A DNA stretch of 64,000 bases from positions 1-64,000 of the forward strand of contig JADIMI010000061.1 in assembly GCA_017694845.1 (NCBI GenBank), read 5' to 3'. The notes under the pieces are model-generated. The model did no database searches and was not told the DNA's origin. It saw nothing but the letters and a program-made list of their open reading frames with translations. Shown in pieces: positions 1 to 64,000 of this stretch. This DNA comes from Candidatus Cryptobacteroides intestinavium (lineage in GTDB: Bacteria; Bacteroidota; Bacteroidia; Bacteroidales; UBA932). The position numbers and the translations under genes are program-made. Each line of letters opens with the position of its first letter. Position 1 is the stretch's first letter.

Positions 1-54
1 GAGACAGAAAACATTTAAACAAGATATAACCAAGTCTCATAAACTTTAACGATT

Positions 55-3000
55 ATGGCAAACGAGAAAAAATTTATCACTTGTGACGGTAACTACGCAG
101 CTGCCCACATCGCTTATCTTTTCAGCGAGCACGCTGCGATCTACCCTATCACACCGTCGTCGACTATGGCAGAATATGTCGATGAGTGGGCAGCTCAGGG
201 AAAGAAGAATCTCTTCGGAGAGACTGTCAAGGTTACCGAAATGCAGAGTGAAGGAGGAGCGGCCGGTGCTGTGCACGGTTCTCTCCAGGCAGGAGCCCTT
301 ACTACCACATTCACGGCATCCCAGGGTCTGCTCCTGATGATTCCTAATATGTACAAGATTGCAGGAGAGATGCTTCCTACAGTATTCCACGTATCTGCAC
401 GTGCTCTTGCATCACACGCGCTCTCCATCTTCGGAGACCATCAGGATGTAATGGCCTGCCGCCAGACCGGATTCGCAATGCTGGCTTCCGCTTCTGTACA
501 GGAGGCCCTGGATATGGCAGCTGTCGCTCATCTGTCCACCATCAAGTCAAGCATTCCGTTCATCCACTTCTTCGATGGCTTCCGCACCTCGCACGAGATC
601 CAGAAGATCGAACTTATCGATGAGGACAAGCTCAGGGAGATGATAAGCACCAAGTCACTTGCAAGGTTCAGGGCAAAAGCCCTCAATCCGGATGCCCCTG
701 TGACAAGAGGTACAGCCCAGAACGGAGACGTATATTTCCAGGCACGCGAAGCCTGCAACGAATACTACGAGGCAGTGCCTGACATCGTTGCAAGATATAT
801 GGGCGAGATCAGCGAGGCTACCGGAAGGGACTACCGTCCGTTCGACTATTATGGAGCCCCGGATGCAGAGAACATTATCATAGCAATGGGATCTGTCACA
901 GAGACCATCAAGGAGACGATAGACCATCTTGCCACACAGGGGAAGAAGGTGGGACTGATCGTAGTCCGTCTCTACAGGCCGTTCTCCGCAAAATACTTTA
1001 TGAAAGTCCTTCCTAAGAGTGTCAAGAGAATAGCTGTGCTTGACAGGACCAAGGAACCCGGCGCTCTCGGAGAGCCGCTCTATCTCGATGTAAAGGCTCT
1101 CTTCCAGGGTGTCGAGAACGCCCCTCTGGTAATCGGAGGACGCTACGGCCTTTCATCAAAGGACACTTCTCCTGCACAGATCGTTGCAGTCTATGAGAAT
1201 CTTGAGCTTGCAGAACCGAAGAACGGCTTCACAATCGGCATCGTGGATGATGTGACATTCAAGTCACTCCCTGTCAAGGAGGAGATCTCCATCGTGAAAC
1301 CGGGCACTACAGAGTGCAAGTTCTACGGACTCGGGTCAGATGGCACAGTGGGTGCCAACAAGAACACCATCAAGATCATCGGTGACCATACAAGCAAATA
1401 CTGCCAGGGTTATTTCGACTACGATTCCAAGAAATCAGGCGGATACACATGCTCCCACCTCCGTTTCGGAGACCAGCCGATCAAGGCGCCATACCTTGTA
1501 TCTACTCCGGACTTCGTAGCCTGCCACGTACCTTCATATCTCCATAAATACGATGTGCTCAAAGGTATCAAGCAGAACGGAACCCTCCTGCTCAACAGCA
1601 TCTGGGATGAGGAGGAGACCCTCAGGAGAATCCCTGACTATGTAAAATCAGTCATCGGGAAGAAGAACATATCTCTCTATATCATAAATGCCACCAAGAT
1701 CGCTGCCGAGATAGGTCTCGGAGGAAGGACCAACACCATCCTCCAGTCCGCGTTCTTCAAGATAACCGGCATCATTCCTTACGAGGATGCAGTCACCTAT
1801 ATGAAGAAGGCTATCGACAAGAGCTACGGCAAGAAGGGAGAGAACGTAGTCAAGATGAACTATGCCGCTGTGGACAGGGGCGGAGAATACATCAAGGTGA
1901 ATGTCCCTGCCGAATGGAAAGAGATCACAGGCAAGTTCGAGAATCCTAACAAGGACAGGCTCGCTCCGGAATTCGTGAAGCAGATAGCAGATGTTGTGAA
2001 CGCACAGTGCGGAGACCAGCTCCCTGTAAGCGCATTCAAGGATGCAGCCGATGGCACAATCCCTGACGGGACCGCAGCATACGAGAAGCGCGGTGTCGCA
2101 GTGTACGTCCCTGAATGGAAGGCGGAGAACTGTATACAGTGCAACACGTGCGCATTTGTCTGCCCTCACGCTGCAATCCGTCCGTTCCTTATGACAGCAG
2201 AAGAGGCTGCCTCCGCTCCGGCAGGTATCAAGAAAGCACAGGGCAAGGCTGTATTCAAGGACTACACGTTCACAATGCAGGTATCTCCTGCCGACTGTAC
2301 AGGATGCGGCAACTGCGCAGACGTATGTCCTGCAAAGGAGAAGGCTCTCGTCATGGTACTTGCAGACACCCAGGAGGCAGAGCAGACCAACTTCAACTGG
2401 CTGCACTCCAACATCGGATACAAGGACACCGTGCAGAACAAGTTCCAGAATGTGAAGAACGCACAGTTCTCACAGCCTCTGTTCGAGTTCTCCGGCGCAT
2501 GTGCAGGCTGCGGTGAGACTCCGTACATCAAGACCATCACCCAGCTCTTCGGTGACCATATGATGATAGCGAACGCCACAGGCTGCTCATCTATCTACGG
2601 AGCATCCTTCCCTGCCTCACCGTACTGCACCAACGCAAACAGACACGGACCGGCATGGGCCAACTCGCTGTTCGAGGACAACGCGGAATACGGGCTCGGA
2701 ATGAAACTCGGTTCAGACAGGGCACGCGCCACAGTCGCCAGACTTATGGAACAGGGTCTCGCCTGCAGCTGCTGCTCTGACGAGATGAAGGCTCTCTTCA
2801 CGAAATGGCTTGAAAACCGCAACGATGCGAAAGTGACCCGTGAAGTGGCCGATGCCCTCGTTCCTCTTATGGAAGAGTGCAGCTGCGACACCTGCAAGGC
2901 ACTGCTCGAATACAGGCACTTCATTCCTTCCCGCAGCCAGTGGGTATTCGGAGGTGACGGCTGGGCATACGATATCGGATACGGCGGACTCGACCACGTC

Positions 3001-3585
3001 CTCGCATCCGGAGAGAATGTCAACGTGCTCGTACTTGATACCGAAGTATATTCAAATACAGGCGGACAGTCATCCAAGTCTACCCCGGCGGGCGCTATCG
3101 CGAAGTTCGCCGCTTCAGGAAAGAAGATCCGCAAGAAAGATCTTGGAATGATGGCTATCAGCTACGGATATGTCTACGTGGCACAGGTGGCTATGGGTGC
3201 AAATCCTGCCCAGTTCTTCAACGCCATCAAGGAGGCCGAGGCATACGATGGGCCATCGCTTATCATTGCATACGCGCCTTGTATCAACCACGGACTGAAG
3301 GCCGGTATGGGACTCAGCCAGAAAGAAGAGAAACTTGCAGTAGAATGCGGTTACTGGCACCTCTACAGGTACAACCCTACACTCGAGGATGAAGGGAAGA
3401 ATCCGTTCTCGCTCGACAGCAAGGAGCCTGACTGGACCAAGTTCCAGGACTTCCTGAAGGGAGAGGTAAGATTCGCATCTCTCTACAAGATGTTCCCTGA
3501 GACAGCCGGAGAACTTCTCCAGAAGACAGAGGAGTTTGCAAAGATCCGTCTCAGCACATACAAGAGACTCGCAGGCAAGGAATAG
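55..3585 (+). CDS. nifJ: Pyruvate:ferredoxin (flavodoxin) oxidoreductase
   Basis: Single-chain PFOR of 1176 residues, the usual length. It oxidatively decarboxylates pyruvate with CoA to acetyl-CoA and CO2 and passes electrons to ferredoxin, in the cytoplasm of anaerobes. The N-terminal half carries the pyruvate-binding domains (TPSSTMAEYVDEW near residue 35). Two 4Fe-4S motifs follow, CIQCNTCAFVCP near 693 and CTGCGNCADVCP near 748. A further cluster-ligand motif CAGCGE lies near 816, and the thiamine-diphosphate region GDGWAYDIGYGG near 966 with NTGGQSSKSTP after it. The ATG at 55 fits the family N-terminus. The 56-residue ferredoxin gene near 8.9 kb is a plausible partner, which is inference. 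Confidence 0.97.
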   Translation: MANEKKFITCDGNYAAAHIAYLFSEHAAIYPITPSSTMAEYVDEWAAQGKKNLFGETVKVTEMQSEGGAAGAVHGSLQAGALTTTFTASQGLLLMIPNMYKIAGEMLPTVFHVSARALASHALSIFGDHQDVMACRQTGFAMLASASVQEALDMAAVAHLSTIKSSIPFIHFFDGFRTSHEIQKIELIDEDKLREMISTKSLARFRAKALNPDAPVTRGTAQNGDVYFQAREACNEYYEAVPDIVARYMGEISEATGRDYRPFDYYGAPDAENIIIAMGSVTETIKETIDHLATQGKKVGLIVVRLYRPFSAKYFMKVLPKSVKRIAVLDRTKEPGALGEPLYLDVKALFQGVENAPLVIGGRYGLSSKDTSPAQIVAVYENLELAEPKNGFTIGIVDDVTFKSLPVKEEISIVKPGTTECKFYGLGSDGTVGANKNTIKIIGDHTSKYCQGYFDYDSKKSGGYTCSHLRFGDQPIKAPYLVSTPDFVACHVPSYLHKYDVLKGIKQNGTLLLNSIWDEEETLRRIPDYVKSVIGKKNISLYIINATKIAAEIGLGGRTNTILQSAFFKITGIIPYEDAVTYMKKAIDKSYGKKGENVVKMNYAAVDRGGEYIKVNVPAEWKEITGKFENPNKDRLAPEFVKQIADVVNAQCGDQLPVSAFKDAADGTIPDGTAAYEKRGVAVYVPEWKAENCIQCNTCAFVCPHAAIRPFLMTAEEAASAPAGIKKAQGKAVFKDYTFTMQVSPADCTGCGNCADVCPAKEKALVMVLADTQEAEQTNFNWLHSNIGYKDTVQNKFQNVKNAQFSQPLFEFSGACAGCGETPYIKTITQLFGDHMMIANATGCSSIYGASFPASPYCTNANRHGPAWANSLFEDNAEYGLGMKLGSDRARATVARLMEQGLACSCCSDEMKALFTKWLENRNDAKVTREVADALVPLMEECSCDTCKALLEYRHFIPSRSQWVFGGDGWAYDIGYGGLDHVLASGENVNVLVLDTEVYSNTGGQSSKSTPAGAIAKFAASGKKIRKKDLGMMAISYGYVYVAQVAMGANPAQFFNAIKEAEAYDGPSLIIAYAPCINHGLKAGMGLSQKEEKLAVECGYWHLYRYNPTLEDEGKNPFSLDSKEPDWTKFQDFLKGEVRFASLYKMFPETAGELLQKTEEFAKIRLSTYKRLAGKE

Positions 3586-3608
3586 TCCTTGACCGAGGAT
3601 TATGATCC

Positions 3609-3641
3609 AGGGCTGGTTGCTATGCAGCCGGCCCTTTTCGA
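3609..3641 (+). terminator. Probable terminator after PFOR
   Basis: An imperfect GC-rich hairpin (AGGGCTGGTTGC, TAT loop, GCAGCCGGCCCT) ends in TTTT just after the PFOR stop codon. This suggests PFOR is transcribed alone. Confidence 0.6.
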
Positions 3642-3665
3642 TTAAGACAGACAAAACTGACATAT

Positions 3666-4706
3666 ATGAATATGAAAATGATGATTGCAGCGACTTTAGC
3701 CTGCACATTCGCATCGGCTGCCGTCAATGAACTATCCGCGCAGCCAAGGACAGATTTCCGTCCGGATGAGACAGTGCTCCTCTACGGAGAGAAGCTTGTA
3801 GACAACACCGACCCTGTAGTCGCGAAGAAAGTGACATCCGCGGGATTCACAATGGAGGAGAGCAACGGCCTCACAGGACCGGAAGAGATCAACGAATCCG
3901 GAAACATAGGCAACATCAACGTCAACGCCAGGTTCGACCTGTATTTTCCGAAGAAGCCCAACGGACAGATGGTTATCGTATGCCCCGGAGGCGGATACAG
4001 CATTGTATCGTCATACAACGAAGGAGTCTATGTAGCTGAATGGCTGGCAGAGAGAGGAATCACTGCCGCCATAGTGAAATACCGTCTCCCGAACGGACAT
4101 TGGAATGTCCCTCTCGCAGATATCCAGAACACATTCAGATACTGCAGGGTGAATGCCGGGAAATGGGGCATCGACCAGATCGGAGTCATGGGATTTTCAG
4201 CCGGAGGACACCTCGCTGTCACGACTTCCGTAATGTATGCAGATGCAGAGACAAGACCGGACTTCTCGGTATTCATCTACCCTGTAGTGACATTCGACAC
4301 GGCAGTCACACATATGGGGACTCATAACCAGCTGATCGGGGAGGAATCTGCATTTACCGGAAGGACAGGAAAGACGTGGGAGGAATGGAACAGGGCGGAA
4401 AGAAAATACAGCGGCCTGGAAAGGAGGTACTCGCTCGAGAACCAGGTGTCTTCAGACAACGCCCCTGTATTCATCGCCCTGTGCAGCGATGACACGACAG
4501 TGCCTGCGGAAAACAGCATAAGGCTCTACCGCTCGCTGCTTGCCTGCAAAGTCCCTGTGGAGATGCATATCTATCCATCCGGAGGACACGGCTGGGGCTT
4601 CTCTGCCGAAAAATATGTCGGGCAGGGACATGACGGGTTCAGCTATGCCAGGAATGAATTCTATGACTCTCTCGACCGCTGGCTCGGCAGTATGAGAAAC
4701 AGATAG
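3666..4706 (+). CDS. Exported alpha/beta-hydrolase, esterase of the acetyl-xylan/feruloyl type
   Basis: 346 residues with an N-terminal signal peptide (MNMKMMIAATLACTFASAA...LSAQ). An alpha/beta-hydrolase fold is indicated by the oxyanion-type CPGGGYSIVSS near residue 100, the nucleophile elbow GFSAGGHLA near 180, and a C-terminal GGHGWGF that supplies the catalytic His. The acid residue probably lies in the CSDDTTVP segment. Related Bacteroidota enzymes deacetylate or deferuloylate xylan, and the small-ester specificity here is inferred from family resemblance only. The gene converges on a LysR-like gene with 9 bp between them. A second start three codons in (MKMM) is possible. Confidence 0.8.
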   Translation: MNMKMMIAATLACTFASAAVNELSAQPRTDFRPDETVLLYGEKLVDNTDPVVAKKVTSAGFTMEESNGLTGPEEINESGNIGNINVNARFDLYFPKKPNGQMVIVCPGGGYSIVSSYNEGVYVAEWLAERGITAAIVKYRLPNGHWNVPLADIQNTFRYCRVNAGKWGIDQIGVMGFSAGGHLAVTTSVMYADAETRPDFSVFIYPVVTFDTAVTHMGTHNQLIGEESAFTGRTGKTWEEWNRAERKYSGLERRYSLENQVSSDNAPVFIALCSDDTTVPAENSIRLYRSLLACKVPVEMHIYPSGGHGWGFSAEKYVGQGHDGFSYARNEFYDSLDRWLGSMRNR

Positions 4707-4715
4707 AGTCCGGAA

Positions 4716-5231
4716 TCATACAAGAAGATTCTCCAGGAGAGAAGAGACAATAGAGGAGAGCGGATGGTCCGACGGAAGGACGCTGAAGCGGAAAACGAGA
4801 CTGCCGCTCTGACGCGAGGGTGCCGATACGATACAGATATCGGCACCCTCTGCCGTATCCGTCACATTGAAATCCCGGCCGGGAAATATGGATGCAAGGG
4901 CGGAAGAAATCTCATCCATAAGATAGTACCTGGCAGCAGGGTCAGGGTATATCCTGAATACTGCACCTTCGGGCAGAGGAGTCATAAAGGCTGCGGAAAC
5001 GGAGTCATAGGCAGACGATATTCTGTCGGCATAGCGCATAAATATCTCCCCCTGGCGCGTAGTCTCCACCTTACCCCCCGATCTTGTAAAAAGCTGTATC
5101 CCGAGTTCTTTCTCCAGTTCGGATATATTCTGGCTGACCGCCGGCTGGCTGATGCCCAGCATCCCTGCAGCCTTCGTGAAACTGCCGGACGCATACACGG
5201 CCTTGAAAACCTTGATCCTGAAATCTTCCAT
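4716..5231 (-). CDS. Short LysR-like transcriptional regulator
   Basis: About 172 residues. The first 60 form a clear LysR winged helix-turn-helix (FKAVYASGSFTKAAGMLGISQPAVSQNISELEKELGIQLF). After the linker only about 90 residues remain, compared with about 200 in a full effector domain, so the ligand-binding part is shortened or diverged. The ORF track starts at a TTG (5246). I prefer the ATG of MEDFRIKVF (5231), which matches the typical LysR start; MPTVMEDF (5243) is also possible. The C-terminus ends cleanly, so this looks like a compact LysR variant rather than a frameshifted gene. Its target is unknown. Confidence 0.8.
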   Translation of the reverse strand: MEDFRIKVFKAVYASGSFTKAAGMLGISQPAVSQNISELEKELGIQLFTRSGGKVETTRQGEIFMRYADRISSAYDSVSAAFMTPLPEGAVFRIYPDPAARYYLMDEISSALASIFPGRDFNVTDTAEGADICIVSAPSRQSGSLVFRFSVLPSDHPLSSIVSSLLENLLV

Positions 5232-5336
5232 AACGGTTGGCATCAATATGATTCCACAAAGTTACAAGAATTACAATTCATTTGTAAATCCCGTTCCTGA
5301 TTGTCAATAAAATTCAGGACAGTTCAAAATAATTAT

Positions 5337-5344
5337 TATCTTTG
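5337..5344 (+). promoter_or_regulatory. Bacteroidota -7 element upstream of the M16 peptidase
   Basis: TATCTTTG matches TAnnTTTG and lies about 125 bp upstream of the M16 peptidase start. I see no good TTG at the usual -33 distance, so this is a partial match. Confidence 0.4.
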
Positions 5345-5469
5345 TAAGATTTGGTCCGATTTTTATGGCCAGATACAGTCAGGGCCGGAAACCGCAGCGC
5401 CCGACAAGCCCGCACCGGACATCCGGTGACATTTGGAAATATTGACAAACAAATACAGAACAATTTATT

Positions 5470-8289
5470 ATGAAACGTATCTTTACATTTATCGCTGTCC
5501 TGTTCTCGGCAGTACTGGTCTTTGCCCAGGGGCCGCAGATACAGCAGCTTCCCGATGATCCGGCCGTACGGAAAGGAAAGCTGGACAACGGACTCACCTA
5601 CTACATCAGGCACAATGACAAGCCTGAAGGAAGGGCTGAATTCTACCTTGCCACCAATGTCGGAGCCATTCAGGAGACTCCTGACCAGGATGGACTTGCC
5701 CACTTCCTCGAGCACATGTGCTTCAACGGCACAAAGAATTTCCCTGACAAGGCTCTGCTCGAATATCTCCAGAGCATAGGTGCGGAATTCGGACGCAACA
5801 TAAACGCTGCCACAGGAGTGGAGCAGACCACATATATGCTCAACAATATTCCTGTATCACGCACCGGCATCGTAGACACATGCCTTCTTATCATGCACGA
5901 CTATTCGCATTTCGTCACCTGCGACCCTATAGAGATAGACAAGGAGAGAGGGGTGATCATAGAAGAGAAGAGATCCCGGAACAACGCCTCCTGGAGGATG
6001 AGGGAGAAATCCCTTCCTTATTATTTCGGGGACTCCAAATATGCCACCTGCACTCTTATAGGAAGCCAGGAAAATCTCGAGAACTTCAAGCCGGAAAGTC
6101 TGGTCAGCTTCTACAGGACCTGGTACCGTCCGGATCTGCAGGCCGTGATCGTTGTAGGAGACATTGATGTCGACTATGTCGAGAACAAGATCAAGGATCT
6201 GTTCGGCGACATACCGGCAGTCGAGAACCCGACACCGAAGGTCATGCCTGTAATCCCTGACAACAGAGAGCCGGCGGTCGGCATTATCACCGATCCAGAG
6301 GCATCCATCACCAGCATTGAAATGCTCTGGAAACGGCCGGCCAGACCGGAAGAGCTCAACAGCACAGATGCCGGGATGTTCCTTGACCTGCTCAACACAT
6401 ACATTGCAGTGATAATGTATGAAAGATTCTCTGACATAACATCACAGCCGGATGCACCGTTCCTCGGAGCGAACTTCGGCAACGGGAATCTCTGCGAGAC
6501 CTGTGACGTCACGATGGGTGACATAACCTGCAAGGATGGACAGGCCATACCTGCATTCAAGGCCTTTATGGCTGAAATCGAAAAGATGAAAAGGTTCGGG
6601 TTCACCGATGGTGAAGTCAGCCGCGCCAAAGACAACATCCTCCGCGCATACGAAAAGGCTGCGGATGCGGCATCGACCAGGACAAATTCTGAATTCATCG
6701 ACCTGTACACCGCCAACTTCTTTGACAACCAGGCTTATATGGAGCCTGCTACAGAATATGAGTATGCCAAGTCAATGTGCAGCCAGATCAACAGCGGACT
6801 GCTGAACGAAGTTGTCGCCCAGATGGCCCCTGACACCAATCTTGTCATCCTCTACAAGGCACCGGAGAAAGAAGGTCTTGCCCACCCGACAGAGGCCGAT
6901 TTCCTCACTGCTCTCGAGGAAGTGGAATCAGCCGAGATCGAAGCGAACAAGGAAGAAAACATCGACAGACCTCTTCTCGACCCTGCATCTCTCAAAGGGG
7001 CAAAGGTGAAGAAAGAAAAAGAGACCATATATGGAGCCACAGAATGGACTCTCAAGAACGGGGCGCGTGTAGTCGTATTCCCTACCGATTTCAAGAAGGA
7101 CCAGGTGATCATCCAGCTCTCCAAGGAAGGAGGACGCAGCATTATCGCCACGGAAGACCTCCCTTCGTTCGAAGACAACATCTATGAACTCTTCGAACAC
7201 AATTCCGGCATATCCGAATTCCCGAGCACAACTCTTTCCAAGATGCTTGCCGGCAAATCAGTAAGCATCACATCATCGATAGGAGGGATCCGCCACGGGC
7301 TCATTGCTACAGCATCCCCTAAGGACCTGGAGACAGCATTCCAGCTTCTGTACCTCAAATTCGTCGATCCGAGATTCGACTTCGATGAATATATGCTCGG
7401 AATAGAACAGATTAAGGCGCTGCTCCCTAACCTCGAGACGCAGCCTAATTTCATATTCCAGAACAGGATGAGCAAGGTGCTCTACGGAGACAATCCGAGG
7501 AATATCGACATTTCGGAAGAAGTGCTTGAAAAGGCATCAATGGAAACCATCGAAAGGGTATACAGAGACCAGCTTTTCAAGGATGTCGCAGGGGCCACCA
7601 TATATATCGTCGGCAATGTCGATCCAGCGACACTGAAGCCGCTTGTGGAGAAATATATCGGATCGCTTCCTAAGGGCAGGAAAGCTACAGAATGGGTGGA
7701 CAATATACCTGAAATAACAAAAGGCAGGGTAGAGGAAGTCTTCACCGCCGATATGGAGACCCCGATGAACACTGTCCTCCAGGTATGGACGGCATACATT
7801 CCATACAGCGTCAGAAACACCGTGCTTCTGGATGCAGCATCCTACATCCTCGATATGGTGTACACGGAGACACTCAGGGAAGAGGAAGGAGGCACATACG
7901 GTGCATCTGCTAATATGAGTATGCAGCGTCTCCCTAAAGAGAGGGCTCTTATCCAGGTATATTTCAACACCAACCCGGAGCAGTCTGACAAGCTCCGCGA
8001 GCTGGCCATCAAAGGGCTTGAGGATCTGGCAAATGAAGGTCCTACAGAGGAACAGATTGCCATGACAGTGGAGAACTTCAAGAAGAAGATTCCTGAATCA
8101 CGTATCAGCAACACATACTGGCTCAGCAATATCCAGAACTGGTACAATTACGGAGGGGAAGACTATGATGCACTCTATGAAGCCGCTCTGGACGACATCA
8201 ATTCAGAGAACATCAAGTCCATTCTCCAGAGCATCCTCGAGCAGGGCAACTTCGTCGAAATCGTGATGGGGCCATCCGGGCAGGAATAA
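5470..8289 (+). CDS. M16 family zinc metallopeptidase, exported
   Basis: 939 residues with a signal peptide (MKRIFTFIAVLFSAVLVFAQ). This is a pitrilysin/insulinase-type peptidase with two tandem M16 halves on one chain. The inverted zinc motif HFLEH starts at residue 78, within the family context AHFLEHMCFNGTKNFP. The second half (from about residue 520, TEWTLKNGARVVVFPTDF) has the fold but no HxxEH, as is usual for the non-catalytic half. The protein probably degrades peptides in the periplasm or at the outer membrane. It stands alone, with its own -7 element upstream and strong hairpins downstream. Confidence 0.93.
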   Translation: MKRIFTFIAVLFSAVLVFAQGPQIQQLPDDPAVRKGKLDNGLTYYIRHNDKPEGRAEFYLATNVGAIQETPDQDGLAHFLEHMCFNGTKNFPDKALLEYLQSIGAEFGRNINAATGVEQTTYMLNNIPVSRTGIVDTCLLIMHDYSHFVTCDPIEIDKERGVIIEEKRSRNNASWRMREKSLPYYFGDSKYATCTLIGSQENLENFKPESLVSFYRTWYRPDLQAVIVVGDIDVDYVENKIKDLFGDIPAVENPTPKVMPVIPDNREPAVGIITDPEASITSIEMLWKRPARPEELNSTDAGMFLDLLNTYIAVIMYERFSDITSQPDAPFLGANFGNGNLCETCDVTMGDITCKDGQAIPAFKAFMAEIEKMKRFGFTDGEVSRAKDNILRAYEKAADAASTRTNSEFIDLYTANFFDNQAYMEPATEYEYAKSMCSQINSGLLNEVVAQMAPDTNLVILYKAPEKEGLAHPTEADFLTALEEVESAEIEANKEENIDRPLLDPASLKGAKVKKEKETIYGATEWTLKNGARVVVFPTDFKKDQVIIQLSKEGGRSIIATEDLPSFEDNIYELFEHNSGISEFPSTTLSKMLAGKSVSITSSIGGIRHGLIATASPKDLETAFQLLYLKFVDPRFDFDEYMLGIEQIKALLPNLETQPNFIFQNRMSKVLYGDNPRNIDISEEVLEKASMETIERVYRDQLFKDVAGATIYIVGNVDPATLKPLVEKYIGSLPKGRKATEWVDNIPEITKGRVEEVFTADMETPMNTVLQVWTAYIPYSVRNTVLLDAASYILDMVYTETLREEEGGTYGASANMSMQRLPKERALIQVYFNTNPEQSDKLRELAIKGLEDLANEGPTEEQIAMTVENFKKKIPESRISNTYWLSNIQNWYNYGGEDYDALYEAALDDINSENIKSILQSILEQGNFVEIVMGPSGQE

Positions 8290-8324
8290 TTCCTGTCCGG
8301 GGCACTCCCGCAAACATGCTGATT

Positions 8325-8392
8325 CAGCCCTGCCGATATCGGCAGGGCTGATAAAAAACAAGGCTGGTCCAAATCGGGCCAGCCTCTTTTAA
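8325..8392 (+). terminator. Tandem terminator hairpins after the M16 gene
   Basis: Two adjacent stem-loops. CAGCCCTGCCGATATCGGCAGGGCTG is a near-perfect palindrome. AGGCTGGTCCAAATCGGGCCAGCCT is followed by CTTTT. Together they make a strong transcription end. Confidence 0.8.
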
Positions 8393-8442
8393 TATTTTGG
8401 GATGGGCGCTGGTATTATACTGTCATTCCGGGCACAGTATTA

Positions 8443-8573
8443 TGTCATTCTGAGCGCCCTCTCACTGTCATTCTGAGCGACAGTGAAGAATCTGGAGGGG
8501 ACGAACCTTTGCTGAACTCCGGAACGGTGCTTCAGATCCTTCACTCCGCCTGCGGCTTCGTTCAGGATGACAA
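8443..8573. repeat. R1 repeats, head-to-head pair
   Basis: TGTCATTCTGAGCG segments occur at 8443 and 8466 on the plus strand, the second running into CAGTGAAGAATCTG. The complementary form (CAGATCCTTCACTCCGCCTG...TTCAGGATGACA) lies at about 8532-8573. The family consensus is about TGTCATCCTGARCGnAGCCGCAGGCGnAGTGAAGGATCTGnAGCACC. Other copies lie at 24.9, 25.6, 26.1 and 33.4-34.2 kb. Confidence 0.8.
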
Positions 8574-8589
8574 GGGAACGAATGACAAC

Positions 8590-8660
8590 GGACCGCGAAC
8601 GCGACATTTTCGTATCTTTCTGAATGCCAAGGTATTATAAAAAATCGTTGTTCGTGGTCC
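8590..8660. repeat. R2 palindromic repeat, 71-bp unit
   Basis: A 71-bp unit bounded by GGACCGCGAAC and GTTCGTGGTCC, which are 11-bp terminal inverted repeats with one mismatch. The 49-nt interior contains ACATTTTCGTA. The following GTGCTTTTTTGGGG resembles the 14-nt spacer between paired units at 25.5 kb. Confidence 0.8.
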
Positions 8661-8673
8661 GTGCTTTTTTGGG

Positions 8674-8691
8674 GGCCGGTGCGGGCATCAA
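8674..8691 (-). repeat. R5 short shared segment
   Basis: On the minus strand this reads TTGATGCCCGCACCGGCC. It matches TTGATGCCCCGCACCGG at 25408 and TTGATGCCTCGCACCGG at 24839, always next to or near R1/R2 material. Confidence 0.55.
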
Positions 8692-8800
8692 CACGTCTGA
8701 GACAACCAAGTTAAAAAACACATACTTTTCCGTGCTCTATAGGATGACAGAAGCCGACCCTCTGGGCCGGCCTCTGTTTTCTAATACTGCGCGCGTAAGA

Positions 8801-8971
8801 TTAAGCCTCAGGAGCTATGGCACCCATAGGGCACACATCCGCACATGTTCCGCAGTCAATGCAAAGAGAAGGATCGATCTTGTAGATATCCCCTTCCGAG
8901 ATAGCTCCCTGCGGGCACTCGTTGATACATGTACCGCAAGCGACGCAGTCTTCTGAAATTTTGTAAGCCAT
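8801..8971 (-). CDS. Small 2[4Fe-4S] ferredoxin
   Basis: A 56-residue protein below the ORF-track cutoff. It begins MAYKISEDCVACGTCINECP and ends CIDCGTCADVCPMGAIAPEA. Two CxxCxxCxxxCP motifs give eight cysteines, the signature of clostridial-type ferredoxins that carry low-potential electrons, for example from PFOR to hydrogenase or Rnf. Length and spacing are typical. It is a single-gene unit with its own well-formed promoter on the minus strand, and no Shine-Dalgarno precedes the ATG. Confidence 0.95.
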   Translation of the reverse strand: MAYKISEDCVACGTCINECPQGAISEGDIYKIDPSLCIDCGTCADVCPMGAIAPEA

Positions 8972-9040
8972 AATTCTATTCTTTTAATTGTTAATGTGTT
9001 TCCAGCCAGATAACTGTTGAATTGTCTGTAAAACAGCCGA

Positions 9041-9072
9041 CAAATTTATATGAATAATTTGAATATTCAAAA
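9041..9072 (-). promoter_or_regulatory. Ferredoxin promoter (Bacteroidota type)
   Basis: On the minus strand TTTTG is followed after 19 nt by TAAATTTG, matching the -33/-7 pattern of the Bacteroidota primary sigma factor. The predicted RNA start is about 65 nt upstream of the ferredoxin ATG. Confidence 0.8.
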
Positions 9073-9104
9073 TCCAGCCAGGATTTTGGATTTTCGCATC
9101 CACG

Positions 9105-10586
9105 TTATTTCTGCGGGATATTCTCCAGCGTAGCCTTGACGAAATCCCAGCATCTGCCTACAGAGGCAATGTTCACCCTTTCATCAGGAGAATGAGGACT
9201 GAGGATTGTCGGACCACATGACACCATATCCCAGTGAGGATATGCTCCGCTCAGTATTCCGCACTCCAGACCGGCGTGAATGGCCATCACTGCCGGCTCT
9301 TTCCCGTAAAGGCGTGCATATACCTCTTTCATTGTATGAAGTATAGGGGAAGCTGCATTCGGAGCCCAGCCGCTGTAGCCGCCATCAAACGATGCCTTCA
9401 GTCCGGCAAGAGCGGCCACGCACGCCATCCTTTCCGCAAGAGCATCCTTGGCCGAATCCACAGAGCTGCGAAGGAGTGACTTAGCGACGAACTGTCCTTT
9501 CTCTATCTTCACTATCGCCAGATTGTTGGATGTCTCCACAAGTCCCGGCATCTCGGAGCTCATTCTCTCCACCCCATCAGGACAGGCGATTACAGCACGG
9601 ATCAGCCTGAGCGCATCATCCTCTGCGACATAGAGGCAGTCGTCAGGATCACACACCTCTCCTTCTGTCTCTTTATAAGGCTCGAGGATAAATTCCATAT
9701 CCGGATCGGTGCCGGCATATTCGGTCTTGATGGCTGAAGTGACTTCAGAGAACACGGCCTTCGCCTTCTCTACACCGGCATCTGCAATATACAAAGTCGC
9801 AAAAGCCTCACGAGGAATTGCATTGCGCAGTGTCCCGCCCTCGAAATCGACAAGTTTCACATCCGCCTCTGTGAGCAGCGCATATATGACCCGCGCAGCA
9901 ATCTTGTTTGCATTCGCCCTGTAAAGTATTATATCCATACCTGAATGTCCGCCCTTCATCCCTTTCGCCGCCAGGCTCCAGCATCCGTAACCGGCCGGAT
10001 GCCCTTTCCTTTCATACTGGCCTTCAACAGTGGCGTCCAGTCCTCCCGCACATCCGACATACAGTTCTCCTTCAGTTTCTGAATCGAGGTTTATGAGGAT
10101 ATCTCCATTCAGCAGCCCGGGTTTCAATGCACGGGCGCCGGTCATCCCGGTCTCTTCATCTATGGTGACAAGGACCTCCACCGGACCGTGCCGCAGATCC
10201 TTCGACTCAAGGACAGACATCGCTATCGCTACGCCTATGCCGTTGTCTGCACCGAGAGTAGTGCCTTTCGCCCTCACCCACTCTCCATCTACGTATGCAC
10301 GGATAGGATCCTTCTCGAAATCGTGCTCCACATCCGCGTTCTTCTGAGGGACCATATCTATATGTCCCTGGAGAATGACCCCTTTGCAGCCCTCCATTCC
10401 TGGAGTTGCAGGCTTACGGATAATCACATTGCCCGCCTCATCCCGGACAGACTCCAGACCGAGGGATTTTCCGAATTCGTACAGATATTCCGCCGCCCTG
10501 TCCTCCTTCTTGGAAGGACGCGGTATCTGTGTCAGCGCATAGAAATTTTTCCAGACAAGAGCCGGATTAAGTTCTTTAAGTTCCAT
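9105..10586 (-). CDS. pepD: Aminoacyl-histidine dipeptidase (M20 family, PepD)
   Basis: 493 residues from the ATG of MELKELNP; the ORF-track start two codons earlier is a TTG. This is an M20 zinc peptidase of the PepD/Xaa-His dipeptidase group, a cytosolic enzyme that splits dipeptides. Visible motifs are LQGHIDMVPQKN with the metal-binding His and Asp, TTLGADNGIGVA with the bridging Asp, and TIDEETGMTGA with the catalytic Glu pair. A lid domain fills the middle. Length matches the family (about 480-490). It lies 31 bp downstream of the DUF4831-like gene on the same strand and is probably cotranscribed. Confidence 0.95.
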   Translation of the reverse strand: MELKELNPALVWKNFYALTQIPRPSKKEDRAAEYLYEFGKSLGLESVRDEAGNVIIRKPATPGMEGCKGVILQGHIDMVPQKNADVEHDFEKDPIRAYVDGEWVRAKGTTLGADNGIGVAIAMSVLESKDLRHGPVEVLVTIDEETGMTGARALKPGLLNGDILINLDSETEGELYVGCAGGLDATVEGQYERKGHPAGYGCWSLAAKGMKGGHSGMDIILYRANANKIAARVIYALLTEADVKLVDFEGGTLRNAIPREAFATLYIADAGVEKAKAVFSEVTSAIKTEYAGTDPDMEFILEPYKETEGEVCDPDDCLYVAEDDALRLIRAVIACPDGVERMSSEMPGLVETSNNLAIVKIEKGQFVAKSLLRSSVDSAKDALAERMACVAALAGLKASFDGGYSGWAPNAASPILHTMKEVYARLYGKEPAVMAIHAGLECGILSGAYPHWDMVSCGPTILSPHSPDERVNIASVGRCWDFVKATLENIPQK

Positions 10587-10616
10587 ATTCAATCGATATT
10601 TGATTTTTATCTGCTT

Positions 10617-11684
10617 CTACCTGACCTTGACAGCCAGAGGGAAGGTCGCATCATACCCGAACTGATATACAGGAAGGCGGGAATTGAGCAGTTCACCCGT
10701 ACCATCCGTCAGCTTGAGAGTGCACACCATCGGGACTCTGTACATTGCATAGATCACATCCTTTGAAAGTTTCTTTTCATCAGACTTCTTCTCTATAGGG
10801 TTCGCCGGTTCCGGCACAGGGGCAGGGGTTATCTCCAATACGACAGGTTTTCCGGACAGATTGTCGGCAGGCAGGATACCTTCCGTATCAGAGAGTCTGA
10901 AAGCCACATACATAGTCCTCCCCTTTTCCGGGACGACGTCACACCTCATCCTCTGGACACTTTTCTCAGAATAGCCTGTAAACATAGTCATATATTCCTT
11001 CTCGAGCCTTGTGATCTCCGCCACCGCAGCCCCCATCGCCTCTCCGCTGTATGTCGCATCGGTGTCGCCCGTTATTATCTGTATCCTCTTCCTGCGCAGC
11101 TCGAAGATAAGCGACGCCGTCTCGGCCGCCTTCTTCTCAGGAGTCTTTGCAACCATCATTTCCTGCTGTACGGCGACGCGCGTGTAGGCGGACTCATCCT
11201 TGACATTGCGATAAAGGGTGGTCGACTCGGATGCCACGTTGGAAATAAGGCCGTTCCCCGCGAAACTCCCTTCGAGATCGACAGGGAAACGCCATATCGA
11301 CTCATCCCCGTATGCCCCATCCGACACCGAGACGAGCCCGCAGGATGTCAGCTTAAGGAATGAGGCATCGACTCCCTGGGCGCCGACCTTCAGAAGATAG
11401 CGGGAAGACTGGTCAGCCTCTATGTAAGGAGTCATCTTCACCTCCGTGAGACGGTATGCCGTCCAGTCTTTCTGCTGGACATCTATCCCGAGATATTTCT
11501 TCGCATACGCGGCGTATGGACCGGCGTGGAAGATCTCTCTTTCCGCTTCTATATCAAACGATATGGAAGTCATCGGAAGACAATAGGACACGGTCCCCGG
11601 AACATCGGGACTTTCAGATTCCTGGGCGGCCGCCGAGAGACACAGCGCCGACACAAGAGCCGGAACAATCAGAATTCTTTTCAT
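10617..11684 (-). CDS. DUF4831-like exported protein
   Basis: About 355 residues from MKRILIVPALVSALCLSAAAQ, a signal peptide. The ATG four codons upstream (11696) is possible, but a -7 element at 11713 puts the RNA start close by and favours this one. The core GPYAAYAKKYLGIDVQQKDWTAYRLTEVKMTPYIEADQSSRYLL recalls the Bacteroidota DUF4831 family, whose function is unknown to me. No catalytic motif is visible. It is followed by pepD on the same strand. Confidence 0.65.
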   Translation of the reverse strand: MKRILIVPALVSALCLSAAAQESESPDVPGTVSYCLPMTSISFDIEAEREIFHAGPYAAYAKKYLGIDVQQKDWTAYRLTEVKMTPYIEADQSSRYLLKVGAQGVDASFLKLTSCGLVSVSDGAYGDESIWRFPVDLEGSFAGNGLISNVASESTTLYRNVKDESAYTRVAVQQEMMVAKTPEKKAAETASLIFELRRKRIQIITGDTDATYSGEAMGAAVAEITRLEKEYMTMFTGYSEKSVQRMRCDVVPEKGRTMYVAFRLSDTEGILPADNLSGKPVVLEITPAPVPEPANPIEKKSDEKKLSKDVIYAMYRVPMVCTLKLTDGTGELLNSRLPVYQFGYDATFPLAVKVR

Positions 11685-11712
11685 ATCAGTAACCATTGGT
11701 CTGCAAATATAT

Positions 11713-11720
11713 CAAATTTA
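11713..11720 (-). promoter_or_regulatory. -7 element for the DUF4831-pepD unit
   Basis: Minus-strand TAAATTTG matches TAnnTTTG about 30 bp upstream of the preferred start. A second match, TATATTTG (11704-11711), is closer to the gene. No convincing -33 element was seen. Confidence 0.4.
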
Positions 11721-11751
11721 GGTCAGATTTTCGATTGTCTTGCATTTTTAT

Positions 11752-11759
11752 TACCTTTG
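11752..11759 (+). promoter_or_regulatory. -7 element for the POT transporter
   Basis: TACCTTTG matches TAnnTTTG about 77 bp upstream of the transporter ATG. The nearest TTG is 15 nt away, too close for a standard -33. Confidence 0.4.
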
Positions 11760-11835
11760 TCGGCCGCACATAATGCCGGCATTCAGCCAGAGCTGGCTGC
11801 ATAACCCGAACAATAAACTACAAATCTGATAAACT

Positions 11836-13512
11836 ATGTTCAAAAACCAACCTAAGGGGCTGTTTGCCCTGGCGCTCGCCAACACGGGAGAAAGGTTCGG
11901 CTACTACACTATGCTGGCGATCTTCCTCCTGTTCATTCAGGCGAAATTCGGGTTTGACGCTGCCGTCGCGACCCAGATCTATTCAATCTTCCTTGCAGGA
12001 GTCTACTTTATGCCGCTGTTCGGGGGTATGCTTGCCGACAGGATCGGATTCGGCCGCTGCGTCACACTGGGAATAGCGGTGATGTTCCTCGGATACCTCT
12101 GCCTTGCCATACCTACCGGCGCAGATACAATGGGGAAAGTGATGATGTTCGGAGCCCTCGCCCTGATCGCCGTCGGGACCGGACTGTTCAAAGGTAACCT
12201 GCAGGTAATGGTGGGCAACCTCTACGATGATCCGAAATATGCGGACAAGAGGGATTCCGCCTTCAGCCTTTTCTATATGGCTATCAATATAGGTGCAATG
12301 TTCGCCCCTTCAATGGCAAAGGCCGTGACAAATTTCTTCCTCGGGAAGAGCGGGCTGTTCTATGATGCCAATATCCCGGCGATCGCACACCAGATACTGG
12401 ATGGGAATATGGAGAACGCAGACAAGCTGACCGCGTTGATGGGCTCGATGTCAGGAGCTGCAGGAATGGATGTCACCCAGTTCAGCAGTATGTATATCGA
12501 AAAGCTCTCGACCGCATATAACTACGGTTTCGGAGTGGCTTGCATCTCGCTGATTGTGTCGGTTCTCATCTACTTCAGCTGCCGCAGCTGGTTCAAGCAT
12601 GCCGATGTCAATGCCAAGCAGCTTGCAAAGGCAGCCGGCGGATCCGCAGCCAGACCGGCCGAGCCTGAACTTTCAAAGGAACAGACAAAGAGCCGTATCA
12701 CAGCCCTTCTGCTTGTGTTCGCTGTCGTGATCTTCTTCTGGATGGCCTTCCATCAGAACGGTGCCACGCTTACAATCTTCGCAAGGGACTACACTTCTCA
12801 CGATGTATTCGGACTCACAAGGATAGGGTTCAATATCTGGAGTCTTGCCCTGATCGCTGTCTCCATCTATACCCTGTTCAACATTTTCCAGTCAGAAAGC
12901 AGGAAAGGCAGGATAATATCAGGCATATTGACAGCAGCCCTCTGGGGCGGGGCGTACGCCCTCTATGCAGGAATGCCTGAACCGGTGAAGATCCAGCCAT
13001 CCGACTTCCAGCAGTTCAATCCGTTCTTCGTAGTCGCCCTCACACCTGTCTCCCTCGCCATCTTCGGAGCTCTGGCTAAAAAAGACAGGGAGCCATCCGC
13101 ACCGCGCAAGATCGGTATGGGTATGCTTGTGGCTGCGATAGGATTCCTCATTATGACAATAGGATCTATGGGACTTGCATCACCGAAGGAGCTCGGAGGA
13201 GCGGTAAGCGACACCCTCGTCTCTCCTAACTGGCTGATATCCACATACCTCGTCCTGACTTTCGCTGAACTGCTGCTCTCCCCTATGGGCATATCGTTCG
13301 TATCGAAGGTCGCCCCTCCTAAATACAAGGGCGCGATGATGGGCTGCTGGTTCGCCGCCACCGCGATAGGAAACTATCTGGTATCCATCCCGGGACTGCT
13401 CTGGAACAAGATCCCTCTCTGGGGTGTATGGAGCGTACTCATCGCCCTGTGCCTGGTTTCAGCCATCTTCATATTCTCGATAATGAAGAAGCTCGAGTCA
13501 GCTACGAAATAA
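11836..13512 (+). CDS. POT/PTR family proton-coupled peptide transporter
   Basis: 558 residues with about 14 hydrophobic membrane segments. It has the POT pattern near the N-terminus: ERFGYYTMLAIFLLF (an ExxER-like GERFGYY helix) and then GGMLADRIGFGRC. It imports di- and tripeptides with protons across the inner membrane. The loop around residues 260-285 (KAAGGSAARPAEPELSKEQ) is a soluble linker between the two bundles. It stands alone and ends at a bidirectional terminator shared with the leu operon. A peptide supply for the PepD-type dipeptidase next door is a reasonable inference. Confidence 0.93.
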   Translation: MFKNQPKGLFALALANTGERFGYYTMLAIFLLFIQAKFGFDAAVATQIYSIFLAGVYFMPLFGGMLADRIGFGRCVTLGIAVMFLGYLCLAIPTGADTMGKVMMFGALALIAVGTGLFKGNLQVMVGNLYDDPKYADKRDSAFSLFYMAINIGAMFAPSMAKAVTNFFLGKSGLFYDANIPAIAHQILDGNMENADKLTALMGSMSGAAGMDVTQFSSMYIEKLSTAYNYGFGVACISLIVSVLIYFSCRSWFKHADVNAKQLAKAAGGSAARPAEPELSKEQTKSRITALLLVFAVVIFFWMAFHQNGATLTIFARDYTSHDVFGLTRIGFNIWSLALIAVSIYTLFNIFQSESRKGRIISGILTAALWGGAYALYAGMPEPVKIQPSDFQQFNPFFVVALTPVSLAIFGALAKKDREPSAPRKIGMGMLVAAIGFLIMTIGSMGLASPKELGGAVSDTLVSPNWLISTYLVLTFAELLLSPMGISFVSKVAPPKYKGAMMGCWFAATAIGNYLVSIPGLLWNKIPLWGVWSVLIALCLVSAIFIFSIMKKLESATK

Positions 13513-13541
13513 CCGTTGCAGTCAACATATTGCAATATAAC

Positions 13542-13583
13542 GATATCCCCGGTGCATCTTCGATGACGACCGGGGATATCTTT
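13542..13583. terminator. Bidirectional terminator between POT gene and leuB
   Basis: GATATCCCCGGT and ACCGGGGATATC form a perfect 12-bp stem with a 15-nt loop, followed by TTT on the plus strand. It lies between two convergent genes. Confidence 0.8.
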
Positions 13584-13636
13584 GTTGTATCAGAATGACT
13601 GACAGTGATTCTATTGATACCGTAAAGGAATGCGTC

Positions 13637-14707
13637 TCAGGCTGCAGAGACTCTCGAGGCTATGTATGAGCCTACCGCCGACGTGCCGTGGCTGCTGCCC
13701 GGAATTATATCCGGAGTACAGATACCGTTGCCGACAGCATCATCGCACGCGGCTCTGACCGCATCCGCCTCCGGCTTCATACCGAAGGCATCCTCCAGCA
13801 TCATTGCAGCCGAGAGGATAGTGGCTACAGGATTGGCTATGTCCTTGCCCGCCCCTTGAGGGAAAGAACCGTGGATAGGTTCGAACAGGCTCTTCCCCGA
13901 ACCGAATGACGCAGACGGGAGCAGGCCTATCGAGCCGTTTATGACTCCCGAGACATCGCTTAGTATATCTCCGAACATATTCTCGGTCAGAATGACATCG
14001 AACGACTTCGGATCTGAAACCATCTTCATGGCGGCATTGTCCACATACAGACAGTCCAGGGCTATGTCGGGAAAAGAGGTTTTCTGCATAGCTGTCACCA
14101 CTTCCCTCCATAGACGCGATGTCGCGAGCACATTTGCCTTGTCCACAAGGGTGACCCGCCCTCTCCGACGTCTTGCATATCCGAATGCTGTTTCCGCGAC
14201 CCGTCTTATCTCCCCGGCGGAATACACACAAGTGTCGAACGCCCTGTCTCCTGCCTCGCTACGACCCCTCGGCTCACCGAAATATATTCCGCCGGTAAGT
14301 TCCCTCACCACGACAAAATCACTTCCTTCCACGATATCATTCTTTAGAGGGGAAGCATCCAGGAGACTGGCGTACGGTCTGACCGGACGGATATTCGCAT
14401 AAAGCCCGAGTGACTTCCTCATTTTCAGAAGCCCCTGTTCCGGCCTGACCTTCGCGGATGGATCGCTGTCATATCTCGGATCCCCTATCGCACCGAACAG
14501 GATGGCATCCGATTCCATACAGATCCGGTGGGTAGTATCCGGATACGGCTCCCCGCAGCTGTCGATCGCTGCAGCTCCGATGTCTGCATATCTGTAAATG
14601 AATTCATGCGAATACCTTTCCGCGACTGCATCAAGCACCTTCACCGCCTGAGATATTATTTCCGGGCCTATTCCGTCTCCCGGGAGCACTGCTATCGTCT
14701 TTTTCAT
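13637..14707 (-). CDS. leuB: 3-isopropylmalate dehydrogenase
   Basis: 356 residues, family length. It oxidises and decarboxylates 3-isopropylmalate with NAD+ in leucine synthesis. It starts MKKTIAVLPGDGIGPEIISQAV, the family dinucleotide-dehydrogenase start. Further motifs are LTGGIYFGEPRGR, VDKANVLATSRLWR and GLLPSASFG...LFEPIHGSFP. It is the last gene of the leuACDB operon, about 38 bp after leuD, and is followed by a terminator. Confidence 0.97.
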   Translation of the reverse strand: MKKTIAVLPGDGIGPEIISQAVKVLDAVAERYSHEFIYRYADIGAAAIDSCGEPYPDTTHRICMESDAILFGAIGDPRYDSDPSAKVRPEQGLLKMRKSLGLYANIRPVRPYASLLDASPLKNDIVEGSDFVVVRELTGGIYFGEPRGRSEAGDRAFDTCVYSAGEIRRVAETAFGYARRRRGRVTLVDKANVLATSRLWREVVTAMQKTSFPDIALDCLYVDNAAMKMVSDPKSFDVILTENMFGDILSDVSGVINGSIGLLPSASFGSGKSLFEPIHGSFPQGAGKDIANPVATILSAAMMLEDAFGMKPEADAVRAACDDAVGNGICTPDIIPGSSHGTSAVGSYIASRVSAA

Positions 14708-14745
14708 TGTATCAAAAATATAAAACTTCCTTATGTTCCGGATGG

Positions 14746-15360
14746 CTACCGGTGTCTCTCCTCATATTCGACAATTCTGTCCTTATGCGCCAGAAGGTAG
14801 TCGATATCCGAATACCCCTTGAGCAGGCACTCCTTCTTGTATCCGTTTATGCTGAACCGCTCCGTCCCTGCTCCTTCTGCCGAAATTGTCTGGGCAGGCA
14901 GATCAATGTCCACCGCAAGCGTATGGTCAGCCTCCATTGCCGCCATCAGCGATGCAAGGAAATCGCTGCTTACCTGTACCGGCAGCAAAGCGTTGTTAAG
15001 GGCGTTGTTCCTGAATATGTCGGCGAACGAGGATGACACTACAGCCATAAAACCGGCATCCGCTATCGCCCAGGCGGCATGCTCACGGCTGGAGCCGCAG
15101 CCGAAATTGTCTCCGGCCACAAGTATGCATCTCCCGGAGGATCCGCCGGCCTCCTTTTCCGGACAGCACAGCTGCCGGTCTATGATATTGTTCCGGACCG
15201 GGCTGCCATCCGCGGCATACCTCCAGTCGTAGAAAAGCTTCTTCCCGAACCCTTCCCGCGAGGTTGTCTTGAGAAACCGCGCCGGGATTATCTGGTCAGT
15301 GTCGATATTGGCTGTCGGCACAAGGACAGCCGGAGAATGTATTGTCACTATTTTCCGCAT
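14746..15360 (-). CDS. leuD: 3-isopropylmalate dehydratase small subunit
   Basis: 204 residues, the swivelling domain that pairs with LeuC to isomerise 2- to 3-isopropylmalate. Motifs: NIDTDQIIPARFLKTT near the N-terminus, GDNFGCGSSREHAAWAIADAGF and SSSFADIFRNNALNN. The ATG follows the leuC stop after one base (TGA-T-ATG), so translation is probably coupled, which suits a 1:1 heterodimer. Confidence 0.97.
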   Translation of the reverse strand: MRKIVTIHSPAVLVPTANIDTDQIIPARFLKTTSREGFGKKLFYDWRYAADGSPVRNNIIDRQLCCPEKEAGGSSGRCILVAGDNFGCGSSREHAAWAIADAGFMAVVSSSFADIFRNNALNNALLPVQVSSDFLASLMAAMEADHTLAVDIDLPAQTISAEGAGTERFSINGYKKECLLKGYSDIDYLLAHKDRIVEYEERHR

Positions 15361-15361
15361 A

Positions 15362-16795
15362 TCATTCAGTCTTATGGTCTATTTCTCTTCCTGGATCTTC
15401 CGCGGCGTCCATAATGACAGGAAGGGAGATCCGGCCTGTCACGGCAGCCTCCGCCGCTACAAGAGGGCCTGCAAGGATCGTCCTTGCACCGTACCCCTGC
15501 CGGCCTTCGAAATTACGGTTGGACGTAGAGACGGCATATTTACCCTCGGGTATCTTGTCCGCATTCATCGCCAGGCACGCAGAACAGCCCGGCTGCCTCA
15601 GTTCAAATCCTGCCGATCTAAGGATTTCACCTATCCCCTCCTCCTCGATCATCTTCTCTACCTGTTTAGACCCGGGCACCAGCCATACCGTGACCCCATC
15701 AGCCTTTCTTCTGCCCTTGATGGCGGATGCGAAGGCCCTGAAATCCTCTATGCGGCCGTTGGTGCAGCTTCCGAGAAAGACATAGTCAATACCGAAACCT
15801 TCCAGTCTCTGCCCCCTGCTGAACCCCATATACGACAGGGCCTTGTCGAAACTGGCGTCATCGCACCCGACGGCAGAATCCGGTATGGCGGAATCCACCG
15901 GCATCCCCATCCCGGGATTGGTCCCGTATGTAATCATAGGCGGTATGTCGGCCGCATCGAACCTGTATTCCTTGTCGAAGACAGCATCTTCATCTGTATA
16001 GAGCCGTCTCCACTTCTCCACACATATATCGAATTCCTCTCCGGATGGAGCGAATCGACGGCCTTCAATATACCGGAACGTCGTCTCATCAGGGGCGACA
16101 AGGCCGCCTTTCGCACCCATCTCTATACTCATATTGCAGACAGTCATTCTGCCTTCCATACTCATATTGCGGAACACCTCGCCAGCATATTCCACAAAAC
16201 ATCCTGTACATCCTCCCGTACCGAGCCGCGAAATTATATAGAGGATGACATCTTTCGGAGTCACTCCCTTGCGCAGCTTCCCATCGACGGTTATCCTCGC
16301 CTGCCGGGGCCTGGCCTGCATAAGGCACTGCGTGGCGAACACCATCTCCACCTCGCTTGTCCCAATGCCGAAAGCGATGTTGCCGAACGCTCCGTGCGTG
16401 GCGGTGTGGCTGTCTCCGCACACCACAGTCTGGCCGCACAGGACAATCCCCTGCTCCGGACCCATCACGTGAACTATTCCGTTGCCGGGATCGCCGAGCG
16501 GGAAATAACGGATACCGTTGGCGGCAGTGTTTCCCGCAAGGGCGGCCACAGCCTCCGCAGATGCAGGGTCCTCTATCGGTCTGTCCTGATGCAGAGTAGG
16601 GGTATTATGGTCACACGTCGCAAACGTACGTTCCGGACGGAACACCTTCATTCCCTTGTCCTTCAATGCGTTGAAAGCCTGGGGAGAAGTCACCTCGTGA
16701 ATAAGGTGACGGTCAATGTAAAGCACATCGGGGCCATCAGGTATCTCCATGACCATATGGCTGTCCCATATCTTGTCAAACAGCGTCTGTCCCAT
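15362..16795 (-). CDS. leuC: 3-isopropylmalate dehydratase large subunit
   Basis: 477 residues from [15 protein letters not shown], which matches the LeuC N-terminus (compare xxKTLYxKLWDxH). The ORF-track start nine codons upstream would overlap leuA and is unlikely. It is an aconitase-superfamily protein with a 4Fe-4S cluster; ligand cysteines are in FLGSCTNGR and in [11 protein letters not shown]. Other motifs are [13 protein letters not shown] and GMKGG-type [10 protein letters not shown]. The start lies 4 bp after the leuA stop. A 557-aa antisense ORF over this gene is a shadow. Confidence 0.97.
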
Positions 16796-16799
16796 AATG

Positions 16800-18296
16800 T
16801 CAGAGAATCTTGGATATTGCATTCACGTAGGCCTCGACGGAAGCCGTCACGATATCCGTGTTGGCCGAGAATCCGTAATAGATGTTCCCCCTGTTCTCTA
16901 TCTGAATATGTACCTTCCCGACATCATCCGTGCCTCTGGTAATAGCCTGAACAAGGAACTCCTCCAGAGTTATCTTTCTGTGCACCAGACTTTTCACAGC
17001 CTGGAACGCAGCATCTATAGGGCCGTTGCCGCTTGAAGTGGCCGTACATTCCTCCCCATCTATGACCAGCTTGACTGTCGCCATCGGGACAGCGTTCTTT
17101 CCGCAGACCACCTGCAGATATTTCAGCCGTATCTTCTGGGCGATCTTGTCCTGGGTGACACCGGCGAGCATCAGGAGGTCGGAATCATTGATCTCCTTCT
17201 TCGCATCAGCCAGCTGGAGGAACTTCTGATAGGATGCATCCAGCTCCTCTTTGCTCATCTCTATGCCCAGCCTCTGGAAATGATGCTTGAGGGCGGCCCT
17301 TCCGCTGCGCGCCGTCAGTTCTATAGTGGAATCGTTCACTCCTACATCCGCCGGGTCAATGATCTCATAGCTCTCCCTGTTCTTCAGCACCCCATCCTGA
17401 TGTATTCCTGAAGAATGGGCGAAGGCGTTACGTCCCACGATAGCCTTGTTCGGCTGGACAGGCATACGCATAAGAGTGGAGACAGAATGGGAGGCCTTGT
17501 TGAACATCCTGGACACGATATCCGTATATACAGGTATGTCCTTGCGGCATTTCACGGCCATCACCACCTCTTCCATGGCAGTGTTGCCGGCCCTCTCGCC
17601 TACACCGTTGACAGTCACCTCGACCTGACGGGCTCCGTTCATCACCCCGGCAAGGGTATTTGCCGTAGCCATACCGAGATCATTGTGGCAATGGGTGGAG
17701 ATTATGGCCTTGTCTATGTTGGGGACATTGTCGACCAGATACTTTATCTTGGCTCCGTACTCTTCCGGAAGACAGTAACCGGTTGTGTCCGGAATATTCA
17801 CCACTGTCGCCCCGGCCGCTATCACAGCCTCGACCACCCTTGCAAGGTACTCGTTCTCCGTCCTGCCGGCATCTTCTGCATAGAACTCCACATCATCCAC
17901 ATATTTCCTGGCATATTTCACCGCCGCGACCGCCCGCTGCAGAATCTCTTCCCTGTTTGAGTTGAACTTGTATCTTATATGATAGTCCGAAGTGCCTATC
18001 CCGGTATGGATCCTCGGCCGGCGCGCAAAATGCAGGGCATCGGCCGCCACATCGATATCCTTCTCCACCGCACGCGTCAGGGCGCAGATCGTGGATTCGG
18101 TGACAATCTTCGAAATCTCTACTATGGACTTGAAATCGCCCGGACTTGAAACGGGGAATCCGCACTCGATTATGTCCACCTTCATACTTTCAAGCAACTT
18201 TGCAAGTTCGATCTTCTCGATAGTGTTGAGCTGACACCCGGGGACCTGTTCCCCATCCCTCAACGTGGTGTCGAATACATAAAGCTTCTGATCCAT
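16800..18296 (-). CDS. leuA: 2-isopropylmalate synthase
   Basis: 498 residues. It condenses acetyl-CoA with 2-oxoisovalerate, the first committed step to leucine. The HMGL-type TIM barrel begins [16 protein letters not shown] and contains [16 protein letters not shown]. The last about 130 residues form the LeuA allosteric domain ([30 protein letters not shown]) that normally binds leucine. Control is therefore twofold: predicted feedback inhibition, and transcription attenuation through the leader directly upstream, whose terminator ends 10 nt before the ATG. First gene of leuACDB. Confidence 0.96.
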
Positions 18297-18305
18297 ATCT
18301 TATAC

Positions 18306-18338
18306 AAAAAATGCCCTCCAGATGGACTCTGGAGGGCG
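18306..18338 (-). terminator. leu attenuator terminator
   Basis: On the minus strand GCCCTCCAGA-GTCCA-TCTGGAGGGC is a perfect 10-bp GC-rich stem with a 5-nt loop, followed by ATTTTTTG. It sits between the leader peptide and leuA, where no gene end would need a terminator. Confidence 0.9.
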
Positions 18339-18403
18339 GTGTTCATTCATATATTCCTATATGTGCAGACGGTACTGCTATGCACCTCTCACCCCTGGAG
18401 TCC
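18324..18403 (-). promoter_or_regulatory. leu antiterminator pairing
   Basis: GGACTCCAGGGG at the end of the leader-peptide coding region (18392-18403) is complementary to CCCTCCAGAGTCC (18324-18336), the 5' arm and loop of the terminator, with a small internal bulge. The two structures are mutually exclusive, the standard layout of ribosome-mediated attenuation. Confidence 0.75.
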
Positions 18404-18470
18404 TTTCAGCAAGATTCCATAGCAACAGAGATAGTAGTGAAAGCTGTCCGCGCATAATCATATCATTCAT
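18378..18470 (-). CDS. leuL: leu operon leader peptide
   Basis: A 30-residue ORF, MNDMIMRGQLSLLSLLLWNLAERTPGVRGA, too short for the ORF track. Seven of the eleven residues 10-20 are leucine, three of them encoded by CTA. It lies between a good promoter and a terminator just before leuA. This is the expected design of a leucine-sensing leader: ribosomes stall at the Leu codons when charged tRNA-Leu is scarce, freeing the antiterminator. I did not see a Shine-Dalgarno, which is normal for this phylum. Confidence 0.85.
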   Translation of the reverse strand: MNDMIMRGQLSLLSLLLWNLAERTPGVRGA

Positions 18471-18531
18471 TTTCAGTCTCCGGACATACTGCAATCCGGC
18501 AGAACCGGGCCGTCCGGAAGAGAACCGGCAA

Positions 18532-18562
18532 CAAATTTATGAATTAAAAATATAAAAAGCAA
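18532..18562 (-). promoter_or_regulatory. leu operon promoter
   Basis: On the minus strand TTG, a 20-nt spacer, then TAAATTTG. The predicted RNA start near 18525 gives a leader of about 230 nt that contains the leader peptide and attenuator. Confidence 0.8.
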
Positions 18563-18593
18563 GAGCGGATGATCACACCGCCGTACCTGACGA

Positions 18594-19268
18594 TCATACC
18601 GGACGGTATGCCTTCAGCTCCTTTTCAAGCGACCTGCTGACCGGATATCCGGAACGCGCGGTCAGAGGGAAAGGATAAGTACGCACTGTCTTTCCGCGTA
18701 CAATCTCCACTGTCGCGAAATAGTCGGCACACAGATCTTCCAGAAGACGATGAAACCCGGGACCGTGGTCATGATGACGGAGATGGCAGAGCTCGTGCAG
18801 CATCACATAGTCCCTCAGGTGTTCAGGCACCTGCATCAGCCTGAGGTTGAGATTGATATTGTCCTTTGTCGAGCAGCTGCCCCAGTTGGATCTGTTGTTC
18901 TTGATCGCCAGACGGCCGTATACAAAGCCGTATCTTGCCGCAATGGAAGCAAGCCTCTCCGGAAGATATCGCCTCGCTTCACGGCGCAGGGCCTCCGTCA
19001 TTGCCGGATCGGGCCCGGCCGGAGGTACAGATACCGCCTTCTGCCTGGCCATCACCGACAACACCCACTGTCTCTTCGACAGCAGAAACATAACACCTGC
19101 CTCATAAGGCACATAATAAGGTACAGTCACGACAACGCCCCGCACCGGGTGGACCCTTATCGACACCCGCCTGCATCTCCTGCTCCTGCGCAGCATTATG
19201 TCCCCTATCTCGCTGTCTCTGTATATTTTTCCATCCATTTCCAGTTCCGTTTTCTCCGGTCTGTCCAT
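18594..19268 (-). CDS. YgjP-type metal-dependent protein (PF01863, DUF45)
   Basis: About 224 residues from MDRPEKTELEMDGK. The ORF-track start at 19358 lies upstream of the predicted RNA start, so it is rejected; MDGKIY (19238) is also possible. The zincin motif HELCHLRHHDHGPGFHRLL near the C-terminus, with RSNWGSCSTKDNINLNLRLMQVP before it, is typical of the YgjP/SprT-like family. Members are annotated as M48-like peptidases or UTP pyrophosphatase; the substrate here is unknown. It is divergent from the GH3 gene and is the nearest gene upstream of the leu leader. Confidence 0.85.
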   Translation of the reverse strand: MDRPEKTELEMDGKIYRDSEIGDIMLRRSRRCRRVSIRVHPVRGVVVTVPYYVPYEAGVMFLLSKRQWVLSVMARQKAVSVPPAGPDPAMTEALRREARRYLPERLASIAARYGFVYGRLAIKNNRSNWGSCSTKDNINLNLRLMQVPEHLRDYVMLHELCHLRHHDHGPGFHRLLEDLCADYFATVEIVRGKTVRTYPFPLTARSGYPVSRSLEKELKAYRPV

Positions 19269-19334
19269 ATCACCGCACGTCCGTAGCGTACACTCCGACG
19301 GCTCCCACCAGGGCCGGCACAGCCGTTCAGCAGA

Positions 19335-19365
19335 CAAAATTAAGAAGTGTATGCGCATTTACAAA
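19335..19365 (-). promoter_or_regulatory. Promoter of the YgjP-like gene
   Basis: On the minus strand TTTG, 19 nt, TAATTTTG. It is a full match to the Bacteroidota promoter and places the RNA start near 19328. Confidence 0.7.
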
Positions 19366-19374
19366 TATTAGATG

Positions 19375-19382
19375 TATTTTTG
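19375..19382 (+). promoter_or_regulatory. -7 element for the GH3 gene
   Basis: TATTTTTG matches TAnnTTTG, 63 bp upstream of the GH3 ATG. No TTG at the usual distance. Confidence 0.35.
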
Positions 19383-19444
19383 TCTGCCAGACCGGCAGCT
19401 CCATATCAGACAAGACAGACGGACATTTTAACACACGTAATAAT

Positions 19445-21742
19445 ATGAAGAAGTTTATATCGCTGATGCTGATGCTTTCAGCAGCCGCACTCCTGTACGG
19501 AAACAATGCGGACCCGGACAGGGAGATGGACAGGTTCATCGGCAGCCTGATGAAGAGAATGACAATAGAGGAGAAGATCGGACAGCTCAACCTGCCGACC
19601 GCCCCGTCCGACATCATTACCGGCCCGGCAAAAGAGTCAGACATAGCCGGACTGATTTCAGAAGGGCAGATCGGAGGGCTGTTCAACATCTCCGACCCGG
19701 CCAAGATAAGGGAGATCCAGGAACTTGCAGTCAACAGCAGGCTAGGCATACCTCTGATATTCGGGCTGGATGTGGTGCACGGCCAGAAGACGGTATTCCC
19801 TATCCCTCTCGGGCTGTCTGCCACCTGGGATCCGGCAGCGATAGAGAGGATGGCAAGGATATCCGCCATCGAAGCCAGCGCCATGGGCATCTGCTGGACC
19901 TACAGCCCGATGGTGGACATCGCCCATGATGCCAGGTGGGGACGTGTCGCAGAAGGGTCCGGAGAAGACCCGTATCTGGGAGCGAGGATCGCAGAGGCAT
20001 ATATACGCGGCTATCAGGGCGATCTGACCGGAGATTCCGACATCCTTGCCTGCGTGAAACATTATGCACTGTACGGGGCGGCCGATGCAGGAAGGGACTA
20101 CACTGCATCCGATATGAGCCGTTACCGTATGTTCAACTGGTATATGGAACCATACAGGGCAGCGGTGGATGCAGGAGCGGCCTCGGTCATGTCTGCATTC
20201 CAGCAGGTCGAAGGAGTGCCATGCGCGCTGAACAGCTTCCTGCTGAATGATGTGCTCCGCGACTGGTGGGGATTCGATGGATTCGTCGTGGCCGACTACA
20301 ATGCAGTGGGAGAGGCTGTCAACCACGGGATGGGCGACCTGCAGGAAGTCTCGGCCAGGGCGCTCAAGGCAGGCCTGGATATGGATATGGTGACAGGCGG
20401 ATTTATCGGCACTCTCAAGAAATCATACGATGAAGGGCTTGTCAGCAGAGAGGACATAGACACGGCGTGCAGAAGGATACTTGAAGCGAAATACCGTCTC
20501 GGACTTTTCGATGACCCTTACAAGTTCTGCAGCTGCAGCGACCCTGAGAACAGGATATTCACCGAGGAGCACAGGGCTGAAGCGAGAAAGATCGCCGCGG
20601 AGAGTTTCGTCCTCCTGAAGAATGACGGGATACTCCCTCTCCGTAAAGATACAAGGATAGCCGTTGTAGGAATGCTGGCGGACAACAAGGCCAATATGCT
20701 CGGTTGCTGGACTGTGGGGGCTGACACCGGATCACCGGTGACTGTCCTCGAAGGTATAAGGGCAGCGGTATCCGACCCATCGGCTGTCAGCTACAGCCGT
20801 GGCTCCAACCTCTTCTACGACCCTGATATGGACAGGGTGTCAAGGAACCAGGGCAAGGATGTAGACAGGGATCCGAGGAGCGCGGAAGAGATGGTTGCGG
20901 AGGCTGTGACGGCCGCGAATAATGCAGACGTGGTCGTAGCCGTACTCGGGGAGGCTGCGGAAATGTCCGGGGAATCAGCATCAAGAGTGGACCTGACTAT
21001 ACCGGATGCACAGAGGGACCTTCTGAAAGAACTGGTCGGGACAGGGAAACCGGTCGTACTCGTACTGTGCACCGGACGTCCGCTTGTACTTGACTGGGAG
21101 ACAGACAACGCGGATGCCATCCTTAACATCTGGTTCCCGGGCACAGAGGCCGGCAATGCAGTTGCGGATGTGCTTTTCGGGGATGTCAATCCATCCGGGA
21201 AGCTGACAATCTCATTCCCGCGCAATTCCGGGGTGATGCCATTCTTCTATAATGAAGTTCCTAACGGACGGCCGACAGATGGAAGGTGGCAGAAGTATGC
21301 AAGCTGCTATATGGACACAGACTGGACCGCGCTCTATCCTTTCGGATACGGACTCAGCTACACTTCGTTCTCGTATTCGGATCCGGCAGTGGAGAAAGAG
21401 AAATACATTCTGACCGGGAAAGACGGGGAATACAGCCTCGACACACCGGTCAAAGTATCCGTAACCGTAACAAACACAGGCAGCACTGCAGGCACGGAGA
21501 CCGTCCAGCTTTACGTCCGCGACATGACAGGCTCGGCTGCAAGGCCTCTCCGCGAGCTCAAAAGATTCGAGAAAGTGTCGCTCCAGCCGGGAGAGAGCCG
21601 GACCATCGAGTTCAGGCTCACGGCCGATGACCTTGCATTCTATACCCAGGACCTGGAAAGGATCGTGGAGCCGGGCAGGTTCACTGTAATGACCGGCGGC
21701 AATTCAAGGGATGTAATGTCGGCAGAATTCTCCGTCAGATGA
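19445..21742 (+). CDS. GH3 beta-glucosidase (BglX-like), periplasmic
   Basis: 765 residues with a signal peptide (MKKFISLMLMLSAAALLYG). Glycoside hydrolase family 3: a TIM-barrel domain (about 30-370) holds the nucleophile Asp near residue 284 in GFDGFVVADYNAV. An alpha/beta sandwich follows (about 390-600) with KNDGILPL and GEAAEMSGESASR. A C-terminal fibronectin-III-like domain (about 650-765) contains VTVTNTGSTAGTETVQLYVRD. It releases glucose or similar sugars from beta-linked oligosaccharides in the periplasm. Exact linkage preference cannot be read from the sequence. Confidence 0.93.
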   Translation: MKKFISLMLMLSAAALLYGNNADPDREMDRFIGSLMKRMTIEEKIGQLNLPTAPSDIITGPAKESDIAGLISEGQIGGLFNISDPAKIREIQELAVNSRLGIPLIFGLDVVHGQKTVFPIPLGLSATWDPAAIERMARISAIEASAMGICWTYSPMVDIAHDARWGRVAEGSGEDPYLGARIAEAYIRGYQGDLTGDSDILACVKHYALYGAADAGRDYTASDMSRYRMFNWYMEPYRAAVDAGAASVMSAFQQVEGVPCALNSFLLNDVLRDWWGFDGFVVADYNAVGEAVNHGMGDLQEVSARALKAGLDMDMVTGGFIGTLKKSYDEGLVSREDIDTACRRILEAKYRLGLFDDPYKFCSCSDPENRIFTEEHRAEARKIAAESFVLLKNDGILPLRKDTRIAVVGMLADNKANMLGCWTVGADTGSPVTVLEGIRAAVSDPSAVSYSRGSNLFYDPDMDRVSRNQGKDVDRDPRSAEEMVAEAVTAANNADVVVAVLGEAAEMSGESASRVDLTIPDAQRDLLKELVGTGKPVVLVLCTGRPLVLDWETDNADAILNIWFPGTEAGNAVADVLFGDVNPSGKLTISFPRNSGVMPFFYNEVPNGRPTDGRWQKYASCYMDTDWTALYPFGYGLSYTSFSYSDPAVEKEKYILTGKDGEYSLDTPVKVSVTVTNTGSTAGTETVQLYVRDMTGSAARPLRELKRFEKVSLQPGESRTIEFRLTADDLAFYTQDLERIVEPGRFTVMTGGNSRDVMSAEFSVR

Positions 21743-21791
21743 CACAGGCCGCAAGGCGTACGGATTCAAGGCATTTTACGGCAAAAAAGTT

Positions 21792-21822
21792 TTTGGATAA
21801 TCGAAATTAATCAGTAAATTTG
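21792..21822 (+). promoter_or_regulatory. rpsO promoter
   Basis: TTTTG, 19 nt, TAAATTTG: a full Bacteroidota promoter. The predicted RNA start is near 21829, about 75 nt before rpsO. Confidence 0.85.
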
Positions 21823-21902
21823 CAGCCGTTTTTGACCAATCCCCTTCCGGGATGGCCGGAAACGGCTGTTAAATTTTTATTAACCTCTAAAATCTTGTGA
21901 AA

Positions 21903-22178
21903 ATGGCTGAATATTTACAGGCCGAAAAGAAGCAGGAGATTTTCGCGAAGTACGGAAAGTCTAATACTGACACAGGTTCTCCAGAGAGCCAGATCGCACT
22001 ATTTTCCTACCGTATCGCTCACCTTACCGAGCATATGAAGAACAACAAGAAGGACTATTCCACACGTCTTTCACTTCTGAAGCTCGTAGGTAAGAGGCGT
22101 CGTCTTCTTGATTACCTCAAGAGAGTCGACATCGAAAGATACAGGACAATCGTGAAGGAGCTCGGTCTCCGTCGATAA
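21903..22178 (+). CDS. rpsO: 30S ribosomal protein S15 (uS15)
   Basis: 91 residues from [18 protein letters not shown]; the ORF-track start two codons earlier is a GTG. It binds the central domain of 16S rRNA early in small-subunit assembly. The core [51 protein letters not shown] is diagnostic. It is followed by a terminator and then pnp, the common rpsO-pnp order. Confidence 0.98.
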
Positions 22179-22200
22179 GGAAAATATTGCCTTGACCTGA

Positions 22201-22235
22201 TGGGGTGCTCCCTGCTGAGCTCCCCATTTTTATTG
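22201..22235 (+). terminator. Terminator between rpsO and pnp
   Basis: TGGGGTGCTC-CCTGCT-GAGCTCCCCA forms a 10-bp stem with one wobble, followed by TTTTTATT. Partial read-through would link the two genes. Confidence 0.75.
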
Positions 22236-22399
22236 AAAATCCAATACCTTACAACATTGGACGATCTTCCGGAGCCGCTAACAAACCATCAGCCGGCGGC
22301 GGGCTCCGAGACTCACGATATTCGGACGAACAGATACAATGTACGCAGCAGAAATTATTAATCAACTCCCATAGGGGGAGGCTGGCTGAACGAAATGTA
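22236..22399 (+). promoter_or_regulatory. pnp 5' leader with a possible stem-loop
   Basis: This 164-nt stretch contains GGAGCC ... GGGCTCC arms around 22270-22306, able to form a hairpin. In enterobacteria a leader hairpin cut by RNase III lets PNPase control its own mRNA. Such control here is only a suggestion. No TAnnTTTG promoter was seen. Confidence 0.3.
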
Positions 22400-24745
22400 A
22401 TGAACATTATCAACAAGAAGATTGAATTATCCGACGGAAGGGTAATAGAGATTGAGACCGGAAAGCTTGCAAAACAGGCTGACGGAGCGGTAGTAGTCAA
22501 GATGGGAGGCACAATGCTTCTCGCAGCTGTCACCTGCGCAAAGGATGCAAAAGAGGATGTGGACTTTATGCCTCTTCAGGTGGACTACAAAGAGAAATTC
22601 GCAGCTGCCGGAAGATTTCCAGGCGGTTTCATGAAGAGGGAGGGAAAGGCTTCTGATTATGAAATCCTTATCGCAAGACTCGTGGACAGGGCACTCAGGC
22701 CGCTGTTCCCGGAGGATTTCCACGCAGAGGTGTATGTGACTGTAAACCTTATCTCGGCAGAGAAGGACATACAGCCGGATGCGCTTGCAGGGCTGGCAGC
22801 ATCAGCCGCACTTGCAGTAAGCGACATCCCGTTCGAGGGACCTATCTCGGAAGTCCGTGTCGCAAGGATCAACGGACAGCTGAAGATAGACCCGAATTTC
22901 AGCGAAATGGCAGATGCTGACATTGACCTTATGGTAGCAGCTACCTACGACAACATTATGATGGTCGAGGGAGAAATGAAAGAGGTCAGCGAAGCAGAAA
23001 TGCTGGAAGCCATCAAGTTCGCACACGAAGAGATCAAGAAGCACTGCAAGGTGCAGATGGAGCTTATGGAAGAGGCAGGCAAGACCGTCAAGAGGACATA
23101 CTGCCACGAGGAGAATGACGAGGAGCTCCGCGCAGCTGTCGAGAAATTCTGCTACGACAGGTGCTACGCCATAGCAAAGAGCGGAAGCGGCAAGCACGAG
23201 AGGACGGATGCTTTCGATGCACTCAAGGAAGAATTCTACCAGACTATACCGGAAGAGGAGCGCGAGGCAAAGACAATGATGGTGGAAAGATACTACCACG
23301 CTGTCGAGAAACGCGCGATGAGGAACCTCATTCTCGATGAAGGGATCCGTCTGGACGGACGTAAATGCAATGAAGTACGTCCTATATGGTGCGAAGTAGG
23401 CTACCTGCCTTGCGCCCATGGTTCAGCGATCTTCACAAGAGGAGAGACACAGTCGCTTGCGACAGTGACCCTCGGGACCAAGCTCGATATGAAGGAGAGG
23501 GATGAAGTGCTCATCCAGGGCACCGACCAGTTCGTGCTCCACTACAACTTCCCTCCGTTCTCCACTGGAGAGGCCAAGGCGCAGAGGGGTGTAGGCCGTC
23601 GCGAGATCGGTCATGGCAACCTGGCATTCAGGGCTCTCAAGCCTATGGTGCCGCTTGCTCCTGAAAACCCTTACGCAGTGCGGGTAGTGTCAGACATTCT
23701 CGAGTCAAACGGCTCATCATCGATGGCTACAGTCTGCGCAGGATGCCTTGCACTGATGGATGCCGGAGTCAAGATCAAGAAACCTGTCGCCGGTGTCGCA
23801 ATGGGACTTATCACAGACAAGGAGAACCCTAACGGACGCTACGCTATACTCACCGACATTCTCGGAGATGAAGACCACCTCGGAGATATGGACTTCAAGG
23901 TGACAGGAACAAAGGATGGTATCACAGCCACCCAGATGGATATCAAGGTAGACGGACTCTCATACGATGTCCTCGAGAAAGCTCTTGAGCAGGCGCGTCA
24001 GGGCAGGATGCACATAATGGGCGAGATGATGAAGACCATCAGCGAGCCGCGTGCTGACTACAAGCCGTTTGTACCTCGTATCATCCAGCTCCGTGTCCCT
24101 GGAGAATTCATCGGTGCGATCATCGGAAAAGGAGGGGAGGTCATCCAGAAGATCCAGAAGGAGACCGGTACCACAATCACCATCACCGAGGAGCAGAACA
24201 ACGGTGTCAGCGAAGGAGTCGTGGATATCTTCGGAGAGAACAAGGAATCAATGGACAAGGCTCTCGACTGGATCAACGGTATATGTGCAGTGCCTGAAGT
24301 GGGACAGGTATACCGCGGCAAGGTCGTATCCATCCTTGAATTCGGAGCATTCGTCGAGATACTTCCAGGCAAGGAGGGACTGCTCCACATTTCGGAGATA
24401 GACTGGGGCAAGACCGACAAGGTCGAAGATGTCCTCAGCGTAGGAGATGAAGTGGATGTCAAGCTGCTCGAGATCGACCCTAAGACAAACAAGATGAGAC
24501 TTTCCCGCAAAGCCCTCATCGAGAAGCCTGAAGGCTATGTCGAGCCAGAACGCAGACCTCGCCCTGCAGCAGGTGACAGAGGGCCGCGCCGTAACGGCAA
24601 TGACCGTCGCGGCGGAGACCGTCCGGCAGGGAACGGCAAGGGACCGCGCGGACCACGTCCTGAAAGAGGACCGAAAGGCGGTCACAGCAGCCGCACCGAC
24701 TACAGCGAGCCTGCAGACAACGGCAACGATCCTGAAATGTTCTAG
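22400..24745 (+). CDS. pnp: Polyribonucleotide nucleotidyltransferase
   Basis: 781 residues from [30 protein letters not shown]; the ORF-track N-terminal extension of 65 codons is not family-like and is rejected. It is a 3'-5' phosphorolytic RNase working as a trimer. Order: RNase PH domain 1, helical linker, RNase PH domain 2 ([20 protein letters not shown]), KH domain ([17 protein letters not shown], near 560-620), S1 domain ([20 protein letters not shown]). The last about 80 residues are a disordered Arg/Gly/Pro-rich tail ([16 protein letters not shown]) that is longer than in E. coli. It ends at a strong hairpin. Confidence 0.97.
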
Positions 24746-24768
24746 GACCTTCAGAATAAAATAATATG

Positions 24769-24809
24769 AAAAGAGAGGTGACTTCAATACGCGAGGTCAC
24801 CTCTTTTGT
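24769..24809. terminator. Terminator after pnp
   Basis: AAAAGAGAGGTGAC-TTCAATACGCGAG-GTCACCTCTTTT forms a perfect stem with A-rich and T-rich flanks. Confidence 0.85.
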
Positions 24810-25026
24810 ACTTGCTGCAGACCTGCATCCCGGATGGATTGATGCCTCGCACCGGCTGCGGGACCGTCCTGTCACCATAGACGCAGCCTCTTTTCTGTCA
24901 CCATAGACGGAGCCGCAGGCGGAGTGAAGGATCTGGAGCACTTCAACGGTCCTGTACCAGTTGTTCTTGCAACTGACATAGGGTTTACCGGCAATCCCTG
25001 ATTTTCCGAGAAATTATGCTGTTCTC
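24810..25026. other. Intergenic stretch before the YqaE gene, with R5 and R1
   Basis: No gene is supportable here. It contains R5 (TTGATGCCTCGCACCGG at 24839), a partial R1 at 24870 (GTCACCATAGACGCAGCC) and a full R1 at 24896-24942. Confidence 0.7.
24896..24942 (+). repeat. R1 repeat copy
   Basis: TGTCACCATAGACGGAGCCGCAGGCGGAGTGAAGGATCTGGAGCAC. This is the variant with CACCATAGAC in place of CATCCTGAAC; the same variant recurs at 25617 and 33841. Confidence 0.8.
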
Positions 25027-25057
25027 TTTGGGAATACGCGTAAAAATACTATTTTTG
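25027..25057 (+). promoter_or_regulatory. Promoter of the YqaE-like gene
   Basis: TTTG, 19 nt, TATTTTTG: a full match. The RNA would start near 25064 and have a leader of about 100 nt, which includes CCGGCCTACAAATGTAATTTTCCTGCCGG with complementary CCGGC/GCCGG arms. Confidence 0.75.
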
Positions 25058-25161
25058 CGGATGTCAAGACTGCAGACCTGTGTCACATCTGTATCTTGAT
25101 TTTTATTGTACCGGCCTACAAATGTAATTTTCCTGCCGGTCCCTGAACCATCATAAATCCG

Positions 25162-25323
25162 ATGATTATGTCATTCTGGAGAGTACTGCTTTCAATCATC
25201 TTCCCGCCGCTCGCCGTGATAGACAAGGGCTGCGGTTCCATCCTTATCGTCCTGCTTCTTACCTGCGCCGGATGGATCCCCGGAGTGATCGCCGCCCTGA
25301 TCATCCTCAACAAGAACAACTGA
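25162..25323 (+). CDS. YqaE/Pmp3 family small membrane protein
   Basis: 53 residues, below the ORF-track limit: MIMSFWRVLLSIIFPPLAVIDKGCGSILIVLLLTCAGWIPGVIAALIILNKNN. Two membrane helices flank the family signature PPLAV...GCGS...LTCxGWIPGVIAAL. Members (PF01679) are stress-linked membrane proteins in bacteria, yeast and plants whose molecular role is poorly defined. A second ATG is at 25168. It has its own promoter and sits between two repeat-rich stretches. Confidence 0.9.
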   Translation: MIMSFWRVLLSIIFPPLAVIDKGCGSILIVLLLTCAGWIPGVIAALIILNKNN

Positions 25324-25407
25324 GACACAGAAGGATGGCAGAAGGGGCATATTTTTTCGGATCACCGGGGAAACCATGTGTTTTTAACTTTTGTTGTCGC
25401 GGACGGC

Positions 25408-25430
25408 TTGATGCCCCGCACCGGTATGCA
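25408..25430 (+). repeat. R5 short shared segment
   Basis: TTGATGCCCCGCACCGGTATGCA directly precedes the left arm of the R2 pair. It is shared with 24839 and, inverted, 8674. Confidence 0.55.
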
Positions 25431-25586
25431 GACCGCAAACATCAACTTTTTGTAACTCGTTGATATTCAATATAATGCAAAAATAACTATGTTCGTGGTC
25501 CCTACTTTTTTGAGGGGACCGCGAACAACGATATTTTGTAACGGCCTGTCTTTTAATAAGATACAAATTCGGTTTGTTCGCGGTCC
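25430..25586. repeat. R2 paired palindromic units (A and B)
   Basis: Unit A, 25430-25501 (72 bp), is bounded by AGACCGCAAAC and GTTCGTGGTCC. A 14-nt spacer CTACTTTTTTGAGG follows. Unit B, 25516-25586 (71 bp), is bounded by GGACCGCGAAC and GTTCGCGGTCC. The A interior contains ATCAACTTTTTGTAA...AATGCAAAAATAA. The B interior contains TTTTGTAAC...AAGATACAAATT. The same A-spacer-B order recurs at 33581-33736. Confidence 0.85.
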
Positions 25587-25603
25587 GTTGTTCCATCCTG
25601 AAC

Positions 25604-25696
25604 GAAGCCTTTCCTTGTCACCATAGACGGAGCCGCAGGCAAAGTGAAGGATCTGGAGCACCACATTTGTTCTCCACATTGGCAGCCGCCGGTGAT
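25604..25696 (+). repeat. R1 repeat copy with extended tail
   Basis: A CATCCTGAACGAAGCC fragment is followed by a full TGTCACCATAGACGGAGCCGCAGGC...GGATCTGGAGCACC and a tail TCTCCACATTGGCAGCCGCCGGTGAT. The tail is shared with the copy at 33841-33922 (TCCACATTGGCAGCCATCGGTGAT). Confidence 0.8.
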
Positions 25697-25848
25697 GTCC
25701 GGCGCCAGCTACTCCATAGTCTCATCTGTCTTCGTCTTGCCCTGACCGCTCCATCATTCCGCGCCTTGCCGTGCCCATCCCGTTTCCTTATTCCGCATCC
25801 CGTTCCTTATTGCTCTATGCACCCTGTTCTCCCCTGTACACATCTCCG

Positions 25849-25909
25849 GAGATATGCTCCCCGCTGATGCCACACAGAGCGTATATCACGGATCGCCGGC
25901 GCATATCTC
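25849..25909. repeat. R4 61-bp palindromic-end repeat
   Basis: GAGATATGC and GCATATCTC are perfect 9-bp terminal inverted repeats. The interior CTGATGCCAC...GAGCGTATATC...GCCGG is shared with the two units at 33929 and 34002. All three are exactly 61 bp. Confidence 0.85.
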
Positions 25910-26011
25910 CCGTCCTCCCTCGGTCTCTGCCAGGGCAGACGCTGTCTCAGTTTGCATAGGCAAAAGGGGAAAGTCGATGAACTGATATCCTCGTAGAGAG
26001 TTGTTGTTTTA

Positions 26012-26121
26012 TGCGCAGAGACGCGTCTCTGCCGACGCCTCTGCGCACGGACCCTTCAATATATGCTCTGTATGGCATCATCTGTGCGCAGAGACGTCAG
26101 TCCGGCAACGTCTCTGCGCAC
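26012..26121. repeat. R3 paired GCGCAGAGACG hairpins
   Basis: The first hairpin, 26012-26047, has arms TGCGCAGAG...CTCTGCGCA. The second, 26082-26121, has a perfect 15-bp stem TGTGCGCAGAGACGT / ACGTCTCTGCGCACA. Between them lies GGACCCTTCAATATATGCTCTGTATGGCA, whose complement recurs at about 33526-33556. Confidence 0.8.
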
Positions 26122-26141
26122 AGGCTCTAAGGGCCTTCGGT

Positions 26142-26171
26142 ACAGATTCTTCGCTTCGCTCAGAACGACAG
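26142..26171 (-). repeat. R1 repeat, inverted short form
   Basis: CAGATTCTTCGCTTCGCTCAGAACGACAG is the short R1 form lacking the GCCGCAGGC insert, on the minus strand. Confidence 0.7.
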
Positions 26172-26450
26172 TGTACTGGCGCTCCCTTAGACAATGCAGG
26201 AAAATGCTCGGATAGACAGTATGCCAGCTCCGGAAGGTCAGGTTGAGACTTCTTTCCTGCATGAGACACAGTGTATTCCCGGTGATCCGGAATATACAGC
26301 CTTGGGGTCCCGAACATAGAGGTAAAGAAGGCAATGTACTTATTTCAAGACTCTACTGGGCGCTCGTCGCCGGAAAGGCAGAGGAGATGATGAGACTTCC
26401 GGAGGGGCTGTTCGCCCGTGCTAACTATCAGATCCATGCTGATGCCGAGC

Positions 26451-27353
26451 CTAAAGCGAAGCTGAACGGAATTCGGAGATTGCGGAGGAGGAGTTGAGAA
26501 GGCGGATGAATTCCTGGGCCGACCGTTTGCGGTAGGTGTTCTTCAGGACGTGGACACAGCCTTCCATCTCGCTTCCGGGAGCATCGATCGGGATTGCCTT
26601 CAGGAACTGTTCGTTATGGATTGTCGCTTCCGAAAGGACGGATACAAGATTGCTCTTACGCACAAGCTGGAGGAGTACATTCACTTCATTGAGCTCGGCC
26701 CGGATACTGAATTCGTAGTCAGCCCTTGATGGAATGGCATCGAAGGCATTTCTGGACTGCAGCCCCTTCGCAGGCATGATCAGGCTGTAGGCCGCCAGAT
26801 CCTTGAGAGAGATGGAATGCCTGTCAGCCACAGGATGCCCGGTGCGTACTATAGCGGAAAGCTTGTTGTAGAACAGGGTATAGGAATTGATGTCAGGATA
26901 GCGCCGCGTCGGCTTGAAGGCCAGGACAAAATCCACCTCCCTCTTCTCGAGCAGCTGCATCAGTTCCTCCATCGGCTTGCAGCAGATATCTATCTTGACG
27001 GAGGGGTACTGCTTCATGAATTCATCCACTGTCTCCGTCAGGATAGGAATGAAAGTGTAAGTTACACCTATCTTCAACGTACCCGTAAGCATCTGCTTGA
27101 GGTCATTGATCCTGTCGACACAGCTCGCAGCGCTGTGGATAGCCTCAATGGCGTATGGGAGCATCTCCTGGCCGGCCTCGGTGAGAATGACATTATGGCT
27201 GGAACGCTCGAACAGCTGTATCCCGATCTCATCCTCCAGCTGGCGGACCTGCTGTGACAATGTACTCTGGGTCACATACAAAGCCTTGGCCGCCTCAGAG
27301 AAATTCAATGTCTCCGCCGCCTTTACGAAATATTTCAGCTGTCTCAGTTCCAT
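26451..27353 (-). CDS. LysR-family transcriptional regulator
   Basis: 300 residues, full length. It starts MELRQLKYFVKAAETLNFSEAAKALYVTQSTLSQQVRQLEDEIGIQLFERSSHNVILTEAGQ, a canonical LysR helix-turn-helix. Residues about 90-295 form the two-lobed effector domain (TLKIGVTYTFIPILTETVDEFMKQYP). It lies 4 bp after the second ThrE component and is probably cotranscribed. The likely job is control of this exporter or an amino-acid pathway; the effector is unknown. Confidence 0.93.
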   Translation of the reverse strand: MELRQLKYFVKAAETLNFSEAAKALYVTQSTLSQQVRQLEDEIGIQLFERSSHNVILTEAGQEMLPYAIEAIHSAASCVDRINDLKQMLTGTLKIGVTYTFIPILTETVDEFMKQYPSVKIDICCKPMEELMQLLEKREVDFVLAFKPTRRYPDINSYTLFYNKLSAIVRTGHPVADRHSISLKDLAAYSLIMPAKGLQSRNAFDAIPSRADYEFSIRAELNEVNVLLQLVRKSNLVSVLSEATIHNEQFLKAIPIDAPGSEMEGCVHVLKNTYRKRSAQEFIRLLNSSSAISEFRSASL

Positions 27354-27357
27354 ATAG

Positions 27358-27843
27358 TCAGATCTGTCGGGTCGCCCTGAAGGAAATACGTTTGAAAATG
27401 AATATCGGAATAGTGACCCCGATAGCCATCACCAGCAGCACGGCCAGACAGGTAAGCCCGTTCGAACCACAAAGATAAAAATAATGGTGGAACTCCTCCT
27501 CACCTCCGGTAAGACAAAGTATGAGATTCTGAAAAGTCCGGTAGGCGTACATCCCGGGAATCATCGGCAGGAGAGCCGGAAAGGAGACAGCCTCGGCAGG
27601 AGCCTTTGTACGCGGCGCAAGGAAAACGGCAAGAAGGCCGATAACAGTCGCTGCGCACAGGTTTGCAAGCACGAGATGCATCCCTGTGGCATTCATAAGC
27701 ACATACCTGAGTGAATGACCGACTGCAGCGATTCCTGCACAGACAGGATATATCCTGTGAGGAGGATTGCTGATGCTGGCGAATCCAACTGAAGCAATGG
27801 CCGCGAAAAAAGCGTCCTGCAAAGTACCGAATATAATATCCAT
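27358..27843 (-). CDS. Threonine/serine exporter, ThrE second half (PF12821-like)
   Basis: 161 residues with four or five hydrophobic segments. The pattern FAAIASVGFASISNPPHRIYPVCAGIAAVGHSLRYVL...PALLPMIPGMYAYRTFQNLIL is typical of the ThrE_2/DUF3815 half of split ThrE exporters. It should form a complex with the product of the gene just upstream (19-bp gap) in the inner membrane and export threonine or serine by proton exchange. The substrate is inferred from the family. Confidence 0.88.
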   Translation of the reverse strand: MDIIFGTLQDAFFAAIASVGFASISNPPHRIYPVCAGIAAVGHSLRYVLMNATGMHLVLANLCAATVIGLLAVFLAPRTKAPAEAVSFPALLPMIPGMYAYRTFQNLILCLTGGEEEFHHYFYLCGSNGLTCLAVLLVMAIGVTIPIFIFKRISFRATRQI

Positions 27844-27862
27844 AATACCAGAAAATCCTTAA

Positions 27863-28684
27863 TTAAAACCATCTGAGATTCATTGCCAGGAATCCTCCGC
27901 AGAGGCCCGCCGACAGACACACGGTCAGCACCGTGGCATCCAGGAAACGGCTCAGGAAACTTATATAATGTCCATCCAGAAGGTCGCTCATCGAATTGAG
28001 ATAGGGCACGCCTGGTACGAGATAGAGGACACTTGTCCCGAGAGCGATATCCGGAGTGGAGCCAAGTCCGAAAACGTATCCGGCCGATGCTATCACGGAA
28101 GAGACAAATGATGCACAGACGAACGCAAGCCTTATGTCGATCTTGTCCTCGAGCATCATCTGCCTGATCCGGAACCCGACAAGGGTGGCGATGAAGACTA
28201 TCCCCATCGAAATGAAATCCCCTCCGAAGAGCCTGCAGAAAGAAGCATTCGCAACGGATGCAAGGACAAGCACGAGCCACCTGTTCTCAGGACGCGTCTG
28301 AAGTATTCTCTCCATTCTGCCGGCAGCCTCGCTGAATCCCACCCTGCCATCATGGAGATCCCAGCTCAGACGGCTCAGCTGCGTATTGATATTGAAGCTC
28401 GTCCCGGATTTGCGGATCTTCTGTATATTGCTGTAGGAATGCTGTCTGTCCTTGTCCCAGACTGTTATCTGCACAGTGGCAGGCATTATCGTCATCGAGT
28501 AGTCGACTCCCAGAGTCTCTGCCATCCTCTGTACATTCTTCTCTATACGGATACAGGTCGCACCGCAGCCCAGCAGGGCGGAAGCATATTCCGAAAGGAA
28601 GACACATGCATCCTTCACCGTCAGATGGGCCGCTTCCGCATCTCTGGAAGACCCCGGCTGCAGTATGGCACTATTCTCCATCAT
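27863..28684 (-). CDS. Threonine/serine exporter, ThrE first half (PF06738-like)
   Basis: 273 residues. A soluble N-terminal part (FLSEYASALLGCGATCIRIEKNVQRMAETLGVDYSMTIMPATVQITV) is the DUF1212/ThrE hallmark. Five C-terminal hydrophobic segments follow, ending in VLTVCLSAGLCGGFLAMN. A second ATG lies at 28681. The start overlaps the end of the small membrane gene by 14 bp, suggesting coupled translation. Confidence 0.9.
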   Translation of the reverse strand: MMENSAILQPGSSRDAEAAHLTVKDACVFLSEYASALLGCGATCIRIEKNVQRMAETLGVDYSMTIMPATVQITVWDKDRQHSYSNIQKIRKSGTSFNINTQLSRLSWDLHDGRVGFSEAAGRMERILQTRPENRWLVLVLASVANASFCRLFGGDFISMGIVFIATLVGFRIRQMMLEDKIDIRLAFVCASFVSSVIASAGYVFGLGSTPDIALGTSVLYLVPGVPYLNSMSDLLDGHYISFLSRFLDATVLTVCLSAGLCGGFLAMNLRWF

Positions 28685-28847
28685 CCTCTGTAGTGTATTT
28701 CCAGTTGTTCACTCTCTGCCCTGTCTCCTCATCAAAGATATGGTCATTACCGACAACTGTCTCCCTTGGCTTGCTGAAAGTCCGCACAAGCATCACTACT
28801 ATAGCTGCAGCGATAACCGCCGCCCAGATCATCATCTGTGAATCCAT
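28671..28847 (-). CDS. Small single-pass membrane protein upstream of ThrE
   Basis: 58 residues from MDSQMMIWAAVIAAAIVVMLVRTFSKP; the ORF-track start two codons earlier is a GTG. One hydrophobic helix (about residues 6-22) is followed by a polar tail ending NNWKYTTEDDGE. I do not recognise the family. It is first in the operon behind a well-formed promoter and overlaps the ThrE gene by 14 bp, which argues that it is real. A role as an accessory subunit of the exporter is speculation. Confidence 0.65.
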   Translation of the reverse strand: MDSQMMIWAAVIAAAIVVMLVRTFSKPRETVVGNDHIFDEETGQRVNNWKYTTEDDGE

Positions 28848-28897
28848 AACCACTTCGTTTTAATTATCTCAAATATCTGTCCTGTCAAAAACGGACG

Positions 28898-28928
28898 CAA
28901 AAATAGCCGCTCCTCCGGTAACGGCAAA
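28898..28928 (-). promoter_or_regulatory. Promoter of the ThrE-LysR operon
   Basis: On the minus strand TTTG, 19 nt, TATTTTTG. The RNA start is near 28891, about 44 nt before the small membrane gene. Confidence 0.75.
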
Positions 28929-28976
28929 GCGGCTGCAAAGGAAATTTCCGATAGGTGCTATCGGCAGAACCGATAG

Positions 28977-30947
28977 TTAAAACGAAATATCGAACCCGCC
29001 GACAAAGGTCGCTCCCGGCATCGGGAAACCGGCATTGATCTCATACTGCTGAGCAAGAAGGTTGTCGCCCTTGACAAAGAAATTCAGCCAGTCTGTCAGA
29101 CGGACGCTTGCACGGAGGTTCCACAGCAGAAAATTCTCTTTCTGCACCGGATCAGGCGAGACAGCCGTATAGAGGCCGTTGATGTACTGCAGCCCCGTGG
29201 ATATTCTCCAGCGCCCTTCAGCAAAAGATGCTCCCGCGTATGCCTTGTGTTCAGGCGCACCTGCAACCGGATTCTTCATATTCAGATAACTGTAATTGGC
29301 ATCGACAGACCAGTTCCCGGAAATCCTGTATGCCGCCTCCAGTTCCACTCCGGCATTGTCCAGCTTACCCGAATTGACATTGCGGGGACGGCCGTCAACC
29401 CTTGTCGTCATAATGATATTGTCCGCATCGATATAGAAGACATTCACCCCGTAACGCAGAGCACCACCGACCATGGTCTGGGAAAACGCCAGTTCGTAGT
29501 TCCACATCCTTTCAGGCTGCAGCCCGTCATTCTGGGGAGGGAACATATACATTTCGCGTACGGTCGGATATCTGAACCCTTTCGCTACCGAAAGCTTCAG
29601 TTCAATGGAATGCGGAAGATGGAACGAAAGACCTGCCTGAGGCACCCACTCTGTCCCGACACGGGAATGATGGTCCATCCGCACTCCTGCATCCAGTGTC
29701 AGCCAGTGCCCGAAATTCTGACGGAAATCCAGATAAGCCGCCACCTCGTGCAGGACGACATCCGCTATCGGTTCTGTCCTTCCATCCGGTTCTCCCGAGA
29801 CCGCATCGACCATATCATTCCAGGCATTTCCTCCGAAACGATACCAGTCAGCTCCCGCAGTGAGCCTGTTCCCCTTGAACATCTGTACACTCTGGTAAAG
29901 CGATATTCCCATCATATCGTCAAGCGAACGGTAGCGGTAATCGAGAGGAGTCTCCCCCTTGGACGGTTCGTATCCATCATTGATATAATGGTCCCCCCAG
30001 TTATAGAAGAAGCTCAGAGCGCCGGATGTCTTTTCATAACTGTTTGACAGACGCGCAGATGTCATCCCTCTTGTAATCCGCTGGTCGGCATCCAGAACGG
30101 GACTTGCGACCGTACCGGGATTGGAGGCATTGAAATGCGTCACGTTCACATCGGCCGAGACATCCCAGCTGTCGGAGAATTCATAACCGAGCTTCGCATA
30201 TCCTCCGTACTGTTCGAACCCTGTATCATCCCTGTGGCCGTCCGAACGGTTGTACGAGGCGCTCACCACACTGGAAAACCCTTTCTTGTGCACCATATTG
30301 GTCACTTCGGTCTCCAAAGTATTATATGAGCCGTAACCGACACGGGCGTTTGTCCTTACCCCGTCTGAATCCATTTTTCTTGTGACTATATTGATCACTC
30401 CGCCCATTGCATTGGAGCCATAGAGCATCGATGCCGGCCCCCTGAGCACTTCGACCTTCTCGGCGAGGAACGACTGGTATGCATCCGATATCGGATGTCC
30501 CATAAGCCCCATATACTGCGGATGTCCGTCGATCAGGACCATCATCCGTCCCGACCCTCCGCTTAGTCCACGCATCGAGATACCTCCGGCAGCCCCTTCA
30601 GAGACTCCGTACCCCATCATTGACCTCCTGGTGACAAACAGTCCGGAAACCTGCTCCGAGAGTACAGGCAGCAGGGACGACTCATATGACTGTTCAATCT
30701 GCCGCCTTCCAATGACAGACACTGTAAAAGGCAGATGCCTTATGTCCACCGCATTCCTCGTGCCGGTTACAACCGCCTCTTCCAGAGGCTTTTTCTCATC
30801 TATGACCACTGATCCATCACCGTCACAGAAACTCTCTATGACAGCGTTCCAATCCTTTTCCATACAGTTCCCGGCATAAGTCTCTATCCGGGCGATGAAT
30901 ATTCCTGCCATACAGGCTGAAAGCATCAAGCCTTTCCTGACCACCAT
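28977..30947 (-). CDS. TonB-dependent outer-membrane receptor
   Basis: 656 residues with an N-terminal signal segment (MVVRKGLMLSACMAGIFIARIETYA). EEAVVTGTRN (TonB-box-like) leads into a plug domain (LPFTVSVIGRRQIEQS...SGLFVTRRSMMGYGVSEGAAGGISMRGLSG...KVEVLRGPASMLYGSNAMGGVINIVTRK). A 22-strand-type barrel follows and ends in aromatic F (GGFDISF). It lacks the carboxypeptidase-like extension of SusC proteins and resembles the BtuB/CirA class for small ligands such as metal chelates or cobamides. No riboswitch is visible in the 119-bp upstream gap, and the ligand is unknown. Confidence 0.93.
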   Translation of the reverse strand: MVVRKGLMLSACMAGIFIARIETYAGNCMEKDWNAVIESFCDGDGSVVIDEKKPLEEAVVTGTRNAVDIRHLPFTVSVIGRRQIEQSYESSLLPVLSEQVSGLFVTRRSMMGYGVSEGAAGGISMRGLSGGSGRMMVLIDGHPQYMGLMGHPISDAYQSFLAEKVEVLRGPASMLYGSNAMGGVINIVTRKMDSDGVRTNARVGYGSYNTLETEVTNMVHKKGFSSVVSASYNRSDGHRDDTGFEQYGGYAKLGYEFSDSWDVSADVNVTHFNASNPGTVASPVLDADQRITRGMTSARLSNSYEKTSGALSFFYNWGDHYINDGYEPSKGETPLDYRYRSLDDMMGISLYQSVQMFKGNRLTAGADWYRFGGNAWNDMVDAVSGEPDGRTEPIADVVLHEVAAYLDFRQNFGHWLTLDAGVRMDHHSRVGTEWVPQAGLSFHLPHSIELKLSVAKGFRYPTVREMYMFPPQNDGLQPERMWNYELAFSQTMVGGALRYGVNVFYIDADNIIMTTRVDGRPRNVNSGKLDNAGVELEAAYRISGNWSVDANYSYLNMKNPVAGAPEHKAYAGASFAEGRWRISTGLQYINGLYTAVSPDPVQKENFLLWNLRASVRLTDWLNFFVKGDNLLAQQYEINAGFPMPGATFVGGFDISF

Positions 30948-30970
30948 AACTATTCTAAATTTCGGGAATG

Positions 30971-30978
30971 CAAAATTA
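30971..30978 (-). promoter_or_regulatory. -7 element for the TonB receptor
   Basis: Minus-strand TAATTTTG, 24 bp upstream of the receptor start. A TTTG lies 17 nt farther upstream, slightly short of the usual 19-20. Confidence 0.45.
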
Positions 30979-31066
30979 TAAAATGCCGGGGAACGGCAAA
31001 CCGTTTCCTGGCATCAAACTGTAAATATGGTATACAAATCCGTAAAATATCTTACGCCGAGACCAC

Positions 31067-32518
31067 CTACGCTATCGGGCCGGACCCGCACAGTTCATCC
31101 CCGTCATACCATACGGCAAACTGACCTGGAGTAATTCCGCGCTGGGGTTCATCAAAAAGGATGAACATTCCGGAATCCCTCCTTATCAGCACTGCATCCT
31201 GCAGCGGCTGACGGTAACGTATCCTCACACGGTATCTGCGTATCTCGCCAATGTCCATCTCCAGATCATCGTGTATCCAGTGGATATCCTCCGGCATGAC
31301 TCTGAGACAGCTGCGGTGCAGCCCCTTATGCGACTCCCCTTCCCCTACATATATTATATTCCGCTTCACATCCGTCTCTATCACAAAGACAGGCTCCCTG
31401 TGCCCGCCTATATTGAGACCCTTGCGCTGCCCTACGGTGTAAAACTGCGCCCCATTATGTCTTCCGATTATTTTTCCGTACGGATTGTCCTTGTATCTTG
31501 TCTTCTTTATGTGCCTTTTTCCGCTGCGGTAGGTCTCCGTCTCGAACGTAATGTCATATTTTACCGGCTCAGAAAGACGGATCAGCTGCTCATCTGACAA
31601 AGCAGCTATCATAGCAGCATCATAGCGCGGCTGTCCCGGGACATATTCCCCGTCTCCGGCAGGCACATCACAAGCCTCCCCGCCAGCATCCGTTCCCGAT
31701 ATGACATCATCCGGAAGAAGGGTCCCGAGAAGATCCCTGCAGAACCGATACTGGTCATTTTCTGCATAATATGCATCATAGACCTCCACTACATCCCCTT
31801 CTCTGGGCTGAAGGACCTGCTGCAGGAATGTCGGAAGGTCGACCTTCCCGATAAAGCATATCCCCTGCGAATCCTTCTTGTCAGCAGACGGGAGATCCGC
31901 CTCGCGGGCGAGCCTCCTGACCTCCGGTTTCACTATATCCCCTATAGGGAACATAGCCCTGGACAGCTGTTCCTGGTTCAGCTGGCAGAGGAAATAGCTC
32001 TGGTCCTTGTTGGGATCGGAACCGGCCAGAAGCCTGTAGACCGGATGTCCATCAGCATCCGTCAGCGGACCGCCATCAGGCCCGGACAGCCGTTCCTTCC
32101 GGCAATAATGGCCGGTAGCGACCATATCCGCCCCGAGCTTCCGTGCGCATTTGAGGAATGCATCGAATTTTATCTCCCTGTTGCACAGCACATCCGGATT
32201 AGGAGTACGGCCACGGGAATATTCCTCGAACATATAGTCGACAACTCTCCTGCGGTACTCTTTGCTCAGATCGACAAAATAGAAAGGTATCCCGATCTTT
32301 CTGGCAACCATCTCTGCGACAAACCTGTCCTCCTCCCACTCGCAGTCTCCGTGCAGGGTGGTCGAGGCATCGTTCCAGTTCTGCATGAACAGGGCGAACA
32401 CATCATATCCCTGCCGCTTGAGAAGAAGGGCCGCCACACTCGAATCCACTCCACCGCTCAGCCCGATGCACACCTTTATGTCCTTGTTTTCCTTACCTGT
32501 CATATCATTATTATTCAT
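31067..32518 (-). CDS. mnmA: tRNA-uridine 2-sulfurtransferase MnmA, long form
   Basis: 483 residues compared with about 360-400 usually. It thiolates U34 of tRNA-Lys/Glu/Gln. The PP-loop motif GLSGGVDSSVAALLL is near residue 20, followed by the Bacteroidota-type FMQNWNDASTTLHGDCEWEEDRFVAEMVA. DVLCNREIKFD holds the first catalytic Cys, and SQGICFIGK the second. The extra length lies mostly in the central and C-terminal region (TGTDAGGEACDVPAGDGEYVPG... and RYDAAMIAALSDEQLIRL), where a standard MnmA runs straight from FIG to the barrel domain. The first start (MNNND) or MTGKEN six codons on are both possible. Confidence 0.93.
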   Translation of the reverse strand: MNNNDMTGKENKDIKVCIGLSGGVDSSVAALLLKRQGYDVFALFMQNWNDASTTLHGDCEWEEDRFVAEMVARKIGIPFYFVDLSKEYRRRVVDYMFEEYSRGRTPNPDVLCNREIKFDAFLKCARKLGADMVATGHYCRKERLSGPDGGPLTDADGHPVYRLLAGSDPNKDQSYFLCQLNQEQLSRAMFPIGDIVKPEVRRLAREADLPSADKKDSQGICFIGKVDLPTFLQQVLQPREGDVVEVYDAYYAENDQYRFCRDLLGTLLPDDVISGTDAGGEACDVPAGDGEYVPGQPRYDAAMIAALSDEQLIRLSEPVKYDITFETETYRSGKRHIKKTRYKDNPYGKIIGRHNGAQFYTVGQRKGLNIGGHREPVFVIETDVKRNIIYVGEGESHKGLHRSCLRVMPEDIHWIHDDLEMDIGEIRRYRVRIRYRQPLQDAVLIRRDSGMFILFDEPQRGITPGQFAVWYDGDELCGSGPIA

Positions 32519-32611
32519 TCGGCGTCCCTTCAGCCTGCATTCCGATGTTTCCGCTCATTCCGTCACACCGGTCCATACAAGGTTTCAATTTATTTTTACT
32601 ATATTTGGCTG

Positions 32612-32643
32612 CAAATATAGTCAAGTTCCGCAACCATAGCAAA
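32612..32643 (-). promoter_or_regulatory. mnmA promoter
   Basis: On the minus strand TTTG, 20 nt, TATATTTG. The overlapping sequence also gives TATATTTG on the plus strand (about 32600), a possible -7 for cdd. Confidence 0.65.
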
Positions 32644-32704
32644 GGATCCTGCGCCGATAGACTATGCGCAGAAGGGAATGCACAGTAACACTGAATATCA
32701 GACA

Positions 32705-33184
32705 ATGGACAGGAGAGAGATAAATATTGTCTACACGGAATTCGGCAGTCTGAATGAACTGCCTGATGATGACCGTGAACTGGCTCTCAAGGCCATAGAA
32801 GCCACAAGGAATTCATATGCCCCGTATTCCCGGTTCAATGTCGGCGCTGCAGTAAGGCTTGATGACGGAACCGTTGTCACAGGCGCCAACCAGGAAAACA
32901 TCGCCTACCCGTCCGGCCTGTGCGCGGAACGGACAGCAATGTTCTACGCAGCATCGGAATATCCGGACATTCCGATGAAAACGATCGCGATAGCCGCATC
33001 TTCGGGAGGAAAGCTCTGTCCGGAACCGGCGACCCCTTGCGGTGCCTGCCGTCAGGTAATGGCTGAGTACCAGTCTCGAGGAGGACATCATATCTCCATC
33101 ATTCTCGTCGGGGAGGAAAAGATCTGGAAATTCTCATCAGTAGATGACATTCTTCCTCTCATCTTCGACAGCCTCGGAAAATAA
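32705..33184 (+). CDS. cdd: Cytidine deaminase
   Basis: 159 residues from MDRREINIVYTEFG; the ORF-track start nine codons earlier is possible. It deaminates cytidine and deoxycytidine to uridines in pyrimidine salvage. Zinc and catalytic motifs: GLCAERTAMF (Cys and Glu) and PCGACRQVM (two Cys), i.e. the Cys-ligated tetrameric type. NSYAPYSRFNVGAAV is the usual substrate loop. The SRP RNA gene follows 65 bp later. Confidence 0.95.
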   Translation: MDRREINIVYTEFGSLNELPDDDRELALKAIEATRNSYAPYSRFNVGAAVRLDDGTVVTGANQENIAYPSGLCAERTAMFYAASEYPDIPMKTIAIAASSGGKLCPEPATPCGACRQVMAEYQSRGGHHISIILVGEEKIWKFSSVDDILPLIFDSLGK

Positions 33185-33212
33185 GGTCTGTCTGCACAAA
33201 ACAGCAGATATA

Positions 33213-33244
33213 TTTTGCCGGAAAGAAAATTTGATATACCTTTG
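33213..33244 (+). promoter_or_regulatory. Promoter of the SRP RNA gene
   Basis: TTTTG, 19 nt, TACCTTTG. The spacing puts the RNA start at about 33249-33251, matching the first base of the predicted RNA stem. Confidence 0.85.
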
Positions 33245-33248
33245 CAAA

Positions 33249-33350
33249 GGGTAAGTCATACACGACCAGCTCCTGCTGAATCCCCCAGGACCGGAAGGTA
33301 GCAAGGGTAGGTGGTTGTAGCGGTGCGATGTATTCAGCTTACCCTTTTTT
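33249..33350 (+). ncRNA. ffs: Signal recognition particle RNA (4.5S type)
   Basis: About 97 nt with the universally conserved apical domain CCCAGGACCGGAAGGTAGCAAGGGTAGG, which includes the GGAA-like tetraloop (CCGGAAGG) and the asymmetric internal loop bound by Ffh. The ends pair as GGGTAAG / CTTACCC, directly followed by TTTTTT as terminator. It is a small bacterial SRP RNA without an Alu domain. The RNA with Ffh targets membrane proteins during translation. Confidence 0.95.
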
Positions 33351-33373
33351 CATCTCCCCTCCAATATCCCTTA

Positions 33374-33520
33374 TGTCACCATAGACGCAGCCGCTTTCTA
33401 TCATCCTGAACGGAGTCACCTTCTGTCATCCTGAACGGAGTTGCCTTCTGTCATCCTGAACGGAGTTGCCTTCTGTCATCCTGAGCGGAGCCGCAGGCGA
33501 AGTGAAGGATCTGAAGCACC
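33374..33520 (+). repeat. R1 array: four 25-bp tandem units plus a full copy
   Basis: TTCTGTCATCCTGAACGGAGTTGCC repeats at 33396 (variant), 33421 and 33446, and begins again at 33471. It then runs into a full R1 (TGTCATCCTGAGCGGAGCCGCAGGCGAAGTGAAGGATCTGAAGCACC). The CACCATAGAC variant starts the block at 33374. Confidence 0.85.
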
Positions 33521-33525
33521 GATAA

Positions 33526-33568
33526 TGCCATACAGAACGTAAATTGAAGGGTCCGTGCGCAGAGGCGC
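33526..33568. repeat. R3 half-copy
   Basis: TGCCATACAGAACGTAAATTGAAGGGTCCGTGCGCAGAGGCG is the near reverse complement of the segment that links the two R3 hairpins at 26035-26076. Confidence 0.7.
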
Positions 33569-33580
33569 TCTTCGGCGAAG

Positions 33581-33736
33581 GGACCGCGAACATCAATTTT
33601 TCGTAATTCATTGAGACACAACACAATGCAAAATAACCTTGTTCGAGGTCCCCTCAAAAAAGTGGGGACCACGAACGATCGATTTTTGTAATAACCTGTA
33701 TTTCAACAAGATACAAATTCAACTTGTTCGTGGTCC
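33581..33736. repeat. R2 paired palindromic units (A and B)
   Basis: Unit A, 33581-33651, is bounded by GGACCGCGAAC and GTTCGAGGTCC. The 14-nt spacer is CCTCAAAAAAGTGG. Unit B, 33666-33736, is bounded by GGACCACGAAC and GTTCGTGGTCC. Both units are 71 bp. Interiors match the A and B units at 25.4 kb, but the spacer is the reverse complement of the one there (13 of 14 positions). Confidence 0.88.
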
Positions 33737-33751
33737 GTTGTCCCGCCCTTC

Positions 33752-33922
33752 TTCTTCAGATTCTTCGCTGCGCTCAGAAAGACATTTCTTGTCACCATAG
33801 ACGAAGCCGACTTATGTCATCCTGAACAAAAGCGTTTCTGTGTCACCATAGACGGAGCCGCAGGCGAAGTGAAGGATCTGGAGTACCACATTGGTCCTCC
33901 ACATTGGCAGCCATCGGTGATT
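33752..33922. repeat. R1 copies after the R2 pair
   Basis: An inverted short form (CAGATTCTTCGCTGCGCTCAGAAAGACA) is followed by plus-strand fragments (CACCATAGACGAAGCC, GTCATCCTGAACAAA). A full copy at 33841 has the TCCACATTGGCAGCCATCGGTGAT tail. Confidence 0.75.
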
Positions 33923-33928
33923 CCAAAG

Positions 33929-33989
33929 GAGATATGCACCCCGAAGATGCCACTGAAGGCGTATATCGATGGTTGACCGCGCATATCTC
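33929..33989. repeat. R4 61-bp repeat, first of two
   Basis: GAGATATGCACCCCGAAGATGCCACTG ... GTATATCGATGG ... GCATATCTC. The perfect 9-bp inverted ends and 61-bp length match the unit at 25849. Confidence 0.85.
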
Positions 33990-34001
33990 GACATTTGCAT
34001 A

Positions 34002-34062
34002 GAGATATGCACCCCGATGATGCCACTGGGAGCGTATATTGAGGGTTGCCGGTGCATATCTC
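34002..34062. repeat. R4 61-bp repeat, second of two
   Basis: GAGATATGCACCCCGATGATGCCACTGGGAGCGTATATTGAGGG ... GCATATCTC, again 61 bp. It is separated from the first unit by 12 nt and is in the same orientation. Confidence 0.85.
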
Positions 34063-34071
34063 ACGAGGCAC

Positions 34072-34190
34072 AGATTCTTCGCTTCGCTCAGAATGACAAT
34101 GAACGGCCGCTCAGAAGGACAGGAAAGTCGTTCTGTTTCAGATTCTTCGCTTCGCTCAGAATGACAGTGAGAAGTCGCTCAGAATGACAA
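34072..34190 (-). repeat. R1 inverted short forms
   Basis: AGATTCTTCGCTTCGCTCAGAATGACA occurs twice (about 34072 and 34140), followed by shorter CGCTCAGAATGACA and CGCTCAGAAGGACA fragments, all the reverse of the R1 core. Confidence 0.75.
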
Positions 34191-34275
34191 TGTACGGCCG
34201 CTCAGAAGGACAATGTACGGGGTTCAGAAGGATGTGTACCTGAACAGAAGGACCGGGCAGGGAAAGGATCAGGAG

Positions 34276-35619
34276 TCATTTTCGAAGAGACTGCACGGCA
34301 GTGATGATGGCATCCGCTGCGCCATCTATGCCGAGACGTCCTGTATTGAGCACTATGTCGTAGCCGCTGATATCCAGCCACTGTTTTCCTGTGTACTGCC
34401 AGCAGTGGTTGGCGCGGCCGATGTTCACCCTGTCGATCTTTGACGCCGCCTCTTCGGCACTGATATGGAACTTGTCCATCACCTGCCTTACGGCGAATTC
34501 CTTGTCCGATCCGACAAAGACCTTCAGTACGTGAGGATTGTCCCTGAGGATCCAGTTGCCAAGACGGCCGAGGATCACACAAGGACCCTGATGTGCCAGC
34601 TCCCGGACAGTCCGGCTTTCGCTTACATAGATCGCATCATCCTTTGAAGGGTTCATCGACATCGGGATACTGCTGTCAGCAAGGATCATCTCCCAGAGTC
34701 TTGCAGTCGAGATATTCTGTTCGTTCTGTGCCACGAATTCCGGCGAATACCCCATCTGCTCCGCTGCCATATCTATGATCTGCCTGTTGTAGAAAGGACA
34801 GCCGAGCCTGCGCGCGACCTCCTCTCCGACAGCATTACCCCCGCTGCCGTACATCCGGGCCACCGTCACCACACAGTAGTCTCCCCAGCTGTCGGTATCT
34901 GCAGCAGTCCCGGAACCGTGACGTTCGCATGCAGGGATGAATATCCGGTCGAGCCAGCCTATATGGGGAGAGAACACCCTGACCATATATCCGACATAGA
35001 ACATAGACACTATGGTACCGACACCGACCATCTTCCAGTCCCACCTGCCGAAAAAGACAAACATAAATACAACGCCTACAGATACCAGGAAAGTATCCGT
35101 ACATATCTTCACCCTGCTGAAATCCTTCCCGAGGAACTTCGATATGGCCAGAGGTAAACCTTCCCCGGCAAGCATCAGAGAATCACATCTCACCTCACAG
35201 GCTATACCGAAGGCGAGAATGGCTCCTCCTGCCAGAAGTTCAAGGAACCTCAGAGGATATCCGGCCAGAGGACTTATTGTATAAGGGATCTGCAGGAAGC
35301 CGGTCAGCCACATCGTGAAATCAGTATAGAACCCGAAAAGGAAAGACACGACAATCTGGAGGAACTGCCGCTTCTCGAAGTCCTTCCTCAACAGCAATAT
35401 CTGGACTGTGATGAAAAAGACGTGCATACATATCGTCAGCTGACCCATTGTCAGCCCGATTCCAGGTATGAGGGACAGGATATATGGAGGTGCGGATATC
35501 GGGGATGAACCGAGATTGGCCCTGATAGAGAGCGAAGTCCCCAATGCGATGACAAACAGTATTACGACAAAACTCAGATAACGGCGGCCCCATTCCGCCT
35601 TGCTTCTTTCAACGGTCAT
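34276..35619 (-). CDS. YczE-like membrane protein fused to a cytidylate-kinase-like domain
   Basis: 447 residues in two parts. Residues 1 to about 215 carry several hydrophobic segments (YLSFVVILFVIALGTSLSIRANLGSSPISAPPYILSLIP) and look like the YczE/YitT-type integral membrane family. Residues about 245-447 are a Cytidylate_kin2-like P-loop domain, YCVVTVARMYGSGGNAVGEEVARRLGCPFYNRQIIDMAAEQ, with CVILGRLGNWIL and an Arg-containing helix VNIGRANHCWQYTG. No stop or frameshift separates them. The substrate and the reason for the fusion are unknown; phosphoryl transfer at the inner face of the membrane is a guess. Confidence 0.85.
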   Translation of the reverse strand: MTVERSKAEWGRRYLSFVVILFVIALGTSLSIRANLGSSPISAPPYILSLIPGIGLTMGQLTICMHVFFITVQILLLRKDFEKRQFLQIVVSFLFGFYTDFTMWLTGFLQIPYTISPLAGYPLRFLELLAGGAILAFGIACEVRCDSLMLAGEGLPLAISKFLGKDFSRVKICTDTFLVSVGVVFMFVFFGRWDWKMVGVGTIVSMFYVGYMVRVFSPHIGWLDRIFIPACERHGSGTAADTDSWGDYCVVTVARMYGSGGNAVGEEVARRLGCPFYNRQIIDMAAEQMGYSPEFVAQNEQNISTARLWEMILADSSIPMSMNPSKDDAIYVSESRTVRELAHQGPCVILGRLGNWILRDNPHVLKVFVGSDKEFAVRQVMDKFHISAEEAASKIDRVNIGRANHCWQYTGKQWLDISGYDIVLNTGRLGIDGAADAIITAVQSLRK

Positions 35620-35643
35620 TTATGATTTCTGCTTAACAGGGCG

Positions 35644-35651
35644 CAAATTTA
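35644..35651 (-). promoter_or_regulatory. -7 element for the membrane/kinase fusion gene
   Basis: Minus-strand TAAATTTG, 25 bp upstream of the start. No clear -33. Confidence 0.4.
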
Positions 35652-35676
35652 CTCAATTCAGGACATAATTGTACCA

Positions 35677-36720
35677 TTAATTCCCGAGAAGCCCGGACAG
35701 CCTGGAGAAAAGAGCTTCTCCATAGAGGTTCTTTCCGACTATGATTCCTGTAGAGCAGTCGATGAGATAGTTCCACGGCAGCCCGTTCACACCGTAGGCG
35801 GCGACTTCAGGAACATCGCGGAAGCCTGACGCGGGTATGTCAATTATGACATTTGTCCAGCCGAGTCCGTTCTCATGGACAAAATCCGACCACTGTTCCC
35901 TGTCGCCATCAAAAGACACGGCATAGACATCGAATCCTTTTCCCTTATATTCGGAATATGCAGATTTCAGATCAGGCAGCGACTCTCTGCAGGCACCGCA
36001 CCATGTCGCCCAGAAATCGAGCAGGACATACATAGCCCCGTCACGGTCTACGACCGATGCCAGATCTATGACAGCACCGTCAACGGACTCCCCTTCAATA
36101 TCCATATATTTTCCATCCACATCCGTCTTTGCACGCGACACGAGCTGTTCAAGAAAGAGCATTGATGGAGTCTGCCTCAATTCTTCCGGGAATCCTTCCA
36201 TAAGCCTCGCCGCAGTGATGGAACTTCCTCCGGACAATATGTAATAATCACACAGAAGACTGACTCCCAAGATATCATGATGCCGTGAAATCTCGCCCGC
36301 GAGAAAATCCAGCTTAGCTCTGTCATCCGCTATCGAGCGGAACTCTGCAAATATATCTGCAAGTCTGTCATTGGACGGGGTCCCGGTGAAGCCGTACCAG
36401 CCCTCGCTCTTCTCGACCGCCCTGACATCTCCCTCTTCCAATATGAAAGGATTACCGATATTGGTCGCGGAAGACATATCCTTCCCGAGATATGCATAGA
36501 CTATCTCCGCAGAGTCACATTCGCCTTCGATATGAAAAGAGGAATTCCCCACCATAGCCGAGTCAATCACCCTCCATTCATGATTCGTCACCAGATATAC
36601 ATAATCCCCTTCATATCTGCTGAAGAACGGGCCGCTCCCGGAGACCGTATATCTGAATCCTTCAGAACAGGACGCGACCATAACGGCGGCAGCCACAAGT
36701 GCAGGCACAAAATGTCTCAT
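35677..36720 (-). CDS. TlpA-like thioredoxin-fold lipoprotein
   Basis: 347 residues. MRHFVPALVAAAVMVASCSEG is a lipoprotein signal with the lipid Cys near residue 18. The N-terminal half (about 25-200) is a DUF4369-like beta domain and helical linker. The C-terminal half is a TlpA/ResA thioredoxin fold with the active site WATWCGACRESLP near residue 240 and a cis-Pro segment NGLPWNYLID. It probably reduces disulfides in the periplasm. It follows the EamA gene by 43 bp on the same strand. Confidence 0.88.
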   Translation of the reverse strand: MRHFVPALVAAAVMVASCSEGFRYTVSGSGPFFSRYEGDYVYLVTNHEWRVIDSAMVGNSSFHIEGECDSAEIVYAYLGKDMSSATNIGNPFILEEGDVRAVEKSEGWYGFTGTPSNDRLADIFAEFRSIADDRAKLDFLAGEISRHHDILGVSLLCDYYILSGGSSITAARLMEGFPEELRQTPSMLFLEQLVSRAKTDVDGKYMDIEGESVDGAVIDLASVVDRDGAMYVLLDFWATWCGACRESLPDLKSAYSEYKGKGFDVYAVSFDGDREQWSDFVHENGLGWTNVIIDIPASGFRDVPEVAAYGVNGLPWNYLIDCSTGIIVGKNLYGEALFSRLSGLLGN

Positions 36721-36763
36721 TATATTCGGATATTTTCCGTAAAGATACGAATTTTATATCGGA

Positions 36764-37702
36764 TCAGGCGTTGTCTTCGGCATTCCGGGCCTTGCTCTTG
36801 TTGACCAGGAACACTCCGCCGAAGATAAGTATGACGGCCAGGATCTTCAGTATATTGAAGCTGTCCATTCCCCAGATGATCGCGACAACGGTGGCCACCA
36901 CAGGCTGCACATAATTGTACATTGCCACAAGGGTCGGGCGGAGATACTTCTGCCCTACAGGCACTATCAGATAGCACAGGAAAGTGCCGAACACAAGTAC
37001 ATAAGCCAGTTCGGCATATTCAGTCAATGTAATGGAGTCCCAGCCGGTCAGAGCGAGACTTCTGGCTGAAACAGGCAGCAGCACTATGGATGCAAAGGTG
37101 AACATCCACTTCATCAGTGTCACCGGAGAATATTTCTTTATAAGATCCCTGAATATCACAAGATAGATCGCATACGAGCACTGTGCGAAAAAGCAGAGAA
37201 GGTCTCCGGACAGGTTCGACGACCGGGCTGCACTGCTGATCTGATCCGATGCGCCGGGAAGAAGGCGGTTGCCGAAAACCAGCAGCAGGGCACCGCAGGC
37301 CCCGAGCAGCACTCCTCCGGCTTTCAGGCCGGTTATCGGTTCCTTGATGAATATTGCCGCGAAGATCATTGTCACTATCGGAAGAGTGGTCGTTATGATT
37401 GACGCATCGACCGGGGATGTCATTGAGACACCTGTCACAAAGACGCACTGGTTGAGAAGAATCGCGAAAAGTCCCGCGAAGAACAGCTTCACATAGTCTC
37501 CCTTGTCCTCGACTTTCTCTCCGGGCAAGAAAAGAGAAATGATCCAGAAAAGTACAGCCGCCCCGAAGATACGCACGTCGGCCACAAGCAGAGAGGATAC
37601 AGCGTCGGAATTCATGGCAGCCTTCGAGACAGGGGACATAAGTCCCCACATAATGCTTGCTGCAAGCATCGATATATGTCCTGCCTTTTGCTCCTTAGTC
37701 AT
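36764..37702 (-). CDS. EamA-type DMT superfamily transporter
   Basis: 312 residues from MTKEQKAGHISMLAASIMWGLMSPVSKAAM. The ORF-track extension to 435 aa overlaps mgsA antisense and lacks membrane character, so it is rejected. Ten hydrophobic helices lie in two EamA repeats (GLMSPVSKAAMNSD near 20; AQCSYAIYLVIFRDLIKKYSP near 170). It is an inner-membrane metabolite exporter or importer of unknown substrate. A -7 element TATTTTTG lies at 37723-37730 on this strand. Confidence 0.9.
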   Translation of the reverse strand: MTKEQKAGHISMLAASIMWGLMSPVSKAAMNSDAVSSLLVADVRIFGAAVLFWIISLFLPGEKVEDKGDYVKLFFAGLFAILLNQCVFVTGVSMTSPVDASIITTTLPIVTMIFAAIFIKEPITGLKAGGVLLGACGALLLVFGNRLLPGASDQISSAARSSNLSGDLLCFFAQCSYAIYLVIFRDLIKKYSPVTLMKWMFTFASIVLLPVSARSLALTGWDSITLTEYAELAYVLVFGTFLCYLIVPVGQKYLRPTLVAMYNYVQPVVATVVAIIWGMDSFNILKILAVILIFGGVFLVNKSKARNAEDNA

Positions 37703-37722
37703 AATTTCCGGTTTTGAGGGCG

Positions 37723-37730
37723 CAAAAATA
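37723..37730 (-). promoter_or_regulatory. -7 element for the EamA gene
   Basis: Minus-strand TATTTTTG, 21 bp upstream of the start; no standard -33 seen. Confidence 0.4.
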
Positions 37731-37783
37731 CATAAAAAACCGATATTTTTCGTATAATTGTTCCTGTTTTTAATTACACGGAT

Positions 37784-38239
37784 ATGATACGTAACATTGC
37801 ACTCGTAGCCCACGATGCCAGGAAAGCAGAACTGGTCAGCTGGGTCCGTTTCAATGCAGGATCCCTGAAAACCTGCAGACTTTTCTGTACCGGCACAACC
37901 GGACGGCTCATCGAAGAGGCACTCAGAGAAGAACTTGGAGACCAGTGCCCTGAAATAACGAAACTGCTTAGCGGCCCGCTCGGAGGTGATGCCCAGATCA
38001 GCGCTATGATCGCGGAATACAAGGTCGATATGCTTGTCTTCTTCTGCGACAACCTCATAATGCAGGGGCATCAGAACGATGTGATGGGGCTGGTGAGGCT
38101 GGCATCCCTCTACAACGTGCCTTTCGCGACCAACAGGAGCACAGCGGACTTTATCATCTCATCCCCTCTCTTCCACGATCCGTCCTACGAGAGGATAATA
38201 CCTTCCTGCATCGAGTCCTACAAGAACCGAAAGCTGTAA
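37784..38239 (+). CDS. mgsA: Methylglyoxal synthase
   Basis: 151 residues, family length. It converts dihydroxyacetone phosphate to methylglyoxal and phosphate, a bypass of lower glycolysis. Motifs: NIALVAHDARKAELVSWV, FCTGTTGRLIEEAL (phosphate-binding), SGPLGGDAQISAMI with the catalytic Asp, and FFCDNLIMQGHQNDV with the conserved His. It is divergent from the EamA gene and ends at a perfect terminator. Confidence 0.96.
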   Translation: MIRNIALVAHDARKAELVSWVRFNAGSLKTCRLFCTGTTGRLIEEALREELGDQCPEITKLLSGPLGGDAQISAMIAEYKVDMLVFFCDNLIMQGHQNDVMGLVRLASLYNVPFATNRSTADFIISSPLFHDPSYERIIPSCIESYKNRKL

Positions 38240-38241
38240 AG

Positions 38242-38290
38242 CAGACTGAATACCCCCGCAACAGACTATGTCGCGGGGGTATTCAGTCTG
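38242..38290. terminator. Bidirectional terminator after mgsA
   Basis: CAGACTGAATACCCCCGC and GCGGGGGTATTCAGTCTG form a perfect 18-bp stem with a 13-nt loop between convergent genes. T-runs are weak, but the stem is exceptionally stable. Confidence 0.75.
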
Positions 38291-38316
38291 TCCGGACTTG
38301 TACCGGAGAAGGCATC

Positions 38317-40236
38317 CTATATCGTCACATCAATGTCAACTGTCTGGGGCATCATACATACATGCGCATCGCAGCACTGCCAGCCGACAGTGACCTTCGC
38401 AGTGCCTTTGCCATCACCCTTGACAGGGACAGACATGGTGACATCGCTTCTGTATACAGTCGTTCCCGCCGAGCCGTACTTCTCCGCTTCAGGAGCTATC
38501 AGCTTTCCTGCAGAACAGCCTTCAGGCATTGCCACTTCCACCGATACCGGGATATATGCATCAGATGATGCCACTTCCCTGTAGATATGGTATCCGGCTT
38601 TGATCCCGAAACTGATCTCTATCCTCTTTCCTGCTGAATCATCTACAAGCCTTGCAGACACCTTAACAGGAGAATCCGCAGCCTGCTCCGCTGATCCGGA
38701 AGCCTTCTGTTCCGCAGCCTTCCTTTCCTTGGCGTGATAGTCATTCCCAGGAAGATATGCCGGTCCGTCTATCATAAAGTACCAGCCTCCTGACTCAGTG
38801 AAGAACATTCTGTCCTTGTACTTCTCGTACCAGTCCCTCCATTCCGCCGGAGTATCGAATGTGCAGAGCGTATAGCGGTCCAGCACCTTTGCAGCCCTTT
38901 CCGCATCCTCTCCTGTCTCAAGACAGGTAATGGCCTTGTCGAGCAGACGGATATCATTGTTAGGTATCCCCCAGTCCTTGCACGTGGTGTCGACTGTCAT
39001 CACATACATTCCTTTACCTCCGTAGAAATAGTCCCTGTTCTCGTCATAATACTTCGGATATGCCTCCAGATCCGTCCCGAGTATGTCATACGCCTCTTTT
39101 TCATACCTTTCCAGATACTCGTCAAGAGTCATAGGCTTCTGCGGTGTGAAATTCAGGAAATATGTATCCTCCTCATCGAGCTTCTCTCCCCTCGCCTTCT
39201 TGGCCATAGCCTCCTTCTGCCTGCGCAGGCCTTCCTCATTGGACTCCTCCGTCCATTCCACTCTCTCCTCATAAGGCTCCATAGATGCCATATATTTCAG
39301 CTCTGCAAGGTACTCTCTGGTAGCGATCCTGTCATTGTACTTGCGGGCAAGCATTTGCTGGCCCTTGAACTTTGCAATATAGCAGATCGCATTCGCGAAC
39401 ACATCCTTCGCCTCATCAGTCATATAGGCAGGAGAAGCTGCGAATCCCCAGGTCAGGAAATTGCCGTGACGGCCGATAGCCACCGCATCGAGAGTCTTTG
39501 CACATACCCCGCTCGATATATACTCCGCATCAGGAGAATCCTCGTATCCCCACGGACGGGACACCATCCCGATAGGGAAACCTCTGTCAGACTTGTATCC
39601 TTTGGTCTGGACCCTCCACATCATAAGCGAATCCGGCATCTCTCCATCATAGTAATAGGTATAATGGAAAGCATCCTCTGGAGTCGGGCACTTCTCGAAA
39701 GTGAGCTTAGTCTTGAAAGGCCCCTTGAAAACAGGATGATCCTCTACCAGACTGTGCGCCTGGGCATCAAGGCAGAGACAGTACCAGTCATTCTTGCTTC
39801 CTATCGCACGGCCGAGAATCTCTCCCATAGATGCTATCGTCACTGCGGCACAGTCGAAATCCTCCGGCAGAAGCTGGGCCCTGACATACTTTATCACATT
39901 GCCTTCCGCATCCCGCTCTATCACCTGCGGCTTGACAGCAGGGATACGGCCGTCGAACACAGTGACATCATAGTCCTCGGACATCTCGGGCTTATAGTCA
40001 TCGCCCCGTATCACCTCCACGGAGTCGAAATACTCCTTGAGCATTGTCTCGAACGCCGCCATCCTCGCCCTCACGGAAGAATCCCTTGCTTCAGCCGATT
40101 TCTGGACAGAATAGGTCTCGTAATCCGGCTGGCCTCCGACATAAAGCACAGATAAGTCAGCCTTGCCGTTATGCAGCCCCGGAGTACAGGCTGCGACAGA
40201 TATTACTCCGCACAGGATATAAAACAAACGTTTCAT
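38317..40236 (-). CDS. Lipoprotein with a DsbD-alpha-like C-terminal domain
   Basis: 639 residues. MKRLFYILCGVISVAACTPG is a lipoprotein signal. The N-terminal third (LSVLYVGGQPDYETY...YDVTVFDGRIPA...HGNFLTWGFAASPAYMTDEAKDVFANAI) resembles a ThuA/glutamine-amidotransferase-like fold. The middle is charged and helical (RRQKEAMAKKARGEKLDEED). The last about 115 residues (VKVSARLVDDSAGKRIEISFGIKAGYHIYREV...VGWQCCDAHVCMMP) match the DsbD N-terminal/DsbC-corrector beta domain, with the two cysteines near the end. It lies 62 bp after susD on the same strand. The function is unknown; a redox-linked surface role is inferred. Confidence 0.75.
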   Translation of the reverse strand: MKRLFYILCGVISVAACTPGLHNGKADLSVLYVGGQPDYETYSVQKSAEARDSSVRARMAAFETMLKEYFDSVEVIRGDDYKPEMSEDYDVTVFDGRIPAVKPQVIERDAEGNVIKYVRAQLLPEDFDCAAVTIASMGEILGRAIGSKNDWYCLCLDAQAHSLVEDHPVFKGPFKTKLTFEKCPTPEDAFHYTYYYDGEMPDSLMMWRVQTKGYKSDRGFPIGMVSRPWGYEDSPDAEYISSGVCAKTLDAVAIGRHGNFLTWGFAASPAYMTDEAKDVFANAICYIAKFKGQQMLARKYNDRIATREYLAELKYMASMEPYEERVEWTEESNEEGLRRQKEAMAKKARGEKLDEEDTYFLNFTPQKPMTLDEYLERYEKEAYDILGTDLEAYPKYYDENRDYFYGGKGMYVMTVDTTCKDWGIPNNDIRLLDKAITCLETGEDAERAAKVLDRYTLCTFDTPAEWRDWYEKYKDRMFFTESGGWYFMIDGPAYLPGNDYHAKERKAAEQKASGSAEQAADSPVKVSARLVDDSAGKRIEISFGIKAGYHIYREVASSDAYIPVSVEVAMPEGCSAGKLIAPEAEKYGSAGTTVYRSDVTMSVPVKGDGKGTAKVTVGWQCCDAHVCMMPQTVDIDVTI

Positions 40237-40263
40237 TTTTCCGTTCTATAAATTGTGGATAAG

Positions 40264-40293
40264 CCAGGGCAGCCATAGAAAGGCCGCCCTGAC
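40264..40293 (-). other. Hairpin between susD and the lipoprotein gene
   Basis: AGGGCGGCC-TTTCTAT-GGCTGCCCT on the minus strand forms a stem without a T-run. It may set different mRNA levels for the two genes. Confidence 0.4.
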
Positions 40294-40298
40294 ACTGA

Positions 40299-41909
40299 TC
40301 AATAAGTATTCTGCTGTATCACGCCTTCAGACCTGGTGATCTCTACATCAGGTATAGGGGTCGCGAATTTCCGTGAACCAGGTTCGATCCTGTATTCGAT
40401 CGGTGCCTCTGAAGACAGTACGGTCGAAGTATTGTAAGGATAGAAAGTCTTCACAATAGTGACGTCATCAGAAGTGTCTTCATTGGCGTTGAGCCTCTTG
40501 ATATCATACCAGCGCATAGTGAAGGCCAGCTCGCGACGACGCTCCTGGAGGATCTTCGTGACAGCCTCCTGCTGCGAAGACACGGTGAAGAACCTGCTGT
40601 CATCAACATCTGACCTGATACGGGCGGCCCTGAGCGGGCGCAGGGTCTCCATAGCTTCCGTAAACTGTCCCTGACGAGCCTGGATCTCAGCCTTTATCAG
40701 CAGCATTTCGGACACCGTAGGGCCTGAAATGATATTGTCATAATAGAACTGACAGTATCCCGGATACCTGAACGCAGGGTCATGGCTGCAGTACCTGAGG
40801 GAGAAGTCCTCGCAGATATAGAACTCGAACCTCCTGTCATTCTTGCGGTGGTCATACACCTGTCCATCTTCCAGCTCTTCAGCCACTTCTTCAGGAGTCT
40901 CCTCAGACAGGTCCACTGCATAATTGTCCAGCAGCCCCTCGCTCGGGATATACCACCACGAAGCATAGGAACAAGTACGGGCGAAGAGAAGCTCTTCCCA
41001 TTCAAAGAGTTCAGGGAACCCGTTGGACCCGTAGAACTGGAGACAGGTATACGGATAATATACTTCCACAGTCTCTTTTGTCCCTGTCGTGGCATTGATT
41101 TCATATTCATCCGGTCTAGGGAAATATGACATCTGGGCCGGGTCATTGTAGTCCTTCAACGTACTGGTCTCCTCAAGCACTGCTTCAACCTGTGCAAGAG
41201 CGTTGGCATAGTCGCCGCGATAAAGATAATACCTCGCCGCGAAAGCGTGGACCGCAGCAGTGGTGCCTCGCCATACACGGCGCTTCCCGCCTGAAACAAG
41301 AGGAGCTGTAATGCCGCTGAGAGCAGCCTGAAGATCCGACTCTATGAATGACCAGGTGTCGGCAAGGTTCGCACGGGCTACACTTTCCTCGAAAGATGTA
41401 GTCTGCTTGAGAGGAAGTCCCGGCTCGTCCCCGTTGGTGCCGTCATAATACAGTGTATACGCCAGGGCAAGCTGAAACATAGAGTATGCACGGAGAAAAT
41501 GCGCCTCCGCCTTGAGATTGTCCTTATATGCCTGGTCTCCGGACACATCATCTATATTGGACAGCACCAGGTTTGCATAGTATATCTTGGAGTATTCACC
41601 ATCCCAGAGCAGACGCGCCGTCTGGGTGCATCTGGTATCGCACAATATGAAGGCGAGTTCGCTTACCGGAGAGAAGCTGGCTCCTCCATCCTCGATTTCA
41701 GGGGATATCCCGAAATCATCGCAGGCCAGAGCCGTATGGTTATACTCTGAATAGAACCTTGAATAGGATCCGAGTATGGCATCGAGCTGTTCCGCCGTCT
41801 CCAGGGTCTTCTGCGTCGACTTCGAAGGGTCCACATCAAGGAACTTGTTGCAGGACACCAGCGCAGGAGCGGCTATGGCTAACGCAAATATGATATTTCT
41901 TATTTTCAT
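40299..41909 (-). CDS. SusD/RagB-type nutrient-binding lipoprotein
   Basis: 536 residues with lipoprotein signal MKIRNIIFALAIAAPALVSCNKFLDVDPS, the phrase C-xxFLDVxP being typical of SusD. TPR-like helices include ALAYTLYYDGTNGDEPGLPLKQT and AEAHFLRAYSMFQLALAYTL. The family C-terminus (RRRELAFTMRWYDIKRLN) is present. It caps the SusC pore at the outer membrane and binds the ligand. It starts 12 bp after the susC stop. No glycoside hydrolase adjoins it, so the ligand could be a peptide or a glycan. Confidence 0.93.
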   Translation of the reverse strand: MKIRNIIFALAIAAPALVSCNKFLDVDPSKSTQKTLETAEQLDAILGSYSRFYSEYNHTALACDDFGISPEIEDGGASFSPVSELAFILCDTRCTQTARLLWDGEYSKIYYANLVLSNIDDVSGDQAYKDNLKAEAHFLRAYSMFQLALAYTLYYDGTNGDEPGLPLKQTTSFEESVARANLADTWSFIESDLQAALSGITAPLVSGGKRRVWRGTTAAVHAFAARYYLYRGDYANALAQVEAVLEETSTLKDYNDPAQMSYFPRPDEYEINATTGTKETVEVYYPYTCLQFYGSNGFPELFEWEELLFARTCSYASWWYIPSEGLLDNYAVDLSEETPEEVAEELEDGQVYDHRKNDRRFEFYICEDFSLRYCSHDPAFRYPGYCQFYYDNIISGPTVSEMLLIKAEIQARQGQFTEAMETLRPLRAARIRSDVDDSRFFTVSSQQEAVTKILQERRRELAFTMRWYDIKRLNANEDTSDDVTIVKTFYPYNTSTVLSSEAPIEYRIEPGSRKFATPIPDVEITRSEGVIQQNTY

Positions 41910-41921
41910 TGTATGTCAGAA

Positions 41922-43871
41922 TTAGAATTTGAACTTGAGTCCGATAGTGTAGGCTGCCTGGAGTCTCATCGATCCGCGGCCGAATTCAGGATCTTCCCCG
42001 TAACCGTTGAAATAGATGTTGAACGGATTGTTGCACTGGAGATAGACCTGGAGAGACTGCATACGCAGACGTGCCACCGCTGTCTTAGGAAGGTTATAGG
42101 CTACATTTATCTCCTGCACCCTGATATGGCTTGCATCCGCAACCAGATAGGACATATACGGATAGAACCTGTCCCAGAAATAATAACGTTCTTCAATCTC
42201 TGTCTGCGGAAGAGGGATGATCTCGTTCGGATCACCGTTCACCACCTCGTAATACTTGGCGTTAGGGATAGAACGGCCGCTTATTCCAGGATAGTTGAAG
42301 CTCTCCCTCATGAATTTATGCCCGAACTTGCCTGTCAGGATCAGCGAGATGTCGAAATCATACACGTGGAAAGAGGTCGAGAAAGACATATTCCACGGAG
42401 CGGTCATGACACCCATATAATACGAGACATCCATAGGCTCACCCGTAGGCCAGGTGTCGAATGTCTCCCTCAGTCCGCTCTTGTGGAGGATAGTAGGCTT
42501 CATCGCCGGAGCGTCCTCTGTACCCGTATTTATCAGTCCGCCATATTGGTAGCACCAGAGAGTGCTCATATCATAGCCTTCCATCCACGCAGAACTTGTA
42601 CCGGCATACATCGCCAGAGCATACGGATATGTAGGTTCCTGCTGGAGAGACGCCACTCTGTTACGATTGTAAGACAGTGTGAGCATACCATCCCAGGTGA
42701 CGTTCCTGGATATCCTGAGCGCGGAACCGACTTCGAGTTCGAATCCCCTGTTAAGGATCTCTCCGTTGTTCAGACGCATTGAGGTCGTTCCCTGGACGGC
42801 AGGGATCGTGACATCAGCGATAAGGTCTTCCGAATGCTTGTTGTAGACATCTATCTTACCGTAGAGCTTGCTGCGGAAGAAATTGAAATCCACTCCGACA
42901 TCCCAGGTGCCTGTCCTCTCCCAGCGGAGGGTAGGGTTACCGTAGCTGGACATAGAGCCTGTAAGTTCACCGGTCACGACATTCGGAGAAGAACTTATGT
43001 TCACGAGCGGCTTGAATGTAGTGGACTTGTCCACGTTGCCGTTATATCCGAACGTCGCCCTCAGGGTCAGCTGGTCGATCCAGGAGACATCTTCCATAAA
43101 GGACTCGTTGGCAATCTGCCAGCTTGCTCCCACAGACCAGAACGGTGAATACCTGTATTTCGGATCATCGGTGATAAGGTTGGAGGCATCTGTCCTGGCG
43201 CTTCCGGATACGATATATCTGTTGTCATACGTATAGGAAAGGTTGCCGAATGCGGAGAAATACCTGTCCGTCATATAGGAGAATGAATTCTGATAGTCCA
43301 ATGTCAGGTTGTAGTCCTGCCAGTCGGTCAGCTGGTAGACACCGGTACCTCCTATGCCGTTAGGGAAATTCCCCACGCTCAATGTCTCATCGTTGTATCC
43401 GTAAGTCCTCGGGGATCCGAAACTCTGGTAACGGTTGTCAATGGTCTCGACACCGGCGACGAATGCGATAGCGTGCCTGTCGACGAACGTATGGTTGAAA
43501 TTGATTTGGTTACGGAAAGTGATCACATCCCTTCTTGTCCTGCTCTGGTCGAGGAACCCGCCTGTAGGAAGATTCGCTGTCACGACATTCGTCTCCTTAT
43601 CCCATGTGGATGATGTGTTGACCTCGTTGCGGACAGTATATGTGTTCTCGTTATAATAGTTGTGTGTATGCGAGTCCATCATCTCGTACTGGACCCTCGA
43701 GTCAAATGAAAGTCCCTTCCATATCTTGACTGTGAATCCGGCCTGGATACGTGCGACGGAACTTGTGGAGGTCAGGCTGCGGTTGTCCATCTCCTGCAGA
43801 GGGTTCCAGCTCCAGTCGGAGTAAGGGAAGGCCCCCTCGGGCACATGGCGGTCCACATAATAAAGGCTCAC
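41922..43871 (-). CDS. SusC C-terminal fragment (barrel)
   Basis: The 3' part of the split susC. The nominal 649-codon ORF opens at a GTG inside the conserved YGVSLYYVD segment and has no signal peptide. Independent translation would not give an exported protein. The 4-base overlap with the first fragment reflects the frameshift, not coupling. Confidence 0.8.
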   Translation of the reverse strand: MSLYYVDRHVPEGAFPYSDWSWNPLQEMDNRSLTSTSSVARIQAGFTVKIWKGLSFDSRVQYEMMDSHTHNYYNENTYTVRNEVNTSSTWDKETNVVTANLPTGGFLDQSRTRRDVITFRNQINFNHTFVDRHAIAFVAGVETIDNRYQSFGSPRTYGYNDETLSVGNFPNGIGGTGVYQLTDWQDYNLTLDYQNSFSYMTDRYFSAFGNLSYTYDNRYIVSGSARTDASNLITDDPKYRYSPFWSVGASWQIANESFMEDVSWIDQLTLRATFGYNGNVDKSTTFKPLVNISSSPNVVTGELTGSMSSYGNPTLRWERTGTWDVGVDFNFFRSKLYGKIDVYNKHSEDLIADVTIPAVQGTTSMRLNNGEILNRGFELEVGSALRISRNVTWDGMLTLSYNRNRVASLQQEPTYPYALAMYAGTSSAWMEGYDMSTLWCYQYGGLINTGTEDAPAMKPTILHKSGLRETFDTWPTGEPMDVSYYMGVMTAPWNMSFSTSFHVYDFDISLILTGKFGHKFMRESFNYPGISGRSIPNAKYYEVVNGDPNEIIPLPQTEIEERYYFWDRFYPYMSYLVADASHIRVQEINVAYNLPKTAVARLRMQSLQVYLQCNNPFNIYFNGYGEDPEFGRGSMRLQAAYTIGLKFKF

Positions 43872-45154
43872 TCCATATGAGTCGGTATATAGTTGCCGTC
43901 CTCATCGACAAGCATCTCGTAAGGGGAGAGTCCCGGAAGCCCGTATCCGCTGTTGTCTGACTGGGTGTAGGTATAGGATCCGTTGAAATTGAAGTCCAGC
44001 CACTTGAAAAGGTGGGTCCTGTTGCGGAAGTTCACCATATACTTGTTGCTGTCGTTCCTCTTGTAATGCTGCCTGTCATTCTGATAGAGCAGGGACAGGG
44101 TAGTGGAGGACCTTTCCGTAGCAATGTTTATGGAGACATTCTCCTGATGGACGATAGGGTTCTGGAGAAGATATTTCCTGATCTGGTCGTGGTTGTTGTT
44201 CCCGCGCAGGGCATCTATCGCTGCGTTCATATCAGCCTCGGAAAGATGCCCGAGCCTGTGCTCGTTCAGAAGTCCGTATACTGTACTGAACCCTCCGCTG
44301 TAATCGGATTCCTGAGGGAACCAAATATTTGAATCCCAGCGGCCGTATCCGTACATTTCGTAGTCGATCACATCATTGACCGAAGCCTCTGAAAGTGTAT
44401 AGTCCAGGTCAAGCTTAGGCGATACCTTGAAGAAACCGGAATAGTCAACAGTGACTTTGGTTCCTGCCCCCCCTGACACTCCGTTCTTGGTAGTCACGAC
44501 AATGACACCGTTGGCCGACTTCGCACCCCAGATAGAGGCTGCCGCAGCATCCTTGAGGACAGTGATGCTTTCGACATCATTAGGGTTTATAGAATCGAAA
44601 CCTCCCTCTATGGCGAATCCATCCACTACGAGAAGAGGCTGGGTAGGTGTATCCGTGAGGCTGGAGCGTCCGCGGATCTCGAATATCGGATTACCGTACG
44701 CATCCTGAGTCCCGACAAGACCTGCAGCGGAACCGATGAGCCTGGTGGCAATGTTCCCTGCAGGCTTCTCGATCTGCGCCTTGTCAATGATATCGAACGA
44801 ACCTGTAGCCCTTTCCTTGGACAGGGTCTGATAACCGGTCACGACCACATCGTCAAGAAGATGGACTGCATCTTCCAGGACAACAGTGAAGTTAGACCGT
44901 ACTCCTACAGGGATTTCCACTGTCTCGTAGCCGAGACTCTGAACCACCAGTACATCGGATTCATCAGCTTCCAGCGTAAAATAGCCATCATTGCTGGTCA
45001 CCGCACCTGTACTGCCATCCTTGAGCATCACCGCCGCTCCTATGACGGGGTCGCCGGCTGAATCAGTCACCTTGCCGGAAACCCGTCTGTCCTGGGCCAA
45101 AGCAAGACTTGACGCTATGCAGAAAAGCATAGCAATCGACAATAATTTTCTCAT
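43868..45154 (-). CDS. SusC N-terminal fragment (signal, CTD-like and plug domains)
   Basis: 428 residues, the 5' part of the split susC. It stops after NYIPTHME, out of frame, in the middle of the barrel entry region. On its own it could not form a pore. Confidence 0.85.
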   Translation of the reverse strand: MRKLLSIAMLFCIASSLALAQDRRVSGKVTDSAGDPVIGAAVMLKDGSTGAVTSNDGYFTLEADESDVLVVQSLGYETVEIPVGVRSNFTVVLEDAVHLLDDVVVTGYQTLSKERATGSFDIIDKAQIEKPAGNIATRLIGSAAGLVGTQDAYGNPIFEIRGRSSLTDTPTQPLLVVDGFAIEGGFDSINPNDVESITVLKDAAAASIWGAKSANGVIVVTTKNGVSGGAGTKVTVDYSGFFKVSPKLDLDYTLSEASVNDVIDYEMYGYGRWDSNIWFPQESDYSGGFSTVYGLLNEHRLGHLSEADMNAAIDALRGNNNHDQIRKYLLQNPIVHQENVSINIATERSSTTLSLLYQNDRQHYKRNDSNKYMVNFRNRTHLFKWLDFNFNGSYTYTQSDNSGYGLPGLSPYEMLVDEDGNYIPTHME

Positions 45155-45158
45155 AACT

Positions 45159-45237
45159 ACTTGTTGTTATATAATATGTTCGTATATAAAAATCTTGCAT
45201 ATTTCATCACCTGCGGGGCATTTTGTCAACAACAAGT
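45159..45237. repeat. Inverted repeat upstream of susC
   Basis: ACTTGTTGTT (45159-45168) and AACAACAAGT (45228-45237) are a perfect 10-bp inverted pair 59 bp apart. The proximal arm lies four bases before the susC ATG. It could be an mRNA structure or an operator pair. No TAnnTTTG promoter is visible in this 230-bp gap. Confidence 0.5.
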
Positions 45238-45384
45238 GTCACAGAGCATCAATGACATAAAGACAGGGAAACGGCCGAACAGCTGAAAAATTTTAATTGC
45301 ATCGAAAGCAAATGTTATATTTTCAGATTATCCGAGTCGAAAAGATAAAAAACAAAAACGGGAAAAATAAGGCAGAAAGGGGGA

Positions 45385-46941
45385 CTAGCTGTCCAGCCTG
45401 TCCCCCTTGTCAGTGTAGAATTCATTCTGCAGGACCGTGAAGTCAGTCACTTCTACAAGCCTGATCTTGCACTTGTACCTGCTCTTCCATTTATGCAGGA
45501 TCGAGAAGATCCCCCTGCTGAGATAGGCCCCAAGAATAGGGTTTGTCTTCAGCACGAAAGATTTTATCCCTTTCTCTTTCACATAATAGCCGAGACGTCT
45601 CTCTATCGCTTCATCTATGACAACGCTTGACGATATCTTTCCTGTGCCGTGGCACACCGGACACACTTCAGTGGTGTTTATCTCGGTGGCCGGCCTGACC
45701 CTCTGACGGGTGATCTGCATCAGCCCGAACTTGGTCAGAGGCAGGACATTGTGCTTCGCCCTGTCGTTCTGCATCAGCTCCTGCATATGCCTGTACAGCA
45801 TATTCCGGTGCTCGTTGGACTCCATATCGATGAAATCCACTATCACGATTCCGCCCATATCCCTGAGCCTGAGCTGACGCGCTATCTCTTCCGCAGCATA
45901 GCAGTTGACATCATAGGTATTCTGTTCCTGCTCCTTGTTCTTGGAGCGCGTACCGCTGTTGACATCAATCACGTGCAATGCTTCAGTATGCTCGATCACA
46001 AGATATGCTCCCTGCCTGATAGGTACCACCTTCCCGAACGAACTCTTTATCTGCCTCGTGACCTCGAAATGGTCAAAGATAGGCTGCGAGTCCCTGTAAT
46101 GTTTCACGATCTTCTCCTGCTCGGGAGAAATGAGAGATATGTATCTGCGTATCTCCTCATAGACATTCTCATCATTTACATAAATATTGGAGAACGAGTC
46201 GTTGAGCAGATCCCGCAGGATCGTGGTGGTCTTGCTGTATTCGGTGAACAGCAGCTGCACAGACTTGGACCGTGCAAGTTTTGTCCAGGATTTCTCCCAT
46301 TTGTCCACAAGCGTCATTATCTCCGCATCAAGCACTGCCGCATTCTTGCCTTCGGCCGCAGTGCGTATGATCGCGCCGTAGTTTTTAGGGAGGATATTCC
46401 TGACAAGCGTTTCAAGCCTTCTCTTCTCTTCCTTTGAAGAGATCTTCTGAGAGACGCTCACCTTTTCCGCAAAAGGGAGCAGTACAATGTTGCGTCCTGC
46501 TAATGAAATTTCCGCAGTCAGTCTGGACCCTTTCGTGGAGATCGGCTCCTTGACTATCTGGACTATGATCATCTGTCCGGGAGAAAGGACGTTCTCTATC
46601 CTTCCCTCCTTCTCCAGAACCGGGCCTATCTTTATATGGGAATACATGCCCTTCAGGTCCGAATTCGGATTGCTTCTTCTGACAAACTCATCAAATGCCT
46701 TGAAATACAGGCCCAGGTCCAGATAATGTACAAAAGCTTCCTTTTCGTCTCCGATGTCCACGAAGGCCGCGTTCAGGGAAGGGAGGAGCTTCTTGACCTT
46801 TCCAAGGTATACGTCCCCCACAGCGAAATTATGTCCCTGACTTGACTCCTGGTTGAGCTCGATAAGACGATGGTTATCCATCAGAGCTATCGACACCCCG
46901 CCGGCATTGGCATCAACGATAAGATCTTTTACAGATTCCAT
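45385..46941 (-). CDS. rng: Ribonuclease E/G family protein
   Basis: 518 residues, RNase G size. It is an endoribonuclease for rRNA 5'-end maturation and mRNA decay. An N-terminal S1-type domain (GDVYLGKVKKLLPSLNAAFVDIGDEKEAFVHYLDL) is followed by the RNase H-like and DNase I-like catalytic parts (HVIDVNSGTRSK; GGIVIVDFIDMES with the metal-binding Asp). The zinc-link CPVCHGTG is near residue 430. No long RNase E scaffold tail is present. It is downstream of the small ribosomal-protein gene and a terminator. Confidence 0.95.
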   Translation of the reverse strand: MESVKDLIVDANAGGVSIALMDNHRLIELNQESSQGHNFAVGDVYLGKVKKLLPSLNAAFVDIGDEKEAFVHYLDLGLYFKAFDEFVRRSNPNSDLKGMYSHIKIGPVLEKEGRIENVLSPGQMIIVQIVKEPISTKGSRLTAEISLAGRNIVLLPFAEKVSVSQKISSKEEKRRLETLVRNILPKNYGAIIRTAAEGKNAAVLDAEIMTLVDKWEKSWTKLARSKSVQLLFTEYSKTTTILRDLLNDSFSNIYVNDENVYEEIRRYISLISPEQEKIVKHYRDSQPIFDHFEVTRQIKSSFGKVVPIRQGAYLVIEHTEALHVIDVNSGTRSKNKEQEQNTYDVNCYAAEEIARQLRLRDMGGIVIVDFIDMESNEHRNMLYRHMQELMQNDRAKHNVLPLTKFGLMQITRQRVRPATEINTTEVCPVCHGTGKISSSVVIDEAIERRLGYYVKEKGIKSFVLKTNPILGAYLSRGIFSILHKWKSRYKCKIRLVEVTDFTVLQNEFYTDKGDRLDS

Positions 46942-46967
46942 TCAGGAAATTTACATTATAAGACTTC

Positions 46968-47008
46968 AAAAAACAGAAAGGCTGACCTCCGGTCAGCCCT
47001 TCTCATTC
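46968..47008 (-). terminator. Terminator between the COX24-like gene and rng
   Basis: On the minus strand GGCTGACC-GGA-GGTCAGCC is a perfect 8-bp stem followed by TTTCTGTTTTTTG. Confidence 0.75.
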
Positions 47009-47039
47009 AGCAGACTGCTAAAATGGCAGACACGATGAA

Positions 47040-47132
47040 CTATTTCTTCTTCTTGTGTCTGTTCTTGCGCAAGCGTTTTTTACGCTTGTGCGTCGCCATC
47101 TTATGTCTCTTTCTTTTTTTACCGCTTGGCAT
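47040..47132 (-). CDS. 30-residue basic ribosomal protein (AURKAIP1/COX24, mS38-like)
   Basis: MPSGKKRKRHKMATHKRKKRLRKNRHKKKK, 30 residues, below the ORF-track limit. More than half of the residues are Lys or Arg. The PSGKKRKRHKxATHKRKKRLRxNRHKKK pattern is the small protein annotated in Bacteroidota as AURKAIP1/COX24-domain and related to mitochondrial mS38 and mycobacterial bS22. It probably binds rRNA in the small subunit. It lies 19 bp after the HU gene and is likely cotranscribed with it. Confidence 0.85.
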   Translation of the reverse strand: MPSGKKRKRHKMATHKRKKRLRKNRHKKKK

Positions 47133-47150
47133 AATTAAAGAGGTTTTAAA

Positions 47151-47426
47151 TTATTTTTTAACAACGTTCACAAATACTTTCGCCGGTTTAAAAGCAGGCA
47201 CATCGTGAGCGGGAATAGTCATAGTGGTGTTCTTCGTAATATTCCTTGCAGCCTTCTCTGCACGGTGCTTGATGATGAAGCTGCCGAATCCACGGAGATA
47301 TACAGGGTTACCCTTTGCAAGAGAATCCTTGACACTCTCCATAAATGCGTCAATGACTGTCTGGACAGTCAGCTTCTCGATGCTGGTCGCTTTAGCTACC
47401 TCGTTTACAATTTCTGCCTTTGTCAT
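47151..47426 (-). CDS. HU-family DNA-binding protein
   Basis: 91 residues from MTKAEIVNEVAKATSIEKLTVQTVIDAF; the ORF-track start 12 codons earlier lies in the leader. Features: helical dimer base, GNPVYLRGFGSFIIKHRAEKAARN and the DNA-clasping arm NITKNTTMTIPAHDVPAFKPAK. It compacts and bends DNA as a homodimer. It is the first gene of a small unit with the COX24-like gene. Confidence 0.95.
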   Translation of the reverse strand: MTKAEIVNEVAKATSIEKLTVQTVIDAFMESVKDSLAKGNPVYLRGFGSFIIKHRAEKAARNITKNTTMTIPAHDVPAFKPAKVFVNVVKK

Positions 47427-47472
47427 AGTTATAAACTTTTTAACAAAAATATTTAAATCCAATACAACCGTG

Positions 47473-47502
47473 CAAAGATAGACATCTTTTTTTGAGATAC
47501 AA
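47473..47502 (-). promoter_or_regulatory. Promoter of the HU gene
   Basis: On the minus strand TTG, 19 nt, TATCTTTG. The RNA start is about 40 nt before the HU ATG. Confidence 0.8.
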
Positions 47503-47626
47503 TATTTTTCAGGTGTTTTTTCGGCAGATCAGCTTATTCAGAATGGCTCCGGAGGCTTTCTGCAGCCATATTCAGATATGGCACAGAGATTGACTGATAT
47601 GTCTGGCCCGCATTGCGACAGGGTGT

Positions 47627-47645
47627 TTCTGCCAAATTGGCAGAA
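47627..47645. promoter_or_regulatory. 19-bp palindrome upstream of lon
   Basis: TTCTGCCAA-A-TTGGCAGAA has perfect 9-bp arms and lies 60 bp before the lon start codon. Its size suits a dimeric regulator. A role in heat-shock control is inferred only from its position in front of lon. No TAnnTTTG promoter is seen here. Confidence 0.55.
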
Positions 47646-47694
47646 GTGCCGGTATGATATGGTGCGGACACCTATATATAATATAAGGTATAAA

Positions 47695-47699
47695 AGGAG
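47695..47699 (+). promoter_or_regulatory. Shine-Dalgarno site of lon
   Basis: AGGAG, five bases before the lon ATG. Most genes in this window have no such site, so lon may have stronger or differently controlled translation. Confidence 0.6.
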
Positions 47700-47704
47700 T
47701 ATTT

Positions 47705-50134
47705 ATGAAGGATATCAAAGAAATATTGTCTCCGATGGGAGCGGAAGTGAGCATCATTCCTGTGATGCAGGGCGATGGCACGATGAAGGTGAACGAGGCG
47801 GAGCTGCCGGATTCCCTCCCTATCCTGGCCCTGAGGAACGCAGTGCTCTTCCCCGGCACGGTCTATCCGATCACTATAGGAAGAGACAAGTCCATCAGGC
47901 TGATACAGGATGCGGAGAAGAACAATGCATACATAGGAGCTGTACCTCAGCTGGATGTGACAGTGGAAGACCCGAAGAAAGAGGATCTTTATAATTACGG
48001 CACGGTGGCGAAGATCATCAAGACGCTCGAAATGCCGGATGGGACACTTACGGCCATCCTGCAGGGATTCTCGCGGTTCGAGGTGGAGAGCATCGAAGAA
48101 TACGAGCCGTATATGCTCGGAAGGGTCCGCTACCTCCACGACATAGTCCCGGAAGAGAACGACAACAATATCAGGATGATAATAGAGTCGCTCAAGGAGA
48201 AGGCGACCTCCATCCTGAAATTCTCGTCATTCGCTCCGAAAGAGGCGGCGATGGCCCTCAAGTCCATCGATAACTTCGAGTTTCTGGTCAATTTCATCGC
48301 CACCACCATCGAAGTAGACAACTTCTTCGAGAAGGTCCAGCTTCTGCAGTATGCCGAGATCAGCACCAGGGCGATGAAACTGCTTGCAGTGCTCGACACC
48401 CAGATCGAGCTGCTCAAGATCAAGCAGGACATCAACCAGAAAGTCAAGAGCGAGATCGACCAGCAGCAGAGGGAATACTACCTCAACAATCAGCTGAGGA
48501 CCATCCAGGAGGAACTCGGGATGGACGATGCAGAAGACTTCGACAGATTCCGCAAGAAAGCGGAGGAGAAGATCTGGCCCGCTGAAGTCCAGGAGATATT
48601 CGAGAAGGAGATGGCCAAGCTGGAAAGGTACAACCCGAGCTCTCCGGAATACAGCATCCAGTACAACTATATCCAGTTTATGCTCGACCTGCCGTGGGGA
48701 GAGATGTCCACGGACAATCTGGACCTGAAGAATGCACAGAAAGTGCTGGACGAGGATCATTACGGGCTGGACACAGTGAAAGACAGGATAATAGAATATC
48801 TTGCCGTACTGAAGCTGAAAGGTGACATGAAGTCCCCTATCCTCTGCCTCTACGGGCCTCCGGGCGTCGGAAAGACCAGCCTGGGCAAGTCGATAGCAAG
48901 GGCTCTCGGCAGGAAATACATAAGGATAGCCCTCGGCGGAGTCCACGATGAGAGCGAGATCAGAGGACACCGCAAGACTTATGTCGGAGCGCTTCCGGGA
49001 AGGATCCTCAACGGCATCCTCAGGGCGGGCACATCCAATCCTGTGATTGTCCTGGATGAGGTGGACAAGCTCAGCAGCGACTTCAAGGGAGATCCGTCAT
49101 CCGCCCTGCTCGAGGCGCTTGACCCGGAGCAGAACACCACGTTCCACGACAACTACCTCGACATCGACTATGACCTGTCGAACGTGCTGTTCATTACAAC
49201 TGCCAACGACATATCCACGATCCAGCCGGCACTGAGGGACAGGATGGAGATGATACAGGTATCGGGATACCTTGCAGAAGAGAAATACGAGATAGCCAGG
49301 CATTACCTCCTTCCGAAACAGATCAAGGAGCACGGTCTGGAGAAGAACCAGCTGAAGATAGACAAGAAGGCGATAATGGCCATTATCGAGCAGTATACCC
49401 GTGAGTCAGGTGTCAGAGGGCTCGAGAAGCAGATCGCCAAACTGGCGAGGGTGACCGCCAAGAAGATCGCCCTGGAAGAGACTCTTCCGGCCGGCATCAA
49501 GGCATCCGACCTGAAGGAATACCTCGGGCTTCCGGTCAGCTTCCATGACAGGCAGGCAGGGAACGAGGGTCCGGGTGTTGTCACGGGGCTCGCGTGGACA
49601 GCCGTAGGCGGAGAGATACTCTTCATAGAGAGCTCCGTCAGTGACGGCAAGGGAGTCCTCAGCATGACCGGCAACCTGGGCGATGTAATGAAGGAATCAG
49701 CACAGATAGCATATCAGTACATCAAGGCTCATCCGCAGATGGCCGGGCTGACTTCAGAAGAATTCGCCAGGAAGGACCTCCACGTACACGTGCCGGAAGG
49801 AGCCGTCCCGAAGGACGGTCCATCAGCCGGCATCACTATGGTATGCTCGATGGTATCTGCGTTGAGAGGGAAGAAGATACGCAGCGGAGTGGCCATGACC
49901 GGAGAGATGACCCTCAGGGGCAGGGTGCTCCCCGTAGGAGGCATCAAGGAGAAGATACTGGCTGCCAAAAGGGCAGGAGTGAATACCATTGTCATCTCGG
50001 AAGACAACAGGAAAGATGTGGAAGACATCAAGGAAATCTACACAAAAGGCCTGGAGTTTGTATATGTCCGAACCATCGATGATGTGATCTCGTTCGTATT
50101 CAGTGACGGGACATCCTTAAACAAGGAAAAATGA
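47705..50134 (+). CDS. lon: ATP-dependent protease Lon
   Basis: 809 residues, family length. It degrades misfolded and regulatory proteins in the cytoplasm as a hexamer. LON N-domain (PILALRNAVLFPGTVYPITIGRDKSI) and coiled linker (QQQREYYLNNQLRTIQEELG). AAA+ domain with Walker A GPPGVGKTSLGKS near residue 384 and Walker B VIVLDEVDKL. Serine-lysine protease domain with the catalytic Ser in PKDGPSAGITM (residue 707) and Lys in KEKILAAKRAG. The stop overlaps the start of the TolC-like gene (ATGA), so lon and the efflux operon are probably translated together. Confidence 0.97.
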   Translation: MKDIKEILSPMGAEVSIIPVMQGDGTMKVNEAELPDSLPILALRNAVLFPGTVYPITIGRDKSIRLIQDAEKNNAYIGAVPQLDVTVEDPKKEDLYNYGTVAKIIKTLEMPDGTLTAILQGFSRFEVESIEEYEPYMLGRVRYLHDIVPEENDNNIRMIIESLKEKATSILKFSSFAPKEAAMALKSIDNFEFLVNFIATTIEVDNFFEKVQLLQYAEISTRAMKLLAVLDTQIELLKIKQDINQKVKSEIDQQQREYYLNNQLRTIQEELGMDDAEDFDRFRKKAEEKIWPAEVQEIFEKEMAKLERYNPSSPEYSIQYNYIQFMLDLPWGEMSTDNLDLKNAQKVLDEDHYGLDTVKDRIIEYLAVLKLKGDMKSPILCLYGPPGVGKTSLGKSIARALGRKYIRIALGGVHDESEIRGHRKTYVGALPGRILNGILRAGTSNPVIVLDEVDKLSSDFKGDPSSALLEALDPEQNTTFHDNYLDIDYDLSNVLFITTANDISTIQPALRDRMEMIQVSGYLAEEKYEIARHYLLPKQIKEHGLEKNQLKIDKKAIMAIIEQYTRESGVRGLEKQIAKLARVTAKKIALEETLPAGIKASDLKEYLGLPVSFHDRQAGNEGPGVVTGLAWTAVGGEILFIESSVSDGKGVLSMTGNLGDVMKESAQIAYQYIKAHPQMAGLTSEEFARKDLHVHVPEGAVPKDGPSAGITMVCSMVSALRGKKIRSGVAMTGEMTLRGRVLPVGGIKEKILAAKRAGVNTIVISEDNRKDVEDIKEIYTKGLEFVYVRTIDDVISFVFSDGTSLNKEK

Positions 50135-51591
50135 AAAGTTCAGCAGTGATATTTCTCTGTACATTGACCGTGTGCCTCTGCACACAGCCGGCAGAGGCAT
50201 CGGCACAATTCATCAGGGACACCTCGGATATGCATTTCAACGGAAACGTGTCCGCTGCAGCGAATGCAGCGGACACATTTCCCGTATACGGGGAGTCTTC
50301 CGGAGCTGACAGCACGGGGGTATGGACCCTCCGCAAATGTCTTGAATATGCCCTTGAAGAAAACATCAGTCTCCAGAAGAGCCGCATAGCCGCAGAGAAC
50401 GCCAGGGTGGACATAAAGACAGCGAAAGGGGCCCTGTTCCCGAGCCTTTCATTCGCCACGAGCCAGAGCGTGATCAACCGCCCGTACCAGGAAAACAGCA
50501 CGACTGTCAGCGGGACGGAGATCCTGCAGTCTAATTCGAATACCAGCTATAGCGGAAATTACGGACTCAACGCGCAGTGGACCGTATATAACGGAGGCCG
50601 GAACCGCAAGACCGTCAAACAGGAAGAGCTGAACACCAGGATAGCGGAACTGGATGTGAACTCGACCGCCAACAGCATCCTCGAAAGCATCGCCCAGGTG
50701 TACATACAGATACTCTATGCAGACGAGTCCGTGGAAGTCAACCGCAACACTCTCGAGGTCAGCAAGGCGCAGCTTGAAAGAGGCAGGGAGCTGCTCGCCT
50801 CGGGAAGCATATCGAAGGCAGACTTCGCCCAGCTCGAGGCGCAGGTAAGCAACGACAGATACCAGCTTGTGACGGCACAGACGACATTGAGCGACTACAA
50901 GCTGCAGCTGAAGCAGCTGCTTGAACTGGAAGGAAGCGAGGAAATGTCACTGCTCCTGCCTGAAATAGACGAGAACGACATCCTCTCCCCTCTTCCCGAC
51001 AAGGAGACGGTGTACCAGGCTGCTCTCGGAATCCGCCCGGAAATCCAGGCCGGAGAACTGAATGTAGAGGCATCGGAACTCGGCATCCGGATTGCGAAAT
51101 CGGGATACATTCCATCCCTTTCCGTAAGCGCAGGAATAGGGACAAGCCATACGAGCGGGACGGATTTCACTTTCACCGAGCAGATCCGCGACGGATGGAA
51201 CAACTCCATCGGGATCACACTGAACGTGCCGATTCTCAGCAACAGGCAGACCAGAAGCGCGGTGGAAAAGGCAAGGCTCCAGCTGCAGACCTCCGAGCTT
51301 GACCTTAAGGAGAGCCGCAAGGAGCTTTACAAGACCATCGAGAGTCTGTGGCTGAATGCGTGGAGTTCCCAGCTTCAGTATACGGCTGCCACAGAACGGC
51401 TCCGGAGCACACAGGCCAGCTATGACCTGGTAAGCGAGCAGTTCAATTTCGGAATGAAGAACACCGTCGAACTGCTCACCGAAAAGAACAATCTGCTGAG
51501 CGCGGAACAGGAGGTGCTCCAGGCCAAATATATGGCGGTGCTCAACCTCCAGCTGCTCAAGTTCTATTCAGGGGAGGAAATTATGCTATAG
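50131..51591 (+). CDS. TolC-family outer-membrane efflux protein
   Basis: 486 residues with a signal peptide (MKSSAVIFLCTLTVCLCTQPAEASAQ). Two OEP repeats with long coiled coils: LRKCLEYALEENISLQKSRIAAENARVDIKTAKGALFPSLSF, and VEASELGIRIAKSGYIPSLSVSAGIG. It forms the trimeric outer-membrane duct of a tripartite pump. The ATG lies inside the lon stop (4-bp overlap). The next three genes supply the adaptor, ATPase and permease. Confidence 0.94.
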   Translation: MKSSAVIFLCTLTVCLCTQPAEASAQFIRDTSDMHFNGNVSAAANAADTFPVYGESSGADSTGVWTLRKCLEYALEENISLQKSRIAAENARVDIKTAKGALFPSLSFATSQSVINRPYQENSTTVSGTEILQSNSNTSYSGNYGLNAQWTVYNGGRNRKTVKQEELNTRIAELDVNSTANSILESIAQVYIQILYADESVEVNRNTLEVSKAQLERGRELLASGSISKADFAQLEAQVSNDRYQLVTAQTTLSDYKLQLKQLLELEGSEEMSLLLPEIDENDILSPLPDKETVYQAALGIRPEIQAGELNVEASELGIRIAKSGYIPSLSVSAGIGTSHTSGTDFTFTEQIRDGWNNSIGITLNVPILSNRQTRSAVEKARLQLQTSELDLKESRKELYKTIESLWLNAWSSQLQYTAATERLRSTQASYDLVSEQFNFGMKNTVELLTEKNNLLSAEQEVLQAKYMAVLNLQLLKFYSGEEIML

Positions 51592-51634
51592 CGACTGACA
51601 CGATCACGGTACAATCATTTAAGACAAGCAGACA

Positions 51635-52825
51635 ATGAAAACAGGAATCAGAAGGGCGATAATCTGGACAGCGGCTGTCATCATCATAGCTGCAGCCGTC
51701 ATTCTGGCTGCAGGAAAGCGCAAGGCGCTGCAGCAGGTCACATACGACACCGTACCTGTAGAAAAAGGGGATGTGGCATATTTCGTCACAGCCACAGGCA
51801 CAATAGAACCCGTCACAGAAGTGGAAGTGGGCACCCAGGTATCCGGAATCATCGCGAAACTCTATGCCGACTATAATTCCACGGTCAAGGAAGGGCAGAT
51901 AATCGCTGAAATGGACAAGGTCACTCTCGAAAGCGACCTCGCCTCCGCCAGAGCCACATACGATGGCAACAAGGCGGAATATGTCTACCAGGAGAAGAAC
52001 TATCAGCGCAGCAAGGGACTGCATGACAAGAACCTGATAAGCGACACCGAATACGAACAGGCGGAATACAACTACGCCATGGCTAGAAGCGCCTTCGAGA
52101 ACAGCGAGGCAGCACTTGCCAAGGCTGAAAGGAATCTGTCTTACGCCACCATCGCATCTCCGATAGATGGCATCGTGATAGACAGGGCTGTCGAGGAAGG
52201 CCAGACCGTGGCGGCAGGGTTCGAGACCCCTACCCTGTTCACCATCGCGGCTGACCTTACCAAGATGCAGGTAGTGGCAGATGTGGATGAAGCAGACATC
52301 GGAGGAGTGAAAGAAGGCCAGAGAGTAAGTTTCACGGTGGATGCATATCCTGACGATGTATTCGAGGGCCGTGTCATACAGATCAGGCTCGGCAGTTCTT
52401 CATCAGGCAGCTCCGTGACAGGCACCACAACGGAAAGCGTCGTCACCTATGAAGTGGTCATAGCGGCGGACAACCCCGACCTCAAGCTTCTGCCGCGGCT
52501 GACAGCCAATCTCTCCATCTACACAAGGGAGGCCCATGACGTGCTGTACGTACCATCCAGGGCGCTGAGGTTCGACCCTCGGGCAATGGCCGGAAAGAAC
52601 GACAGGATCAATGACTGCGAAGGGGCTGCCAAGGTGTGGACAAAAGAGGGCAGCGTATTCACCGCCCACCCTGTAACCACAGGCATAAGCGATGGCATCA
52701 GCACCGAGATCACAGGCGGCATAGACGAAGGTATGGAAATCATCGCCGGAGCAAGTTTCGCAGGCCTGGAGTCCCTGGCAAAGAAGAGCGGCAGTCCGTT
52801 CATGCCGGGACCGCCGAAAAGATAG
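51635..52825 (+). CDS. MacA-type periplasmic adaptor (HlyD family)
   Basis: 396 residues. One N-terminal membrane anchor (AIIWTAAVIIIAAAVILA). The lipoyl half-motifs (GTIEPVTEVEVGTQVSGIIAKLYADYNSTVKEGQIIAEMD and NLSYATIASPIDGIVIDRAVEEGQTVA) flank a coiled-coil hairpin. Beta-barrel and membrane-proximal domains follow. It joins the MacB-like permease to the TolC-like duct. Confidence 0.94.
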   Translation: MKTGIRRAIIWTAAVIIIAAAVILAAGKRKALQQVTYDTVPVEKGDVAYFVTATGTIEPVTEVEVGTQVSGIIAKLYADYNSTVKEGQIIAEMDKVTLESDLASARATYDGNKAEYVYQEKNYQRSKGLHDKNLISDTEYEQAEYNYAMARSAFENSEAALAKAERNLSYATIASPIDGIVIDRAVEEGQTVAAGFETPTLFTIAADLTKMQVVADVDEADIGGVKEGQRVSFTVDAYPDDVFEGRVIQIRLGSSSSGSSVTGTTTESVVTYEVVIAADNPDLKLLPRLTANLSIYTREAHDVLYVPSRALRFDPRAMAGKNDRINDCEGAAKVWTKEGSVFTAHPVTTGISDGISTEITGGIDEGMEIIAGASFAGLESLAKKSGSPFMPGPPKR

Positions 52826-52870
52826 CAGGCGCCGGCACGGAGGTATGGCAGCCACAGACAGACGACCGAA

Positions 52871-53614
52871 ATGAAGAAAGTCATAGAACTACAGAATATC
52901 AGGAGGGATTTCATCGTGGGGGATGAGACGGTACACGCCCTGAGAGGAGTGTCGTTCGATATCCACGAAGGGGAATTCGTGACAATAATGGGAGCATCCG
53001 GGTCAGGGAAGTCCACTATGCTGAACATCCTCGGCTGCCTTGACACTCCCACATCCGGAGAATATCTTCTGGATGGGATCCCCGTGAAATCGATGAGCAA
53101 GTCTCAGAGAGCGGTGCTGAGGAACAGGAAGATAGGGTTCGTGTTCCAGAACTACAATCTGCTGCCCAAAAGCACGGCGATCGAGAATGTCGAGCTTCCT
53201 CTCATGTACAACAGCCAGATCGGAGCATCCGAAAGACGCAGCAGGGCCATAACGGCACTGCAGGCGGTGGGACTCGGTGACAGGCTCAACCACAAGTCGA
53301 ACCAGATGTCAGGAGGCCAGATGCAGAGGGTGGCTATCGCGCGTGCCCTCGTGAACGACCCTGCAGTCATCCTTGCCGATGAAGCTACGGGCAACCTGGA
53401 CACAAGGACATCTTTCGAGATACTGGTACTTCTGCAGAGGCTTCACGCGGAAGGGAGGACGATAATATTCGTGACTCACAACCCGGACATTGCATCATAC
53501 AGCAGCAGGAACATAAGACTCAGGGATGGACATATCATCGAAGATACCGTGAACACGGACATCAAGTCCGCGGAAAAGACCCTGGCTTCCCTTCCTGCCA
53601 GCGAAGATGACTGA
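52871..53614 (+). CDS. MacB-type ABC transporter ATP-binding protein
   Basis: 247 residues. Walker A GASGSGKSTML, Q-loop FVFQNYNLLP, signature MSGGQMQRVAIARAL, Walker B AVILADEATGNLD, switch His VTHNP. It resembles the nucleotide-binding half of MacB/LolD. The membrane half is encoded separately by the next gene, whereas E. coli MacB is a single chain. Confidence 0.95.
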   Translation: MKKVIELQNIRRDFIVGDETVHALRGVSFDIHEGEFVTIMGASGSGKSTMLNILGCLDTPTSGEYLLDGIPVKSMSKSQRAVLRNRKIGFVFQNYNLLPKSTAIENVELPLMYNSQIGASERRSRAITALQAVGLGDRLNHKSNQMSGGQMQRVAIARALVNDPAVILADEATGNLDTRTSFEILVLLQRLHAEGRTIIFVTHNPDIASYSSRNIRLRDGHIIEDTVNTDIKSAEKTLASLPASEDD

Positions 53615-53650
53615 CAATTTCAACAGACCCGTCTTATCGATGTTACAGAA

Positions 53651-54871
53651 ATGAACTGGACAAATCTATTCAAGATAGCACTCAAGGCCATTGCCAACAA
53701 CAAGACAAGGGCGTTCCTCACTATGCTCGGTATCATAATCGGGGTCGCCGCTGTCATCACGATGATAGCCATAGGCAACGGAGCCAAGCAGAGCATACAG
53801 AAAGAGATCTCATCGATGGGATCGAATATCATAATGATCCACGCCGGAGGAGACCGGAGGGGAGGAGTACGGCTCAGCGCGGATGAAATGCAGACACTCA
53901 AGCCGGCGGACTACTCGGCACTGCGGAACGAATGCATCTACCTTTCATACATCAGTCCGAATGTATCCGCGACCGGACAGCTTGTAAGCGGCAACAACAA
54001 CTATCCGGCATCTGTCAGCGGTGTAGGCTCCGAATACCTCAGCATAAGGCAGCTCGTCATCGAAGACGGGGAAATGTTCTCGGAACACGAGGAAAAGACA
54101 GCCGCCAAGGTATGCGTGATAGGAAAGACCATTGTGGACAATCTGTTCCCTGACGGAAGGAACCCGATCGGGGAGACCATAAGGGTAAACCAGGTCCCTC
54201 TCAGGGTGATAGGGGTGCTTGAAGCCAAAGGATACAACTCCATGGGAATGGACCAGGACGAAATTGTCCTCGCCCCTTATACCACAGTGATGAAAAGGCT
54301 TCTGGCCATAGACTATTTCCAGGGAATATTCGCATCCGCCATATCAGAAGATATGACAGAATACGCCACGGCGGAAATAAGGGACATACTCAGAAGGCAG
54401 CACAAGCTCAAGGATGGCGAGGCGGATGACTTTATGATACGCAGCCAGCAGGAGCTGAGCGAGATGATGGACACGACCACCGGCATCCTCACCACGCTGC
54501 TTGCATGCATCGCCGGCATATCGCTTCTGGTCGGAGGCATAGGGATAATGAACATAATGTATGTCTCCGTGACAGAGCGTACAAAAGAAATCGGACTGAG
54601 GATGTCCGTAGGTGCGAGAGGCGTAGACATACTTGCCCAGTTCCTCATAGAGGCAATACTCATAAGCATCACGGGAGGCATCATCGGGATCATCATCGGA
54701 GGTATCATATGCGCCAGTATCAACTGGCTTGCAAACTGGCCTGTCTCCATCCAGTCGTGGAGTGTCGTACTGTCATTTGCAGTCTGCACTGTCACCGGAG
54801 TCTTCTTCGGCTGGTACCCGGCCAAGAAAGCCGCCGCCCTCGACCCGATAGATGCACTCCGCTACGAATAA
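53651..54871 (+). CDS. MacB-type ABC transporter permease
   Basis: 406 residues with four membrane helices: one N-terminal (FLTMLGIIIGVAAVITMIAIGNGAK), then a large periplasmic MacB_PCD domain (about 50-270), then three C-terminal (LLACIAGISLLVGGIGIMNIMYVSV, AILISITGGIIGIIIGGIICASI, SWSVVLSFAVCTVTGVFFGWYPAKKAAALDPIDALRYE). It works by mechanotransmission with the ATPase to push substrates from the periplasm through the TolC-like duct. Substrate unknown; macrolides, peptides or heme precursors are known in the family. Confidence 0.94.
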   Translation: MNWTNLFKIALKAIANNKTRAFLTMLGIIIGVAAVITMIAIGNGAKQSIQKEISSMGSNIIMIHAGGDRRGGVRLSADEMQTLKPADYSALRNECIYLSYISPNVSATGQLVSGNNNYPASVSGVGSEYLSIRQLVIEDGEMFSEHEEKTAAKVCVIGKTIVDNLFPDGRNPIGETIRVNQVPLRVIGVLEAKGYNSMGMDQDEIVLAPYTTVMKRLLAIDYFQGIFASAISEDMTEYATAEIRDILRRQHKLKDGEADDFMIRSQQELSEMMDTTTGILTTLLACIAGISLLVGGIGIMNIMYVSVTERTKEIGLRMSVGARGVDILAQFLIEAILISITGGIIGIIIGGIICASINWLANWPVSIQSWSVVLSFAVCTVTGVFFGWYPAKKAAALDPIDALRYE

Positions 54872-54901
54872 TTCAGCATCTTTGGCAAATACATTTACGA
54901 A

Positions 54902-55570
54902 ATGGAAGTACAGATAGAGGAAAGCTGGAAAAGGGCGCTGAGCAGCGAATTCGAGAAACCGTATTTCGCCGACCTTGTGGCCTACCTGCATCGGGAGAAA
55001 GCTGCAGGAGAGAGGATCTATCCCCCCGGAAGGCAGATATTCAAAGCATTCGAGCTCACTCCCGTAGACAAGGTGAAGGCCGTCATCCTCGGACAGGATC
55101 CGTACCACGGTTACGGACAGGCGGAAGGGCTCTCCTTCTCTGTCCCTGAAAATGTACCTGCGCCTCCTTCCCTGAAGAACATCTTCACTGAAATAGAAAA
55201 TGATCTCGGAATACATATGAGCGGCTACCCGCATCTTGAAAAATGGGCCAGGCAGGGAGTGCTGCTGCTGAATGCGGTACTGACAGTACGGGCAGGTGCA
55301 CCGGCCTCCCACAGCAGGATCGGCTGGACAGAATTCACAGATGCCGTGATAAAGTACATTTCAGACAACTGCAGCGGGGTGGTCTTTCTTCTGTGGGGCA
55401 ATTTCGCCAGAAGCAAGAAAGCACTTATCGACACCTCAAGACATTACGTACTTGAAGCTGCGCACCCATCGCCTCTGGCCAGAGGCGCATTTTTCGGCTG
55501 CAGGCATTTCTCGAAGACCAACCGGCTGCTCGAGGCTCAGGGCAAGACACCTATAGACTGGCAGCTCTGA
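54902..55570 (+). CDS. ung: Uracil-DNA glycosylase, family 1
   Basis: 222 residues. It removes uracil from DNA at the start of base-excision repair. Catalytic-water motif GQDPYHGYGQAEGLSFSVP with the Asp; PSLKNIFTEIENDLG; VLLLNAVLTVRAGAPASH; and the DNA-intercalating loop AAHPSPLARGAFFGCRHFS with the His. It lies 30 bp after the permease gene. Confidence 0.97.
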   Translation: MEVQIEESWKRALSSEFEKPYFADLVAYLHREKAAGERIYPPGRQIFKAFELTPVDKVKAVILGQDPYHGYGQAEGLSFSVPENVPAPPSLKNIFTEIENDLGIHMSGYPHLEKWARQGVLLLNAVLTVRAGAPASHSRIGWTEFTDAVIKYISDNCSGVVFLLWGNFARSKKALIDTSRHYVLEAAHPSPLARGAFFGCRHFSKTNRLLEAQGKTPIDWQL

Positions 55571-55600
55571 ATTCAGAAAACGACAAAGATACTCTATACA

Positions 55601-56062
55601 ATGGAAAAAAGGACAGCACTGTTCCCCGGCTCATTCGACCCTTTCACCGCAGGACATCTGAACATTCTTATGAGAGCTCTTACAATGTTCGATGAGGTGG
55701 TCGTCGCCATAGGGATAAATATCGACAAGAGAGGCTTCTTCTCAACGGAAAAGCGGCTGGAAATCATCCGTCAGGCCACTTCCGGGCTGAAAGGGGTGAG
55801 AATCATATCATACGACAATCTCACGGTGGATACATGCAGGGAACTCGGCATAAGACATATCGTCAGAGGTGTGCGCAATATGATAGACTTCGAGACGGAA
55901 CGGTCGATAGCGGATGCCAACAGGGTGCTCGATCCCGACATCGAGACCATCATCATCCCGACAGCCCAGGAATTCGCCCACATATCATCCACCGCCGTAA
56001 GGGACATAATCAAGCACAATGGAGACACGTCCAGATTCCTGCCGGAGGGGGTGAAGATCTGA
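55601..56062 (+). CDS. coaD: Phosphopantetheine adenylyltransferase
   Basis: 153 residues. It adenylates 4'-phosphopantetheine, the penultimate step to coenzyme A. The nucleotidyltransferase motif GSFDPFTAGHLNIL (TxGH) is near the N-terminus and ISSTAVRDIIKH near the end; RGVRNMIDFETERSIADANRVL lies between. The stop overlaps the next ATG by one base (TGATG). Confidence 0.96.
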   Translation: MEKRTALFPGSFDPFTAGHLNILMRALTMFDEVVVAIGINIDKRGFFSTEKRLEIIRQATSGLKGVRIISYDNLTVDTCRELGIRHIVRGVRNMIDFETERSIADANRVLDPDIETIIIPTAQEFAHISSTAVRDIIKHNGDTSRFLPEGVKI

Positions 56063-57687
56063 TGAGACTCTCTCTTCACATATATGCCGCCATTTTCTTC
56101 CTGGCCGTATCCGCATATATGGCCCCGGGACGAATGTCCGGAATGTCTCTGCAGTCCGTACCGCAGCTGGACAGCACCGTCACCGCCTCTCTGGAAGCCA
56201 GGCTCAATGAATATTTCGCAGCGATTGAACGTGAACCGGCGGAAGTGAAATTCAGGGAGTCGGACTTCATAATAGGCACCTGCAGGGACTCCCTTGTAAG
56301 ACAGGCTGTCACGATACTGACATACAGACATTTCATAACATCCAAGGTAATGGGAGACGATGCGGTGGCCATCCATATCTACGACAGATGGATTGCCGGA
56401 GGAAAGGTTATGTTCAGGAACGAAGCCGACAGATGGGCAGCGGAATTCTTCGCGGAGACCAACCGCCGGTCCCTGATCGGGCAGAGGGCACCGGAGATCG
56501 TCCTGTACTCTCCGGCAGGAGACCCTGTCACAGTATTCGGTGACAATGGAGAAGACAGCGACGGTCTGTACAGCGTCATGTATTTCTACGACACAGACTG
56601 CGCGAAATGCCGGATCGAGAGCATAATGCTGCGCAATGCCCTTGAAAATGACGGATATGAAATCAACCTTTTCGCCATATATACCGGAAGGGATCCCGAC
56701 AGCTGGAAAAGGTACAGGGAAAACGACCTTGACATAGACTCGCCTTCGGTGCACATCAGCCATCTGTGGGATCCGGACATGACTTCGGACATGACATTGA
56801 AATACGGCATCATCGAGACCCCGCGGATGTTTCTCGTCACCCCGGACGATATGATAGCCGGCAGGAATCTCGACACCGGTGCACTTGAACGGCTGCTTTC
56901 CATATACCTGGGTCAGGAAGAATTTGAATACGGCAGCGATGAAGCGATGGAAATGTACCGCAGGACATTCCAGTCTGCGGAAGACACAATGGACTGCAAT
57001 GCCGTAAGCAGAGTCGCAGAACATATAGCCCGCAGTACTCTGGAAAGAGGGGACACCTCGCTTTACAGGCAGATGACAGGGGATCTGCTGTACTACATTT
57101 CAAGCCAGAGGAAGGAAAGCTATAAATGCGGCACGGTGGATTTCATCGACAGATATATCCTTTCCCGCAGCGATATATGGAACAGGCCATCCGATACACT
57201 GGAGACAGTAGGGCTGGCCCGGCTTATGAAAAACCTGTCAATGCTCTGTCCTGCAGGACTCCGTCCAGACCCTCTCGACATCCCGGTGACAATTATCACC
57301 AGAGGAAAGGACAGGCAGACAGGGAAGGATGCAAGGCGGCGCCGGACGGAAGCCGACATCAGCAGGCTGAAGAATGCGCTCGTGATATTCCACACCGAAG
57401 GCTGTCCGGTATGCAAGGCCGAGATAGCCGCAGCAGACAGCCTTGTGGCGGGACACGGCAGGCTCGCAGCCGAATTTCCAGCCATAAAGGACGGCAGGCG
57501 CATCCGGATACGCAAGGCCGTGCTGATAGATATGGATGAGATATGGAACACCGCACCGGAACTTGCGGAGACCATAATGCAGAGGTTCGACCTGTCATCC
57601 CTGCCTTTCACATTCCTTGTCGACGGGGAAGGCCGTGTGGCCAGGAAATACATCAGTCTCATAAAGCCGGCCGCAACGGAACAGTAA
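56062..57687 (+). CDS. Exported protein with two thioredoxin-like domains (DUF5106-like)
   Basis: 541 residues from MRLSLHIYAAIFFLAVSAYM (signal peptide). The ORF-track start at 55834 runs through coaD in another frame and is rejected. The middle (about 150-285) is a peroxiredoxin/thioredoxin-like fold, GQRAPEIVLYSPAGDPVTVFGDNG...SVMYFYDTDCAKCRIES, with a CAKC near residue 180. The C-terminal part (about 430-535) is a second fold, LVIFHTEGCPVCKAEI, with CPVC near 448 and SSLPFTFLVDGEG. Probable periplasmic thiol-disulfide chemistry. Coupled to coaD by a TGATG overlap, though unrelated in function. Confidence 0.8.
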   Translation: MRLSLHIYAAIFFLAVSAYMAPGRMSGMSLQSVPQLDSTVTASLEARLNEYFAAIEREPAEVKFRESDFIIGTCRDSLVRQAVTILTYRHFITSKVMGDDAVAIHIYDRWIAGGKVMFRNEADRWAAEFFAETNRRSLIGQRAPEIVLYSPAGDPVTVFGDNGEDSDGLYSVMYFYDTDCAKCRIESIMLRNALENDGYEINLFAIYTGRDPDSWKRYRENDLDIDSPSVHISHLWDPDMTSDMTLKYGIIETPRMFLVTPDDMIAGRNLDTGALERLLSIYLGQEEFEYGSDEAMEMYRRTFQSAEDTMDCNAVSRVAEHIARSTLERGDTSLYRQMTGDLLYYISSQRKESYKCGTVDFIDRYILSRSDIWNRPSDTLETVGLARLMKNLSMLCPAGLRPDPLDIPVTIITRGKDRQTGKDARRRRTEADISRLKNALVIFHTEGCPVCKAEIAAADSLVAGHGRLAAEFPAIKDGRRIRIRKAVLIDMDEIWNTAPELAETIMQRFDLSSLPFTFLVDGEGRVARKYISLIKPAATEQ

Positions 57688-57710
57688 ATGCACGCTTCCG
57701 ATAAAAATTT

Positions 57711-57741
57711 TTGGCAGTTTCAATATAAAACGATAATTTTG
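57711..57741 (+). promoter_or_regulatory. Promoter of the second TlpA-like gene
   Basis: TTG, 20 nt, TAATTTTG. The -7 lies inside the inverted repeat CGATAATT-TTGAG-AATTATCG (57731-57751), a possible operator. Confidence 0.75.
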
Positions 57742-57789
57742 AGAATTATCGGCTGAAAATCGATATATAACCTATATAAAACGACTGAA

Positions 57790-58908
57790 ATGAAAGCACA
57801 AACCATTCTGCCGGCCGTAGCCGGCGTCTGCGCCCTGATCGCGGGCTGCGGAGGTCCGAAGAACAATCTCTCCGGAAAAGTAGACATCAACACAGACACA
57901 CTGATAGTCTATGTCAGTGATGCAGAGGGAGCTTCCACACGGTACACCGACACCGTCGCTGTCGCCGGGGGATACTTTGAAATGGCTGTACCTGACACTG
58001 CGGCATTCTATATCACCCTCGCTGAAAAACCGGCTCCAGGAGAGAGGATGACTGCCTATTCAGATGGATTTCTGTTCCTCCCGGGAGATGTCATGACAGT
58101 GGAAGGTGCCCTTGCCGACCTTAAGATCTCGGGGACCGAACTGTACGACACTATGGAAAATACCGCTGAATACAGCGGACTTGTATCGAAACTCGATGCA
58201 CTTTACGATGAGTGGAGAGAGATATACAAGGAAGACAAGGAAAAGGCTGACTCCATCAGCACGCTGATAGACGAGGCAGACAAGGCAATCGATACATATA
58301 TGGCTGAATATGTAAAGGCCAACCCGGACAACCTGCTTTCCGGTTTCTTCATCACAAGGCTTCCTGTGAAGGAGAGTCTCTCCGCCGTGGAGCTTCTCGG
58401 GGACAATGTAAGGAACGGCAAGATGAAAGGAGTGATCGATATCTCTGTGAAGCGCAACAAGGAGCAGCTTGTCATCGAAGAGAACTGGGAGAAGATGAAA
58501 CCGGGATACAGGGTGCCTGACTTCAAGCTCAAGAACCTCGATGGCGAATATATGACCCTTGATTCGTTCAAAGGCAAATACGCCCTCATCGATTTCTGGG
58601 GCACATGGTGCGGCTGGTGTATCAAGGGCATCCCTGACATGAAGGCATCCTATGAAAAATACAAGGACAGACTCGAGATCGTCGGCATAGACTGCAGGGA
58701 TTCCGAAAAGAAATGGAGAGAGGGAGTGGAGAAATACGAGCTGCCATGGACCAATCTCTACAACGGGGACTCAAATGAGATAACCGTCGCATACGGTGTA
58801 CAGGGCTATCCTTGCAAGGTCCTCATCGACCCTGAAGGCAAGGTGGTGGCGGCATACCTCGGAGAGGATCCTGCCCTTTACGAAAAACTCGACGAACTGT
58901 TCAAATAA
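57790..58908 (+). CDS. TlpA-like thioredoxin-fold lipoprotein with DUF4369-like domain
   Basis: 372 residues. The lipoprotein signal ends LIAGCGGPKNN. The N-terminal beta domain (LSGKVDINTDTLIVYVSDAEGASTRYTDTVAV) is DUF4369-like, followed by a helical linker (about 115-215). A TlpA/ResA thioredoxin domain has the active site DFWGTWCGWCIKGIP near residue 274 and the cis-Pro loop GVQGYPCKVLID. Likely a periplasm-facing disulfide reductase of the type common in Bacteroidota. It has its own promoter. Confidence 0.9.
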   Translation: MKAQTILPAVAGVCALIAGCGGPKNNLSGKVDINTDTLIVYVSDAEGASTRYTDTVAVAGGYFEMAVPDTAAFYITLAEKPAPGERMTAYSDGFLFLPGDVMTVEGALADLKISGTELYDTMENTAEYSGLVSKLDALYDEWREIYKEDKEKADSISTLIDEADKAIDTYMAEYVKANPDNLLSGFFITRLPVKESLSAVELLGDNVRNGKMKGVIDISVKRNKEQLVIEENWEKMKPGYRVPDFKLKNLDGEYMTLDSFKGKYALIDFWGTWCGWCIKGIPDMKASYEKYKDRLEIVGIDCRDSEKKWREGVEKYELPWTNLYNGDSNEITVAYGVQGYPCKVLIDPEGKVVAAYLGEDPALYEKLDELFK

Positions 58909-58922
58909 TAACCGGAATCCAG

Positions 58923-61118
58923 ATGAGGATGACATACAGGACTATTGCTGCGGCGGCATCGTTGATGCTGTCCGCAGTTTTTTTCAACGCCCGGGCAGAT
59001 GAAGGGATGTGGCTTCCATCCCTCATCTCGGAAAGGATCGGGGATATGCAGGCAAAAGGATTCAGACTGTCTGCAGAAGATATATACAGCATAAACCAGG
59101 CATCGCTGAAGGATGCCGTCGTGCTTTTCGGCAGAGGCTGCACCGGAGAACTTGTCTCACCGGAAGGGCTGCTGCTGACCAACCATCACTGCGGATACGC
59201 ACAGATCCAGAAGCACAGTTCGGTGGAACACGATTATCTCAGGGATGGATTCTGGGCTATGGAACGTTCGGAGGAACTGCCGAACGAAGGCCTGACCGTC
59301 AGTTTCCTGGACAGGATGGAAGATGTGACGGAAGCCGTACTTGAAGGATATGAGCCGGGAATGGACGAACACAAACGGGATTCCGTAGTGAAGGCCAACT
59401 CAAAGGCGCTCACCGATATGATCAAGGCCGAGGGGAACGGAATAGAGGCAGATGTAGAGGCGCTGTATTACGGCAACCAGTACTTTCTGTTCGTCTACAG
59501 GGTATTCAGGGATATCAGGCTGGTCGGCGCCCCTCCATCGTCGATAGGAAAGTTCGGAGGCGACACCGACAACTGGATGTGGCCGAGACATACCGGAGAC
59601 TTCTCCATATTCAGGATATATGCCGACAGGGACAACAATCCCGCCGAATATTCAGAGGACAATGTGCCATACAGGCCGAAGAAATATTTCAGCATCTCCC
59701 TCGGAGGGGTGGATGAGGGAGACTTCACTTTCGTCTACGGATTTCCCGGAAGGACCAGTGAATACATAATGTCCGAAGGGGTCAGATACATATCGGAGAT
59801 TTCCGATCCGCACAAGATCGCACTCAGGACACTCAGGCTGGACATCCAGGACAGGTATATGTCGCAGAGCCAGAAAGTGAGGATCCAGTACTCATCCAAG
59901 AACGCCAGTGTCTCCAACTCCTGGAAGAAGTGGCAGGGAGAGATGCGCGGGATCAGGAAGATGCGCACTGTAGAGAGCAAGAAGGAATATGAAAGCCGCT
60001 TCGGCAGATGGGCCGAAGGGTCGGCCTATGAAGGTATCATAGAAAAGCTGGACTCCCTGTACGGGCTTCTGGAGCCATACTCCTATGCCGCAGACTATTA
60101 CAGAGAGACTGCAATGGCGATAGAGCTCTCCAGATTTGCAGTCGCGTACTCGGGGCTGCGGCGCAAGGCGATACTGACATCATCGGAAGATAAGGCAGAC
60201 AGTATAAGGACAGAGATGTCAGACCTTGCCGAGGCGTTCTACAAAGACTACTATCTGCCGATCGACAAGGAATCGTTCATCGCCGTAATGGATATGTTCG
60301 ACATGAATGTACCGGCCGGATTCAAGCCGGAATATTTCGTCCGCAGCCTCGAAGAATACGGATCAGTGGAAACATGGGCCGACTCCCTGTTCGGGAACTC
60401 GGTCTTCGCCGACAGCACGGCATTAGCCGGGACGGTCGGGACTGACACAGATACCGGATATGACCTTACCGCGCTGACAGATGACCCGGCCGTGGAATTC
60501 GGCAGAGCTTTCAATGAGTGGTACACCGAAGGGATTCTCCCTGTAATACGCAGACTGTCAAGTGAGATCACCCTTCTGTACAGAGATTATATGAAAGGCC
60601 AGATGGAGTTCGAACCTGAAAAAGACTTCTATCCGGATGCCAATCTTACACTTAGGGTGGCATACGGTTCCGTCCAGGGATACTCCCCTTCCGACGGGAC
60701 ATACTATCTGCCATCATCCACGATCGAAGGTATAATGCAGAAAGACAATCCGGAAATATTCGACTATAATGTCCCTGAAAGGCTCCGGGAGATATACAGG
60801 ACAAAGGACTATGGCAGATGGTCCATCATATGTGAGGACGGAAAGAAGACTGTCCCTGTATGTTTCATAGCCACCAACCACACCTCCGGAGGAAATTCAG
60901 GCAGTCCGGTCATCAATGCCGACGGGGATCTGGTCGGCATCAATTTCGACAGAGTATGGGAAGGGACGATGAGCGACATTGTCTTCGACCCTGACCTGTG
61001 CCGGAATATCGCCCTCGATATCCGATATGTCCTGTTCATAATTGACAAGGTAGCCGGAGCCGGCCACCTGCTCGATGAGATGACATTCACTTCCGCCTCC
61101 CGGCTGCAAGAAGACTGA
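58923..61118 (+). CDS. S46 dipeptidyl-peptidase, DPP11-like
   Basis: 731 residues with a signal peptide ending near FFNARA and the mature start DEGMWLPSLI typical of S46. The chymotrypsin-fold triad includes His in LLTNHHCGY near residue 85 and Ser in TSGGNSGSPVINADGDLVG near 660. It releases dipeptides from the N-terminus in the periplasm. The segment GINFDRVWEG has Arg where, in Porphyromonas enzymes, DPP11 (Asp/Glu-specific) has Arg and DPP7 has Gly; an acidic P1 preference is therefore inferred. The stop overlaps the convergent lnt gene by 32 bp. Confidence 0.93.
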   Translation: MRMTYRTIAAAASLMLSAVFFNARADEGMWLPSLISERIGDMQAKGFRLSAEDIYSINQASLKDAVVLFGRGCTGELVSPEGLLLTNHHCGYAQIQKHSSVEHDYLRDGFWAMERSEELPNEGLTVSFLDRMEDVTEAVLEGYEPGMDEHKRDSVVKANSKALTDMIKAEGNGIEADVEALYYGNQYFLFVYRVFRDIRLVGAPPSSIGKFGGDTDNWMWPRHTGDFSIFRIYADRDNNPAEYSEDNVPYRPKKYFSISLGGVDEGDFTFVYGFPGRTSEYIMSEGVRYISEISDPHKIALRTLRLDIQDRYMSQSQKVRIQYSSKNASVSNSWKKWQGEMRGIRKMRTVESKKEYESRFGRWAEGSAYEGIIEKLDSLYGLLEPYSYAADYYRETAMAIELSRFAVAYSGLRRKAILTSSEDKADSIRTEMSDLAEAFYKDYYLPIDKESFIAVMDMFDMNVPAGFKPEYFVRSLEEYGSVETWADSLFGNSVFADSTALAGTVGTDTDTGYDLTALTDDPAVEFGRAFNEWYTEGILPVIRRLSSEITLLYRDYMKGQMEFEPEKDFYPDANLTLRVAYGSVQGYSPSDGTYYLPSSTIEGIMQKDNPEIFDYNVPERLREIYRTKDYGRWSIICEDGKKTVPVCFIATNHTSGGNSGSPVINADGDLVGINFDRVWEGTMSDIVFDPDLCRNIALDIRYVLFIIDKVAGAGHLLDEMTFTSASRLQED

Positions 61119-62715
61119 CGAGAAGGGCGAGGGCGATCAGCCCTGCGGCAAAGGTGCATACCCGTCCGGTGATATCCCCGTGTGCCACGAAGAAGGTGAT
61201 ATCATCATTCCGGTTGATGTATCCGTGAAGGACAGCCTTCTGCCACCATGTAGACGGATCGTGCACCTCGCCCCGCTGATCGATGAAGCATGATATGCCC
61301 GTATTGGCACAGCGGGCTATACTTCTGCGTGTCTCGATGGCCCTCAACGAGGCATAGCTCAGATGCTGCCTGTATCCGGGAGTGTCGCCCCACCAGGCGT
61401 CATTCGTGATGACGGTCATCACTTCGGCCCCCTTGCGGACATAGCCGGTATAATATTCTCCATATACCGACTCATAGCAGATGGCGCACCCGATAGCGAC
61501 CGTATCATCCGGAGCGACGCAATGCAGCACGGAAATGCTGTCCTGCCCCACGCACCGTCCCATCACGCCCCCGAGCAAGTCATCTATCCTGCAGAACACC
61601 GCAGGATAAGGCGTCTTCTCGACTGCAACTACAAGCTTGTTCTTGTGGAAGATCTCGGTCCTGCCTGTCCCATCCACCATCAGAGCCGAATTATGGGACT
61701 CCAGCCATCTGCCATCACGCAGCTGACGGGCGGTATATGAAGGGCGCTCCGGGGATGTGAACACAGAATATGAAGATGCCCCGAAAATCATATTCATTCC
61801 GGGTCTGTCCTCAAGGAAGGAGACAAAGCGTCTCCATGTCACGCTGGTACTGTAGTCTCCGACCACTACATCGCTCGTGAATGTCTCCGGTGCAAGAAGG
61901 AGCACGGGCGAAGCATTTCCGGACTCATCCGCTCCGGTATGAATGGAGGACTCCATCTGGTCAAGTATAATACTGTTCTGCTGCTGCTGTGTCAATGCCT
62001 GGAACTTGTTGTACGGATCTATGTCAGGCTGGAAGATATACACCTCCATCGGATCCTCCTTCTCATCGTATCCGTTCCATATCACAGCCGACCAGATGAA
62101 AGGCCCGGCAAATATCATGGCAGTCCAGATCAGTGCGGCCGCCCGGGCCTTTATGTTGAACCGCATCCAGCTTCCATCGGAGAGCGCCACCATCAGACCG
62201 AATATCGTCAGGTTGCACGCCCATACCCAGAGAGAGCCTCCGAGAGCCCCGGTATATTCATACCACTGCACCGACTCTATGCTGCGGGCGAAGGAATTCC
62301 CCAGCACAAGCCAGGGCCATGATATGTCGGCATCGAAATACGCCCTCTCCCAGGCTATCCACAGCGTCATAAGGAATATATATGGCAGCACCCCCCTGAA
62401 GTGTCTCTTGCTGAGCCGGAACACTCCGAATATAAGAGACATCTGAAGAGCGTTCGCCAGTACGGCGAATATCCCTCCCCCGACAGTGGCGTTGCATACC
62501 CAGAAAGTAGTGAACGCATTCCACAGAACAAATGCAGAATAGTGGTATATCCATACCCGTCTGACACCCTCCATAGATGCTATCCGGTCCATACAGAGAA
62601 GCGGCACAAGCCCGAACAGGGCGAAGAATCCGCAGTGCGGCACAAGGAACGGGACCGACATCAACGCCGCAGACAGCAGCACCAGTACCCAGAGGAGCAA
62701 TTTCTGCTTTTTCAT
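61087..62715 (-). CDS. lnt: Apolipoprotein N-acyltransferase
   Basis: 542 residues. It adds the third acyl chain to lipoproteins in the inner membrane. N-terminal membrane helices (LLLWVLVLLSAALMSVPFLVPHCGFFALFGLVPLL). A nitrilase-like periplasmic domain has Glu in LLAPETFTSDVV and Cys in GCAICYESVYG. A final helix is VCTFAAGLIALALLVSLLAA. The window encodes several lipoproteins that would be its substrates. The 3' end overlaps the S46 gene by 32 bp. Confidence 0.94.
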   Translation of the reverse strand: MKKQKLLLWVLVLLSAALMSVPFLVPHCGFFALFGLVPLLCMDRIASMEGVRRVWIYHYSAFVLWNAFTTFWVCNATVGGGIFAVLANALQMSLIFGVFRLSKRHFRGVLPYIFLMTLWIAWERAYFDADISWPWLVLGNSFARSIESVQWYEYTGALGGSLWVWACNLTIFGLMVALSDGSWMRFNIKARAAALIWTAMIFAGPFIWSAVIWNGYDEKEDPMEVYIFQPDIDPYNKFQALTQQQQNSIILDQMESSIHTGADESGNASPVLLLAPETFTSDVVVGDYSTSVTWRRFVSFLEDRPGMNMIFGASSYSVFTSPERPSYTARQLRDGRWLESHNSALMVDGTGRTEIFHKNKLVVAVEKTPYPAVFCRIDDLLGGVMGRCVGQDSISVLHCVAPDDTVAIGCAICYESVYGEYYTGYVRKGAEVMTVITNDAWWGDTPGYRQHLSYASLRAIETRRSIARCANTGISCFIDQRGEVHDPSTWWQKAVLHGYINRNDDITFFVAHGDITGRVCTFAAGLIALALLVSLLAAGRRK

Positions 62716-62741
62716 ATTGACATATTTCTCATCGTATCCTG

Positions 62742-62770
62742 CAAAGATATGAATTTAATGATTATTTTTG
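62742..62770. promoter_or_regulatory. Divergent -7 elements for lnt and the LysE-type gene
   Basis: TATCTTTG on the minus strand (62742-62749) faces lnt. TATTTTTG on the plus strand (62763-62770) faces the LysE-type gene. Neither has a clear -33. Confidence 0.45.
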
Positions 62771-62806
62771 TAAGATTTTTGTTAAACGGATAGATGTTGT
62801 CGTGGT

Positions 62807-63457
62807 ATGTTGCTTGACATCCTGAAAGGGTTCATCATAGGGATATGCGCATCCGCCCCGATCGGGCCGGTCGCCATACTCGTGATCCAGAAGACTCTCA
62901 GCAAAGGGCACAAGGCAGGATTCATCACCGGTCTGGGCGCGACATTCGTGGATACAGTGTTCTCAATGATAGCACTGTCCGCACTGGCGATAGCACAGAA
63001 CTTCATAGACGGACACAAGGAGCTGATCCTTGTCTGCGGAGGCATACTAGTCGCCGTGATAGGCTGGTTTATGATGATTTCCGACCCGTTCAGGAAGCTC
63101 AAAAGCGAACAGAGCCACAGCGTATCCGCAAAGGATTTCCTGCAGGCAATGGCAATGGGGTTCTCGAATCCGGGTGCCATCGTGGCCATTTTCGGACTGT
63201 TTGCCTTCTTCGGGCTGGGCCCGGATGAAGGAGGGAGCCACCGGGATGCGCTTCCTGTCATCGCCGCAGTATTTGCCGGGACGATAGTCTACTGGTCCAG
63301 CATAACCGCTGTGCTCGAGCATTTCAGGAAACGCATAAAAATGCGGAGCATACTGTGGATCAACAGGATAACAGGGGTCGTCGTAATCCTGATAGGACTG
63401 GCCCTTCTCGGAGAGGGGCTTTACAGGGTGATATTCCTCGGCATTCCGTTAAAATAA
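62807..63457 (+). CDS. LysE-family amino-acid exporter
   Basis: 216 residues with six hydrophobic segments. The signature ILKGFIIGICASAPIGPVAILVIQKTLSKGHKAGFITGLGATFVDTVFS is the LysE/RhtB N-terminus. It exports an amino acid or related compound across the inner membrane; the substrate is unknown. Divergent from lnt. Confidence 0.92.
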   Translation: MLLDILKGFIIGICASAPIGPVAILVIQKTLSKGHKAGFITGLGATFVDTVFSMIALSALAIAQNFIDGHKELILVCGGILVAVIGWFMMISDPFRKLKSEQSHSVSAKDFLQAMAMGFSNPGAIVAIFGLFAFFGLGPDEGGSHRDALPVIAAVFAGTIVYWSSITAVLEHFRKRIKMRSILWINRITGVVVILIGLALLGEGLYRVIFLGIPLK

Positions 63458-63487
63458 CTGCAAAAGGACTGGATAAAAACACGCATT

Positions 63488-64000
63488 ATGGAAACTTCAA
63501 AAGTCTATTTCACCGACCTGAGGACAACTCCGGGCAATGATATGATGACCAAGCTGGTCAGGCTGGTAAAACGGGCCGGCATCGAGGACATTGATTTCAA
63601 GGGCAGGTTCACCGCCATCAAGATCCACTTCGGAGAACCCGGCAACCTCGCCTACATCCGCCCCAACTATGCCGCCGCCATAGTGGACCTGCTGCGCAGC
63701 CTGGGAGCGAAAGTCTTCCTCACTGACAGCAACACCCTCTACTCGGGCGGCCGCTCGAATGCAGTCGACCACCTCCACGCCGCTATGGACAACGGATTCA
63801 ATCCCATAGGCGCACACTGCGACGTGATAATAGCGGACGGCCTGATCGGAACCGACTACAAGGAAATTCCTGTCGGAGGGCAATACTGTCCTGCGCCCAA
63901 GATCGGTTCAGCCATAGCCAATGCCGACATCATAATCTCTATGAACCATTTCAAGGGACACGAGCAGACAGGTTTCGGAGGCGCGATAAAGAATCTCGGA
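63488..64000 (+). CDS. DUF362-family protein, truncated by the window end
   Basis: The reading frame opens at METSKVYFTDLRTTPGNDMMTKLVRLVKRAG and stays open to the window edge (171 codons); it is absent from the ORF track because it has no stop. The text FTAIKIHFGEPGNLAYIRPNY, LRSLGAKVFLTDSNTLYSGGRSNAVDHLHAA and IISMNHFKGHEQTGFGGAIKNLG is characteristic of DUF362 proteins. These often carry a C-terminal pair of 4Fe-4S motifs, here outside the window. Function of the family is unclear. Confidence 0.9.
   Translation, partial: METSKVYFTDLRTTPGNDMMTKLVRLVKRAGIEDIDFKGRFTAIKIHFGEPGNLAYIRPNYAAAIVDLLRSLGAKVFLTDSNTLYSGGRSNAVDHLHAAMDNGFNPIGAHCDVIIADGLIGTDYKEIPVGGQYCPAPKIGSAIANADIIISMNHFKGHEQTGFGGAIKNLG

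Follow-up and report, generated by a model that had tools for sequence, protein, structure and literature searches.

Attenuators of the proteobacterial leu, ilv, his, trp and phe operons combine a run of regulatory codons, including the rare CTA, with four pairing segments and a terminator just ahead of the first gene, and in the known examples the antiterminator is usually held to form first. The proteobacterial Leu leader is the Rfam family RF00512. The Bacteroid-trp motif lies ahead of trp genes and contains Trp codons and a terminator-like hairpin. It is listed in Rfam (RF01692) as a Bacteroidetes cis-regulatory motif (PMC2864571). In Bacteroides thetaiotaomicron, small open reading frames (ORFs) reminiscent of leader peptides have been described (PMC7366714), and for Flavobacterium psychrophilum 'strong clues' of attenuation ahead of amino-acid operons were reported in a paper whose main text names neither the operons nor their sequences (PMC9723704). 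A leaderless attenuator leader is known from Sinorhizobium meliloti, where the 5' end of the trpL RNA is the leader ATG (PMC7298713). In 2010, Lopatovskaya and colleagues surveyed attenuation comparatively (cited in PMC4833913), and their survey may already cover some of the operons treated here.

The window, a stretch of 64,000 nucleotides from Candidatus Cryptobacteroides intestinavium, contains the operon leuA-leuC-leuD-leuB on the minus strand (18296 to 13637), with all four genes scoring above their NCBIfam cut-offs (Table 1). Among named relatives, the closest LeuA, 96% identical, is from a metagenome bin of an uncultured Bacteroidales bacterium. The genome of the window (G000; 89 contigs, 89% complete) has no second LeuA-type gene. 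A gap of 297 bases separates leuA from a YgjP-like metallopeptidase gene (18594-19358) upstream in the same direction, and holds a promoter, a leader ORF and a terminator. The initial annotation had placed a promoter, a 30-codon leader peptide with seven Leu in eleven residues (three CTA), a complementary antiterminator and a perfect 10-bp terminator with a T6 tail in this order ahead of leuA, and every one of these parts was confirmed. With a Leu-rich ORF, a terminator ahead of the first gene, an alternative antiterminator in the folding model and compensating changes in the pairing arms, the region is, with high confidence, a classical ribosome-mediated transcription attenuator of leuACDB.

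The locus shares with the proteobacterial attenuators the codon run including CTA, the four segments and the position of the terminator, but differs in lacking an Rfam match and in having a Bacteroidota promoter, and the leaders as a group show no excess of Shine-Dalgarno (SD) sequences. With the F. psychrophilum leaders it has in common the phylum, the association with amino-acid biosynthesis operons and a short ORF in a structured 5' region, whereas the lineage within the phylum is a different one. An Rfam gathering scan of the window yielded only Bacteroidales_small_SRP (RF04183; 33242-33348, plus strand, 112 bits), with no match to the Leu leader, the T-box or Bacteroid-trp, the last of which also differs in using Trp rather than Leu codons. 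A permissive scan of ten relatives and of the loci of the same genome gave no leader family.

Table 1. Features of the leu operon and its leader region, and further leaders of the same genome (positions are those of the window unless a contig is given)
Feature	Position	Strand	Basis or remark
leuA, 2-isopropylmalate synthase	16800..18296	-	NCBIfam TIGR00973, 661 bits (cut-off 598.7)
leuC	15362..16822	-	NCBIfam TIGR00170, 621 bits (cut-off 560)
leuD	14746..15360	-	NCBIfam TIGR00171, 176 bits (cut-off 116)
leuB	13637..14707	-	NCBIfam TIGR00169, 456 bits (cut-off 353)
-33 promoter element TTGC (consensus TTTG)	18559..18562	-	sequence; consensus from PMC7366714
-7 promoter element TAAATTTG (TAnnTTTG)	18532..18539	-	sequence; consensus from PMC7366714
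Leader peptide ORF, 30 codons, MNDMIMRGQLSLLSLLLWNLAERTPGVRGA	18378..18470	-	ORF reading
Control codons 10-20: CTT TCA CTA CTA TCT CTG TTG CTA TGG AAT CTT	18411..18443	-	sequence; CTA is rare in window genes
Segment 1 (TGGAATCTT), codons 18-20; predicted to pair with segment 2 when ribosome-free	18411..18419	-	RNA fold
Segment 2 (AGGACTCCAGGGG); predicted partner of segment 1, or of segment 3 as antiterminator	18392..18404	-	RNA fold
Segment 3 (GCCCTCCAGAGTCC), terminator 5' arm and part of loop	18324..18337	-	pairing analysis
Segment 4, terminator 3' arm (18322-18313), then A and T6 tail (18312-18306)	18306..18322	-	terminator search
His leader MTRRFIRHHHHDTATEW ahead of hisG (L287)	G000:C22, ~1195-1306	-	with terminator and complementary antiterminator
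Phe/Tyr leader MINGFRFSFFYFYSYSQKRV ahead of pheA (L346)	G000:C52, 1332-1465		with terminator
Ile/Val leader MNFNSLSLNGLIASTIIIAVVVISVIIIG ahead of ilvD (L288)	G000:C38, 1276-1450		terminator-like hairpin

The two promoter elements, separated by a spacer of 19 nt, match the Bacteroidota consensus TTTG / TAnnTTTG (PMC7366714), and transcription would be expected to start at about 18525-18529, near 18527. A sigma-70 promoter scan did not detect the leu promoter, which was expected, such a scan being uninformative for Bacteroidota. The -7 box lies 61 nt ahead of the first leader ATG, so that the leu leader of the window does not count as leaderless; its predicted 5' untranslated region (UTR) of about 55-60 nt is long compared with most relatives. 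A promoter box at most 60 nt from the leader ATG was found in 79 of 96 leaders, as against 12% in shuffles.

Regarding the leader peptide, the seven Leu codons lie within codons 10-20 (CTT CTA CTA CTG TTG CTA CTT). CTA accounts for three of these seven; across six window genes it makes up 4 of 210 Leu codons, and TTG is equally infrequent there (4/210). Seven Leu in 12 residues occur in no other of the 712 ATG-started ORFs of 10-45 amino acids in the 64-kb window. Homologues in the same genus, MYGQLSLSALLLWN... and MSGQLSLLCLLLWN..., start at what is codon 6 of the window's leader (ATG 18455); because these relatives begin there, the true start may be 18455, besides 18470 or 18461. A four-codon ORF (ATG TCC GGA GAC TGA; 18487-18473, minus strand) has its stop 2 nt ahead of the first leader ATG, and reinitiation from it onto the leader is conceivable.

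The terminator (18337-18313) has the form GCCCTCCAGA-GTCCA-TCTGGAGGGC with a perfect 10-bp stem, followed by ATTTTTT, and its tail ends 9 bases ahead of the leuA start. Predicted folding of the entire leader pairs segment 1 with AGGACTCCA (segment 2, codons 23-25), and the antiterminator sequence GGACTC...GGGG (18403-18392) is complementary to the 5' arm of the terminator together with its loop. For the nascent RNA, folded through the end of its terminator loop, a ribosome footprint was moved along codon by codon. In this model the mean probability that the 5' arm is sequestered is about 0.7 for A-site positions at codons 9-20 (0.69 at codons 11-20) and 0.54-0.69 up to codon 24, and the arm is free from codon 25 to the stop (0.03-0.15). 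As modelled, this profile matches the geometry of classical attenuators. The arm is in part sequestered in shuffled leaders too (0.60 vs 0.77), and the antiterminator duplex of the window, with a z score of -1.9, is not extreme alone. When the full-length RNA was folded at equilibrium the terminator won at every ribosome position (Pterm 1.00), so that only the nascent-RNA profile discriminates, and the antiterminator would have to form ahead of the terminator, as the switch requires.

We infer from these parts that the leader is translated, that the ribosome stalls on it and that transcription terminates at the hairpin in vivo. With RNA polymerase starting near 18527, a ribosome would begin to translate the leader. 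A shortage of charged tRNA-Leu would make it pause at the Leu codons within codons 10-20, which include three of the rare CTA, where it would cover segment 1; segment 2 would then pair with segment 3, no terminator would form and transcription would enter leuA. With plentiful leucine, the ribosome would reach the stop codon and either cover segment 2 or leave segments 1 and 2 paired, and with segment 2 occupied, segments 3 and 4 would form the terminator. The leader thus very probably lets the ribosome sense a shortage of leucine and switch on the leu genes.

For comparison, leuA upstream regions were gathered from the family, the order, the phylum and named genomes (276 distinct regions) and searched for an ATG-started ORF of 10-45 codons with at least seven Leu/Ile/Val in 12 residues and an intrinsic terminator within 90 nt. 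Such a leader with its terminator occurred in 93 of the 276 regions, against 0.05 expected from dinucleotide shuffles; 19 of the 93 were from the family of the window and 74 from elsewhere in the order. Judged by these counts, the placement of a leader ORF and terminator ahead of leuA is not due to chance. Outside the order the leader was found in none of 27 leuA upstream regions, which is not evidence of absence, as leuA there is often not the first gene.

The pairing is conserved as well. The antiterminator duplex exceeds that of shuffled sequence with a mean z score of -2.7 over 102 leaders, 74 of which lie below -2. In the genus of the window, segments 2 and 3 vary in sequence yet stay complementary in all six members (e.g., GGACTC/GAGTCC in the window and GAAACTC/GAGTTTC in G108). 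In 15 leaders of the Bacteroides/Prevotella type, segment 2 is GGAAGTGAG and encodes the peptide residues Gly-Ser-Glu. Here 96.9% of the antiterminator is paired, with two pairs changed on both sides, and 96.3% of the terminator, with three, these double changes being few per alignment and the aligned sequences related. Shifting the partner by 1-3 columns abolishes the pairing in the same 15 leaders. The initial annotation had named Leu codons and pairing arms as the features to compare in relatives; both proved to be conserved, with arms that change together. Two loci with leuA 67-68% identical to that of the window come from bins labelled Lentisphaeria/Lentisphaerae (L159 and L169); L169 is placed among Bacteroidales in the LeuA tree, and both contigs are probably misbinned or mislabelled.

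Three further operons of the same genome, headed by hisG, pheA and ilvD, have leaders (Table 1), every one accompanied by a terminator-like hairpin and by a complementary segment. The hisG terminator reads GGCTTACC-ACTCC-GGTAAGCC-TTTTTT, with GAGTGGTAGCC complementary to its arm, and that of pheA GGCTGTCCGG...CCGGACGGCC-TTTTTT. The hairpin of ilvD (GTCGCTTGCG...CGCAGGCGAC, then TTCTTTTT) has 10 bp and a large loop and adjoins the gene. Because four operons in one incomplete genome have such leaders, the sequences suggest that peptide-leader attenuation is the standard solution in this organism. No leader was seen ahead of the homoserine dehydrogenase gene, and the assembly, though containing hisG, pheA, ilvD and leuA, gave no match to the chorismate-binding domain of TrpE/PabB.

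The orientation of the YgjP-like gene, which ends about 256 nt ahead of the hairpin and points the same way, would fit an ordinary terminator of that gene, with a Leu-rich ORF present by chance and the leuA promoter located further down. A TAnnTTTG promoter sits between the upstream gene and the leader, in every close relative the ORF overlaps the sequence that can pair with the terminator arm, and the recurrence of leader and terminator in 93 regions described above argues against coincidence; this explanation is extremely unlikely. A leader that acts by translational coupling, Rho access or mRNA stability, with a less important hairpin, would agree with several relatives in which a Leu-rich ORF is present and a terminator was not found (e.g., L017, L022, L080 and L081), but in the window the terminator is perfect with a T6 tail, and the antiterminator pairs specifically with the terminator's 5' arm, so that we consider such a route very unlikely.

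Riboswitches and T-boxes also use antiterminator/terminator switches ahead of amino-acid operons, and a leucine-binding riboswitch or T-box with an incidental ORF could therefore be envisaged. Against it stand the absence of an Rfam leader family match, the observation that a Leu or Leu/Ile codon run plus complementarity is conserved rather than a fixed fold, and the different control codons of the leu, his, phe and ilv leaders within one genome, which make it the least probable of the alternatives weighed here.

Regarding the amino acids to which the ribosome-mediated attenuators would respond, the leaders in most of the order contain Ile and Leu together (e.g., MKNTSIILGIIILSLIIRC and MNQAFIHILLCGIIILLAKFSGSEYCA), and those in the family of the window contain mostly Leu. 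CimA opens an isoleucine route that uses LeuCDB. Many relatives with Ile and Leu leaders have the operon leuA-leuC-leuD-X-leuB, in which X, read as a fragment of 279 residues, is matched best by the NCBIfam model NF042433 for the (R)-citramalate synthase CimA (363 bits across half of the protein), the cut-off of 950 applying to the whole protein and X being a best match, not a confirmed member. In 54 Bacteroidales loci (e.g., L321 and L311), leuD is followed by a second LeuA-type gene that is CimA-like and usually lies ahead of leuB.

The control stretch contained three or more Ile in 51 of the 54 loci with the cimA-like gene, versus 5 of 26 without it (Mann-Whitney test, 1e-9, uncorrected for kinship). 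Exceptions to the link are L130, L282, L004, L007 and L008 and, in the opposite direction, L280, L162 and L240. The cimA-like gene changes state seven times on the LeuA tree; apart from the family of the window, four lineages without it are also Leu-biased (L079/L080, L177/L265, L269 and L169), and two are not (L130 and L282). A tree-aware test of independent pairs had four pairs on well-supported branches, too few, and was not significant. We offer the hypothesis, strong in counts and based on few independent events, that the control codons track the operon, with Ile and Leu where a CimA-like gene is present and mostly Leu alone where it is absent. The leader of the window is of the Leu-only kind, and its sensor is leucine-specific, probably because the operon makes only leucine.

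SD-like strings (GGAG, GAGG or AGGA) occur 5-20 nt ahead of 5 of 95 leader ATGs, with 5.7 expected from shuffles. The expectation of the initial annotation that the leader would need to be initiated without an SD thus agrees with the chance level of the group, but not with the window's own leader, which is one of the five (GGAG at -11 to -8 of the first ATG). The lack of an excess fits the report that Bacteroidia ribosomes fail at recognising SD sequences (PMC9976891).

In the sister genus g12, the -7 box lies 7-8 nt ahead of the ATG in 13 of 13 leaders (L007-L013, L018-L021, L028 and L041; chance 0.6% each), whereas the distance is 10-30 nt in 62 of 83 leaders outside that genus. This spacing implies that transcription starts roughly 0-6 nt from the ATG, so that the leader-peptide mRNAs should be leaderless throughout g12. 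The pheA leader RNA of the window's genome is probably leaderless too, because its ATG follows the TATCTTTG box after 8 nt (TATCTTTG-TCGATGTT-ATG). The predicted g12 leu and pheA leaders would resemble trpL of S. meliloti in this respect, with a different phylum and amino acid; the leu leader of the window, with its longer 5' UTR, is unlike trpL. Elsewhere in the phylum leaderless mRNAs are rare: about 3.7% of 5' UTRs in B. thetaiotaomicron are under 10 nt (PMC7366714), and leaderless mRNAs are given as 5.5% in F. psychrophilum (PMC9723704).

The mechanism is classical, and the attenuator proposed in the initial annotation is supported, with the adjustment that attenuation has been reported in the phylum before (PMC9723704; RF01692). 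The link between control codons and cimA is new here and is the most useful new point; if true, it is a simple rule that predicts what an attenuator senses. Specialists might find this codon rule and the leaderless versions surprising.

The comparison shows that Bacteroidales, among them Bacteroides, Phocaeicola and Prevotella of the gut, commonly control their leucine genes by ribosome-sensing attenuation, and it provides leaders that are suited to direct testing. SD sequences are not recognised by the ribosomes of Bacteroidota (PMC9976891), and the leaders therefore offer a direct readout of how SD-free initiation keeps pace with RNA polymerase. Tentatively, they may form an order-wide and so far unlisted family of branched-chain attenuators, in which the codons follow the operon product (Ile and Leu with cimA, Leu without), the ribosomes ignore SD sequences and the leaders of one genus are leaderless. 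If so, translation start and transcription would be in immediate contact in a phylum in which their coupling has hardly been studied.
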